Below, piece after piece: positions 1 to 64,000 of a stretch of DNA of 64,000 nt. The stretch is from Papaver somniferum (taxonomy: Eukaryota > Streptophyta > Magnoliopsida > Ranunculales > Papaveraceae): positions 156,356,210-156,420,209 of the forward strand of contig NC_039359.1 of assembly GCF_003573695.1 (NCBI RefSeq), read 5' to 3'. Every line of letters starts with the position of its first letter. Positions within the stretch are counted from its first letter, which is position 1. The notes below the pieces were generated by a model. The model was not told the DNA's origin and made no database searches. It saw nothing but the letters and a program-made list of their open reading frames with translations. Both the position numbers and the translations under genes were made by a program.

Positions 1-600
1 ACCAAGCAGAGAAACAAATCCTCAGAAAAATTAAATCGTAGAAAATAAACAGAATTTATTAAAATCCTAGATTTGAAAAATAAAGGGTTTTTTTGTTCTC
101 ACCTTGTAAGATACATCTTGTTTAACCTCTTAAACAATCTGCAGAGAAAACCCACAAATTAATCAGTGAGGTGCAGATCTCCAAAAACAGATATTACAGA
201 AAAAAATAATCAGAAAATGATAGTAAAGACAGGTGAGATAAGAAAAATTAAGGTTTATACCTGTTGATTTTCGAGAGAGAAAGTTAGGGATTTCTGATTA
301 TGATGATAAAACATGAAGATAGGATTTTGGTAGTTGTTGATGAAGATAAAAGGATGTTGAAATAGAAGTAGTTTAGAAGATGGAGATACCTAAAGTAAAA
401 GTTGCAGCAAGTTCATCTCTGATGAAGAACTTGGAGATGAAGAAGTTGGAGAAGAAATGGATAAGAGTAGTGAGTGTGAAGAGGAGAAAGATGAGGCGCA
501 TCTACAAGGAGAACGAAGGTATTTTTATCCTCGATAATAATGAGGTCTCTTCTTCACGATCCATCCATTCATCTCATCTCAATCAATGGCTCAAATCTTA
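1..600 (-). other. possible 5' leader exon of a gene running off the left edge
   Basis: Read on the minus strand, roughly 575 to 262 is a pyrimidine-rich leader-like stretch that ends in a good splice donor (CAACAG followed by GTATAA, near 260), after which AT-rich intron-like DNA runs to position 1. This is how a plant 5' UTR exon plus first intron usually looks. No coding exon lies inside the window, so no product can be named. The plus-strand reading frame at 380-601 has no recognisable domain and looks like chance. Confidence 0.25.
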
Positions 601-1144
601 AGCATCTCCAGCCGTTCATCATACATCTGAAAGAGTAACTACAGCGTACGCCTACGTGTCTCTGAATCGGAGTTCCAAAAAGGATAAAAGGGTAAATAAA
701 TTTTGTTATTCTGAGACTGCTTATTAAGCTCTCGGATGTGGTCCGGTTTTTTATTATATCAGAGACTGCTATCTATGGTCGGCGGTCCAACTACCGTTAG
801 TGAGGGTTTCGGATGTGGGTTGCTAAACACCCATTATCCACTAGTGATATGGTCCCTTCTCTTTATTTCTATTTTTGTTTTTTCCGATGATTACCATCGA
901 TTTCTCTGTAATTACTCAGTGTTGTTGGTATCAATGATTCTTATCATTGTCCCCTTTCTTTTTTTGGGTTTTGCGATTGTTACAGTCACTTTGAATGATA
1001 ACTTTTCTCTTTTTGCTCCGGCTGTGAGGTTTTTCCGCCATTGTTTCCGGATGTTCTTGCCGGTGTATGTCTGTTAGTATGGCTTTTATTTACTTTGTTA
1101 GACATTGTCCTAACTTCTTTTTCTCTGTTTTGCTTTTTTATCAG
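601..1144 (+). other. leader of the antisense ORF; unresolved left end of Gypsy-1
   Basis: This holds no gene. It should contain the 3' end of the minus-strand gypsy element, but I find no copy of the LTR seen at 8885-9680. A minus-strand purine run near 947-960 (AAAGGGGACAAT) resembles a polypurine tract. A candidate leader exon ends TTGCCG at the donor near 1061, and the following intron ends TTATCAG at 1144. The second gypsy copy has the same arrangement (TTGCCG then GTAAG near 59370), which supports reading this as the antisense ORF's leader and first intron. Confidence 0.4.
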
Positions 1145-3752
1145 CCCTGGAAAAGCTCCGATCAGAAATCCCAGTTCTGAGCGTATCTTCGGCCTGTCTG
1201 ATGAGGCGTTTTTGGAATCGGCGAGGGTCAGACATCGCCTCCATAGATTTGATATTTCTTTTGCTACTCCAGAGAAGCAGCTTAGTGTTCTTTCCAAGGA
1301 CCTTTTCGAGAAGTACTCATGTGGTCCTACTGAGATCATAGTTTCAGTGGGTCAACTTGACGCCGTCCTTCGTTTTCCTCTGTACTTTCCGTTAAATCCT
1401 TTCCAGTACAAGATTTTATGCAAGCTTAATCCTCATCGATCCATTTATCAACCCAATGGTAACTTTTATCGGATCGCCCGAGAGTGTAATCGCCGAAGCC
1501 AAGGCAAGGTTACCCAGCACGAGTTGAATCAGTTCGTTCCTGCTCAAAAGGAATTATACTCTTATGATACTTTCGTGGAGAACTATTGGTGTCACCAGTC
1601 CGATACCTATGATGGCTTTGGAGTTTGAATTTCTAGGTCTCGGAAGAGCGCCCAAGATTCTTCGTATATGTCCGACTTGGACCCCCTTGTTGCTACCCAG
1701 CGTACGCTTTGCAAGACTCATGATCCCAAGTGGCCTGTTGCTCCTATTCGAATTATAGGTCCATATATTTATGGTTGGGATGAGATTGGTAATGTTTTTC
1801 CTTGCATTGCTGAGATGCATGCTGATCTGCCTGCTTATAGGCCTTGGGAGCTTAGATGGGTTATCCCTCGTAGGCGTTTGTCTCAATATGCTCAGACTTC
1901 TGAGGATGCTAAGGTAAGAAATACTGTCTTAATGTTTTGACGTATATGTGTATACCTTCCCCCTGTTTGTTGCCTTAGCACCAAAGTTTTTGTGTTTTTG
2001 GCAGAGGAGGAGATTGGCTGATGATGCTGGGCCGTCAAATACTACAGCGGGTGCGATCGAACATGCCATGGAGGTGGATGTTGATGCTTTATTTGGTGAG
2101 AATGAAGTGTTGGATGTTACTGATTCATTCTTTGAGGATCTTGATCAAGCTTTGTTGGCTGATCCAACCGATCCTGGTGCTGCCTTTGGATCAGACATAA
2201 CTCTTCTCCAGGCGAGAGGTATCGTTGACAGGGGTGTGGGTGTTGGTGGCGAGGAAGTAAGAAAAGGTCTCATTGTGGCTCCGAATAGTGGTGGTGTTTC
2301 GAGTGTTCCAAGTAACTTTGCTAGTGGGTTTCCTTCTGCTCCTGTGGGTCCGTCAGGTGCTTCCTCGTCGATTTTCTGGTTTAGTGGTGGTTCCGAGTCA
2401 ATGAAGGCTATATGCTCGGAGGGATATGCTTAATTGAGCGAGGACGAGCAAGCTCGTCTCTTGACTTCTTTGGATAAGTCTGCACAGCAGCAACTTGTGC
2501 TATCGGTATGTGATGAACAACTTAGTTTTCTTTTTTTTTTTTCTTTTTTTTTTGCTCCAGTCTTGACTGGGAATGCTATGTTTGCGTTTAGCGCAACAAT
2601 CTGAGGATTGGTATGCTAGCCGAGGCTCGGGTTGCTAGGAGGAAAGCCAAGGCGGCTGAGCAGGAGGCTCAACTGCTTCGAACTGCATTGCAGTTGGCTA
2701 AGGATGAAGCATTGGCCTTTCAGCAAGATAAGAAGGAACTAGAAGGTATTTATCTGCTCCATTTTCTTAATATTATGTCTCCATGGTAGGGAATTAGACT
2801 TCTGAATTAGTACTTGTATTGGTAGTTATGGTCAAACGATTGGAGGAGCAGTTAGACACTGTTGGTCATAGACATGCTAGAGAGCGCAGTGGTCTTAAAC
2901 TCGATGTGAGTGCTCGTCAGTTGAAGATTGACTCCTTAGAGAAGTAAAATACCATGTTGCGGGAGGATGTGAAAGTACATCAGAATCGTACTGTGGAGCT
3001 TCGTGATTTACTGGATAAGGCTAAGAAGGTAGCCGTAGAGCGTGCAGATGATATTAAGATGCTTCGAGCCCAAAAGGATCACCTTATTAATTGGCAGTGC
3101 GATCATATGCCTATCTTAGCACAAGCTGAAGATAATAGGGAGACACTGAGAAGACTTAAGCATGATTACATTTCTTTGGAGAGGGAACGTGATAGGCATA
3201 TGCTAGCCTGTCCTCGTGGTGATAAAGTTGTAACTCCTGTAGAAGCAAGGCTTAGTGCTCTAGACACCGAAAAGATTCGTTTAGAACAGAATTTAGCCGC
3301 CGTTTTACTTAAAAACGAAGGTTATTGATGCATCAATTTGTGTGTTGTTTTGCCTTACTATGTTTCGTAAGTTAATCATCTGTGCTTTCGGTCTTGCATA
3401 GGCTTGCAAGAAAAAGGCTGAGTTGGAAAAGCAATTGGAGGAAGAGAGAGCGGCTAGACGGGGCCTTGATCAGGATCTTAATGAACTGGTGAGCAGCCAT
3501 GAAGAGGAATTGGTTGCTGCTCATGCAGAGACGGAGGAGAATTTAAGTAATCTCCACGCAGAGTATAAGGTTTTGATGACCAAGGCCTGTAAGGTTGCTG
3601 TTATTCGGGAGCGCCAACGAGTTGCCGCTACTGCTGCTGCGAACATCGTGGTCCCTCCACCGAGCATTGAGCCCGAGCCCGTACATAATGTCACTAATGT
3701 TGAGGACGAGGCAGGTGAGGAGCAAGAGGCTCCTGATGACGGACAGGCCTGA
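1145..3752 (+). pseudogene. antisense extra ORF of Gypsy-1: coiled-coil protein, broken
   Basis: This is a multi-exon gene opposite in sense to the surrounding gypsy element. The first coding block (1145-1628, shifting frame into 1668-1940) resembles the plant 'putative gypsy type transposon' domain; it contains IIGPYIYGW, matched by IVGPWAYGW in the second copy at about 60750. A linker exon follows at 2004-2433, then three long charged coiled-coil exons (about 2594-2745, 2827-3325 and 3402-3752) ending in an acidic tail. Introns have GT/AG ends. Damage: the expected start reads CTG after the acceptor (CAGCCCTGG against CAGCCATGT in the second copy), there is a frameshift near 1620, and stops lie at about 2431 and 2946. 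Extra antisense ORFs between integrase and the 3' LTR are known in the Tat lineage of plant Ty3/gypsy elements. The biochemical role is unknown. Confidence 0.7.
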
Positions 3753-4690
3753 GCTTGCCTATCTCTTGGCGGAATATCTTGTTTTGGCTTCCTTCTTTTG
3801 GTTTCTTATGTTTGAACATAAGTTTATAGGTTTAGTTGTTCCTTTGTGGAAACATTTTCATCGCTACTGGAAAGTCCTCAGTTGTGGGAGGCATAATAAC
3901 TTTATTATTTTGTGGTAAGTCCTCGTATGTGGGAGGCACTTTAACTTTGTTGCTAACTGTTATTAACATTGCTATATGGGGACTGCCTTTCTTTGATCAT
4001 ATGATAGTTTATCATGATCTGACTATAAAAGAGTTTTGACTGTACGTTGTTGGTCCAACCTTGGGTAACGTATCCGAGGAGTGATTAGTTCCTTAGATGG
4101 ATATGTTATCTCTTATGGTGTTGGACCTAGATTGTAACAACTTTCGTTTAGCCTTTATTTGTTTTGTGTAGCGCCCGTTGTTGGGGCATTTGTTCCTTGA
4201 GGTAGATGTTGAAGCGTGCTCTCAAGGGTGATACCTTGGTTGAGAAATTCTTACTTTGGCGTGAAGTAAATATGTCAAAGCTGGGTATCTCCTGTTAGAA
4301 CAGGGCATCGCCTGATATCATGATCGTGAGGATGTTACCTTAGGTCTGTAGTCCGTGTAAGGTAACTGAGGGTTGTTTTACCCGTATCGTTTTGTAGGAT
4401 GGGGGATGTGGCCAGCACCCTGCCATAGTTGTTGATGGATTCATCTGTTTGGTGTGTTTGTTAGAAGTGCAAATATGATATGATTAGTCTAAATGCATAT
4501 ACGGAGTAAAGGAAAAATATACATATGTAATAAAGATGATGTAATCTAAAAAAAAAAAAAAATCTACATGCATACAAGTATTACACAAAATGAGTAGTTT
4601 TATTAATTTCAAAAGAGGGTGTGAATCCTTAGTACATTTCGATGGAGGTTTGATGACCTTCTTACAAGTAGGGGCCTAGGGCCCTAGCCT
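3753..4690. other. no gene seen; 3' flank of the antisense ORF
   Basis: This is AT-rich sequence with short imperfect repeats (for example GTGGGAGGCA twice at 3885-3935) and an A-run near 4550. Integrase and RNase H of the minus-strand element would be expected about here or to the right, but none is recognisable, so several kilobases of pol have probably been deleted. Confidence 0.5.
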
Positions 4691-4902
4691 CAAATATGAA
4701 CCTTTTAGACATCAGCCTTCATGGGACGTGTGATACTCTTAGCAAGAGATATGTTATGGGTCTGCTAATGCTTCTCATTAGCTTTCGATATCGGTTGGTC
4801 TTTGTCTGCAGCCCAACTTGTGAAGTGAAGTTTTTTGTTAATTGGTTGTTTTTCCATAGCCTGATTGGGCTTGGGAGCCTTTGTTGCCTTCTTGATGAGT
4901 CG

Positions 4903-5106
4903 TCAGAGGTTTAGTGTAGAGCCTTCTGTGGTGGTCATCCTTGTTTGTTCAAGGTATGTTCTTGGTCTAAAATGATGTTGCATGCTAGCCTTGCTAATGC
5001 AGTGGTTGTAACCTGAGTAACTATCTAGGAAAGATAGTGGGGCACCTGTAGGTGCAGTATCCATACCAGCAAATTTCTGTGAGCTGTCGTAGAGGGAATC
5101 CTCCAA
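4903..5106 (-). pseudogene. gypsy reverse transcriptase fragment
   Basis: A short minus-strand frame contains LSFLDSYSGYNH, the conserved first catalytic-Asp block of Ty3/gypsy reverse transcriptases (usually LSFLDAYSGYNQI). Only about 70 residues are left. The YxDD box, RNase H and integrase are not found, and the frame is disrupted on both sides. It lies downstream of the protease in the same orientation, so it belongs to the same decayed element. Family assignment is secure; function is lost. Confidence 0.7.
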
Positions 5107-5335
5107 GGTTTTTTGGGTGCCGGTATAGGCTGCTTTGTTCTTAAGAGTACTTTCGATCTTGGTGTGAGTACGAGGTCTGACTTCTCCCTCCTTGGGGAGG
5201 TCCTGTAATTTCTATAAGGGTCGTGTAGTCGGTCCAGAGGTTATGGTGTTGCACGAGGCTGGAGCGTTAGACAAGTGTCTTGGTGCATCGCTTATTGCCA
5301 TGTAGTCATGGGCTTCAATTGAATTATCGATGCCT

Positions 5336-8002
5336 CTATCTCTCCTTTCTTGTGCTTTTGGGGGAGTTTATGTTATTCTCGTCGTTTTGGACCTCCATCT
5401 TGTAGCAATATTTTGCCTCGCCAGAGTCTCCAATGATTTTTGCTACTCCGTTAGGTGTTGGGAATCTTAGCCTTTGATGGTAAGTGGAGGCCACTCCCTT
5501 GATTCCATGGACCCAGGATCGTCCGACAATGGTTGTGTAGGGTGATAGCACGTCTACCACACAGAAAGTGGTTACGGTAAGGATTCTTCCTACCCGTATT
5601 TCTAATGTTATCTCCCTCTTGGACGAGTCGATGACCCGTTAAAGCCAAATATGTTGTAAGTAGAGGGTATGAGGCATTCGTCTTTGAGGCCCATTTGTTT
5701 AAATGTTTCATAGAACAATATCTCCACAGAGCTGCCACCATCAATTAGGATTTTGGGCATTGCCCATGGTAGTGCTTTTTTTTTTGCTTCCTCGTCCTCA
5801 TGTTCGGGGAGTGCAATGGCCATCGTGACCACTAGAGGATCGTTGTGCATGTATCCTCCTTATGTTGCCTCCGAGGCTGAAAAGCTTATGGGGAGTTTCA
5901 TCCACTCCTCCATTGGGGGTTCTTTAGCCACGCTGAAAACTTCATCGCCTTTGAAGTTGTGCTTGTGGAGTCGCCCCGTGATGCTTCCTTCTCGTGCAGG
6001 GGAAGTAATCGCCGAGTGTGATTTGGTGTTACAACCTAAGTATTGCGCCTCACGGGGAATTTCCACACGATGTATGGGTGCCCCGGTGGTTGGTGTGACT
6101 GTTGGTTGTGCAATGTATTCTTGGAGCTTGCCCTCGTTAATCATATCTTGCAGTATCTTCTTTAAGTACCTACACGAGTCTGTCGTGTGGCTGTGAAATT
6201 GGTGGAACTCACAGAAATCAGTCATGTTTTTATTTCGTTCTGGTTGTTGACCCCTGTTCCATGTGTAGGTGATCGTATGTTTTCCGTCGATCTTCTTGAG
6301 GATCTCGGATATTGGGGTGTTTAGTTTTGTATAAACTGGGTCTACGAATTTTCCCTTCTTTTGCTGGGTATGTTCTCGATCTTTCCATCCTCTAGTCCGA
6401 TGTTTATCAAACTGGGTTGATCCATTGTTGGATCGCCCTTCTCCTTGGGCTGGCACTGGAGGGTTCTGTGGCTCTACCACATTTTCTCCTCTGCTAGTTC
6501 CTTTTGCCATTTTGTCATAGGTTCCGTCCTGGAGTTCTTCCAAGGCTATGTATCCTCTTGGACTTCTCTTAATTTACCCAGATTCTTTGGCATGGCCTCA
6601 TACATACGGACAAAGAGAGGGTATGTCTTTCTAAGACTGTTTTTAAAACCCAAGATTGCATAGTCCTCAGGGACCTTTCCAATCTCGGCACATAACTTTC
6701 TCCATCGTGTTACCAGGGAACGGAGTGACTCGTTTGGTCCTCTCGAAATTTGGAACAGTGCATCAACCTCGGGTCGGATTCGACTGTTGTGAATGTATGT
6801 TTCTAAGAACAGCTCGGATAGGTGAGCAAACAATTTGACTGAGCCCTTAGGAAGATTATTGTACCATAGTAGGGATTCATCCCTTAGACTGGTAGGGAAG
6901 CATTTACATAACACCACATCATAATGGTCCCATTGGGTCAGTGTCATGCGATAGGTTCTAAGGTGCTCAATTGCATCTCCTGCTCCGGTAAATGGTGACG
7001 TGAACGTCGGTAAAGAGCATTTCCTTGGAAATGGCAATCTTAGTAGATTTTCAGATAAGGGTGATTGTCCTGCCTCTAGCATGACTACTGCTAATTTCTT
7101 GTTTTCCTGCCTCCCGGTGGCCTCTTTGTACATTGCCTCTTGCCGGTCGACTCGGGCTTGCATCTCGTCGTCGTTCCGCCTCGTTTCTGCCTTCTTTCTT
7201 CTTCCCAAAGCTCTCTCGGGCGAAAAAGATGGTTCATAATGGTGATTCCTAGATCTCCCTGAGTCATCGTCCGACTGTTCAACGAATGAAACAACCTTGG
7301 AACGAGATGACCTCGAGTTCTCCCCTCGGCATGGATTTGTGGCTGCGAGATTCCTGGTCTCGCCGTTAACTTCGTCGATTTGATTTTTCTCCCTTCTGTG
7401 TTTGGGATCAATATCTGATGACCCCTCGGATGGACCATCCTCGTGGTCAAGCACACCTCTGCTTCCCTTAGGAAACCTATCCGTTGTCCCCTCGTTGGAG
7501 GTGTCAGGGATGTTAATACGTTCGTCATTATGTATATGTTCAAAGGGACTTTCCTCCTATGGGGTTTCGTCGATAGTGGTGAGTGGCACCTTCTTCTTCA
7601 CCTTGCGTTTTAGCCGGCGGTTCCTTCGTTCTAGCCTCCTGTTACGCCTTTCGAGCTTTACCATTTTCTCACCCTGAGCTTCCTGGGTTTCAAGATGGTT
7701 GTTATGGCAGTATTAGCATCGGCGAGATCTGAAGGGTTGTCCTTCTTGACCTCAGTGTTTACTACGTGCCTTGGAAAGCGATTCAACCCTCCTGGTTGAG
7801 TAATATGGATGTCATCATGCTTCTCGAAGGGGTTTACCTCGCCTTCGGAGCTAGAATTGTCAGTTAGTCCTTCCCGATACTGGTCATCGGGTTGTCCCTT
7901 GTCTGGGACCAGAGCTTCTCCTGGCTCCATATCGTCGAGTCCTTCTATTTGGGCTCCACCATTTTCACCTTGGCCCACGCGAGCAGATCGTCGTGTAACC
8001 AT
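5336..8002 (-). pseudogene. gypsy gag-protease polyprotein, degenerate
   Basis: Translation reads leftward from an ATG at 8002. The N-terminal part (8002-7658) is acidic and shifts frame before the gag core. The core (7454-6546) carries the plant retrotransposon gag domain, with the typical PTFTSPFTGAGD opening and a W-R-L capsid-like region; it makes the particle that packages element RNA. A zinc-knuckle-like segment, CEFHQFHSHTTDSCRYLK, lies near 6235-6180. The aspartic protease follows with ILIDGGSSVEILF (active-site Asp, near 5760), then the usual linker with PYTTIVGRSWVHGIKGVAST (about 5540-5480). In-frame stops at 6546-6548 and 5860-5862 and at least two frameshifts make it non-functional. 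The gag and protease type agree with a Tat-like Ty3/gypsy element. Confidence 0.85.
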
Positions 8003-8861
8003 TACCTTCCCTGGAACATATGCAATAATACTTAATTTGTCTTTTCTTCAGAAAAGTGGGACCCTAAGTTTGCAGGTCACGTGCAATTACTAAGCCATAG
8101 TTCAGACTAAACAGTTTAGTGCGGGAAGACTTTGTAGTAAATTTTGGAGACATGTGAAAATGTCAAAACATTCCCTCTTTGCATGAGGTGTTGATGATGG
8201 AGAAAAAGGTGTTTTTCCAGTCCCCTTTTTTCGAGGTAATATCTCCTTCAATACACCATACCCTTATAGGGAAAGAATCTAATTATGACGATTGAGTACG
8301 TTTTCCCTTCTAAGAAATATACCTCATCATCTTTTAACTTTTGATTTCAAGCAAACTTTGAGTTTGATGAATGATTATATACTCATTAATTCCTCCCCTT
8401 GACTTAAATTTAGACTTTTAAGAAGGATATCGGAGATTATGTTGTGTTTGATGATGAACATCATAAAAAATTCGTATTTTCAACTCTTATAAGGTGATTT
8501 ATTCCTTATGTAGCTTACTGACTAGCATCTCTTCCCAGCTCTTTCATGGAGGAGATCATTTGAGCACCGAAGCGTTTGAAGCTCCATATTTGCTCTGATC
8601 TGCAACTCTCCTGAGCTACTTGAGGAAGGCTTCAAAAACTTGAAAATAACAAGAAATCTTAAAGAAAAACGACAGAAAATTATAGATCTGTCGATTTTGA
8701 GGTTCTACTAGACTTCTTAGATCGTGAAGATCATTTTTGAGTCCGAGCTCAACTCATTCATCTCAACAGAAATCTACTTTGTAGTGTGAAAACACTTCAC
8801 TTACAGAGATTATGAAAAACAATATAGTGTTGTTGTTAGGGAGGTAGATTAGATCTTCATA
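8003..8861 (-). other. untranslated leader of Gypsy-1
   Basis: This lies between the primer-binding site and the gag start, reading on the minus strand. It has no recognisable coding sequence and is AT-rich. It is the expected place for dimerisation and packaging signals, but none can be identified by eye. Confidence 0.5.
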
Positions 8862-8881
8862 CCTCCTTGTTTCTAGCGCCA
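8862..8881 (-). promoter_or_regulatory. primer-binding site of Gypsy-1
   Basis: On the minus strand, TGGCGCTAGAAACAAGGAGG begins three bases after the LTR ends in CTACA. A TGGCGC start next to the LTR is usual for plant gypsy elements primed by a tRNA 3' end. I have not matched it to a particular tRNA. Confidence 0.7.
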
Positions 8882-8884
8882 AAA

Positions 8885-9680
8885 TGTAGTTGCATCTTTT
8901 CTGACTACTACACCCAAGTGAAATTAAAGACTACAAACTACTTAAACATACAAGATTCAATATGAACAAGATTTAAAGAGCATGAAATGTAAAGATTGAC
9001 ACAAGCATATAACGTGGTTCGTCCTTGAAGACCTACGTCCACGGAGAAGAAGATGTTTTCTTATCGATTATAAGGTCTTACCCTTGAAAGTGTTACAGAT
9101 ATCTTCGAGATTCCTCACTTTCTCTCTATCTAGATCTCTCTCTGGAATCCTTTGTAGAAAGACCATCTAATGTTATATAAGTTGTCCATCTCCTTTTACA
9201 TGGACTGGTATTTATAGTCTAAATAGAACCGTGATGTCTTGATCGTCCGAGTTGGGTGAGCTGTCTTCCATCGTGCTGGTTTCCTTGGGCTGGTTCTGTA
9301 CTATCCCTCGTGATGGATTGCTTGGTTCTCCCTCCGAGTTATCTCGCTCTCCCCTAGATCGTGTTGGCCTTCTGTGGAGAACCTCGCGCTCTATCGCCTC
9401 GGGGTCGTAGTATAGATCGTCCGAGTCTTCCGTCACGAGGTGAAACTACCCCTGTCATGTTCTTATCCTTCATTAGATGCGGTCTTGCTTTTTAGACTTG
9501 ACCATATGAGCGGATTAGACCTTTACCTACACGCGTCATTCATGTGGCGCCTGTGCAGTTGCCTCGACTGAGACAAATCCTCCTTTTTAGAGAATGATTC
9601 GGTGCTCCTACCTTATCATCTCATCATGTATTCATCCCTAGAGATGTTGACACATGGCCATCGGGTATTTTACCCACACA
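8885..9680 (-). repeat. 5' LTR of Gypsy-1
   Basis: About 796 bp, bounded TGTAG...CACACA on the plus strand and therefore TGTGTGGG...CTACA in element sense. The primer-binding site abuts its inner edge. A TATA-like TTATATAA lies at about 9172-9180. A block at 9011-9044 (ACGTGGTTC, then CCTACGTCCACGG) recurs in other LTRs of the window. No partner LTR was found to the left, so the outer boundary rests on the TG/CA ends only. Confidence 0.75.
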
Positions 9681-9747
9681 TTATATATTGAACTTCACCA
9701 CCATACAACCAACGCGCTAAGTTATTATTCTGTCGAGTTTTCTTTAA

Positions 9748-10168
9748 TGGTGGGTTTGATTGTAGAATTCACGATTTCGAGGATTTATAATCCCATGGGA
9801 TCACAAATTTTGGGATTCATGTAAATCCCTCATGTGTTTGGTAATTCATTTAAAATTCCTAGGTTTCATAGTTATCTTGTTTTAAAGTCCATATACGATT
9901 TGGAATTACCATCGGAATCTTAAAATTGTATATATACATGAGATTTAAAGTTAAAAAAAGTGGGCCCATAAATCTCTTGGTAAGTTTCCCAACAAATCTT
10001 AGGGGGGAGGGGTCGGACTCCATATGGAGGATTTGCTGGAAAATTGATTCCCGTGGAAAACGTGATTCCAAGGATTTGGACAACCAAATATACCAAAGAA
10101 AACGTAATTCCACCAAATCCCATGAACCCATAAATCCCACCTTTAAAAATCTACATCAAAACCCACCA
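9748..10168. mobile_element. Harbinger/Tourist-like MITE
   Basis: A 421-bp element with terminal inverted repeats TGGTGGGTTTG / CAAAACCCACCA, flanked on both sides by the trinucleotide TAA (9745-9747 and 10169-10171), the target preference of PIF/Harbinger elements. It has no coding capacity; the overlapping frames on both strands reflect partial internal complementarity. The inner repeats continue GATTGTAG / CTACATC with small gaps. Confidence 0.85.
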
Positions 10169-10479
10169 TAATTCTATATCCTCTAAACCAAAATTAAATT
10201 AGAGTGTCGAGTTTTAGTTTTGTCGGTATCAACTTTAAGTAATTATAGTATTATCTTGTACATGCTTCAACACTCGTTATCTATGTTGTAATTCCTTCCG
10301 AATGGATAAATTAGCTAGTTTTTCTACTTCATTTTGGATTGCATGTTGGTGCAAATATCTATTTAGATTATTATGTATGTAATAATGCTCAAAGAGGATT
10401 TTACGGGATTTTGGAAATACAAATATAATGATTTTTTATTTTTCCTTTTTTTTATTATGTATAGAAAATTTACAACGGA

Positions 10480-10707
10480 TATAATTGTTGCTGAAATTAA
10501 CCAAAGCGTTGCTTTAATTAATAAACAACGTTTATATAAGTTGTTTTATGGAAGATAAGCAACTTATGATATGTTGCTTAAATTAATTAAAGCAACTGAT
10601 GTAAACGTTCCTAAAGTTTGTGACGCTCTGTGGGCAATGTACATAAGCGTTGCTGAAATTGTTAGTAGCAAAAATAAACGTTGCAAAATAGGGTTTTTGG
10701 TGTAGTG
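10480..10707. mobile_element. CACTA-like transposon end with subterminal repeats
   Basis: The right edge reads, on the minus strand, CACTACACCAAAAACCC, matching the CACTA terminal signature of plant CMC elements. Inside it are at least five iterations of GTTGC(T/A)(G/T)AAATT-like sequence, as expected for subterminal transposase-binding repeats. No opposite end or 3-bp target duplication was found, so this is a fragment or a partly deleted copy. Confidence 0.45.
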
Positions 10708-11152
10708 TGTGTGTCGGGTTAATCGGATATTCGGACTGAAGAGACCCATTAGGCATATCCACATGATGGGATAGTAAGGGTCTCTTGCTAAAAATATAAT
10801 AAAAGAAATTGGGCCCGTTAATGCATGTCGTATTAAGTTTCTTATGCCAAGTGCTGCTAGCCGCTTAATGTGAGCCATTAGAGACGGTTTATAGGCATAA
10901 TAATATGTTATATAGCCTATAGACTTGACTCTGCAGTATTGCGTCTGATCAAATTGCCTTGAGAAGAAAAAATATAGAAAATAAGGTGGGGTAGTTACTA
11001 TCGACTGCAGAGAATTGAAGGTTGTTACTTTTCCAAACAATATAAAATTCAATTGTGAGACAAAACTCTTCACTTTCTTATTCATTCTCTGCATAGAAGC
11101 AAAAAAAACCCAAGAGGAAGATCTCCAATTTTCAAAGGAAAGGAGAGAAGAA

Positions 11153-12492
11153 ATGCCTCGAGTGTTTTGCAATGAGGAAGGTATTGTTGAGGAAACTCCT
11201 GAGATACTGGAGGAGCGTACCTTGAGTTGGTACAATCCCAACTATCCCATCTCGAGTTTGCCATATGGTATTGCCTTACCGAATGGTCGAGAGGCAATTA
11301 AATATACTCGTAATTTCAATTGGCATCTGGTCAATTTGCGCTACAATCGAAGAGTGAAATGGAGTAGCAGTATGATCAAATCCCTCCATGCCAGGGGTAT
11401 ATGGTGTTGCGACCAAGGTTTAACTTCCCATATCCAAATCAGGTAATTGATATTCTTATTAATGCAATTGCATATCAATACTCCTTGATAATGTTCCTTG
11501 AAGGATTTAACCAATTGAAATGTTTGCAGGTGAATACAAGAGACAGAGAAGCCATACCAGGAGGTTTCCAGACTAGTATTTACGAAGATGGTGAATCTAG
11601 TAGGAGAGATGGAGGGGAGAGGGTAGTTTTCCACAACAGTGTGCATGAAGTTGGTAGTAGTAGTGGTACCCAAAATGAAGAGGAAACAACCCCTGCTGCT
11701 GATGGTCAGGATGAAGAGAGACCTCTACCAGATCCAATCGCAGTTATTCGTGAGCCAGGAAAAGCTTGGAGTTTTAATGATGGTTGGGTGGTGTATGCAA
11801 CTCATCCACGACTTGGCCAGTATGTAGTGAATGAGGGAGTAGTGCTTGTTGGGGACCGATATGTTATTACTGGTGGGGTTCGTCAAGGTTTTTTTGTTGA
11901 TGTGATGCCTGCACCAGAAGTAGAAGTCAGAAGCAGAAGTCATAAGCAAAACTATGTGGTAAGCGTGAAGTGGGGATTTCATCATGTTAACAAATGTCTC
12001 CTATGTGGTAATGCCGAGGAAAATATTAAACATTTGTGGTTCGATTGTTTTTTTTTTTCAAAAAGGATTTGGTTTGCAGCGGTTCCATATCATGGTATGG
12101 CCATCCATAGTCCTCAACCTGATGCAGGTATGGTTTTCACTCAAATATTCTGAAAATGATAAACAAGTATGGTCTCTGGTTCCTTCTGCTGCATTATTGT
12201 CCATTTGGAATGAAAGAAACTTAAGAACATTTGAAGAAAAAATGACGAAGGTTGATCAGGTGTGTCAAAATGCAAGGGCCTTACTTATTTCGTGGGCTTC
12301 CATTTTCAAATCTAATCTAAGAGGGAACCTAAATTACTTAGTTTTCAACTGGATGTAATTTTTACTTAATTTTGTTTCTTTATTTTTCTGCTTCTTACTA
12401 CTTGTGAGATGCTAGTATGTACATTCTTTTCTCCTCTAATAAAATCTCTTCTTTATCAAAAAAAAAAAAATCAAAACTATTTTGCTTCATAA
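11153..12492 (+). pseudogene. unrecognised two-exon gene, interrupted by a LINE
   Basis: An ATG at 11153 opens a frame with SWYNPNYPISSLPYGIALP and, after a likely one-base shift near 11395, FNFPYPNQ up to a donor at 11442. An intron of about 88 bp (GTAATTG...TTTGCAG) joins VNTRDREAIPGG in frame. The second exon is rich in E/S/D, then has a G/V-rich region (YVVNEGVVLVGDRYVITGG). A LINE (11956-12471) splits the last codons: removing it and one target-site copy restores tat-ttt-gct-tca-taa, ending at 12492. I do not recognise the family; about 230 residues are implied. The frameshift in exon 1 suggests decay, though a sequencing error would look the same. Confidence 0.5.
11956..12471 (+). mobile_element. 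5'-truncated LINE with target-site duplication
   Basis: The 3' end of an L1-type LINE: a reverse-transcriptase zinc-binding segment (CLLCGNAEENIKHLWFDC, from about 11995) followed, after a frameshift, by the typical C-terminal SIWNERNLRTFEEK and a stop at 12358, then a 3' UTR with AATAAA and an A-run at 12458-12470. The 9-bp duplication CAAAACTAT occurs at 11947-11955 and 12472-12480. The 5' end is lost, as is usual after incomplete reverse transcription. Confidence 0.85.
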
Positions 12493-12753
12493 AAAACTGA
12501 CTTTTTTGTTTCTAGAAGTCGTTCTGAAATATTATTTCCAAACTGACTTCTCCTGGTTATTGATTGTGACTAGCACTCGGAAGTTGTAGGGGTTCAGTAG
12601 CGGCGACAACGATTAAGGTATCTCCCAAGCTTTTCGGCTAAAAATTGGCCATCCAAATTATATATCTGCACTGTAGAAGAATGCTACCACCATATTTGTT
12701 TCGGTCTGACTCATGATTCATATCTGACTTGGCATTTGACTCGGGATGTCAGA

Positions 12754-12866
12754 TTTTTTTTTTCTGATAGATCTGACTCGGGGCATACATGTGATTCAGA
12801 GTTATTTTCTTTTTTTTTTCCTGATAAGTCTGACTCAGGTCATACATGTGATTCACGACTATTTTA
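12754..12866. repeat. two-copy tandem repeat of about 56 bp
   Basis: Two adjacent units each contain a T-run, then CTGATA(G/A)(A/G)TCTGACTC and CATACATGTGATTCA. The surrounding 12590-13020 also carries scattered GACTC motifs and no gene. Confidence 0.65.
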
Positions 12867-13077
12867 GTTAGGTGTTATCATTTTGTATTTGATTCGCTGG
12901 CCACATGTCTGACTGGAATCAAAAAAAAATTTGTAACTCAGACTATTCTATAGCTTTTGAGTCAGATCCAGATGAGCCAGTTCCAGGTGAGTCAGTTGAT
13001 TCAGAAAAAAAAAACACAAACTCTCTCGTTCAAATTTTTATCAGACGTTCCCTAATGGACGAATGAATAATAAGTGT

Positions 13078-13210
13078 ATTGGTCAGTCAACAAGTGATCT
13101 GGTGGTTGGCATGCTCCCTCCCACTGCGGAGGTAGGGGTTCGAACCCTGTAACTGCTGAAATCCGTAGTGTAGGGACCATTAGTCTAGGGCATCAAAAAT
13201 AAAAATAAAT
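13078..13210 (+). mobile_element. tRNA-derived SINE
   Basis: About 133 bp with an A-box-like TGGTTGGCATG (near 13112) and a perfect B-box GGTTCGAACCC (near 13137), the internal RNA polymerase III promoter of tRNA-related SINEs. It ends in an A/T-rich tail (AAAAATAAAAATAAAT). Flanking direct repeats AATAATAAG(T/C)GT lie at 13066-13077 and 13211-13222. It does not fold as a complete tRNA gene. Confidence 0.75.
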
Positions 13211-13581
13211 AATAATAAGCGTGCTAGCAAAAATGGTATATAAGATAGTGTAATACGAGTCGGAGACAATGCTACTTCTTTTCTTACCTAGCTAAATTGG
13301 GGCCTATGCCACTTAATTGGGGCCTATAGCTACATGAAAAAATAGGGTCACTGACAAGTAATTTCTAGAACCCCTTAACCACTATTTTTATTAATATCTA
13401 ATATACCCTTATTAAATTAGTGATTATTAATTAAGTTAGTATTAGTTAAATTAATTAGTGGTTGAGTTTGATTATAGTGTTAGGATTAGAGTAGAAATTC
13501 ATTTCCTCTTTTAAGGTTTGGAGGGAAAGAAGAAAAAGAGGGAAAAAGAAAAAGTTAGGGTTTGTGATTTTTGTTAGCAAA

Positions 13582-14735
13582 ATGAAACTTTATAGTGATG
13601 ATGAAGACTCTAGTAGTGATGAAGAAGTGGGTACATCAGATTATCATGATTTCGATCCTACCGAATCGGATATTTTGTTGAAAGAAGAAGAGGATGTCAA
13701 CCAAAGAATGCTTGAGGATATTATTCAAGCACAAGAACAAATTCGTCGAGAAGAAGAAGGTGATAATGCTTCTAATAAACAGGTATGAGTTGTAACGATC
13801 TACAAACATGCATTTGCACGTCTCGATCGCCCAAAAAGGATAAAAAATTCAAGATAGTTTTCCAGAATCGGTTTATTCGATAACACCACATAAACTGATT
13901 CTGTGTAAAATCCCCAAATTGGGTATCATAATCGGTTTTTGTTAATCACCATATAAACCGATTGTAGTAAATTTCTGGGGAGTTGGGTACGTGACCAAAA
14001 TCAGTTTATGTTGGTGATGTGCATATTCCGATTCCTTAACTTGAATAATCACGTAAGTGGACAGTCGGTTTATTTTCGTGTATATGTAATCTGATTCTTA
14101 AAGTTCCAGGAGAAATGTGAACAACAATCGGATTATATGACACGAGACGTGAACCGATTGTGGACTTTGAAATTCTTTAGACAAATCTTTAATCGGTCTT
14201 TATAGTTGCACATATAAACCGATTGTGGAAAATCGGTTTAATCGACTGTAACATATAAACCGATTTTGAATCATCAACTTGTTGATATTTGTTGTAGATT
14301 GTTGCGGCGTTCGACGAAGATCAGCCCAAACCCGTAGATGTTGATACCTCTGCCCACTATTTCACCGATTTGGAATGGGTAGATAGAAACGATGCAAAGC
14401 AATGGTTTATAGACAAATGAATAGAGATCAAATGCGCTTTAGTTTTAGGCCGTCATTCAAGTCAAGATCGTTTTTAAATTGTTTGTGAGAGAGGTGGAAA
14501 GCAAGAAAGTCACTGGGCAAAGGAAAGACTGTACGTGAAGAAGAAGACAAGGGAATACATTACTAAATCAAAGAAGTATGGTTCCCCGTTTAAGATTATA
14601 GTTAATAGATCCAAGAGACCCGATGGTAGTAAGGTATACAAGTTCTCTAAAGTGATGAATGGTTGTCACAATCATGATGATCCAGAATCTCTTGTTGGAC
14701 ACTCGGCCGTTTGTGGAAACAATCTCAATGGTTAG
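13582..14735 (+). pseudogene. FAR1/MULE-like N-terminal DNA-binding protein, broken
   Basis: Exon 1 (13582-13782) encodes an acidic leader (DDEDSSSDEE). A donor AAACAG/GTATGA and an acceptor TTGTAG at 14297 join it in frame to exon 2, which reads through an aromatic/acidic block (DLEWVDRNDAKQWF) to the FAR1-type domain: VCERGGKQ, then KKYGSPFKIIV and the C-terminal CHNHD. In FAR1-related and MULE proteins this WRKY-GCM1-like zinc fold binds transposon ends or promoters. The first Cys of the usual CPFK is Ser here. In-frame stops after WFIDK (about 14418) and before IVCERGG, and an early end at 14735 with no transposase domain, mark it as a relic. The host element carries it between two palindrome arrays. 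Confidence 0.65.
13862..14273. repeat. array of seven AATCGG/CCGATT palindromes, intronic
   Basis: Seven spaced units, each about 35 bp, of the form AATCGGTTTAT, a variable core of 10-14 bp, then ATAAACCGATT. They recur every 50-70 bp and fill the intron of the FAR1-like ORF. Cores differ, arms are conserved. Confidence 0.8.
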
Positions 14736-14887
14736 GCGATCAACACAGATACACAATGAGGAAGCAAGTATTAAAATGAAGAAGCTTATATTTTGTCGTT
14801 TTCTTATATTGTATTTTGCAAACTTGAACCAAGCTTAATGAATGAAAGCGGTTTTGTTTTTTTGGGAAACTTGGAATCATGAAATTT

Positions 14888-15212
14888 GTTCCAGAATCGG
14901 ACTTTAAGTTTATTTATAAAGTCCGATTCTTAAAGTAGTTTGTTGCATCTTTTCAGAATCGGTTTATATGGAGTATAATGTAATCCGATAATTGGATACA
15001 GAGATTTTTAACTAAACAATCAGATTACATATGGTCCAAAATGATCCGAACATGAATCAAGAATCGGTTGATTTGTGTATTAACGTAATCCGATTATAGT
15101 TGATGTTCATCACATCAACTCAGAACCGGGGTATGTAGGTTCACAGTAAAATCCGATTAGCTTCAAAATCGGATTACTATGGTTTATATATAAAATGATT
15201 TTGGGTGATTTT
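14888..15212. repeat. array of six AATCGG/CCGATT palindromes, downstream
   Basis: The same palindrome family as in the intron resumes after the ORF, with six units (for example near 14893, 14956, 15017, 15062, 15122 and 15166). Some arms are AATCGGA or AATCAGA, so this half is more diverged. Confidence 0.75.
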
Positions 15213-15751
15213 CAGATACCTTGATGAGCGAATTTCAAAGTTTTAGAGGTAAATCATTGTGGAGTATCTGTTAGAAGGAAGGGGTTAAAGGGATTTAACT
15301 CAATCACTTGAATTGTCTGTTTTTGGGGGTTTTTTTTTTGTAAACCAAAAGGAAATTGGATTATAATTGTTGTTTGTGATTGATTAGGATTTAATTTTAA
15401 TTTTAATGGAAGTTGAGTTTTGATTAATAATTTTTGTATTTGTTAATTAAGTTATGATTTTGTATTTGTATTTGTGTTAGAATAATTAAAGTTTTTTTAA
15501 GGTTAATCTAGTAATTTTACAATCTTTAGACATCCCTTATCATTTTCAATTGGGTGGATGAAGTAATCCATAGGCCCTAATTAAGTGGCATAGGCCCCAA
15601 TTTTGCCAGGTTTTCTTATCGCTGAAGCTCGTGCACAAAGAAATTCAGTTTCAATTTTTGCAATTGGTCCTGGGCCAATGTATCTTCTCCTGGGCCAACT
15701 TTAACTTTTGCAACTGGTCCTGCACATGAAAAGAATTCAGTTTCACCACAG

Positions 15752-16643
15752 TAGGGGTGTGTAACGGACGGACGGATGCGGTTTAGGAGTCACCCGCGTC
15801 CAAACCGTCAAAATTGGGGATTTGAAAAATCCAACCGTGTCCAGCCCAATCACCCGCGGCTTTGACATCCGAGGATCAATGGGTGCTACGGACCGGATGC
15901 GAATTAACCGCGGATTTAGTAAAAAAAAAAAAAACTAATTCTACGTAAGCCCAATTTTCATCAGGAGGTTAAGGCAAAGAGTACAAAGGAAAGGAGAGGT
16001 TGCGATTTTTAGTTACAGGTTTCACTAATATCAATATGGAAAAAAATATAAAACAGATTCATTCATTGTTCAAACTTTACAGTGCCCTACAAAAAGTTTA
16101 TCTTCAGGCTAGTAGACAAGCTTAACTTAATTCCCCCGAACTTCCTACCATCAAGTGCAAGCTTTGCCTTGACAGAACTTGTGGTGTCCACGTATTTTAG
16201 GAATACCAGAAGTAATTAATAGAACGACACAAAACTTATCAGCATCCACTGTTCAGAACTTAACAAATAATGAAATTATAAGTAGCTTCACTGATCGAAA
16301 ATGTTACAGCACAATATGAAGGAAAGCACCACAATAAATTACGTCAATACCTCAAGAAGAAAATAAGAGATGTTAACGTTTGAAGAAAACTACCAGAATA
16401 CTAAATTGGAGTGGTTCTTGTTAAGTATTTCCCTCTGTTTCTTCATTTCTCTTCATTGGTAAAGCAGCTAAGGTGCGCGTGGATCCGCGGATTTTAAAGT
16501 TCAACCTAACCAAACCGCTAAATGTGCGGATTTGAAAATTTCATCCGTGTCCGGTCCATTGATCTTGCGGATTGGGTTTCACCCGCGATTTTGCGGACGG
16601 ATACGGATGAAATCCGCGGTTCCGGACTTTTTGCTCACCCCTA
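15752..16643. mobile_element. non-autonomous hAT element
   Basis: About 892 bp bounded TAGGGGTG...CACCCCTA, the common plant hAT terminus. Subterminal regions at both ends are dense in CGGATGCGG / CCGCGGATTT and CACCCGCG motifs. Flanks CACCACAG and ACCACAAG look like an 8-bp target duplication with one indel. No transposase is present. Confidence 0.8.
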
Positions 16644-17880
16644 ACCACAAGGTTTCTCACCGTTCTCCTACGAACCCTCCCCCACCCCCCCTCCCGAACC
16701 GACTCCGCAAACATCACCTTCATCTCTGGATGTCCCATTTGCTCAGATTCTGTCCTTATCTTTAGACCCGAACCTCAGAAACCACAATCCCAATTAATTC
16801 CCACTCGCACTATGAATTTCAGTCCAGTTAGCCAATGTACATCACTCAGTTCAGTCAGATGAGGTGCTTCTTCTCCTTTCACTACTCTCACACTATTTGA
16901 TAGAGATTAACCTCTACCTATGAAGGGGACAATATGAACCAACACTGACGCTAAAACAACACCATTAGATAAAACGTTTGCAAACTGCAACTTACTTCCA
17001 AACAGACCTAGAAAAACATATAAAATATGCATTTCAAGATAAAAGATGAGTCACTCGTAAACATGCACTGGAATAAGAATTCAAATCATGCATACCTGGT
17101 AATACTGATAGGAATCCCAGCAGCAGGAACTTTTCCTTTTGTCATATATCTTCTTTGGTTATTCCTACCCTCAAATTTTGGCCGACCGTAACTTCATCTG
17201 GATGATTTGGCTGCTACACTGTCCTGAATCCAAATCAAACAAGAGAGACTGTAAATCAATGTGTATAATCAGACTGATCAGGATATGACAAGCATTTTAA
17301 GGAAATTAGACAGACACAAGGATTTTAGATGATAATTAAACAGGAGTATACATACACCATTTGCCACAGGTAACAACTAACAAACTGAATAAGCACATCC
17401 CAACATAGAACAAGAAGAAACATATATATTTTCTGAAAAGGGATGATCCGGCAGCAGTTTTGCATTTCGAATTCAAAACATTTACATAAACCATAATTTA
17501 ACTTCACATCATAAGCTTACTGTTAACATCCCATGGTTCATCTCTTTAACCTCGATGGGCATTTTTTTCATTCTCATCATCCAATGTCTTTGAACGTTCA
17601 TAAAAAGATTCACTAATATCAGACGCCGTGAAACGAATAAATTAATCCTTTTCTTCATCGAGAATTTCAATATCAGATTGCAATTTGTACTTCTCCATAA
17701 TCATTTTGCATCATCTCCTTTTTGTTGGTGAGTTGAAAATCAATTTCAAGCTTATCCTTCTCGTTGTTCAAAGATGCAGGAGGAAAACTAAATCTTATTC
17801 TTAAGAATATCAATGCATGGTAAATGTTGTCTGAACAGAACACACACAAAATAAATCAACAACTTGAAACCGAAATGTTC
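16644..17880. other. no confident gene; one possible minus-strand exon
   Basis: This is non-coding AT-rich DNA. On the minus strand, 17220-17098 could be an exon: it ends TTACCAG before GTATGC. It translates to a short basic segment with one stop, so I do not call it. It could be a downstream exon of the TAS3 transcript, which I cannot test here. Confidence 0.3.
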
Positions 17881-17992
17881 ATTTCACTTAAAATCTTGAC
17901 AGTACAGAGGATACAATTGTTATTACAAGAAACAAGAAAAATAGTTACATACTACCAAAGTTAGTTGAAGAAAGAGATGAGGGGGAATCGTA

Positions 17993-18013
17993 AAGCTCAG
18001 GAGGGATAGACAG
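17993..18013 (-). promoter_or_regulatory. 3' (cleavable) miR390 target site
   Basis: The complement of miR390 over its positions 1-17 without mismatch; the last four positions (miR390 18-21) do not pair. Pairing through the centre permits slicing between 18002 and 18003. Confidence 0.85.
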
Positions 18014-18107
18014 GAGATAGAAACTACTACAAAGAGAAAACTAGAAACTTCAAGTCGAAGTTGTTTGAAGGGTGTAGACAGCGGCCACATTCTGAAATTT
18101 TAGATTT

Positions 18108-18128
18108 TCGGACTTGCAAGGTCAAGAA
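18108..18128 (-). ncRNA. tasiR-ARF, phase position 6
   Basis: Minus-strand 21-mer beginning TTCTTGACCTTGCAAGTCC. It matches the first 12 bases of the canonical tasiR-ARF exactly, and 17 of 21 overall. Base 13 is C rather than U, which would pair with the G of the ARF target motif CTTGCAAGGTCAAGAA instead of wobbling. Confidence 0.85.
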
Positions 18129-18166
18129 AACTCCTTTTCTCGTTACAAAAGTAGTAGATCATATAA

Positions 18167-18187
18167 AAGCTCAGTTAAGATATCGCC
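18167..18187 (-). promoter_or_regulatory. 5' (non-cleaved) miR390 target site
   Basis: The plus strand here reads AAGCTCAG then TTAA then GATA, T, CGCC. Compared with miR390, only positions 9-12 and 17 differ. Central mismatches block slicing. Confidence 0.85.
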
Positions 18188-18421
18188 ATATTATTACTTA
18201 TACAAAAACACTATACTTCATCATCATCTTCATCCTGCTAGATATCATTTTCCAAAACATGCGAACCATCATCACCAACTGATACACAAAATTGCAGCAA
18301 GGGAAAAGAGATATTAGGGTTGATAATGATGAAGCTGCTGCTTGAAGCAGAATACTGGAGTCATTAAAGGAAAGAAGAGTAAGGTTGTGTTGGTGGTTGA
18401 TATGATAAGGTGGTGTGGTGA

Positions 18422-18428
18422 ATTTATA
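18422..18428 (-). promoter_or_regulatory. candidate TATA box of the TAS3 gene
   Basis: TATAAAT on the minus strand, about 235 bp upstream of the 5' miR390 site, so transcription would start near 18395. The assignment rests on position and sequence only. Confidence 0.4.
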
Positions 18429-18429
18429 T

Positions 18430-20560
18430 CAGAGTTTGTGTCAACATAAAACAGTAAAATAAGATACAGAGGATAATAAATAAATTGACTGTTTAAATTA
18501 AATTAAAAAAATTGACTGTTTCTAGGATTGATAGGTCATTCTCAGAAAAGAGATCTTTTATGATTTATGGCAGGGGGGACAGAATGGAGAAATCAGAATC
18601 ATGCCAAAGGCAAAATTTTGAAGAACTGTCTTTCTCATCATCAACATGCATGGGTCAAGCCTGGAAAATCAGAAGTCACGTGCATGCCTTTTCTACCCCC
18701 AACCCGCTTGGTAAATTTTCATTTCAAACTGTGGCACATGACATTACTTGCACAGACAAGCAATCTTAATTAATACGCTCGTTCTTGTCAGACAATCCTT
18801 TGCTTAAGTTGATACGATAAGCAAAAATTAAACCAGCAATAACATAGTAGAATAGGGAAGAAGTGACTACACCAAGTGTGATAGGCACAATAGTAGAGGA
18901 AGTGACAACACACATCTACAGCAACTGTGTGATCTTCGTATTGCATGCTTTTAAAAATACAGTCTCATCTTGGGAAGCGCTCGGCTGTAGATCAGAGATA
19001 TGTAAATTAAAGTCACTTTGGTGCCGCTAAGTATGATGTTATTCGTTGGGGACAATCAACCTTCTTTGCACACCCACGATGGAAAAGAGAAAAATGGAAA
19101 TGGAAAAGGGCATGATTTTGGCATGAATAGTATGTCGTCCACCATGAAGGCACTTGAGTACTTTCAAATTAGTCAAATGCAATAAAAATCACCGATCTCT
19201 GTACGTATCACAGAAAGAAAAAAAAATTGGAAGAAGATCGAAATGAAAAGTTGACATTCAAATTAAAAATAGTAAAAAATAAGTAGTGATGAGAACTTTT
19301 ATTACAACTTTGACCAATGGAACACCCACTTGTCTGTGATATCATGAGTATGTATAATGCATTCGCAAATAAGTTACTGCTGCAACAACCATCTTCACTT
19401 CTTCAGATCTCTCTCTAAAATATTATTACTGCCTGTCTCTTATGTCATCTAGTATATGAAAGCGAAGAGAGAAGTAAACAGAAACCAAAGACTGAAGCTA
19501 TTATAGGCATACTCACAAATGCTTTCAACTTTGTTGACTCTTCTTTTTGTCTCTCTTACTTTCATTCACTCTGCAACAGTTTCATACAAATAGAACAAAC
19601 CCTAATACCTATGTTTTATGAGTATTTAAGCTGTTATAAATAGAGGACAGAGGTCAGAGGATGATGCATTTCAGAAGAAAGAAAGGGTGACAGATAAAAG
19701 ATTGATAGGGCATTGTGAGGTCGACCTCACTATCAGTTTTGGATACATTGATAGTTGATTTTAATGCTTCTTGCCAGAAAGAAGATGGGGGAGACTGGAG
19801 AGAGAGATAGAGATTTTTTTTTGTGGTGACATTTTAAGAGTCTGTTCTGTCATCCCATCATGATGTGTTCAAATGGTCCTGGAGTATTCACTTTTGATTG
19901 ACTTCGGTTTTGTTTTATGCTGACCCAGCGATTGCATCTGAAAATAAAATGTTAAAATGGTTAATCCTTGATCGATGGGCATACAACTGGGCAAGTCCAG
20001 TCGAGCCTGGTTAAAAACCAGGCATGTTTTTTTCATTTATTAGGGTCCTAGGCATAATGAAATTCACTATGATTAAAACAGACAGTTTGAGAAACAGTAT
20101 CAGTGTATCTCGGAAGGATGTTCTAGGAATCTGTCAAAAATCATCTACAAGATCCATCCACCCAACAGACTGTGATAAATGGGTTAGTTGAACTCGGGAA
20201 AATAAGAAATCATCGATATAATCTCTCTTTCATTATTGTATAGATTGCATTTGGTAACAATATACCACTGTTGGAATTTATCCAAACAGCATAACAAAAA
20301 TTAGCTGCAAAACTTCTTCCGTACTTGACTAATCTGACTATCCTGAGAGGGTTTGTTTTAACCTCTTCTCTTACTTGTATTGGTTACTGTATATCACATG
20401 GTGACCACTTGCAATTTTATCTTTGCAGGTGAGAAATGAGAAGCTAACCTAAATCTTACATTTATAGAGCAGCGGAGACACGGCCATGGAATAATCTGAC
20501 ATTCCAATATTGCTAAATTTCTGGTGATCTCAAAAAATAAGTATTGATGATCACATGAAA
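18430..20560. other. no gene seen; upstream region of TAS3
   Basis: AT-rich non-coding sequence. It contains a perfect 16-bp palindrome GTGAGGTCGACCTCAC near 19715. Short frames at 18512-18773 lack domains. Part of it is presumably the TAS3 promoter. Confidence 0.5.
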
Positions 20561-20565
20561 TTTTG

Positions 20566-21590
20566 TTACAACTCTGACTGGGATTCTTTATCTTCTTCTA
20601 CAATAGAGCTTGCTTCACTCTTTGCCTGAGTTGAAGTTGTTACAGTCTCTTTGCATCATTTATTTCCTCACCAGTAATTCTAGCAGTGAATCGGCGTGCT
20701 TCTAAATCAAGGTCCGGCCACTCAGTAACCATTCTTTTGGCTCCCTGCTCAGGACAAGAAGAGTTATGATTATATGGATTTTGGAGTTAGATATGTGCCG
20801 TCTAGCCTAGAATAAATCAAGCAATTTGAAACATATGAACTTGAACCAGAATCCAACAAGAAGTCCAAATATGAAGTTCTACAACTCGCAAAGACACCTC
20901 TTCCATCAAATAACTTAGGAACAATGACGATGCATCATCAATGCCTTTACAGCTGAATTCAAGATCAAGAAGAGCTCTGCTGGCTTCGATTCGAATTTTC
21001 CACATAGCCTCAAAACTACGAAATGGTTTGATAAGTTCAAAGACACGTTCAATCCACCAAAATTCACACTTATATTATCAAAAAACCTAACCTTATTAGT
21101 ATCATATTCTTCAACCCTAAATCTTCTAACTGGATTCTTCACATATTTCCTGCACAGAAACATAACAAAATTGAATACAGAATCAATTAGGGTTTTTGAA
21201 AAAACAAAAAATAAGAGAAGAAAAACCCTAAAATCGTTAAATTAGGGTTCCCGAATCTAATTAGTAACAGGTAAAATACCCAATTTTAATTAGGGTTTAT
21301 GAAAAAAAAAAAAACCTAACTATAATTAGGGTTCCTGACATCTAGTATGAAATTGACGGAATAGGGTTGTAATTACCAACATCGTGATGTTCGCAAACAT
21401 GGTGATGATCTCTTGTAACATAACGACCGTATTGAACAACCAGTTACCAGAGGATGCAAATCTTCACAAAACACCACAAGATATGGATCAAAACCACACA
21501 CACACGAACTACATAACCTATTAAGTATCTTTTTGCGACTCGAAATCACTCGATATTCGGTGAATTGCTATTTTGCAGAGCTCTGATTAT
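20566..21590 (-). pseudogene. exon cluster containing a TAF2-like segment, probably chimeric
   Basis: Reading leftward there is a possible leader exon (about 21590-21380, donor TGTTG/GTAATT), an exon after CTGTGCAG near 21150 (KYVKNPVRRFRVEEYDTNK), then at 21056-20880 WIERVFELIKPFRSFEAM followed by WKIRIEASRALLDLEF and CKGIDDA, which I recognise as the C-terminal region of TAF2, the TFIID subunit with an aminopeptidase-like fold. The TAF2 frame degrades after EEVSLR. A last exon after CTGAGCAG (near 20746) reads [19 protein letters not shown] and, after a one-base shift, an acidic tail to a stop at 20566-20568; I do not recognise it. Only about 60 residues of TAF2 (normally over 1000) are present, so this looks like a gene fragment joined to other exons, not a working TAF2. 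Confidence 0.5.
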
Positions 21591-21599
21591 AGAAAATGA

Positions 21600-22180
21600 G
21601 AGAGAGGAGGCTGCAAAAAAAAAAAATGAAAAGGAAATGAAATGAAAACCTAACGGGTTATAGTTTCTGTTTAGTTCGGCCATATCCTGTCCGTCTAAAT
21701 AATCCTCTAGATCTACCGTTAACCCGATCTGTGGCTAAAGATTTGATGTAGTTAAGGACAAACTGGTAATTTCGTCTGGTCATTTAACTCTGACTCGGGG
21801 TGTCCTACTGACTTAACCAAAGAAATAACGGAAGTGTGACTCTTTTGTAAATGGTTTGTTACTCTATGATCATTTTGCAAATTGGGTTCTTAATTGTAGG
21901 ATTGTTTTATACATTTCCCTTCTGGAAAACAGTGCGAACGACTGATTCTTGTTTTCGGTCCAATGAAATAGTCATAATACCGGAAATCACATTTTATACA
22001 TTTAGTGTACCATCAGACCATTCTATAATGAGCATTCCGCTCATGTACAACAAATTCTTGTTCTCAAAAAACCCACTAATTGGAAATACGCACAAACCGA
22101 ACTTTGTTTAATTTAATTGCATAATGAACACAACTACAATTTCATTTGTTCAACTCAACCGTTTCCATTCATGTTCATAT
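21600..22180. other. no gene seen
   Basis: AT-rich intergenic sequence; the plus-strand frame at 21851-22111 has no recognisable domain. Confidence 0.5.
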
Positions 22181-22188
22181 GTTGCGTG

Positions 22189-22727
22189 TGGGGCTGTCAA
22201 TGGATATTCGATATCCGGTATCCGTTTCCGAACATCCAGATTCCGTTAGGTTAATATCCGACATAACGGCTATCCGGTATCCGATAACCTTAACGTAACG
22301 GATATCCGTTTATTAACATAACGGTACCGGTTAAGGGAGTTTCCGTTAAGTTAATATCCGATACCGTTAGTGTATAACTATATCATAAAATTTTCGGAAA
22401 TTTTCGATACCTAATACCCTTTAGGTTTACTCTTTAGCCATTTGATTACGTCTCTCCTAAGTAAATATCGGAAATTATCGAATATTAACGGAAATTATCG
22501 GAAATTATTGAATATTAACGGAAATTATCGGAAATTATTGGAAGTTTTTTGTATCATGAGTAGATAACGGAATAATATCCGATATCCGATAGCTTATCCT
22601 TAACCTTATCGATATTGAATTTTTGAATACAACGGATATTATCGTATACCGGATATCCGATAACCCTTAACCTTAACCTTATCGGTATTGCCAATATCCG
22701 ACGGATTTTTATCTATTGACAGCCCTA
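22189..22727. mobile_element. hAT-type MITE with perfect 8-bp target duplication
   Basis: A 539-bp element with inverted termini T(G/A)GGGCTGTCAAT(G/A)GATA. The 8-bp duplication GTTGCGTG is exact at 22181-22188 and 22728-22735. The interior is built from GATATCCG / CGGATATC and ACGGAAATTATCG iterations and has no coding potential. Confidence 0.92.
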
Positions 22728-22989
22728 GTTGCGTGACCTCGTTTGCCAGTACTTAGTCAGCTCTGGAAGATGTAGCTTGGATGAATAGGGTACACCTTCT
22801 TTCCTTGCTCATTATAGTCCTCATTATAGTCCTCATACGCATATCCTTCTAGCGCGAGTAATTTTTCTCCGGACCCTCACGTCATGGTGATGTAAATTAT
22901 TATTATTATTGCTTATATCTTAGCATCTCTCGGTAGTGCTCTAGCATCGCGGCTAGGTGTACGTCTCTGGTCCCCGAGGCGCCCTTTCT

Positions 22990-23265
22990 TAATGAGTCAA
23001 ACATTTTTTTTTTACAAAATTAGTCATAAAAATTCAAGGTGACCAAACTTGTGATACAAAAACCCCACTCAAATGTTGGGATCCATTAAAATTCCATCGT
23101 AAACAAAATTAATATAAAAACCCCAAATTTTTAAAAATTAACACAAAAACTCCAAATTTAAATTTGATGAAACCAACATTTAAAATTGGGGCTTTTGTGT
23201 TAATTTTGTTTTGATAGGGTTTTTGTGTTACTTTTATTTTGATGGGTTTTTTGTGGAAGGACGGT
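22990..23265. repeat. imperfect inverted repeat, possible MITE
   Basis: The left half is rich in ACAAAAACCCC / AAATTAACACAAAAA and the right half in its complement (GGGGCTTTTGTGTTAATTTT, GGGTTTTTGTGTTA). No clean ends or target duplication could be fixed. Confidence 0.35.
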
Positions 23266-23295
23266 GACACCTCTGGGGTTATAACTCGCGGACCG

Positions 23296-24150
23296 TTTTT
23301 TTTAATAGGAAATGTGATTTTATATTAATCATTGAAATCGTTGAACTTTGAGTTTTTCTCTCGTAATTGATAAGATCCAATCAGGAGGATCATTCTCCCA
23401 ATTAGTACTAGTAGACATGCTGATTGCATCTTTTGCTAATAAATCAACCACACTATTTGTTTCTCTAGGTACATAAGTGATTACCCAGTTATTGAAACAC
23501 TTAAGACTCTCAACACAATCTCTTATTATAGAGTTATTTTGCCATTTGACTACTCCAGCTTTTCCATTCAGAGCATCCACAACATTTCTGCAATCCCCTT
23601 CCACGTGAAGATTTGGTATTCCTTTCCTTTTTGCCAACTGGATTGCTTCAAACACTGTTAATACTTCAGCTTGTTCTAGATTTTCTGCTTGCTGGAAAGC
23701 ACCATGCACCTTTGAAGTCACCTGCACCATTTAGCATAATTATTCTTGTTCCCATACACTTAGTTTCTTTATAAAAAGAGGCATCAAAATTGATTTTAAT
23801 GAAACTGCTCAATGGGGTCTGCCATTGCACTATAGCTCTACCACTTGCATTCTGCCTCTGACTACTAGTTTGCCTTATTAAGTTCTCATTTCGTTCGAGG
23901 ATTGATTTCTTAATATTCTCAACTAGTTGATATACCTGCAACTGTGCATTATCAAACACAACAGCACGTCTAAATTTCCAAATGTGCCATAAAATGTGAC
24001 CAATACAGACAAGCAAGCTGTGTTAGGCATTCTACTATTTTGAAAACCATTACTAAACCAGCTACATATCCAATCCACCAAACCTGTACCAGATAACATG
24101 CTAGGCACATAGAATCTTGCTCCCTACGTTTCCATTCCATAGTTCTAACT
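23296..24150 (-). mobile_element. LINE-A: 5'-truncated LINE with RNase H domain
   Basis: The minus strand encodes the C-terminal part of a plant L1-type LINE: after a linker with LWHIWKFRRAVVFDN comes IKINFDASF, the start of an RNase H-like domain (RVT_3 type), which continues in another frame through VFEAIQLAKRKG, HVEGDCRNVVDALNG and YVPRETNSVVDLLAK to a stop at 23329. At least one frameshift (near 23700) breaks it. A T-run at 23297-23304 is the poly(A) tail seen from the plus strand. The upstream reverse transcriptase is absent. Confidence 0.8.
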
Positions 24151-24417
24151 CTTTCTTTCTCTGATCATGCTCTTCCTCATTGGTGATCAGTCTCAAGTAT
24201 AAATTTCATGTTATATCCCTCTGATAATTTTGGGATGTTTATAGTAAGTCCCCTAATTGTTCTGTCAAGCGTTAGTCTATGTGGCAATCATATTCCCTAA
24301 AATTCTTCTTGTATTTGCCTCTTGTTTTTGGATTCAGTCCCCAAGTAATCGAGTTGATTGGTGGTTGCATGCCCTAGATTTCGCTTTATCATGTCATTTT
24401 TCTACGAAGTCCCTGAA
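24150..24417. other. spacer between two LINE fragments, no gene seen
   Basis: Non-coding sequence. It continues on the other side of LINE-B at 25568, as the shared target duplication shows. Confidence 0.6.
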
Positions 24418-24434
24418 TAATGGGCACAACTCTT

Positions 24435-25550
24435 TTTTTTTTAAAGTGAAAAAGGTTATACTAAGAGTAAAAAGGTGCCGGCCCGGCACAGCCCGGCACA
24501 CGAAGTCGCATGCTTCACGCGCCATGTGTCGTGTTGTGATGTGCCAACGATTTGAACATGTTGTGCCGTGATGTGATTTACTAGTCAAAAGCTAGGCACA
24601 ACACAGTCCACGGGCACAACACACGAATAAACGTGTTGTGCCGTGCTGACACACGTGTTATAAACAATTTGAAATCACTTAATGTATACATTTAGTCGGA
24701 CATTATCATGGGAATTTAAATGGACAACATATCATTTGTAACTGTTTCAAGTAAAATTAACAAGTTTATTCAATAAAAAGAAATAGCCCATCAAACATAA
24801 AATTTGATCATTGCCATGTAAATTAATTTTCTAGTCAAATATAGGTAACGACATTATAACAACGATATTGAAATATATTTTCCAAATATTTAGGTATTAG
24901 ATGTGTTGTTATAAAAATAAGCCAACATAAAATGTCAAAAACTAGCGAGAATAGTGACTCTATACACAAAATGTGATGTATTATACCTTGTTATATGGTG
25001 TACTTGTGCATGCTATGACGTGCTTTCTTAACATGTTGTGCTGGGCTGAGCCACGTGCTTATCTGTATCGCGTGTTGTGCTGTGCTACTGTGCCGATTAG
25101 GCTAACCCAGCACATCCCACGAAACTAACGTGCTGGGCCTTGCTGGGCTAAATCACGTGCTGGGCTGTGCTGGCTCAGATTTTAACGTGATGTGTTGGGT
25201 TGTGCTCGTGCTGGCACAGCCCAATTTACACCTCTAATTTCCACTTCATCTTCTTCTTCTATAAGAACTGGGACATTCCTTAAATCTCCTTTTAGCAAAT
25301 CCCATTCAAGTTGCTCATTTGCATTCAATCTAAATTGAAATGCCCAAACCATCTACCCTCCTGTATCATGTCAGCAATTGAGACTTGCTTTTTTTGACAG
25401 GTATTGAAGATAACAGGAAATAAATCCTTCAAGCAGCCAACATCTAGCCATTTATCATACCAGAATCTAATTCCTTTCCCATTTCTTATCTTGAAGGTAA
25501 CAAAATTCTTAATTTCAGATACCAATCTTGAATTAAGGTAATAAAATTCT
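24435..25550 (-). mobile_element. LINE-B: truncated LINE split by a hAT
   Basis: The 17-bp direct repeat TAATGGGCACAACTCTT at 24418-24434 and 25551-25567 marks a retrotransposed insertion; a T-run at its left edge is the minus-strand poly(A) tail. The coding remnant (25525-25325) has VTFKIRNGKGIRFWYDKWL and LKDLFPVIF, the segment between reverse transcriptase and the zinc-binding region of plant LINEs. The remainder is occupied by a hAT element. Confidence 0.8.
24463..25236. mobile_element. non-autonomous hAT inside LINE-B
   Basis: The right end reads, inverted, TAGAGGTGTAAATTGGGCTG and the left end TAAGAGTAAAAAGGTGCCGG; both lead into subterminal clusters of CGGCACAGCCCGGCAC / CGTGCTGGGCTGTGCTGG, typical of a plant hAT family. 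The left boundary is approximate and no 8-bp duplication could be shown. Confidence 0.6.
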
Positions 25551-25567
25551 TAATGGGCACAACTCTT

Positions 25568-26400
25568 GCTTGATAAACTTTTCAGATTTATGCAAATTGG
25601 ATTTGGTGGCGATTCCACTGCACCATGAGTTATACTATATTTCATGTCGCGTAACATGTATGTTACATTTTTGATAATCTCCCCCCTTTGTAGAGCAACC
25701 AAGCCGAAATGATAATCCTTACCCATTTTTTGGTTAACCAAACGGATTTTGGTTCACCAAACGGAATAGGACCAAAATGCTTAACAGAATAGGGACCTTT
25801 CGTTCAATATATATCTAACTAACGATAGAAAAGATTAACGGATTAGGGACCTAAAAATAATAATATGTAAAACCGTTTATTTACAGAAATGCCATTTTTA
25901 TAAAAAAGAAGACAAATATTTAAAAACTCCGTATCTTCCAAATGGTATGTCGGATTTTTGTAAATTTTATATATTTGGAAAGCTCTTTGAATTACCTACG
26001 CAACAAGTATAAACAATAATATCGAACTTTTAGTTTTTAATGTATTTACAATCCTCAAATAAAAAAACTAGCTATAATTTAAAGGTAAATTGAAAGAGCC
26101 TGTGTAATTTTTATATGTTGCCTACGTGATGCTCAAATACTTCACTTGATAAACTATAAAACTACTTAGAAGAATCTATAGCTTATAGTTACGAATACAA
26201 AAGATTACCTCTATTTCATTAAAATTAATATTTTCACTTTTTCATTTTTATCCAATAATAAACCAAATTGGAAAGTAAAATGCAAATACCAATATTTAAG
26301 AAATGAAAGGAAAAATTATGAAATAGTATTGTCGCCGACGTGCATCGCATGTGCCCACTACTTATAATTGTAGGGCGGCGACTTAATACCACCATGCTCT
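25568..26400. other. no gene seen
   Basis: AT-rich non-coding DNA with a 'GATTAGGGACC'-like block repeated loosely. An inverted GTCGCCG ... GGCGGCGAC pair lies at about 26330-26372. Confidence 0.5.
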
Positions 26401-26629
26401 ACTTCCTCCCATTAGGTCTATGTGCGCGTCCAAGGCTCAGTCATCTTATCTTATCTTCTCTTTTCCTTTCTTTTTAACATTTTTGAGTAATGATTATCTT
26501 TTAGTAGTTTACTCCTTCCTTGTCTTTAACTCTTATTTCTTTGTTGATTACCATGACATGGCGAGTGGGGTCGCTGTGTCCCTAACGTGTGATCGAATGT
26601 ATAGTCCTGCTTCTTCCGCTAGACCAAAG

Positions 26630-26861
26630 CTTAGTCACTCACCTTTTTTATTTACCGTTTTCATGTTCGAGTGTATAGTCGTCTCATTCTTAGGCATGGC
26701 ATCTTCACCCTATCAGTGTGTCCACACATGTTGGAGTGTATGTCTTAAGCTCCTCTCATTCTGAAGTGTTCTTACTTCTTTCTTTTTCTTTCATGTTGGA
26801 CAAGCAGAGCTAGGTCTTGGTATATTCTCATTTCTTTCACTTTATTTGGTTCTTAAAACAA
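26630..26861. repeat. left part of a split minisatellite
   Basis: Degenerate units containing (T/G)GAGTGTATRGTC and AAGCAGAGCTAGGTCTTGGTAT, of the same type as 44251-44985. The LTR element at 26867-44245 interrupts the array. Confidence 0.55.
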
Positions 26862-26866
26862 GCAAC

Positions 26867-26979
26867 TGTAGGTTTAGTTCGTGTCAAGTTTGAAATTAGT
26901 CAAACTTGGAATGGTCGGCCAGTTATGGGTTTGGGATAATCCTAACTTGGTCGGTGAGTGAAATTTGGATTTATCCAAA
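26867..26979 (+). repeat. 5' LTR of the LARD, left piece
   Basis: TGTAGGTTTAGTTCGTG onward, matching 43312-43425; cut at TTATCCAAA by the MULE. Confidence 0.9.
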
Positions 26980-27179
26980 GTAGAAATTGACGTTTAGTCC
27001 CAAAGTTACTGGGTTTTGGACGTTCTACTCCATCCATCAGAATCCTAGTACAGTCTAGTCCAAAAAAAAACCGCCCAAAACAGATTAGTCCAAACCTGGA
27101 CGAGTTAGTCCAAATTCATGGACGAGTCCCGATTTTGGACGTTTCCCATATACCATAATTACTCTTGAACGATTTATGG

Positions 27180-27190
27180 TATATAAAGCC
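27180..27190 (+). promoter_or_regulatory. candidate TATA box of the MULE transposase gene
   Basis: TATATAAAG about 280 bp before the transposase ATG, within the left terminal region of the MULE. Confidence 0.45.
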
Positions 27191-27459
27191 TGATTTTGAA
27201 ATCGAATTTTCTGAATCTGAAATTTGAATTCAAAACAGGATGCAACTCTGAGATGATTTGGGAGGCGATTTTACAGTTTCAGTGAAGATTTAATCGTTTC
27301 TTCATCATATTTCAACTCAGGTTACGCTCGATCCAGTTCTAGAGTCGAAATTCTTAATCTCAGATTTGAAGAAACCACAGATGAGAGATAGATCGTTCTA
27401 GGTTTGAATTCGGAGGTGATTTATCAGATTTTTAGAGCTTAGATTGTATTTGATTGCTA

Positions 27460-30400
27460 ATGGAGCCGAATTCAACCTCAGGTTAGTTTTCTTTTGGTTG
27501 TACTTCAATCTAATTTTCAGGTATTGTTTCTGATGTTTAGTTTTTTTGAGTTTATGATTTGATGATATCAATTCGTATGACCTTTAGTTGATATTTTGTT
27601 ATATAGTAACTTTTGATTCTTGCGGTGATGATGATTTATTGTTAATACTTGATAAATTCGATTTTTGTTACTTGATGTTGATTTTTTTAGTTTTATGATG
27701 CATGATATGAAATAGAACTGATACTATATCCTAGTCTTCTATTTTTGTTCCAGTAAGATTCTGGAGCTTAGTTGATGGAGTATTATTATCTAGGTTTACT
27801 GTTACTTGATGTTTTTGGCATTTTTTAAATGTGTACTTTCATGTACACCGTTTACTTTTTAGGTTGTATGAAATTGAAGCTTCAGATGTTTATAATCATT
27901 TGTTTTGTAATATGTAGGGGTACCAAATAAGCCTGACAATTTTATTAATGTTGTTTTGAATCATGGTGAGCATTCTGTTGTTTTTCGTGTTAATACTAAA
28001 ATAACCATAGAAGAACTGAAGCATTTAGCATGCAAGCAGTGGAGGTCTTTGTCTCTTGGGAGTATATGTTTCAGCTATATGGACAATGCTCAAGTAGTTT
28101 TTGTGACAGGTGATATACAACTGCAAAGCTTAATTGGTTTCATGATTCTTATTGATAATGAAGATGTCTATTTGCATGTGGATATGATTCTGAATCATAC
28201 TTCTCGTTCTAAGTCTAGTTGTAGCAGAAGTTCTAGTTCTAAGTCTGGTTGCAGTAGTAGTTCTGGTTCTTGTTCTAAGTATGCTTGTGAAATTGAAAGT
28301 CCTAAGATGGTAAGGGTGTTAGATCATGATGCAGACAAGGGGAAGCCTCTTATTATCGATGAATGGAATTATCTATTTGACGAGATTGGTAGAGAATTCA
28401 TGGGTGGTGTTAAAGCTGTTAGGATTGCTGTCGATAAGTACAAGATGGCTACTGGTCACAAGACTGTTATTCTTAAAAATGACAAAACTCGTTTTACTGC
28501 AAAGTGCAAAGAAGATGGTTGTTCTTGGAGGATTCATTTTGGTCCTGTGAATGGTGATACTTCTCGGTTCGTGCTGAAAGATTCTAACGCTTACAGGTTA
28601 GTGGTTTTCATACTAGTCTCATTACTTATCTTTAGGTGTAAATTGTGCATCTTATATATGTAGATTTGTTTTAGGTGTATATTGTAGTGCACTGTACTTG
28701 TTGTACTCTTAAATTACATGTTTTTGCTTGGTTTTTGTGTATGTTCATAGTGTTGGTTTTGAGATCTTATTAGGTGTAAATTGTGGTGCACATTACTTAT
28801 TCCAGTTTTTTTTTTATAGTTGTGGTGTTGGTTTGAGGTTGAAGAGTCCTGCGGTGACAACCACGTTAGTCAAGCATTTGATCGCCGACAATTTACAGGG
28901 TGATCCTAGCTTAAAACCCAGACAAATCATGTCACTTTTCAAGAAAACTTATGGGTCCAATATTAAGTATCACCATGCCCGTAGAGGGAAATAAGCTGTA
29001 TTTGAAGAACATTATGGAGATGACGAGAAGTCGTATAGCGATTTTACTTAGTATGTCAAAGCAATTGAAGAAACTAATCCCGATAGCTATGTGAAGCTTG
29101 AAGTTGAGGATGGAACCAGTAGATTTCATAGGATATTCGTTTGTTACGGTGCTTGCAAGCATAGCTATAGGTATCTCAGGCCCATGATTTACTTGGACGC
29201 TACTTTCCTTACTGGTAGATACAAGGGTACTCTTAGAGCTGGCAAACAAGTTGAAACCCGCGGGTTAACCCGTGCCCGGACCGTGAAAACCCGAACCCGG
29301 ACCGGCTGGTTTCTAAACAAGTCGGGTTCGGGTTGGAGAAATGGTGACCCGTCAAAAAACGGGTTAACCCAGTCCGGCCCGTACAATCACGGGTTAACCC
29401 GTTAACCCGCACTTCGTTTTTGCCGGATGTCACTAATGTCTATACGTGTCTCCTCTCCTGCCAATCTGCCATGCAGCCATGGTATAAAAACAAAAAAACC
29501 CTACTTACTTCGTCTTCTCCGTCCACACTTCCCAGCGGCAGCCTCAGTTGTCAGTTCACAGACAAAGTTCTTTCGTCTTCTCCGTCTGCTACTACTTCGA
29601 TCTTGAAGGATTTGAGTCATTTGACTCTTGAGTATTCTCTGTGTAAGCAAGCGGGACTGTGGGTGTGGTAGAAAGACTGAAAGTGAAAGAGGGGAGATGG
29701 AAAATCCAATACGTAAAGGAAAACCCTATTTCTCTTTTATATCTGTAAATCCATGTTTTCAAAACCCTATTCTATTCTATATCTATAAACCCCTTTTCTC
29801 ATACCCTATTTCTCTTCATATCTTCAAAATCCCCTTTCTTCAAAACCCTATTTTTGATTTCAATTCTCATCAGGTAATGTTATGGTTTTCGAAAGTTAAT
29901 TTCTTTATGTTTTGTTTTCAATTTTTTGGATGTTAGGGGTTTGAATTTAATTTTTGTTTTTTTTTGAATGTAGAAGTCCTTCAGGTGCAAATTAATCTTC
30001 TAGTAATTTGAATTTCTCCATAACTTTGATTCTATTTGAATTGTTAGAGGTTAATTTCTTGATAGATTGTCCAGTAACTCCTTTCTTCAATTTCTCTGTT
30101 AAGGTTTCAATTGAAGTTCCTTTCTTTTTAATATTGTGTGGAAGACCTCCAGCCTCAAGGTGCAGTAATTTCTCAAAGATCTTCAGGTATAACATCTTGA
30201 TTAAAGATTGGTTTTAATTTAATATTTTCTATGGTTTTAGAATCTTGAATAGCGTTTCATACTTTACTTTCATTCGTGGTTTTATTAGGGATTTGCTTAT
30301 GTTTTATTAGGAATCTTGGATGGATGTTTTTATTAGCTCAAAGCCTCAAAGGCTCAAACTATGTGGTTTTAATTAGGGATTTGCTTATGTATGTGAATAT

Positions 30401-32869
30401 GTGATTGTGCATATTTTATTTTAATTAGAGCATGGATACAGTGTTACAGACACAATTACAGTTGGTTCTTTCTTTACATTTTCATTCATCTCAATTCTCC
30501 ATTCTCTAATGATTGTATATTTGTAACTTTGTATGCTATGTTTGGCAAGACCTAGTGAGTAGTGAGTAGTGACTACTGACTAGTGCTAGTGTGCTACCTC
30601 CTACCTTGAAAGAACAAAGTGGGGGTTTATTATGTGAACTTCCTTGTTTGATGTTTCTTTGTTGAGTATCTAACATTCCAAGTCCATGACTGGGTTTTGG
30701 TTGTTAAAGCTTAAATTGTGTTTGTTAAATTCAACAATGCAGCATAAATTGTTGATGTACTACATGCTTCAGGCTAGTTTCATGTATTCAAGATAATAAT
30801 GTGTATGGTGGATAACTGGATATCATCTTATTATGCTCTTCATTTGTGTGTAAAACTGTGAATTGTGATAAACTGATAATGTTACTATGAGTCTGTGACT
30901 GTCAATTGAATGGGATGCAAATTGCAATGCAAGTAAGTGGTTGTTAATATCTTTATTGTTGGACACAAAGTCATAAAGTACAAACAGTTATTTATCACTT
31001 ACCAGTGTCTCCAAATATTGCATACAAAAGAGATTGGAGATGTTTTTTTGGACAGTAAACACTTTTTTTGATTAACCACACAATATATATTTTGTGCGGG
31101 AAGTGGTTGTTAATATCTTTATTGTCGCACTTGGTGATACAAATTACAAACAATGGTATTGCTACAGTCTCGGAGGATTTTTTTTCTTTGTTGAAAATAT
31201 CATCATGAACTGATGAAGTACTGTAACTAAAGTATTAAACTACTAATGACTAGTATTTGTGTTCCTTTAATCCTTTAAATGCAAAAGTAGTTTAGTTTTG
31301 CAATTTTGAGTTTTTGAATCGAAATATCAAATGAATTAGATGAAATGATGAATGTTAAATTAAGTACTTAGGTTGGGAAGGAGCTTTAGATGGCCTGAAT
31401 GTGGCCGGAAATAGCCCAGAAATCGATTTCTGGCGAGTTGACTCAACAAAAACCAGCTAACCCGTGAGCTCTCGTGAACCCGCAAGCTTTACCCAGGACG
31501 GGCGCGGGTTGGAGAAATGACCACCCATGAAGAATTTCAACCCGCAAGCTTAGGCTTGTATTAACCCGTAACCCGCGGGTTGGTCACAAGCCAGCCCCGG
31601 CCCGCACGTTTGCCAGCTCTAAGTACTCTTAAGAATGCAACATGTATCAACGGAAACAATGAGTTTTACCTATTTTCTTTTGCTATTGTTTCTTCTGAAA
31701 ACAAAGATAATTGGTTTTGGTTTCTGGAGAATTTTCAACATGTTGCCGATGGTCGTCCGATTGTTTTCCTTAGTGATCGTCATGAAGGACTTCTGCAGGG
31801 CATTCCAAAATATTTTCCTAATTCACATCACATCTATTGCTTTTACCACATCAAATGCAATCTCCCCATTGGATCAGGTGATGCGAATTCGAAGCCCGTT
31901 CTTGATTTGTTTTACAAAGCTGTGTACTCTTACACGCCAGCAAACTTTGAAGAAGCTTTGAGGGGAATACATGCAATTGGAGATGGACATGTTGCTAACT
32001 ATATCAGAACTATTCCAAAGGAGAAATGGGAAAATGAGTTTTTCCCTGTATGCAGATATGGTGCTCACTCTTTAACTCTTGCCGAGTCCATTAACAACTG
32101 GGTTCTTCCTTTCAAAAAGTTGCCTGCTTTTGTTCTTCTCGATGCGGTACGGTGAGTTTTATGTTTAGTTTTTTATTTATGCAAGTATGTCTACATTATT
32201 GCATACATGGATTTGCTTGTTTTGTAGATACTTGTACACGTGTTCATCTGTGATTCTGCAACTGTGTGTACATTATTGTACACATGGATTTCCTTAATGT
32301 GTACAACTATGTACACATGTTTTATCCGTATTCCTTCTGGATCATGTTTTTGATTTTATTTTTTGTGTTTTTATTATGTTAGTTTGAAGGTTATGGAGCA
32401 AATATCTGAGAGAAGGATACTAGGTCTGGAAACATTCAACACTAGGCTCACTCCTGAATATGAGGCTTTACTAAAGGAAAACATCGACATTGGTCGTACT
32501 TGGACTGTTGTTCAGTCCATGGAAAGATTGTATGAAGTCAGGTCTCCCCGGACTCATTCTGTATATCTATTGCAGAAAACTTGTACATGTCACAGGTGGC
32601 GAGTGAATGGTTTTCCTTGTGCGCATGCTTGTGCTGCCATTCAAGCTACTAGAGAAGACATCTATTCATTTGTTGAGCCATACTTCACCACCGAATGGTA
32701 CAACATGACATACCAGGAGATCATCTTTCCAATCCCCAATTATGACAAGCCGCAGTCTTATGATCCTAGTGATAGGGTTATTGTTCCTATTCATGTTCCT
32801 CCACCAGGTAGACGAAGAACACAGCGCTTCAAGAATGCATATGAAAAGAAAAAGAGGAAAATGATGTGA
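27460..32869 (+). pseudogene. MULE transposase (mudrA-like), broken by stops and a hAT
   Basis: Four exons can be joined in frame: 27460-27481, 27918-28596, 28820-32151 (minus the hAT at 29234-31621 and one target-site copy) and 32383-32869. Order of domains: a PB1-like N-terminus, a serine-rich linker, the MuDR DNA-binding domain (FMGGVKAVRIAVDKYKMATG, then CKEDGCSWRI), a catalytic domain with IYLDATFL (first Asp, codon 29196-29198) and FLSDRHEGL (second Asp, codon 31774-31776), and a SWIM zinc finger CTCHRWRVNGFPCAHACAAI near 32583-32640. Family length is kept. In-frame stops at 28992-28994 and 29049-29051 plus the hAT inactivate it. It would catalyse cut-and-paste transposition in the nucleus. 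Confidence 0.9.
29234..31621. mobile_element. 2.4-kb non-autonomous hAT inside the transposase exon
   Basis: Termini TAGAGCTGGCAAAC ... GTTTGCCAGCTCTA are inverted repeats. Flanks GGTACTCT (29226-29233) and AGTACTCT (31622-31629) form an 8-bp duplication with one change; deleting the element restores the reading frame YKGTLKNATC. Subterminal regions are packed with CGGGTTAACCCG motifs. No hAT transposase or other convincing coding sequence is inside; 29490-29930 looks like a plant leader with CCCTATTT repeats. Confidence 0.92.
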
Positions 32870-33330
32870 ACAAAGTGCTTCACTCTTGATCACCATAACA
32901 GAGCTACCTTCCCCATGCTTTGATGATTTTTTCTATGTTTCATTTTTTCAAAGATTCTGTCTTTTCAAGTTTCTTTTGGCGTGGATAATTAGTGCCAGTA
33001 CATGTGTACCATTATGTACACCTTCCTGAAAACTTATCTTTTTCTTACCTGTCTTTTTTCAGGTGTATCACTATGTACACCTTGGTGTACAATGGATGCT
33101 TCTAGTCTATTTTGCTCAGTAATATTATATGTTTTCAGATCTGTATACTTTTGCTATGTTCAATTCTCATGTTTTTCAGTTCTACATGCTATACAAATTT
33201 TAGTAATATATTTTTATGTTTTCAATTTTTATAATTTTGATCAAGTATAAAAATCTGTCAGTACACGTGTACCATTATGTACACCTTCTAAACATTTTCT
33301 GCTCTGTCAGTAACTGTGCACAATCAAGTA
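32220..33330. repeat. GGTGTACA/TGTACACC palindromes, transposase intron and tail
   Basis: Several units of the form GTGTACA, 4-8 variable bases, TGTACAC: near 32267, 32301, 33000, 33063 and 33263. They lie in the last intron and 3' flank of the transposase gene, not in exons. Confidence 0.75.
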
Positions 33331-34224
33331 CATCTTAATATTTCAAAGCCTGGTGAATGAGATAAGTCATAAACTTGTAACATTAATATTGAAACTAATA
33401 AAAATATTTATTCAAGGTCTTTTAGTAGTGATAAGTCAAACAAATTGATAAAAACTGAAATTTGAAAAGAGATAAGTCATAAACAAAGTGACACCGAAAT
33501 TTAAAAAATTTGTCTGAAGATTAAAAATGTTTAGAAGAAATTCAAAAAGTGCTCTTTAATGAAGATTACAAACTCTTCTTCCTCTTCTTCCTCTTCAATG
33601 GTTGCTTTCTTGTAGTCTTGCGCCACTGATTATGTTCCTCGTCATTTGCTATATCCCACACGTTTTCATACCATCCGCCTTTTGTCAACATCTTGGCCAC
33701 CAATTTTGATCTCATTTGCTGAAAAATGTCTTCGGCCCTCTGCTGACCTTTTTCCATACCTTTTGTTGTCTTCATACTTCATTTCATAAAGTAACAAGTA
33801 TATATTAGACAGTCCGAGTTGATTATTTGGGAAGGGCATGGCATGATGTTTAATTCGTGCTCTTCTATAGGTGGGTGACCCTTCAATGCTCTCTTCTTGT
33901 TGAGTTCTACTTGTACCACAGCTGCTAGTTGCTTTGCATCGTCTTGATATGTCTGCTTATTTTATGAGTGTAACGAGTTATACCATTTCCATTCATTGGC
34001 TTCGAAATCAAAATTCAAAAGTGACCAGTGCAATCCCATCCTCGTTTGATCTGTAGAGTGATTGATAGGGATTACAAGAACTTCCAGGTTCTCAGGCATG
34101 TCCCGTATGAAATTAACCACAAGCTTTTCCACCTCGCTGGTGACATTATACTTGACATAGTACTGCAATTAATAATTTTTTAGAAAACAAAATTAATTAG
34201 GCTCACCTTAATCAGAAAACTAAC

Positions 34225-34550
34225 AAGCATGTACACTACTATAGAAAACTAACAAATCAAACATTGCAGGCCTGAAAACAGACCGTATATCCATGTATGA
34301 TATACAGGTGTACACCTATGTACACACCTATATAAATCTAACAATCAAGAATTAGCAGACCATGTGTCAATCATAGATGCATATTGGTGTACATCTATGT
34401 ACATAGCTAAATAAATCTAACAATCAACACTTAACAGACCATGTGTCAATCATATATGCATATTGGTGTATATCAATGTACACAGCTAAAGAAATCTAAA
34501 AACACATAGAACACGCCATGTCAATCAACTATGTACACAATACATATTAA
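34225..34550. repeat. GGTGTACA/TGTACACC palindromes, protease-gene intron
   Basis: At least four units near 34232, 34308, 34384 and 34467, separated by about 76-83 bp and embedded in near-repeats (AACAATCAA...ACCATGTGTCAATCATA), so unit and spacer were duplicated together. Confidence 0.8.
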
Positions 34551-35769
34551 AGTAACTATACATGACATTTCTTATTTGTTTTGAGAAACTTACACATGCA
34601 GTAGGACTCATAATTTCACATCTCAGGTACTTTTTTCCATCTGGAGGACGAATGCTATCTCTGACAAGTGCTCTTCTACGTCGATGGATGTAGAACTGGA
34701 GTACCTCCTGGTCCAGATATTTGTTGAACATCAGTTCACGAAGTACTCTTCCAACAATCAAAATATCTTCCTTGACTGTTGGATCATCCAGGCTTGTTAG
34801 TTTCCAAGCTACAGAGCTGCGGAAACATAAAGGAAATGTTAACATGGTGTACAAATTTGTGCACATAAATTTTTTTATAACATTCAATCATGGTGTTTTG
34901 CGAACTTACTCCAGGCTTGCGTAGTCAAAGAATTTTTGTACCCTTTTTTTGTCTTGTCCTGCTTGCATAGCTTGGTATAGTGGTGATAGACGAACATCTG
35001 GCAATGGATTGTGAGGACAATATACATCTCCCTTTCTCTTTATTGGCGCAGGATAGCATGGTTCTCGTCCCTCTTTGATCCTCTTGCCTTTTGGATCTGA
35101 TTTTATCACTACTCATTTGGTATTACCCTCGGCAGTGAAATCAGGATCTAGCTTTCTTTTTGCATTTCTCTTTTGTGGTGTCTTGGACAACTTACCAGCG
35201 GCTTGTGTCTTCAACATCTCTTCTTCCTTCATCCTCCCTGCTCTTGTCCTCAATGGAGTCGTCTTCTCTTCTTCTACCTCTTGGCTGCTAAAAAATTCAC
35301 TAGGATTTTGTTGAATGAACTGCACTGCTTCTTCAATGATCCTTTCTCGTACATCTTCATTGGATAATGATTTTTGCGGCGAATCTTCTTTTGGATCTTC
35401 TTGGCTCAATAATGCAAAGCTTGGACAATAGTGGCGAATCAGGGTTGCCATATTTTCCTTCACTTCAGATGGTGCCTTTCTGTAACAACCTTTTTCAAGC
35501 TTTACGAACACAGTTTCAGACAAGTTATCTAGAAGGTCCTCAATTGATGTATAAGTCTCATTCTGTGATTCTTCTCCTTGTGTGAGTAAAAGGACTTCTT
35601 TAGGATCCAACTGACATATGTCTTCAGCTGCAATTATGGTAGCTTCATCAATTTCAGTTGTTCGAGTGCCATCTATCATATTCTGGTCATCAAGGTTCAC
35701 TTGGTCTTGTTTATCTTCATTGATTACACTTGTCTTTGGCATTGAAGTATTGAAAAATGAAATTTTTAT

Positions 35770-35900
35770 GAGAATTTTCAATGGTGTACAGAGTTTTACA
35801 CCAATGTACAGGTATGTACACAAATTCGGAAGAAGTCATAAAGTTTTGAGAAAAGGTATTAGCTTTCACACACTGGTGTATGACTATGTACACACATAAA
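35770..35900. repeat. GTGTACA palindromes, protease-gene intron
   Basis: Units near 35784-35822 (three overlapping arms) and 35875-35895, inside the intron between the acidic exon and the next one. Confidence 0.65.
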
Positions 35901-35939
35901 AAAATAAATGACTTGCAAATTTAAAAAAACTGATGTTGT

Positions 35940-36420
35940 ACCTTTGCTTTTCAGGAGTTTCAGACGGAACTTCATTCCTTTCAGATTCAGTTCCATGCTC
36001 GTCATCACCACCTTTGCTACCCTCTTTGTCATTGTCATGATCATGCGCATCACCACCCTTGCTACCCTCCTTGTCATTGTCATCACCATCATCATCATTA
36101 TTATCATCATAATTATGGTCATGCACATCACCATCTTCATTGTGCTCCTCCTTGTCATTGTCATCACCATCATCATCATCTTCCTTGTGCTCCTCCTCAA
36201 TCTTGTCATCCTCCTCCTCCGCCTCCTCCTCATCAATCTCATCATCTTCCTTGTGCCCCTCCCCATCCTTCTCATCCTCTTCCTCATCCTCATCATCCTC
36301 ATAAATATCCTCGTCTTCCTTGTGCTCCTCCCCATCCTCCTCATCCTCCTCCTCATCCTCATCATCCTCCTCAATCTTCTCATCCTCCTCAGTTTCAAGC
36401 CGTATTTCCTTTGCACATTT
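35940..36420 (-). repeat. trinucleotide-type low complexity coding for acidic residues
   Basis: TCATC/TCCTC repeats on the plus strand, read as E/D runs on the minus strand within the protease gene. The plus-strand hydrophobic frame here is a shadow. Confidence 0.75.
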
Positions 36421-38019
36421 GAAGATTTCATTCAAAGTGTTATTACGGAAATCATTAACTTGCCTTTCTGTCAAGTTCATTAGACCAACTTCATTAACTT
36501 TTAGTCTTTTCTATTCAATGAAACTAAGAAGCCTTTCTTGCCTATCCAGAACTTCAGTAAGCTCCTCATGCAACTCATTTCTTCGCATATCTGAAATGCG
36601 CAGCTTTTCCTTCACAACATCTATGTTATTTTCTTGTTTGTGCCTCCGGTACTCATCCAAAAGCAATCGCTCTTCATCAGTATAAGCCTTCACCCATCCT
36701 GGTTGCATCTGAAAACATGCCAAAGTGTCAACATTGATCACGGGTGTACAATTTTTTACACATGTTGCAAGAGTGTACATTGTTGTATAAAAGACAACTT
36801 TCTTAAAATCTATCAACAATGTGCAATCATGTACACCTTCTTAAAGGTGTATATCAATGTACATATACTATTCTAAGAAAGTTTTTTGAGATACCTTTTT
36901 CATGCAATCATTCAGTTCTTTCTCGATTGTATTACTGACATCGCTGATGATCCACCTAAGAAGCCTTGTCACACCTTCCTCATTGCTTGGATTCATGCTT
37001 TTGTTGTGTTCAGCAAACCAATGTTGCATTAACAAATAGGTGAATAGTTAGAAATGTAAGAGCAAGGAACAAACACAATGAACAGAATTATTTAAAATGG
37101 TGAATGGATATGTCAGGTGTACAACTGTGTGCACATGTAAACTCACCAACAGATAAAGCACACAACCATTAACTTTAATTGGTGAATCCTAAAGTTTCTT
37201 AATGCTCGCCATGATATACTCATGTATATGAACTGGCCAGCAAGTTCTCTTCATCATATCCAAAGACTCAAAATAGTGTGCAACTTGTTCTTGCTAATCA
37301 TACTTCCGTTTGCCTGGGTAAAAAAGACAGTGATACACAAGTACATAGTAAACAACACCACTAAATCTCCAGCATTTCTTTCAATCTCCATTTTCGACTT
37401 TGGGTTTAGCTTCATGATACGTACGATTTCCTCCTCCAGATCTTTTTTTCCCAGCTCAGTTCGTTTCTTAAGAGTCAATCTGTTTATCAGCGGACCGTAT
37501 CTTTTTTCAGCTGAAGTTTTTACATCTTCCCCTTTTTCAACTTCCATTGGCACCATCTTAATCCCATAAAATAGAAACAAATCCTCAGGTTCACTCTTTA
37601 CTGCCACTTGCTTGTTCTTCTTGGTAGTATCAAACATGAAATAATGTCCCCCCGAGTCACAAATTTCATGGCGGTACTGTCTCACAATTTTCAGAATTGA
37701 GTTTGGGTTCTTAGTCCATATATCATCTCTCTTTTTACTTGTATCTTCCTCATCTTTCCGGTCTGCTTTTTTGTGGACAAAGATATCTATAACAGGCCAG
37801 AATGGTCCTTCTTTTTGCTTCTCTAGTTGATAATTGGTGAACCATACTTTTTTTCCTCTTTTTGTTTCATCTTCCTCAAGGTTTTTATTCACAAAGTCAC
37901 TGAAGGCATGGAAACTTGACCTATATGGTTTGTTGGTATCTACGAAAATGAACCAAGAAGAATAATACATTCATTATACTCATATAAGTACAAATCATAT
38001 CACTATACACATAAATAGG

Positions 38020-38625
38020 ATCATATCATACAGGTGTATAGTTGTGTACACTCCTACAGAAAACTAACTAAAACAATATTTGTTCCCACACAACATGCCA
38101 TAAATCAATGTGCGTGTACAAATATTTACACTCATACAGAAATCTATCAAAAACAGCTTTAAAACACAGACAACAAGCAAAATAAAGGTGAAATAGCATG
38201 TTGGTGCAAAGATGTGTACACCAACACCAAAAAGGATGGGATAATATGTTGAGAACACACACATTAGTCCATATGAAGATGAAATAACAGGTTGACAACA
38301 CATACAACAGGCCATATGAAGGTGAAATAGCATGCTGGTGCAAAGGTGTGTACACCGGTAAACACAAGTGATGACACAACACACACATTAGGCCATATGA
38401 ATTTGAAATAGCATGCTGGTGTACAAACCAGTACACTGCTACAGAAACATCTTTAAAAAAAACAGAACATGACATAAATCACTACAACAATATTGTGGTG
38501 TACAAATCTGTACACACCAACAATAATTCCCACAAAAATTGCTCAAAAACAAGATATAACTAGATATGAATTACTGCAAAAACATGGCGGTGTACAAATT
38601 TGTACACATGTACAAGAAATTGAAT
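38020..38625. repeat. GGTGTACA palindrome array with 60-100 bp spacing, first intron of protease gene
   Basis: Units near 38033, 38112, 38212, 38346, 38418, 38497 and 38590; spacers share GCCATATGAA(G/T)(A/T)TGAAATA(A/G)CA. This is the densest array of the family in the window. Confidence 0.8.
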
Positions 38626-39434
38626 AAAAATTGCTCAAAAATAGACATAATTGTGCTTGAATTGTTACCTTTTTTTTGAGATAACAGATGTTGAAGGCTT
38701 TGAAGACTTTAGAGGATTTGAAGGCTTTGAAGGCTTAGATTTCTTCTTAGCTGGTGATGTTTTTGAACTTTCTGGTACTAAAATTGATGTTGAATCTTCT
38801 AATGATCTCTTCAATCTCGTTGATTTCCGAATCTCTTTTGCAGCAACTGATGGAGTTGGGGATGAAATTGGTGTTGAATCTTTTAATGCCGACTTTGATC
38901 TCATTCTTGGTGATGTTGATTTTTGATTTTCTTCTACCGCAACTGATGGAATTTCTTCTTCAGTTGATGTTGAATCTTCCATTGTTGGTGCGTTTGTCTT
39001 TAAAAACTACTTTTTTCCTTTCAACATGATGTTACAGATACTGCAATCATCTAGGTATTTTGATTAGTAAGATTTTAGGGTTTTTGAAGAAATGTTTTCA
39101 ATAATTTGAAGAAATTTCTAGGATTTGTCTGCAAAATTTCAACCGATATTTTTCTTCTGCTTTTAGTCTGCAAAACAATTAAAATGGACTTATTGTTTTG
39201 TCTGTTACGCCGTAGTTTCTTTAATTCAGTTTCTTTTTTGAAGCAAACGTGTCGCAACCACGTTCATTGTGTCAGTTACAAACTGATTCCATTCGCTGCA
39301 CGTGTGCTTTATTAAAAGCGTTCGAAGGGTAACAACGTCTTTATACATTTTGTGGACTAATTTGTTCCTGGTTGGATCGGGGTGGACTAATCTGTTCTTT
39401 TTTGTGCGGTTTTGGAATGAACCGTTTTTTTCCC

Positions 39435-40251
39435 TTATCCAAATTTAGTCGGTCAAGAAATATAATGTATTTACTTGATCAACTAGTTTAGGACCTTAAT
39501 AGCTAAGTTAGGAAACCCTATTCTTGTAGGATAAGTAATATGTCTACTATATAAGGAGGCCTACGCTATGAGTTCTCAAGGAAATTCTCATTAGAGATGT
39601 GAGGAATTCATCCCACCTCTTGGGGTGGATGTGAGAGACCATCAATGGTGGAAGGAGTACATAATTATGGTGCTTATGGGATACTTATCGATGTTGGAAG
39701 ATATGTTGTTATGGAGTATTCGTGTGGAGATGTTAGTAAGACATCTTGTTGATGAGAAGATCATCTTGGTGGTGCTGGATTAGATTATTGGTGTTGAACT
39801 AAAGGCGTCCATGGTAATCTATGTCAGGGTGTGCAGAGAAGATCATCTCGTTGTGCTAGATAATACGGTAAATATTATCTCATATGGGGTGAAGACACTA
39901 CTTTGGATTTATAAGGCGTTTGTGAGAGTTGTCCAGTCACATTGTGGTGAGTCGATAATTGATTATTCAATTCTTGTGTAATTCTTAATTGGTTCTACAA
40001 TAAAGAAAGAGGTCGTAGCCGTTTGGTGGATGTAGACGATATACAAACATTTTGTATATTTTTGAACCACGTTAAATCCGTGAGTACTTTATTTTTGTTG
40101 CTTTTGTTTATGGCTTGCATCCGTGTGGTTATCTTTCTCTTCTTATCCTAGATCATAGTGTGATTCATAGAGCAATCCGAGAGATCAAGTGTTTCTTGTT
40201 AGCTATTTTGTTTCCGCAGTATTTGCATGTAGATGGATCTGAACCCCAACA
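39435..40251 (+). repeat. 5' LTR of the LARD, right piece
   Basis: Resumes after the MULE and ends CCCCAACA. It includes a TATA-like CTATATAAGG near 39547 and the GAACCACGTTAAATCCGTG block near 40063, both kept in the 3' LTR. Confidence 0.9.
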
Positions 40252-40253
40252 AT

Positions 40254-40297
40254 TGGTATCAGAGCGATCCAATTGTCTCAACAATTGGTATCAGAGC
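40254..40297 (+). promoter_or_regulatory. duplicated tRNA-iMet primer-binding site
   Basis: TGGTATCAGAGC, complementary to the 3' end of initiator tRNA-Met, occurs at 40254-40265 and again at 40286-40297; each copy is preceded by CAACAAT, so the LTR end was copied too. The period is 32 bp. Confidence 0.85.
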
Positions 40298-43200
40298 CTT
40301 AGGTTGGATAGAAGATTTGAAGAGAGAAGTTTTAGGTTTTCTTGTAGCAGAAAATTTTGAAGACAAGGGATTTGGTTTCATCAAGTATGTGAGGATTTGA
40401 TGTTACATCTTCCGAAGATGCAAAGTTTGATGTTATCAAGTATGTGTAGGATTTGATTTCATCAGTTTTGGGAACAAAGCAAAGTAAAGTGTACTTCTGA
40501 AGGAATGGGATTATATCAGGTGATCTGCATTCGATGTGGTCAAGATGTATGGTCTTGATGTTTTGGTGCTCTACATTGGAGATTTGGCATTGATTCTTAT
40601 TGGAGCATAAACCCTATGCATGGCTTCAAGTAAGTTTTATTTATTTTTTATACTTCGTACCATATTCTTGTGAACTGTTTGAGAGAGCTACGTATATTTG
40701 TTTTCAATTAATCAGTATTTGCTTGGCAAGACACAAGAAGGCAAGAATATTTTGGTTGGGATACAAATATTGTTTTGTATGTTTGTGGAAGTAAATACGG
40801 AATATTAGCATGTCAAAGTATCATTATTGTTCCGAACCAAGGGAAACAATAATTTGGTTATCAATCGTCATCAGTTGGATCACATTGTTGTTTGTCTTTA
40901 GCCTGAAGTTGAAGAATGTGAAGATGAATTCATACTCGTTTTTCCTTATTTGTTTGTTAAAATAAGGATTTTGGGAAATATCGTAGTAGGTTTCGTTTTG
41001 GATGTATTGTCCATTGGCCAGGATTTGATATGTTCTAGAAGTGAAGAGTTTGATTCTCAGTCTTAGTATTTGAAGCACGTGGCTAGAAATAAGTTGAAGG
41101 ACAGTGATCGTTGGATGAGATGTGATATTGGTTGTGGTGGAGCTATGGTTTCTTATTATTGTATAAGAAGCAGTTTGTCGACACAGTTTGTAGGGTTTCT
41201 TTGTCTGTGTTGAGTATGGCATTGTGTCGGTAGAACAATGTTTTCTGGAGTTTTATCGTACTGTTTCCGACGGAGAAGCTAGATAGTTTGTGATCTTTTT
41301 GATTCTTTCCGATGATGTTCAGTCGAATAGTTGTTTGTTTGTACACCATTTGAAGTCGATCGGAGCTGGTTGAAGTGAAAGACCTTTGTGAGAAACAGGT
41401 TGGTCTATTTGTGTTACGGATACGTTCCTACTTTGGTGAAGACCCGTTATGAGGAATTAAAAAGGTATCGCTTGGACACTTCAAGAGTTTAAAGAATAAA
41501 TATACAATACTACAGATATTTTGTGGTGGTGTGGCTATGGAAGTTAGTGCATACTACAAGGAGAGAAAACACAGTGCATGAATTTGAGAGAGATGCAATT
41601 TCGGCGTGTTTTTCCCTCAACCTTTATTATCCGTTGGCTATTTGATTTTCTGATGATTAGTGTGAGACTTTTTGTTGGAGAGAGCTACATTATAGCAATG
41701 GTTATATTTGGTGGCTTGCTCATCTACTATGGTTATTGAAATTGGTTTCAATAAGGATAGAGCCTGTAGAGATGAAGGTAAAGATTTCTTTTGAGAAATT
41801 TGGTTCAGCAACGATATAGTTTACGTCAAGTTATTTTCTATACATTTTTTGAGAAGATAAACACAAGAGCGTCTTGAATTGGTTGGATCTTGAGGAAGTT
41901 ACCAAAGGTTTCAGATTATGGCTGTGTGTGATTGAGTCTTTGTGTAAAGGACGGATTATCAGATTTCGAACGTTGGTGTACGTTTGGAGCAAGATTGGGA
42001 AAGGGATATGCACAAGGCAGAATGTGTGACATTATGCATTGTTACGAGGGCAGCAATGAGTTCTTCGACGCTAGTCACAGTTATATCCGAGTCCGATTGT
42101 GTTGTGGTTTGACAGTCGCGAAGTCGAAACTACATGCTTGCTATGAAATTGATAAAAGACTATCTTGACAATTATGTTAAAGCTTGTAAATAGGACATTG
42201 TTGTCAAAGCCCATTGAGGTTACTGAAGTGGTGTATAAGATTGGTATGTCAGCTGTCGAAGTCTCTGTGAAGCTGGACATGTGTTTTTGGTATGTATGCA
42301 TTGGTCAAAGACATGATGAGCTTTTTGGAGGAGTAAAACTTAACTGGGGATGGTCGTATAATCATGATCCAAACGGAGATAGGCTCGTAAAGCAAGATTC
42401 ATAGAGATGAGCTCGAGATTGGCACGCAGTGACAATGATCCGTAGATTGGTTATACTTGGTGTGCAGTTAGAGTCATGCTCAATATGCTTTGATACATAC
42501 AAGATGGTTAGTTTTTTGGAAGCTAACATGGAGGTTGGTTTGTTACAAATTAACACAAAGTTTCTCGTTAACTCGCTTTGGAGGACATGCTCATGGAAAA
42601 AAACAAGTGTGTGATTAGTTGTTTGAAGAAGCAATTGACTTGGATGGAGTTTAGAGACAAAAATGAACATTGTGGTTCTTCTAAGGTAATGCTTAGGCAG
42701 ACGCATGGAGGCTATGGTAGTTTTATTTGGTGATCGAGTAGTTATGGATATCAACCCTAACGGATGTGGTGCGCCAGTTGAAGTTAATGTCATAGAAAGA
42801 TTAAGGTGGAGCAGGGCAGGTCAATACGGATCTGTGTTCGTATTATGAAACAAAAAAGGTCTAGCGAAGGCTCATGGTGCATAATGACTGTAACTAAGTT
42901 CGAAGGTAGCATATAGAAAATGATCGTGCATGGTCTGATTGAGTTGGCATGCAATACACCTGAAATGGTGCCAATCATTGTGGAGTTGTGAACATAAAGG
43001 AGTAAGGTGTTTCTCAAGATGTTGCATAATGGGTGATCATATGACGATGATTGGTTTAATGGTCAGGAATTGTTTTCACTATTGTGGAGATTTATACAAT
43101 CACCGAGAGGTTGGATTGTTAAGTCTTGAGTAAGTGACATTGAAGTTTGGTTTGCTCTCTTCTGGTGGAGGTTCTATGGGTGAACTACATTTTGGTTTGA

Positions 43201-43311
43201 TTCCTATTGAGGATATGTAGGCAACCACTGGTGGTGCAATCGGTGTTCAGAAGATGGAGGGATAACAACTTGATCGTCTCATGCATAAATGCATGATCTG
43301 AGGTGGAGAAT
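40298..43311. other. coding-less interior of the LARD
   Basis: No gag, protease, integrase or reverse transcriptase motif is found in any frame. The longest frames (about 140 aa, minus strand) lack domains. The stretch ends in a polypurine tract at 43299-43311. Confidence 0.75.
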
Positions 43312-44245
43312 TGTAGGTTAAGTCCGTGTCAAGTTTGAAATAAGTCAAACTTGGAATGGTCGACCAGTTATGGGTTTGGGATAACCCTAACTTGGTCGGT
43401 GAGTGAAATTTGGATTTATCCAAATTTAGTCGGTCAAGAAATATAATGTATTTATTTGATCGACTAGTTTAGGACCTTAATAACTAAGTTAGGAAACCAT
43501 ATTCTTGTAGGATAAGTAATATGTCTACTATATAAGGAGGCCTAGGCTATGAGTTTTATCTATGAGTTCTCAAGGAAATTCTCATTAGAGATGTGAGGCA
43601 TTTATCCCACCTCTTGGGGTGGATGTGAGATACCATCAATGGTGGAAGCAGTACATCATTATGGTGCTTATGAGATACTTATCGATGTTGGAAGATATGT
43701 CGTTATGGAGTATTCGTGTGGAGATGTTGGTAAGACATCTTGTTGATGAGAAGATCATCTTGGTGGTGCTGGATTAGATTATTGGTGTTGAGCTAAAGGA
43801 ATCCATGGTAATCTATATCAGGATGTGCATAGAAGATCATCTCGTTGTGCTAGATAATACGGTAAATATTATCTCATATGGGGTGAAGACACTACTTTAG
43901 ATTTATAGGGCGTCTGTGAGAGTTGTTCGGTCACATTGTGGTGAGTCGATAATTGATTATTCAATTCTTGTGTAATTCTCAATTGGTTCTATAATAAAGA
44001 AAGAAGTCGTATCCATTTGTTGGATGTAGACGATATACAAACATTGTGTATATTGTTGAACCACGTTAAATCCGTGAGTACTTTATTTTTGTTGCTTTTG
44101 TTTATGGCTTGCATCTGTGTGGTTCTCTTTCTCTTCTTATCCTAGATCGTAGTGTGGTTCATGGAGCAATCCGAGAGATCAAGTTTTTCTTGTTAGCTAT
44201 TTTGTTTCCATAATATTAGCATGTATATGGCTCTGAACCCCAACA
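43312..44245 (+). repeat. 3' LTR of the LARD
   Basis: TGTAGGTTAAGTCC...CCCCAACA, 934 bp, uninterrupted. It carries an extra 13 bases by tandem duplication of TATGAGTTTTATC-type sequence near 43550. Confidence 0.9.
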
Positions 44246-44250
44246 GCAAC

Positions 44251-45060
44251 ACCCCCGTCTTGGTGTATTCTGATCGCCTTGGCTTTTTTACGCTCTAAAT
44301 ATAACAAAACTGGATCGTGGTGTAGTCCCATTTCTTTCACTTTATTATATATGTATAAGAGGATATTTTTCTCTTCTTTTTTGAGTGTATGGTCGCCCCA
44401 CCCATCTTGGGGTGTTTCCTTATCCGGAGTGTATGGTCTTTTTACCCCCTTTGGTATCCACTCATGTTGGAGTGTGTCTCTTCACCACTTCTGGTTGTTC
44501 ACTCATTTGGGGTGTACGACTTAAGCTCTTCTCAGTTTGAGTTGTTCTTATCACTTTTGCTTTCTGACATTCTAAAGCAAGCAACACCCAGTCTTGGTGT
44601 CTTATATCATCTTTGTTATGGACGTTTATGAAGAAGTTTCCTCTTCTTGAGAATTTTGCTACGACTATCAGTATGTTCAAGTGTATTCCTATCACTTTCT
44701 TTGGTTCTAAAGCGAGAAACACCTAGTCTTGATGTATTATCATTGCTTTCGTTTTGTTTCATTTGAAGTCGTGCAGCACCTAGTTTCAGTGTATTCTTAT
44801 TGTTTTCGCTTTCGTTCGTTCCAAGCAAATAACACCCAGTCTTGGTATATTTTCGTCGTTTTCGCGCTCTTTCATTCTAGGGCAAGCAATAACTTATCTT
44901 GGTGTATTTCATCGCTTTCGCTTTATTTTGTTTAAAGCAAGCAACACCTAGTCTTGGTGTATTCTCATTGCTTTCGCTTCAGAAAGTTTGTTTTGAAGAA
45001 GCAACTATTACTTCTTTTGTTTTTTCTTATTCTAAAGCAGCAATACAAGATTCTTTTTAC
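44251..45060. repeat. right part of the split minisatellite
   Basis: Units of about 60-65 bp: AAGCAAGCAACACC(T/C)AGTCTTGGTGTATT(C) then CATTGCTTTCGCTT; at least five between 44690 and 44985, with older GTGTATGGTC-type units at 44380-44530. No gene; frames here are by-products of the repeat. Confidence 0.7.
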
Positions 45061-45068
45061 TAACAAAC

Positions 45069-45354
45069 TGTTGGCGGAGAAGAGAATATTGAGGATCTAC
45101 TATGTTTATACTCTTTCCTTTTGTGTTAAGAGTGTGCACTCTATCATATACTGTGAGTGACATTCTTGCCCTGTATACAGTTTTGTTTATGGCGAGAATT
45201 ATATCCTCGAACTCCTATTTAGCGCCTGAGCCTCCATTGTATTTGCATAACAGTAATATGATATTCTCTCTTCTCCTGTGGATGTAAGCTATGAGTTGAA
45301 CCACGTAATTCCTGTGTTCTCCGCTGTGTGTTTATATTGTCATCTTTCGCCTTA
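45069..45354 (+). repeat. 5' LTR of Copia-1
   Basis: Starts TGTTGGCGG and ends GCCTTA, so it lacks the usual terminal CA. Contains GTGGATGTAAG and GAACCACGTAATT near its 3' part. Confidence 0.9.
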
Positions 45355-45609
45355 TGGCATCTGAGCAGGTTATTGCAATCTCTGGTCATTGATTTTTGAA
45401 ACTTGTTATTGCTGGATTTTTTGTTCTGTCATATTTCTTCTTGAAGAGGTCATTGTTCTTCTATATTTGTTGGTAAGTGATCTGACTAAATCTCAAGTCG
45501 AATCAGTTTTTTTCTTATACTTCTTTGGTTGAAGTTGTTCTTCCGTATATCTATAGATCTGAATTTATATATCCTGTTTGATTCAGTTTTTTTAATATAT
45601 CGGAGTCTG

Positions 45610-48600
45610 ATTCGAATACAAACATAAATTTATCTCATGTACCTCTTAATGGTACCAACTATGTAGCATGGGCAAGAGATGTAACTTTATCTCTTGGTGG
45701 GAAATCAAAACTTGGTTACATTAACGGAAAAATTAGTCGACCAAGTGATGATAAGAAATTAGAAGAATGGATTTCTGAAGATCATCTTGTTATGACTTGG
45801 CTTCTCAATTCCATGGAACCAACTATTTCAAACGTTTTTAACTTCTCTGATTCTTCAAAGGACATGTGAGATTCTATAGCCAAGTTATATGGTCATCAAA
45901 ATAATGTCGTAAGGATATTCCAGCTGCAACATGAAATTGCAGCAGCAACTCAAGGCGATAAACCCTTTATTGAGCATTATGGGAACTTGAAACGAATGTG
46001 GGATGAACTAGCTATTTATCGACCACATACGATAGATCCCAAAAGTACTTCTTAAGCGCGCTGAAGAAGATAAAATTTTCTCCTTACTTCACAGCTTGAA
46101 GCCTGAATATGAAGCTCTTAAGAGTCATGTATTGATGAACTCGACCGTTCCTTCACTTTCTAGGATTTGTGCTACTATTCAGCATGAAGAAACTCGAAAA
46201 GAAGTCATGGACTCCAAATATGTTCATGTTAGAGAGGAATCAAGTGCTCTTGTTATTGAAGGAGGAAAGTCATATGGTAATCGCAATAAGGGTCAAGGGA
46301 AACGAGAAAACCGTTGTGATCATTGCAATAGAACTGGGCATACAAAGGATTGTTGTTGGCAGCGTCACCCGCACTTAAAACCCACGTTTGACAGCAATAA
46401 AAAGAAAGAACAAAAGGAACAAGCCGCTGTAGCTGATACTTATATCACTTTAAGTCAGTTAAACCACATTCTTCAACAATATAGTAAGTCAACAACAAAG
46501 TCATCTGAAAACACTTCTACTAATGCTTCAGGTATTCTCCAAGCCTATCTTACTTTGAATCATAAAATGAATAACTGGATTGTTGATTCTGGAGCCACTG
46601 ATCATATCGCAAACAATCCAGATTCAGTCCATTCGTTTAATTCTAATTGTGAAAAGAAAACGGTTTCTGTTGCTCATGGAAAATATGTACCCATTTTAGG
46701 AAGTGGTAAAATTAAAATTTTTCCAAACTCTTCAAGTGATGATGCTTTAGTTGTTCCATCATTTCCTGTTCAACTGTTATCGGTAGGGAGAATTACAAAT
46801 TCATTGAATTGTAATGTTTTATTTACTCCTACGTCGGTCATATTTCAGGATCGATAGACGAAGAAATTGATTGGTGGAGGAATATATTTGCATGGGATCT
46901 ATCTGTTTAATCCCTGCAATTTTGTTAACACAACTTTGCGTACTACTAGGTCATTGGACAATCAGATTCTATACTATCGTTTGGGGCATCCGTCTTCTCG
47001 TATTTTGTCGAGTCTTTTTCCATCTTTGTCAGTTGTATAAACTGTTTGTGATGCTTGTCAATATGCTAAACAAGCTCGCTTACCATTTCATAAATCAACA
47101 TCTGTTTCTAGTGAACCATTTGCTTTAGTTCATTCAGATTTATGGGGTGCTACACCTATTGATTCCTATGAGGGATACAAGTATTTCTTAGTATTAATTG
47201 ATGATTTTTCTCGAGCAACTTGGTTATACTTATTGAAATCAAAAACTGAAGTGTATTCTGCTTTTATGGAGTTTCATGCTGTGGTGGTTACTCAATTTTG
47301 TGCTAAAGTTAAGGTGTTTAGATCGGATAACGGTACAGAATTTGTCAAAGGTTCACTTCCTATTTTTCTTAAAAATCAAGGGATTATTCATCAGTCTAGT
47401 TGTTTGGGAACGCCTCAACAAAATGGGGTTGCCGAAAGGAAACTTAGACACATTCTTGAAACATCCAGCGCCATTATGCTTCATATGAATGTACCGAAAA
47501 AATACTGGTCTCATGGGGTTTTAACGGCTACCTATCTAATTAATCGACTACCTAGTCGTATTATTGAATTCAAGTCCCCGCTAGAAGTTTTAAAGGGTTA
47601 CAAGCTTGCTATATCTCACCTGCGGGTCTTTGGTTTTGTTTGTTACGTGCATCTCCAAGCAATTCACCGTGATAAGCTAGACCCCCGAGCAACTCGTTGT
47701 GTAATTTTTGGTTATTCATCGACCAAGAAAGGATATATATGCTGCAATGTTACTTCTCGAAAGTCGGTTGTCTCTCGTGATGTTAGGTTTGTTGAAACAG
47801 AATCGTTCTTCCGTCCAATGCTTGATTCCGAGATTCGCTCTCAGGGGGAGTATTTAGGTGATTTAACACCGGTTGGTTTTTTACCACTTCCAACTGGTTG
47901 TGCTCCGACAACAAGTGAACCAAACGTATCTTCAAATAATGAGGATATATTTCCAGTTGGTAGTGACATGATCTCTCCCTTAGTATCTGAACCCAAAGAG
48001 GTGTCTAATGGTGACACGATTCCACCTGAGATATCACCTGCAGAACCATCTACTCCAGTTCCTCCTATTTTACGACATTCGGGAAGAGATCGTCACCCAC
48101 CAGAAAAGCTAAAAGATTATGTCACATATCACACAGTTTCATACCCTATAGAAGATTATATAACATATGATAACGTCACTCAACCTCATTTTTCATTCTT
48201 AAGTGCATTATCAAATGAACGTGAACCCACAAATTTTAGAGAGGCTAACTCAAAACCAATTTGGAGGAAATCCATGAAAGAACAATTACAAGCTCTTGAT
48301 GACAATGATACATATGATATTGTCAAATTGCTGGTAGGGAAGAAAAGTGTTGGATGTCGTTGGATATACAAGATCAAGTATAAGAGCGACAGAACCATTG
48401 AACGGTACAAATCTAGATTGGTGGATAAGGGATTTACTCAGACCTATGGAGTTGATTACACGGAAACTTTTGCACCTGTAGCAAAAATGAATACATTTTG
48501 AGTACTTCTATCTTTGGCAGTCAATCAAGGATGGAAATTGTTCCAAATGGATGTCAAAGATGCGTTTTTACATGGAGATTTAGAGGAATAAGTGTATATG

Positions 48601-49767
48601 AGTATACCCCCTGGTCACCCTCAAGATACTCGGTATGGGTATGCTTGTAAACTAAAAAAGGCAATCTATGGTCTTAAACAGTCGCCACGAGCTTGGTATG
48701 CGAAATTGAGTGGTGTTCTCAAGACTAGTGGGTTTAAAACAAGTACTGCAGACCCATCCCTCTTTATTAAAAAAGGAATGACAGGTACCATTATTTTTTT
48801 GGTTTATGTCGACGACATTGTTATCACTGGTGATGATCAACAAGGAGTCTTGAAGTTAAAGGCATTCTTACATAAAAAGTTTGCCATTAAAGACTTGGGT
48901 ATATTGAAGTATTTTCTTGGTATAGAGATGGCTTATTCAAATAAGGGTATATTTCTTAACCAAAGAAAATATGTTATAGACATGCTACATGAGAGTGGAA
49001 AGATGGGAATAAAACCATCTAACACCTATTGATAGTGGCAACAAACTTGGTGATGATGGAGAGCTAGTGTCAGATATTGGTTTGTTTCAAAGACTGGTAG
49101 GTAAACTAATCTATTTGACCATCACTCGCCCAGATATCTCGTATGCATTGAGTTTGGTTAGCTGATATATGCATGCTCCTAAAATCAGTCATATGCATGC
49201 AGTCGATCGAATTATCCAATATCTGAAAGGCTCTCCAGGGAGAGGTATTTGGATGCGAAAAAATGGCCACAGTTCTGTAACGGCTAGTTGCATAACTGCG
49301 TATACTGATCCTGATTATGCTGGTTGTCCAGTAGACAGGAAATCTACAACAGGCTTTTGTACTTTTGTTGGAGGAAATCTAGTTACATGGAAGAACAAGA
49401 AACAAAATGTTGTCTCTAGATCAAGTGCCGAGGAAGAATATCGAGCAATGACATCAACTACTTGTGAGATTATTTGGCTCCGTTCCCTTTTAAGATATTT
49501 AGGGTTTGGTTCTTCTCAACCAGCAAAATTGTTTTGGATAATCAAGCGGCAATTCATATAGCATCAAATCCGGTATTCCATGAAAGGACCAAGCACATTG
49601 AAGTAGATTGTCATTTTATACGTGAGAAATTGAACGCCAAAATCATTTTAACTCCTTTTGTTCGCAGTGAGCAACAGTTAGATGACATCTTCACGAAAGG
49701 ATTACCAACTGCGAAGTTTCGTGAAATACTGGGCAAGTTGGGTTCAATTGACATTTTCGCACCAACT
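45610..49767 (+). pseudogene. copia gag-pol polyprotein, many breaks
   Basis: Gag begins near 45610 (NYVAWARDVTLSL region) and has a stop replacing Trp near 45868 and another near 46053. The zinc knuckle CDHCNRTGHTKDCC is near 46315. Protease: WIVDSGATDH, active-site Asp at 46585. After a stop at 46855-46857, the GAG-pre-integrase (RLGHPSS) and integrase follow with HSDLWG, RSDNGTEF and QNGVAERK. Reverse transcriptase has FAPVAKMNTF, MDVKDAFLHGDL and YVDD at 48805-48816. RNase H includes AEEEYRAM, then a frameshift near 49540 before VDCHFIREK and DIFTKGLP, stopping at 49768-49770. Stops near 48499, 48589 and 49030 add to the damage; no enzyme could be made whole. Confidence 0.92.
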
Positions 49768-49777
49768 TGAGGGGGAG

Positions 49778-50063
49778 TGTTGGCGGAGAAGAGAATATTG
49801 AGTATCTGTTATGTTTATACTCTTTCGTTTTGTGGTAAGAGTGTGCACTCTTCCATATACTGTGAGTGATATTCTTTCCCTGTATACAATTTTGTTTATG
49901 GCAAGATTTATATCCTCGAACTCCTATTTAGCGCCTGTGCCTCCATTGTATTTGCATAACAGTAACATGATTTTCTCTCTTCTCCTGTGGATGTAAGCTG
50001 TGAGCTGAACCACGTAATTCCTGTGTTCTCTGCTGTGTGTTTATATTGTCATCTTTCGCCTTA
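49778..50063 (+). repeat. 3' LTR of Copia-1
   Basis: Same length as the 5' LTR; directly preceded by the polypurine tract. Confidence 0.92.
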
Positions 50064-50068
50064 CAAAC

Positions 50069-50637
50069 AGTAACACAAGATGATATTGTGCCAAAGGAGC
50101 GTTATTTTATTCATGATGTAAGTGTCAATCGGATGTCTGATTTATTGTAAGAAGTTTTGACCGCACTCCCTTGTATTTATTTCCCATGTCTTGGTGGAAG
50201 GTCTCTTGTATTGTCTTGATACATATCTTAACGTCATGACATTTTGTTTCCCTTATCACGATCGTCCAACTAAGCCACATCGCTTGCTTTTGGTGTGACC
50301 TTACGTTAGTTATAGCCCTGCTAACGCCTGTTGTCTTTGGAAGTGGGTGTAAACCCCCCGAGGTTGATTGAGTCAATTATAGGATCGGCGTATGAGGAAC
50401 GAATTGGTTGAGTAACTTTAAGGCCAAGCACAAGTGATAGTTGGCGTTGTGCAAATATTATCCTCTTAACTTACAAGTTGTGCTTGTTGATGCTGATTTC
50501 CTTTAACTAGGTTGGATACTAGATTTTCATGGTGGTGACGTTTGCAAAGGTTTTAGGGATGTTCGCTTTTCGTTAAGGTAGGTGAGGCATGGTGCGTGAC
50601 CTCTGATGATGAGTGAAACATTACATCTTGGGTAGGC
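50069..50637. other. no gene seen
   Basis: Unique-looking sequence between two copia elements. The 83-aa minus-strand frame has no recognisable domain. Confidence 0.5.
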
Positions 50638-50642
50638 CTCTG

Positions 50643-51076
50643 TATAAGATAATTTCTTATATGATAATTATCTCTATTGGGCCCATGTGAGAATCTGGTT
50701 ATATTTATGATATTACCAAATATCTAATCCATGCTTTACATAAGGAGTTAGTATCCTATTTATGATCTTTCTTGATGGACGGTCGAGATCTAATGTCTAA
50801 TACTAAAACTCTAGGAACCTGGTCCTCTCTCTACCTATGAAAGGAAAATAATAACCATTACTATTGTATCCAAGAAATTATCGCTCATTACAGCTAAGGT
50901 TAAGAGAGAGAAACCATGACCTCCACAAGGTATTATCCCTTCTCCAAAGATGATCGACGTATGATGGATCTGCGATCCCAGGTATTCCGTATAAACATAT
51001 TCTTGTGTGTTTGATTGTGTGATTATCATGAAGTTCAACGATCCTAAATTAAGTATCTATAAAATTAAATCTTATA
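50643..51076 (+). repeat. 5' LTR of Copia-2
   Basis: Begins TATAAGAT and ends ATCTTATA, so the ends are inverted repeats of each other but not TG/CA. Confidence 0.8.
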
Positions 51077-51091
51077 GTTGGCATCTAGAGC

Positions 51092-52300
51092 TTGTGTTTA
51101 GAACTCATGATCGTCCGTTATTCATATGCAATAATAAAATAAAATTGGGTTTGATATATTTGTTTTTCCCCTTCTGTGAACATAATCGTTCTTATGGAAT
51201 TGCATTACTTTTCGCATCTAACTATCTTGACCCAGATCATGCTCACACTTCATGTTCATGTGTGATTATTTTTTTTATTATCTCATCAAAATCAAATCAG
51301 TTGAAAATTATGGTATACTGTACAATTTAAGATCCTGTGGTCATTATCACTTATGATTTTCTTGTATACTTTTATATTACCTTCTTAATTTTGGAAGAAA
51401 ATATATATTTCAACATTAATGACCTACTTAATTTTGGAAGAAAATATATTCCAACATTAATGAATTTTGGAGGAAAATATATTTTAATTTAATACTAATG
51501 TCCTACCCTTTATCTTATGTAAACAAATTAACTTTTTTTCTTAATGAGTTTATTTTTGGCATGATGATTTTTTTTTGGCATGTAAATAATAGAAAAATCA
51601 TTGTAAGAATATTATTTTTAAATAATGGCATCTGAGGTATAATGAACGTAATAATGATGATAAATGAAGTGGAAGAATGTCGACATCATGTAGTCATAAA
51701 CATGCATAATTGTTCCACTAAAGTCCATGTATTCTACTTACCTTGTATGTGAAAGGGAGGTAAATTGGAGATATATAAATGAGAAATATTTATTAGGCAT
51801 TATATCTTTATGGCATGAATCAATAAGTGCTCCAAAGCAAATGAAGATAAACAAAATATTTTCATCACGAGAATGGTTATTAAGACATTAAAAATTGGAA
51901 ACATTATATTTTCTTGTGGGCGTGTAGTATACGTGTTAGTTAATATTAAGATAATGAGACAATATTAATTTTTAAAATTAATGAAATTAATTTTTATTGT
52001 ACATTAATTTACGCTTCCGCTTTATCTAAACAATAAACGATTTTTTTTTATCGAGTGTCATTATAAAATTTTATGATCAAAATCTTTTTCTGACACCATT
52101 AAATTTGTGTGTGCATTATGATATGGTTTGTGTGCTTGTGCATTATGGTGTAGTTTCTCTCATATTATTATTATTCTTTAAATTTTATGGGATTATACTT
52201 AAAATTATTATTGGACTCTTTAGTTATCACCACAACGATACTAGAGTTTTATATCTCAATATAATGTTATTATAAGCATGAATTTGCAAACCGTAAAATG
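51092..52300. other. non-coding leader region of Copia-2
   Basis: AT-rich, with a near-direct repeat AATTTTGGA(A/G)GAAAATAT three times at 51384-51485. No coding sequence is recognisable. Confidence 0.5.
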
Positions 52301-54480
52301 TAGGTTTTGTAGTTGCAGGAAATCCTGCAACACACCCCTTGTAATAATTTGTAGATCTAAACATAAAAATGATGATAAGAATGCTAAAATTGTAAAGAGA
52401 CACAAGGTTTACGTGGTTCGATCAATTTGATCTACATCCACGGGTTAGGTTTTACTATGATTATTTGTAATTACATATGGATTACAATTGAGACTCCATT
52501 AATGAGTATTTGGAGCTCTCTCTGGTTTTTGGGGAAGAATAAGAATATAAAGATAATAATAATACAAGTTACTTTTCTCTCTCCTACCTTTCTATTTATA
52601 TAGATATTTACATAGTGGATGACAGCTCATATGTGGTGGGATACAACTAACATTTCCCCTAATTTCGGAATCACCGTGCGATGTTCTCGAAGGCTCACGT
52701 TGGATATTAATTTGCACACATGCTACGTTCTCTCGCAAGCTTCCCTACATTCTCGCGAGATCTTATTATTGTGCGATATTTGGATCCTACAGGTTTTGCA
52801 GTTACCGAAATCATGTGATACTGGCATTATTTTAGTTGATTGGCTATCACCACAGTGATGTCAAATCACTATTGGCCATGATCACAGTTTTTCTAGTGCT
52901 TGTAATATTGTTTTTATTAAATATATTAGAACAGAATTTACCCACAGGAAATTGGAGTTCATGTATTTAAGAAAACATTGACTGATATGATTGTTGATCA
53001 TACATTATGGATATGAACTTATTTGAATCTTGAGGGTGTCTAGTGTCATTATGTTTCACTTTTCTCCCAATGTTGAAGATAATTTTAATTGTACGTATAA
53101 AATTATTGCGCTTAAGATTCTTAGGTTATAATTCTTTAGTTATCACCACAGTGATACTAGAGTGTTTTATCTTAGCAATAATAATAATTTTATTGTAAGC
53201 ACGAATACGCCAAGCCGTAAAGGCAAGGTTTAGTAGTTATTTTTTATGGAGTTATTTTTGAGTTGTTTGGCAATCACCACAGTGATGTCAAATAATTTTT
53301 CTAGTCATAATCATTATTATGTCAAGTGCTTATAATATTGTTTTGATTAAATGTATTAGAACAACAATTACCCACAGGTAATTTGAGTTCACATGTTTAA
53401 GATAACCTTGAAGTGTACAATATATTTCTGATCATATATTATAGTAATTAAATAATTGGCACATGATTTTACGTTATTTCTTTAAAATGGATAAAAGAAA
53501 ATTTACATAAATTAATTTATTATCGAGTTGAGTAACCCATTATGGATTTTTTTTCTTCAGATTTTCATGAATATATTATTATGTTGTTTTATCTAAAACT
53601 TATTGCATCCTCTATACAGAATTGAGGTTTTATTTTTTGGATAAATTACTCCATATTTGTGAAAATTTATGATCGTCATTGCCTATTCTAACACCCTTCA
53701 TTTTAATCCACTATTCCTTATTCATCACGATTTTTTAAGCTTGCATCATATTAAACTAGTGATACATCAAATAATTTTTCTTCAATGAAATTTCATTATT
53801 GAGACATACTTATAGGTTTTGCTCATTGCTTGTTTTAGGTTAATAAAGGTTCGCTACGTTTGGATATTTTCAATTAAAGGGATTTGATGTATTCATAATT
53901 TATATGTATGCCATGCTTTTGAATAAATATTTGTGATTAGTGTTTTGGGGTTACTCATAAATGTTTTATAATCGACTAAATTTATGATCAATCAAGTATG
54001 TACATATCATTGAGTGGGACTGTGCAATATCATAGGAAAAGTTAGCGTGATATTTACAATTTTACATGTTCACTTGGTACTTTAGTTATCACCACAGTGA
54101 TGCTAAACTCTTATCTTGTAAGTGTTGTATGTTTTGAGTCCTCTTAGTTTGATTTAATGATTAGAACAATACTGCTCACAAGTAGTTTTAGTTCACACGT
54201 TTAAACAAGCATTAAGTTTATCTAAATGTTTCATACACATGTAAAATAATATCTACCCACAAGTGACTATTATTCCGATGTATTAGGTTGAACATTAGAA
54301 TTATTTGATTTTGTTAATACATGATAGGACGAGATTCTCCCACAGGTGATTCTAGTTGTGGTATTAAACAAACATAATGTTGTGTGTATGAGAAGGTAAA
54401 ATATGTACTAATTTTTTCATGTCTCACATCGTTCCTTGATAAGGTTTTACCCACAGGAGAATCTTATTGAAGGTATGAAA
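52213..54480. repeat. two alternating short motif families in Copia-2
   Basis: Motif 1, (T/G)TTATCACCACAGTGAT, occurs near 52217, 52845, 53140, 53268 and 54085 and is itself a small hairpin (ATCAC...GTGAT). Motif 2, CCCACAGG(T/A)NATT followed by AGTTCA, occurs near 52939, 53369, 54174, 54259, 54336 and 54448. The solo LTR interrupts the series. Confidence 0.65.
52308..52791 (-). mobile_element. solo LTR of a gypsy-type element inside Copia-2
   Basis: A 484-bp TGTAG...CTACA unit with the 5-bp duplication GGTTT at 52303-52307 and 52792-52796. It contains ACGTGGTTCG and CTACATCCACGG (52411-52443) in the same orientation as the two gypsy LTRs, and a minus-strand TATAAATA near 52597. No internal region remains, as after LTR-LTR recombination. 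Confidence 0.85.
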
Positions 54481-54729
54481 CTATTGTAAGCTTAATTGTC
54501 CTTTATCTCTATTATAAATTTCAGTTTCTGTTCTTATTAATTGTTGATTATGATTATTTTGTAGACTTTTAATGGTACATTTTTTGGAAGATAAAATTGT
54601 TTATCACCTGATGATTTTTCGCGTTACTGTGTACATCTATCAATTGCATTATGAATCCCTATCCGTGGATGTTTTCTCGAACATTCATTATTGAAATTGA
54701 GAGGCAATTATAGAAAAAGTGAAAATCAT

Positions 54730-54930
54730 AAAGTCTGATAAAGGTGGTGAATATTGTGAAAGGTTTGACAAAACAGGACAATATCCTAAATCTTTTACGT
54801 AGTATCTCCAAAAGTTTGGATTTGTTGCTCAATACACAATGCCAACTTATCCTTGGCATAATGGTGTATAACAAAAGGCAAAATCATACTTTTATGAAAA
54901 TGGTTAGAAGCATGAGTTATGCATAATGAC
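54730..54930 (+). pseudogene. copia integrase fragment
   Basis: Translating about 54740-54925 gives a run like the catalytic block of copia integrases: SDKGGEYCERF, then YLQKFGFVAQYTMPTYPWHNG, corresponding to the usual SDRGGEY and GIVAQYTMPGSPDQNGVAERRN. Stops occur within it. The region to 56400 has the expected spacing for reverse transcriptase and RNase H, but only scraps such as MLTKCLKN near 56310 can be read. Confidence 0.7.
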
Positions 54931-57161
54931 CACATATCAGTGAATGTATGTTCTTTCAACAACTGTGTAATTTAAATAGTTTTTCGAGTAAAGCAGTTTC
55001 AAATACACACTTTGGACTAGAATGGCTAGAAACCTAGTTTAAATCACCTTTAAGTTATGGTTGTTCAGTTGGAGGTGAGGGCTTACATTCCAAAGAATGA
55101 AAATTGGATTTGGAAACTATTATTGGTTCATTGGTTTTCCTAAATAATCCAAATGGTATTCTTTAACGTTCTAACCATAGTATGAGACTTGTTGAAACCG
55201 AAAATATAAATTCATTAGTGATGGCATAATCAGTGGGAGTTCGTGAATATATCTGTTAAAGAAGTCATGATAATGATCCTTTATTTAAGATTTCTACAGA
55301 TATTGATCTTCTCATTGTCGGAATGTTAGATAATGAAAGACCAAATTATTGATCCTATATTCCATAATAAAACTACCGCCAATAAAGAAATTTCTGATAA
55401 CAACATCTACTAGCATTAAGAAGGTCTCAAAAGATATTGAAAGAAGGTTGTTCATGTTGTTTCAGTGATTTTCTTACAAGATTTTATTTCATTATGATAT
55501 GGAATAGCAAAGACTCGGTTTCTGGTTCACAAACTATTATGTGTATAATAATAATTTTGGTTAATGGATTGATGCTATGTGAGATAAAATCAATGGTTGA
55601 ACGTCAAGTACGGGATATTATTTAGTTGCACGAACAACACAAAATAGTTGTGTGCAAGTGGATATTTCATTCCTAGCATGACTGTAATAGCATAACTAAA
55701 TGATATAAAGCCCGAAGTGCATCCAAAGATTTTATTGAAATGATGCATTGATTATAAGTAAGTTTTTCTCTCATGTCAAAGAAAGACTTATTCATAATTA
55801 TCATAGTATTATTAGTAGTTCAGTATGATTTACGAGTTGCATTACTCAAATGTGAAAATAGCCTTATTAATGATAAATCTTAGTCTACAATTTTTAGAAG
55901 TAAGAGTATGAAATTTAAGCAGCCTCCCATAATGGTATATGAAATTCAATAAAACTATAAATGTTTCAAGTTTTGGATGAAATTATTACAGATTTATGCA
56001 TATACCTCAAGATCAGTGGGAGAAATACATACTCTTGGTCATGTATGTTAAGACATACTACCTACAAGTAGTGATCTTGACTTTATGCATGTCTCTATAT
56101 TTTTTGAAATAAAGGATATCAATGAAGCTTACCATGTGATAATAAATATCATATGGATTACTAAAGCTCTCACATAAGGCATATATCGAATATTCGAAGA
56201 ATTTTGAGACAATAACATATTTAACAGATTTTATGTCATGTTGGATAGAGGATATAAATTTAATCTTCATTACGTATTAATTCTGATATGAAACTTATAA
56301 CAAGTTGTTAATATGTTAACTAAATGCCTTAAGAATCGAAGAACAAATTACGGGAAATCTATCAAGAATTTTGAGATACTATCTTAACTTTTATATATGT
56401 CTTATAATTAGTTAGCAAACCCAACTAGAGTTGATTGGGTTTTCAGACTTCAGTTTTGTGGATGTATGGATTCTATAAATGGAAAATCCATTAATGCTAG
56501 TCCCACAATTAAGTTTGAATATTTATGACTGCGAGACTTAGAGACTTAAGGTTTGTCTCTACATTGCTGAAATTTATCGTCTTAGCTTCGCAGCATTAAA
56601 GCACGATATGATACAAAAGGAACAAAACACATGAACCTTGAGTATATATGCGTGAAATATTTGTTCATGTATCACTTAAGCACAATTGCATTCGGAGATG
56701 CACTTCATGAACAATTAACTTTTAAGACCTCTTAAGAAAAGATTGAAATCTTAGGTCTGTGGGAGTAATTGATTATTTTCAGCTAATTTATGTGCTTATT
56801 TTTGAACACTTATTGAGCTCTTACTAATGTCATTCTGAATTATTTCTGCATCCATGTTTAGTATACACTTATGTGAACGGATGAATGTTAACAGAAATTG
56901 TCTTTCTTTTATAGACATCACTAGACCATTATGACACTCCTCTTAAAGGCCTAGTTGAATAAGTTGTTTATGTTGTGGTACATGGAAGGGAACATGTTGA
57001 TAACAAGACAATGTGCAACCGCTATGACTCGCATGAATAACTTATTTGATCAAGGTATTACGTTAACCACTAAAGTTATTATTTAGCAATTACGCGCGCC
57101 TTATGTTTCCTGCAATTAACCATTTGTAGATTATCACATGGACCAGTCACCAATGGGAGAA

Positions 57162-57595
57162 TGTAAGATAATTTTTTATATGATAATTATCTCTATTGGG
57201 CCCATGTGAGAATCTGGTTATATTTATGATATTACTAAATATCTAATCCATGTTTTATACAAGGAGTTAGTATCCTATTTATGCTCTTCCTTGATGGACG
57301 GTCGAGATCTAATGTCTAATACTAAAACCCTAGGAACCTGATCCTCTCTCTACCTATGAAAGGGAAACAATAACCATTACTATTGTATCCAAGAAATTAT
57401 CACTCATTACAGCTAAGGTTAAGAGAGAGAAACCATGACCTCCACAAGGTATTATCCCTGCTCCAAAGATGATCGACGTATGATGGATCTGCGATCCCAG
57501 ATATTCCGTATAAACATATTCTTGCGTGTTTGATTGTGTGATTATCATGAAGTTCAACGATCCTAAATTAAGTATCTATAAAATTAAATCTTATA
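57162..57595 (+). repeat. 3' LTR of Copia-2
   Basis: Matches the 5' LTR over its whole length; its first bases are TGTAAGAT where the 5' copy has TATAAGAT. Confidence 0.85.
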
Positions 57596-57931
57596 CTGTG
57601 TACACTGCATACGACGCTTTAAATATTCAGATTTTTTGAATATTTTCAATTCAAGTAACGCAGTAATAAGTTCCTTGGGATCCTAGTGGATTTGTTGTGA
57701 TGATGATATTTTCAATCACACCAAAAAGATTAAAATTAATTAGTTAGGTAACTGACCATTTTCAAATTGATTAACATGCAGACGAACTCAGCGTTGATCA
57801 GCTTGGTAGCCCTTCGATTTTCTTTAACATTTTTAGAATGCATGAGTAAGAAAAAAGTAGTTCAATGATTAGATGGTTATTAAATATACATCCCCATCCC
57901 ATTTACCACTGCGCCCTCACAGGTTCAATTC

Positions 57932-57938
57932 ACACTAT
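57932..57938 (+). promoter_or_regulatory. TATA box of the secreted-peptide gene
   Basis: CTATAAAAC, about 80 bp before the ATG at 58017, giving a plausible start near 57965. Confidence 0.55.
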
Positions 57939-58016
57939 AAAACGGAGTGTTCGGTGAACACAAGAGATGGAGTGAGCGAGATTAGTTTGAGAAAGAGAAA
58001 AAAGATTGAGCCAACA

Positions 58017-58139
58017 ATGGAGAGTGATAAAAAGATGTCTTTTCTTTTCTTGATAGCAACAATCCTTTTTGTGAGCACACAAACCTGCGAGGGGGTCCGA
58101 ACGCTCACAATCAATCATTATCATCTAAAGAGATTGTGA
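58017..58139 (+). pseudogene. small secreted-peptide precursor, truncated by an LTR
   Basis: The ATG at 58017 opens a frame with a clear signal peptide: MESDKK, a hydrophobic core MSFLFLIATILFVS, then TQTCEG as the likely cleavage region, followed by VRTLTINHYHLKR. The gypsy LTR begins at 58135, so the frame now ends with one residue and a stop supplied by the LTR. Short precursors of this layout include several plant signalling-peptide families (CEP, PIP and others); the mature peptide would have been downstream and is lost from this side, so no family can be assigned. The upstream TATA box supports a real promoter. Confidence 0.5.
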
Positions 58140-58928
58140 TGATGATATTCTGGTGTTGATTCATTGGCTCAAAACCTTCGGGTTTATCATGGCCTCATCT
58201 AACAACTCCATGCGAGGCGTTTGCGCATGGGATATAAGTATTAAGGAAAACAAAACGTATAAGTAAACATCCATGGAGCTAAATAAATGTAAAGTGCTGA
58301 AATATAAATAAGACCAAGGTTTACGTGGTTCAGCACTAAGGCCTACATCCACGGGGTTTGTTGTTTTACTATGTTCTTCACGGTTACATGAATAGTCGAA
58401 TGACTTTTGGATTTACATGTTTCTCTCTTCTAAGTGATTAACTTACCCTTGCAATCTCTCTCTCTCTCTCTCTCCTTCTCTCCCTGATTTTTCCGATCCC
58501 CCTTCCTCTTGGTGGAGATTGGGTATTTATAAGGTTAGAACGTGGGACCCATCTCTGAAGACCGTTGGAACCTTATCTTCTTGTGTCCTTGCGTCCATCC
58601 CGCGGAGGTCTGCGTTTGCCCCTTGATCCCGCAGAAGCATCCTCGCTCGTTCCACAGGTTGGTCGACACGTACACTGCTCAGAGTGTTTAATGCGGGTAG
58701 TTGAGGGGTCTGCTCGTGTCAGACAAGTGTCTTCTGCCCCTGTCAGTCCGTGTCAGCTAACTTTCTCTCCACCGTTGATCTTAGCTTCTCTTTTGGGGAT
58801 GAGATAAAGTAACTCCTCGGGGTTTATTTGGTGTTTCGTGACGCATCATGTTTTGATGTTTTGGCCTGCATGCTTTCCACGTATCTTTTTATATACACGT
58901 GTCTGATAGTGAGATATATGTGTACACA
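58135..58928 (-). repeat. 3' LTR of Gypsy-2
   Basis: TGTGATGATG...GTGTACACA on the plus strand, 794 bp, nearly the length of the Gypsy-1 LTR. In element sense it begins TGTGTACACA, directly after a polypurine tract. It contains ACGTGGTTC and CCTACATCCACGG (58323-58354), a TATAAATA on the minus strand near 58526, and a (CT)n run at 58456-58477. Confidence 0.8.
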
Positions 58929-58945
58929 ATTTGCCCCTTTTCTTC
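58929..58945 (-). promoter_or_regulatory. polypurine tract of Gypsy-2
   Basis: GAAGAAAAGGGGCAAAT on the minus strand abuts the LTR start; it primes plus-strand DNA synthesis and fixes the element's orientation. Confidence 0.75.
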
Positions 58946-59202
58946 GGGCTTGAATGACTAATGGGTGCCTTGAAGAAAAACTATCGTCGCATATTCTTCT
59001 CACTCCTAATAACTTCTCCTAGATACTTGGGCACGTCTTTTATTCGTGCATTAACTGCTTATGTAACGGGCACGTTTCCCATTCCTCCCTTAATTTCCTT
59101 CTCTTTCTTTCGGGTATTTTAAGGATAGAAAGAAAATTTAATTTCATTCTTCCTAAACACTCTCTCAGTTTTCATTCTTTTTTCAGCCCTTAAATTTTTG
59201 TG

Positions 59203-59306
59203 TCTTCATTGAACCGTGACCTTAAATTCTCTGTCAGTCTTCATTGCACCTGTGATCTTAAATTCTCTGTCAGTCTTCACTGGACCTGTGATCTTAAATT
59301 TTCTCC
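59203..59306. repeat. three-copy tandem repeat of about 36 bp
   Basis: Units TCTTCATTG(C/A)ACC(T)GTGA(T/C)CTTAAATTCTC in the leader of the antisense ORF; the third unit is slightly diverged. Confidence 0.75.
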
Positions 59307-59674
59307 ACCTTAGCATTAATCAACGCCCGCTTCCCTGTTTGTTTCTTCTACTGCTGTGTGTTTTTGCCGGTAAGTTTTCTTTTCTTTATTTCCACTGTTT
59401 TACGCTGGTTGATTTGTGAATTCTCTGCTACTGTTGTTCCTTGTGTGATGAAGAACTCTTCTGATGCTTGCATACTAGATTTGCCCCTGTTCTTCATCTT
59501 AAATTAAGGAAGCCACTACTTCGAGGGTGTGAATTTTATGAAATTTTGAGCATGTATACTAATTTTAGGGTTTTCTGCGTTATCGCTGTGTGTATTGCTA
59601 TGGATGTGGTTTTTGATCTTTGGTATGTTTTTTGATTGTGTGTAACTTGTTCTTGATTTATTCTTTTCGCAGCC

Positions 59675-62600
59675 ATGTCTGACCGTCCGCGGCTTACTTA
59701 TCATACTCCTGATTTGGGCTATCGAGATCTCCTCCGCGTCGAGAGTCTCAAGATGATGTTCGTCGGAGTCGAGTTTCTTTCTGGAGCGAAAGCCTCGTCC
59801 TCTAGGGAAGAGATTCTTCCGATAATTACGTCTGGTTCCCGAAGAGTCTTCGATTCGCTCGACGGCTCGTCCTCGTGATGATACTAGGAGTACGCAGGCT
59901 CCGTCCGGCGCTGTTGCTTTTGACATTCCTCCTCTACGTTCGTTAGTGCCCGAGAATCATCTGCGGTCTTCTCCAACTTTTAAAGGAAGAATACGAAGGG
60001 TGTAGCTCCTAGGGCTGAATCTTCAAAGAATCCCCCGTGAAGAGAGAAAGGCTTCGGAAGCGTTCGTTAGTTCATCCCGGCCCGCCGAGGAGGAGGATGA
60101 GGCCTGCTCCCTTGATAAGCAGTTCTCTGTTAGTAGGAAAAAAGTAACCTTCAAGCAAATCGATCTCGAAATATTCAAGGAAAAGCACGAGCTTCAATCC
60201 TTCGGGGTTCGTTTTCTATCCCTTGAGGATGATATTACGTATGAGCTGATCTCCAAGTATGAGTTCGATGAATTTCATTTGTTAACGACGGTTGGAGCAT
60301 TCGAAGCTGGTCTTATGCTGCCGTTGTACAAATCAGGTGATTCCTTCTACTATGACGTGCTCGCTAGTCGTGAGGCTCTTCCACCAATACTCACAGCCGT
60401 TCCGTATCCCAACTATCGGGGAATTATCTCCGCGCCCTGAAGGAATGCTATCTGCGGAGTAAGGGGGAAACGTCGATGACTTGTTACGTCCCCAATCCCA
60501 TGGAGAAGGAATGGTATACTCCTGAGAATTTCAATAACTCCTTCGGTGATTACGTCAATAGTAGGAATCGCAAGCCGTGGAGTGTCAGCCTTCGGAATCT
60601 CCCTGCTCCTCGGGCGAGATTCGTCTGTTAAATGAGGTCAGCGATGCCAAGCTGAAGTATGTTCCTGGCACGGAGGCGTCCAGTCGTCGGAAACTCTTCC
60701 CCGCGCGAGAGAGGATCAAGCGCGATCATGACTACGAGTGGCACGCCACCGTTATCGAGATAGTTGGTCCGTGGGCTTACGGTTGGATTCCTGGTCCCCG
60801 CGGTTGGCGGCCTACCGAGAATAGTAAGCCGCGCGAGTCTCCTCCTGTTCGCTATGGAGATTTCTGTCCCTGGCGTCTGAACTTTGCGGGTATGAATTTT
60901 CCTTATGCCCTGACGTCGTAGAGGGAGACGAGGAGGATGGTTCCGGTGCTATACTCCCACCGAAGAATACCTCAGCTGCTCAGGTACGCGATTCTAGCTG
61001 CGCTTCTTTTTTAGAACTTCCATCAGTCGGGAAAAATAATTCTTTTTGTGGTGTTGGTTTCAGGTGTTGAAGAAGAAAAAGATTAGGCCGAAGCAGTCTT
61101 CTACTACTGTGGGCGAGGTTGAAGCCCAAGAAGAAGTTACTAGTCCAGTGAACGAAGAGTTTGCTGAGGATGAGATTACAGATGGGGAGGAACGTACTGG
61201 TACCTCCCCTATCAATGTCGAAGAAGAGGTCTTCGCTGGTCATGCTGGTGATGAAGGAAGGAACAAAGCCGTGGTGGCTGATGACGTTGTTATCGGGGAT
61301 GTTTCCGTCCCTGCTGGTGATGTCGCGGATACCCTTCCCGCTTCTCAAGAATTTTCTTTTGATCGGATGTATCCACGGGGGAGTTCTTTGACGAAGCCCT
61401 CGATTTTCCCGAGGACTTCTCTTTACTTTCCCCCAATGATGATTGGGATGTTCTTGGTGGTGATGGTAATGGGACGCTACTGTAGAAGATGTTGGTGCGG
61501 AGGAGCCTGCTGTGCATGTAGGCGCGGAGGAGCATGCCAACATTTGTGCTGAGGGGGTCGTGTCAGAGAAGGAAAATCTGTCATTGCGCCTGCTGATAAT
61601 CTTCCCCAGTCGCCGACGTCTGAGGGTGAGGACGCCATCATGGATTGGTTCAAGGAAAAGAATCTTCTATTTGTCTCTCATCCCGCTCCTGTTGTTGCTG
61701 GGGAAAAGGAATCAACCGCGTATACCCGTCGCATGATGGAGATGTCTTCTAAGGCGCGGGTCTGAAGCCTGGGGAAAAAGGTTGACTGTTCCCGAAGCTA
61801 CCCTTGTGCCGGAGCCTCCTACTTCCGTTGCCGATATGATGGCCATCGCCGACGGGTATCAATATGGCTTTCCGCAGCAGCGTGTGCTGGAGGTAAATTT
61901 TCGTACATACTTCTACGTGACGATCAATGCTTCGGTGAAATAATGTTTTGTCATCTTGATGTGTAGATGATGAGGAGTGAGCATTGTAACCACGTGCTGT
62001 ATCAGTTCTTCAAAGCGAAATCTCTGAAGCTCGAGGCTAAGCTTCGTCACGAGAAAAGGAATTATCTGCGGCTGAGGTGGAAATAGAAGAACTGAAGAAA
62101 AGCCTTAAGGAGAAAGAAAAGCTGGGTGAAGCAGAGGCCGGTCTTCGTTCAGAACTTGTTGCAGTGCGCGCTGAGTTAGAGCAAACTCGTAGCCAAGTTT
62201 CCACTTTCACAGGTTTGGTTCTTTTCCCTCGCCGTATGTCGTCATTCTTTATTTTAGTTGTTCTGTCTGAGTCTCCCCACCCTATCTCCAGTGGGTGGCG
62301 TCCCCGAGCTGATATGGCTTCGAAACGAAAGAGCTCGGCAAAAATCTCGTATTAGAGATTTGGTTGAGAAAATTAAGAGTGAAGCTAAGAAATGGGATGC
62401 TCGGGCTGAGGTATGGCGCGCGCGGCATGTTCAGATGGTCGACATGCAAAATCTGTACAACCATGATCGTGCTTTATTTAATGGCACACTGCTGTGGACC
62501 CGATAATCTGCGGGAAGCCCGTGAGCGTACTTCCTTGTTGGAATCTAGGATTCAGCTGGGAAGAAGAATTACAGACGGCTCGATCCATTCCTCTTTCAGG

Positions 62601-63421
62601 GGTCCAGGATAATATGCTCTGTCTTGCCAGAGAAAGAGATGATGCTCGTGCTGAAGTCTACGCTCTCAGCAATGCTCTTTCCGCGTCCGTGCCGACGTAG
62701 CTCGTCATGCTGAGTCTGAGAGGAATCTTGAAGTGTGCATGTACAGACTCAGCAAAGGGGTCTCAGAGATAAATAAAGAGGTCGACCACCTTCGTCATAT
62801 GGACTCGATGAAGCAGGTAGAATTAGATGCCTGTCAATTTACTCTCACCAACCTTCAACTAGACTATAAGAAATTATCCGCGGAATATGACATCTTGATG
62901 AAGCGCGAGATGCGGTTGTTAATGAGTATGAAGAGGCTTCGGCTTGTGTCGAAGGTATAATCCCATTTCATCGAGTGTGACCTTTTTTTTTCTACGCTAA
63001 CTCCGTGGTGTTGTCTTTTTCAGAGCTCGAGGGACGCCTTCGCGTCACAAATGAAAAACTTGAAAAGGCTCAATCTTCCTTAGCGCAGCAGGAAGAACAG
63101 ACCAATCACTTCAAGAATTTAGCAGCAACCCGCGAGGAGGCCGTTGGTGCTGCTTCTAGAGAAGTGAATCGGCTATCTTCGTTATTATCCCAAGCCCAAC
63201 AGCGGACAACAGTTATTAAGCACAAGGCTCGTTGTCAATTGGCTGAGGAGACGAACAAGATGCTGGAGAGGATAGAACTTGGCCTAAGGAGAACATGGTC
63301 TCGTGAAGAACTATCCTCGTCGTCCCGTTCCTTCTGCCTTGCCCAGCTCCTCGGGCCCTCTTCTGGTGGGAGCGTCCCATCAAGTCTTCGGAATAATCCT
63401 GCCGATGGGGCCGCCATCTAG
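59675..63421 (+). pseudogene. antisense extra ORF of Gypsy-2: coiled-coil protein, frameshifted
   Basis: The ATG at 59675 directly follows an acceptor TTCGCAG. The first block (59675-60430, several frame changes) is basic, then has ITYELISKYEFDEFH and LMLPLYKSG. The conserved block IEIVGPWAYGW follows near 60750. An intron (60982-61063) leads to an acidic linker, further introns lie near 61893-61966 and 62958-63023, and a long charged coiled coil with E/K/R-rich helices runs from about 62050 to the stop at 63419-63421. Architecture, intron placement and strand relative to the element match the copy at 1145-3752, but sequence identity is low, so they are different families of one lineage. This copy keeps its ATG. 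Frameshifts near 59870, 60440, 61760 and 62500 make it unlikely to be translated whole. Function unknown. Confidence 0.7.
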
Positions 63422-64000
63422 GTAGAGACCGCAGCATTTGTAGGGTCCGCGGCAATTATCCTTTTTTGTAATCATGTAACAAGGATATTTTTTGCTGATA
63501 TCCTGTAAAAGGAATATTTTTTGATTGTGTATCCTTGAATTTGGCCTTTCACTTCTTGTAATCATCCTTTATGAAATGAATCCTCTTCTTGATATACCTG
63601 CAATGTTGTTTTTTTTTTTTTTAAGCATTTGTGAAAAAACAAAACAAAAGTTTTTAAGTGTTTGGTGCGATACTGAAGGAAGGTACCTTCGTGATCGTCT
63701 TGAGACCTGTCACCCCGCTGGCGAATCCTGGGCCAGAGGATTCCCAGACGGTGGGGGCCGGGGCAACGTTCTAGGATATGGGATTAAAATATTTACACAC
63801 CCATTCCGTCGACCCGTTGCCTTAAGATTGGTTGGGTATCTCTTTCTGCTGGGTGCCTTCCCCCTGGTCCTACACTTATGGACACTGATGGGGGAGCCCT
63901 GAGAGATTGTAGATTAACTACTTTCCCCAATATTGTGGTAGATTCCACTGACTTGATAATTTGAAAGCTTGTTTGATTGATAAGTTGAGGCCTGCAATTC
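63422..64000. other. 3' flank of the antisense ORF; element continues off the window
   Basis: A leader-like stretch with repeated GGATATTTTTTG-type sequence near 63480-63530 and a T-run. No integrase or reverse transcriptase of the minus-strand element is visible yet; it should lie to the right. Confidence 0.5.

Follow-up and report, generated by a model that had tools for sequence, protein, structure and literature searches.

TAS3 has been called arguably the best conserved phasiRNA locus of plants, and it is described as keeping auxin response factors in check while leaves and flowers develop (PMC5902766). In Arabidopsis TAS3a, two tasiARFs occupy steps D7 and D8 (as cited in PMC4680215). 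TAS3 genes with one tasiARF have been published for apple (PMC3446319), litchi, tea, cassava (PMC4124141), and sacred lotus (PMC4254747), and the short family represented by apple MdTAS3-2 is said to be kept in many dicots (PMC3446319).

The locus described here lies in a window of 64,000 nucleotides of Papaver somniferum DNA (contig NC_039359.1), which is the whole stretch that was analyzed. On the minus strand, a 5' miR390-complementary site, a tasiARF-like 21-mer, and a 3' miR390-complementary site follow one another in that order from 18187 to 17993 (Table 1). With a probability that we put at roughly 0.9, this interval is a TAS3 gene, whose transcript is predicted to yield siRNAs against ARF mRNAs after being cut at the 3' site and diced. 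Unlike Arabidopsis TAS3a, the poppy locus has a single tasiARF. Its less usual feature is the combination of that single tasiARF with a 5' site predicted to be uncleavable. The initial annotation had seen both parts of this combination without picking it out as the odd one; the features that it did flag, the limited pairing of the 3' site and the lone tasiARF, are mostly ordinary among TAS3 genes as published.

Table 1. Features of the poppy locus, in window coordinates
Feature	Position	Strand	Basis
Candidate TATA box (TATAAAT)	18422..18428	-	Consensus match only; 5' site about 235 nt downstream
24-codon short ORF, possible ribosome-loading ORF	18198..18272	-	10 nt between the end of its stop codon and the 5' site
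5' miR390-complementary site, predicted bound and uncut	18167..18187	-	Pairing map, duplex energy
Predicted 21-nt phased siRNA region	18003..18166	-	3' cut back to the 5' site, computed 21-nt steps
tasiARF-like 21-mer, predicted siRNA 5'D6(+)	18108..18128	-	Exact 16-nt core, register, ARF3 pairing
3' miR390-complementary site, predicted sliced	17993..18013	-	Unbroken pairing at nt 1-17, duplex energy

Layout, register, and chance expectation

Pairing and register were recomputed from the minus strand of 17700-18500. From the coordinates, the locus measures 195 nt from outer edge to outer edge, with 153 nt between the miR390 sites. Counting 21-nt steps upstream from the predicted 3' cut, D6(+) falls on 18128-18108, which is exactly the tasiARF-like 21-mer. 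The initial annotation had placed all three signals together on this strand and had named the tasiARF as the sixth siRNA; every coordinate it gave for them was correct, and the step count from 18003/18002 returned the same siRNA. Steps D1 to D7 fit completely between the 3' cut and the 5' site, and 4 nt of D8 (18170-18150) fall within the 5' site. The distance from cut to cut, which the initial annotation had not given, is 174 nt, or 8 x 21 + 6, so that a cut in the 5' site would be 6 nt off the 21-nt register. With the two registers 6 nt apart, the tasiARF is in phase only from the 3' cut, which agrees with an uncut 5' site. Within the D3 step (18045-18065, minus strand), a short near-palindromic sequence (AACTTC..GAAGTT) is predicted to fold into a hairpin.

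Expressing each element as an expected count per window allows chance resemblance to be assessed. From base composition, 3.6e-6 exact copies of the 17-mer of the 3' site and 1e-4 exact copies of the tasiARF core are expected. The 3' site was the one exact match in the window to the complement of miR390 nt 1-17; the next best place had 4 mismatches. The 16-nt tasiARF core likewise had one match on both strands at up to 2 mismatches, and that match was exact; at the same tolerance, the core also turned up in 13 of 100 dinucleotide shuffles (mean, 0.16). Outside the 5' and 3' sites, every place in the window had 7 or more mismatches to the miR390 complement of 21 nt. Taken alone, the 5' site carries little weight, as 0.49 places per window are expected at up to 6 mismatches to the full complement; its value comes from its position immediately past the tasiARF on the shared strand and from mismatches that fall centrally. 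Pairs of a 3' site and a core (each at up to 2 mismatches) within 400 nt, in any register, did not occur in 200 first-order Markov windows (400 strands), and the register match adds a further factor of 1 in 21. A search of viral and prokaryotic contigs for the paired tasiARF and 3'-site pattern gave no matches, as expected. Taken together, the three elements with their order, strand, and register are very unlikely to have arisen by chance, and the TAS3 reading of the initial annotation is supported on each of these counts.

The same figures bear on whether the interval could be a chance resemblance or a protein-coding target of miR390. Open frames of 58 to 90 codons do cross or adjoin the region, which would fit a coding target; those across the sites themselves lie at 17923-18099, 18010-18282, and 18096-18317. 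The Pfam scan near the locus covered the frame at 18198-18428, just upstream of the 5' site, and that frame had no match at E<=1. Chance is opposed by the rarity of the exact 3' 17-mer, and a core in register would make the joint pattern rarer still. We give chance resemblance and a coding target, taken together, next to no probability.

The miR390 sites and the tasiARF-like 21-mer

The 3' site (CTGTCTATCCCTCCTGAGCTT) pairs with miR390 nt 1-17 and is mismatched at nt 18-21, with a duplex energy of -33.0 kcal/mol. Slicing is predicted between 18003 and 18002, and the pairing at nt 9-12 would permit cleavage. The initial annotation had reported that pairing stops at nt 17 and had called this unusual. 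The first part stands, but the second does not: with the TAS3-R cloning primer printed for longan, nt 2-17 are paired and are followed by a mismatch, a G:U pair, and a mismatch (PMC4680215). As that primer may derive from a consensus of other species, it documents a nt-17 end in published TAS3 sequence without tying it strictly to longan.

The 5' site (GGCGATATCTTAACTGAGCTT) is of a different character. It pairs at miR390 nt 1-8, 13-16, and 18-21, with mismatches at nt 9, 10, and 17 and G:U pairs at nt 11-12, giving 5 mismatches to the full site, two of these G:U. Its duplex energy is -26.0 kcal/mol, compared to -44.3 kcal/mol for a perfect site. The central mismatch that had been noted for this site therefore holds, in the form of two mismatches followed by two G:U pairs.

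The tasiARF-like 21-mer (TTCTTGACCTTGCAAGTCCGA) starts with U, as AGO1-loaded siRNAs do. Slicing depends most on a part of the tasiARF that does not include nt 17, 20, and 21. It is at these three positions that the poppy 21-mer is mismatched to ARF3 site A of Arabidopsis (sequence from a primer in PMC2694355); the other 18 of 21 are paired (nt 1-16 and 18-19). At nt 17, where the poppy tasiARF mispairs with the Arabidopsis ARF site, that of Nicotiana forms a pair and that of longan a wobble. The presence of a tasiARF-like 21-mer, as originally proposed, is thus confirmed by the exact 16-nt core and by its pairing to ARF3 site A.

A second tasiARF was sought at D5 and D7 and was absent, with identities of 6/21 and 8/21, respectively; among phases D1 to D8, no step besides D6 resembles a tasiARF (best, 8/21). 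The initial annotation was correct that there is one tasiARF, as the core occurs once in the window and D5 and D7 are unlike it, but it was mistaken in treating this as an oddity, given the one-tasiARF TAS3 genes published for several dicots.

Some of these features would also fit a decayed or silent duplicated copy of TAS3, in which the three elements are remnants that are no longer transcribed or processed. The nt-17 mismatch to the Arabidopsis ARF3 site and the missing second tasiARF at D5 and D7 could be read as decay, Mutator-like, Copia, and reverse-transcriptase-like domains occur elsewhere in the window, and a recently dead copy would look identical in sequence. Decay is countered by the elements themselves: measured against miR390 and the Arabidopsis ARF3 site, nt 1-17 of the 3' site, nt 1-16 of the tasiARF, and the register are all unchanged. 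We consider a dead copy to be very improbable and favor a TAS3 gene that would still be processed.

Transcript context and neighboring sequence

For such a TAS3 gene, the pathway as published (PMC12127299 and PMC5902766 among the sources) predicts the following course. A Pol II transcript would begin near 18400. AGO7-miR390 would dock at the 5' site without cutting it, because nt 9-12 there are mismatched or G:U, and would slice the 3' site at 18003/18002. SGS3 and RDR6 would then turn the upstream fragment into double-stranded RNA, which DCL4 would dice from the cut in 21-nt steps, the sixth step being the tasiARF. With its 5' U, the tasiARF would load into AGO1 and lead to cleavage of ARF3/ARF4-type mRNAs.

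The upstream sequence is compatible with this course, in that the candidate TATA box and the 24-codon ORF fit a short Pol II transcript open to ribosomes. An ORF that ends just before the 5' site recalls the ribosome loading described for TAS3a. In Arabidopsis, removal of the ribosome-bound regions is reported to lower TAS3 transcript and siRNA levels but not the efficiency of miR390 cleavage (PMC12127299). The short ORF is not counted as evidence here, both because cleavage efficiency was not lowered in Arabidopsis and because, in 145 of 2,000 shuffled leaders, an ORF of 20 or more codons likewise stopped no more than 12 nt from the leader end.

The predicted fold of the precursor is ordinary (z = 0.20), with 118 of 200 shuffles folding at least as well, which speaks against a hairpin precursor of the miRNA type. 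No MIR390 sequence was found in the window (0 matches at up to 3 mismatches to the miR390 complement, on both strands), and a tRNA scan of the window found none. At the gathering threshold, Rfam had no matches anywhere in the window, so that a well-formed TAS3 locus that the Rfam library does not detect can be added to the poppy genome. When the Rfam threshold was relaxed for 17000-19500, the only match was SNORA61, at 21.8 bits versus 74; this sub-threshold match was attributed to chance.

Several other features of the window were recorded. Just downstream of the TAS3 locus, at 17000-17855 on the minus strand, splice-like motifs can be seen by eye, with acceptors near 17832 and 17223 and donors near 17522 and 17098; they surround short frames with stops. 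This could be a spliced 3' part of the transcript or a gene remnant, and two frames scanned there with Pfam gave no significant match. About 1.4 kb downstream of the locus is an inverted repeat (16517-16634) with 37-nt arms that are 73% complementary and 44 nt apart, possibly a remnant of a small transposon.

Pieces of a Mutator-like (MULE) transposase lie at 27911-32869 on the plus strand, with DBD_Tnp_Mut, MULE, and SWIM domains in separate ORFs. Frames of a Copia-type polyprotein, also in separate ORFs, lie at 46036-49561 on the plus strand; the ORF at 47041-48501 encodes integrase and reverse transcriptase domains, and the organism names shown for its relatives are plants (best 120 of 704, many without an organism name). 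Together with the Mutator-like and reverse-transcriptase-like domains, these frames mark a plant genome that carries mobile elements.

Two minus-strand ORFs located 17 to 20 kb from the TAS3 locus resemble poppy proteins. The ORF at 37254-37970 matches a P. somniferum protein at 92% over 70% of its length and another record at 95% over 97%, with two of its three matches from P. somniferum. For the ORF at 35113-35835, all 10 matches are from P. somniferum, the best at 90% over 53%. By themselves, the matches of the two ORFs would place the DNA, with probability and not certainty, in Papaver or a near relative within Ranunculales. Neither ORF had a Pfam match, and the ORFs of 35113-37970 adjoin a very acidic low-complexity frame. 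From these matches, they look like members of a poppy-restricted multicopy protein family that has received many unrelated automatic names.

Comparison with published TAS3 genes

Sacred lotus (Nelumbo nucifera) is another eudicot outside the core groups. Its TAS3c gene is described, like the poppy locus, as having two miR390 sites and a lone tasiARF, which is D6 when counted from the 3' site (PMC4254747). The 5' sites differ: that of lotus pairs better at nt 10, 11, and 19 and is called cleavable, while nt 9-12 of the poppy site are mismatched or G:U (PMC4254747). The phase of lotus TAS3c is also described as starting at two positions (10 and 12), with the better tasiARF shifted by 2 nt, a further difference from poppy (PMC4254747). 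In apple, the MdTAS3-2 short family resembles the poppy locus in having one tasiARF between two miR390 sites and a phase predicted from the 3' site; its region is given as about 190 nt, and its 5' site as described has no mismatch at position 10, where the poppy site has one (PMC3446319).

These likenesses raise the question of whether the poppy gene is a one-tasiARF TAS3 of the apple or lotus type, with both miR390 sites cut and either able to set the register. A single tasiARF, a compact layout, and the D6 position shared with lotus TAS3c would all be expected of such a gene, and 5' RACE of cassava TAS3c is reported to have recovered ends in both sites, with most clones off the canonical position (PMC4124141). 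The poppy 5' site argues the other way with its mismatches at nt 9-10 and its G:U pairs at nt 11-12, where apple TAS3-2 is described without a nt-10 mismatch and lotus TAS3c with extra matches at nt 10 and 11. A cut in the poppy 5' site would also open a register 6 nt off the tasiARF, and because the registers differ by 6 nt, a two-register locus is not favored. We regard cleavage at both sites as very improbable and retain the TAS3 gene with a 5' site predicted to be bound and uncut.

Cassava and castor bean TAS3c are likewise described with a single tasiARF between two miR390 sites; there, 190 nt are given between the sites compared to 153 in poppy, and the tasiARF is named D4+ (PMC4124141). 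The figures of about 190 nt in the apple and cassava papers rest on measures defined differently between the two papers, and the poppy values are 195 nt outer to outer and 153 nt between the sites.

Closer in its 5' site is longan DlTAS3, with a centrally mismatched 5' site predicted to be uncut, a 3' site that is cut, a tasiARF at D6, and 158 bp between the sites compared to 153 in poppy (PMC4680215). The longan 3' cut is stated to be verified (PMC4680215). In contrast to poppy, where D5 has no resemblance to a tasiARF, longan is described with tasiARFs at D5 and D6 (PMC4680215). Arabidopsis TAS3a shares with poppy the two-hit layout, a 5' site that is mismatched (at nt 9-11 in TAS3a) and uncut, and a short ORF outside the siRNA region (PMC12127299, PMC5902766, and PMC5907777). 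Judged from its predicted pairing, the poppy 5' site is of the Arabidopsis and longan kind.

Placed against the two described classes, the poppy locus has the single tasiARF of the apple-type short subclass without its cleavable 5' site lacking a nt-10 mismatch, and the centrally mismatched 5' site of the two-tasiARF class without its adjacent tasiARF pair. The locus was not filed under the apple-type short subclass because the 5'-site feature described for that subclass was looked for and is absent. As a TAS3 gene, it falls outside both the apple-type short subclass and the two-tasiARF class. The find is ordinary apart from a single binding site that is mildly unusual, and it leaves the known mechanism unchanged.

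One possible account, which we put forward tentatively and think somewhat doubtful, is that the locus is a short-type one-tasiARF TAS3 whose 5' site has switched from cleavable to hold-only, a natural intermediate in an early-diverging eudicot. If so, it would join the single tasiARF of one class to an AGO7 docking site that stays uncut, as in the other, and would show that the number of tasiARFs evolves separately from the cleavability of the 5' site. That the two can diverge is already hinted in print: tea TAS3b is described with two tasiARFs and a 5' site that seems cleavable in degradome data, a divergence in the opposite direction, and both kinds of 5' site are reported among the TAS3 paralogues of spruce (PMC5902766). 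The mosaic in poppy of one tasiARF and a 5' site predicted to be uncleavable is relevant to the relationship between the two TAS3 layouts of angiosperms.
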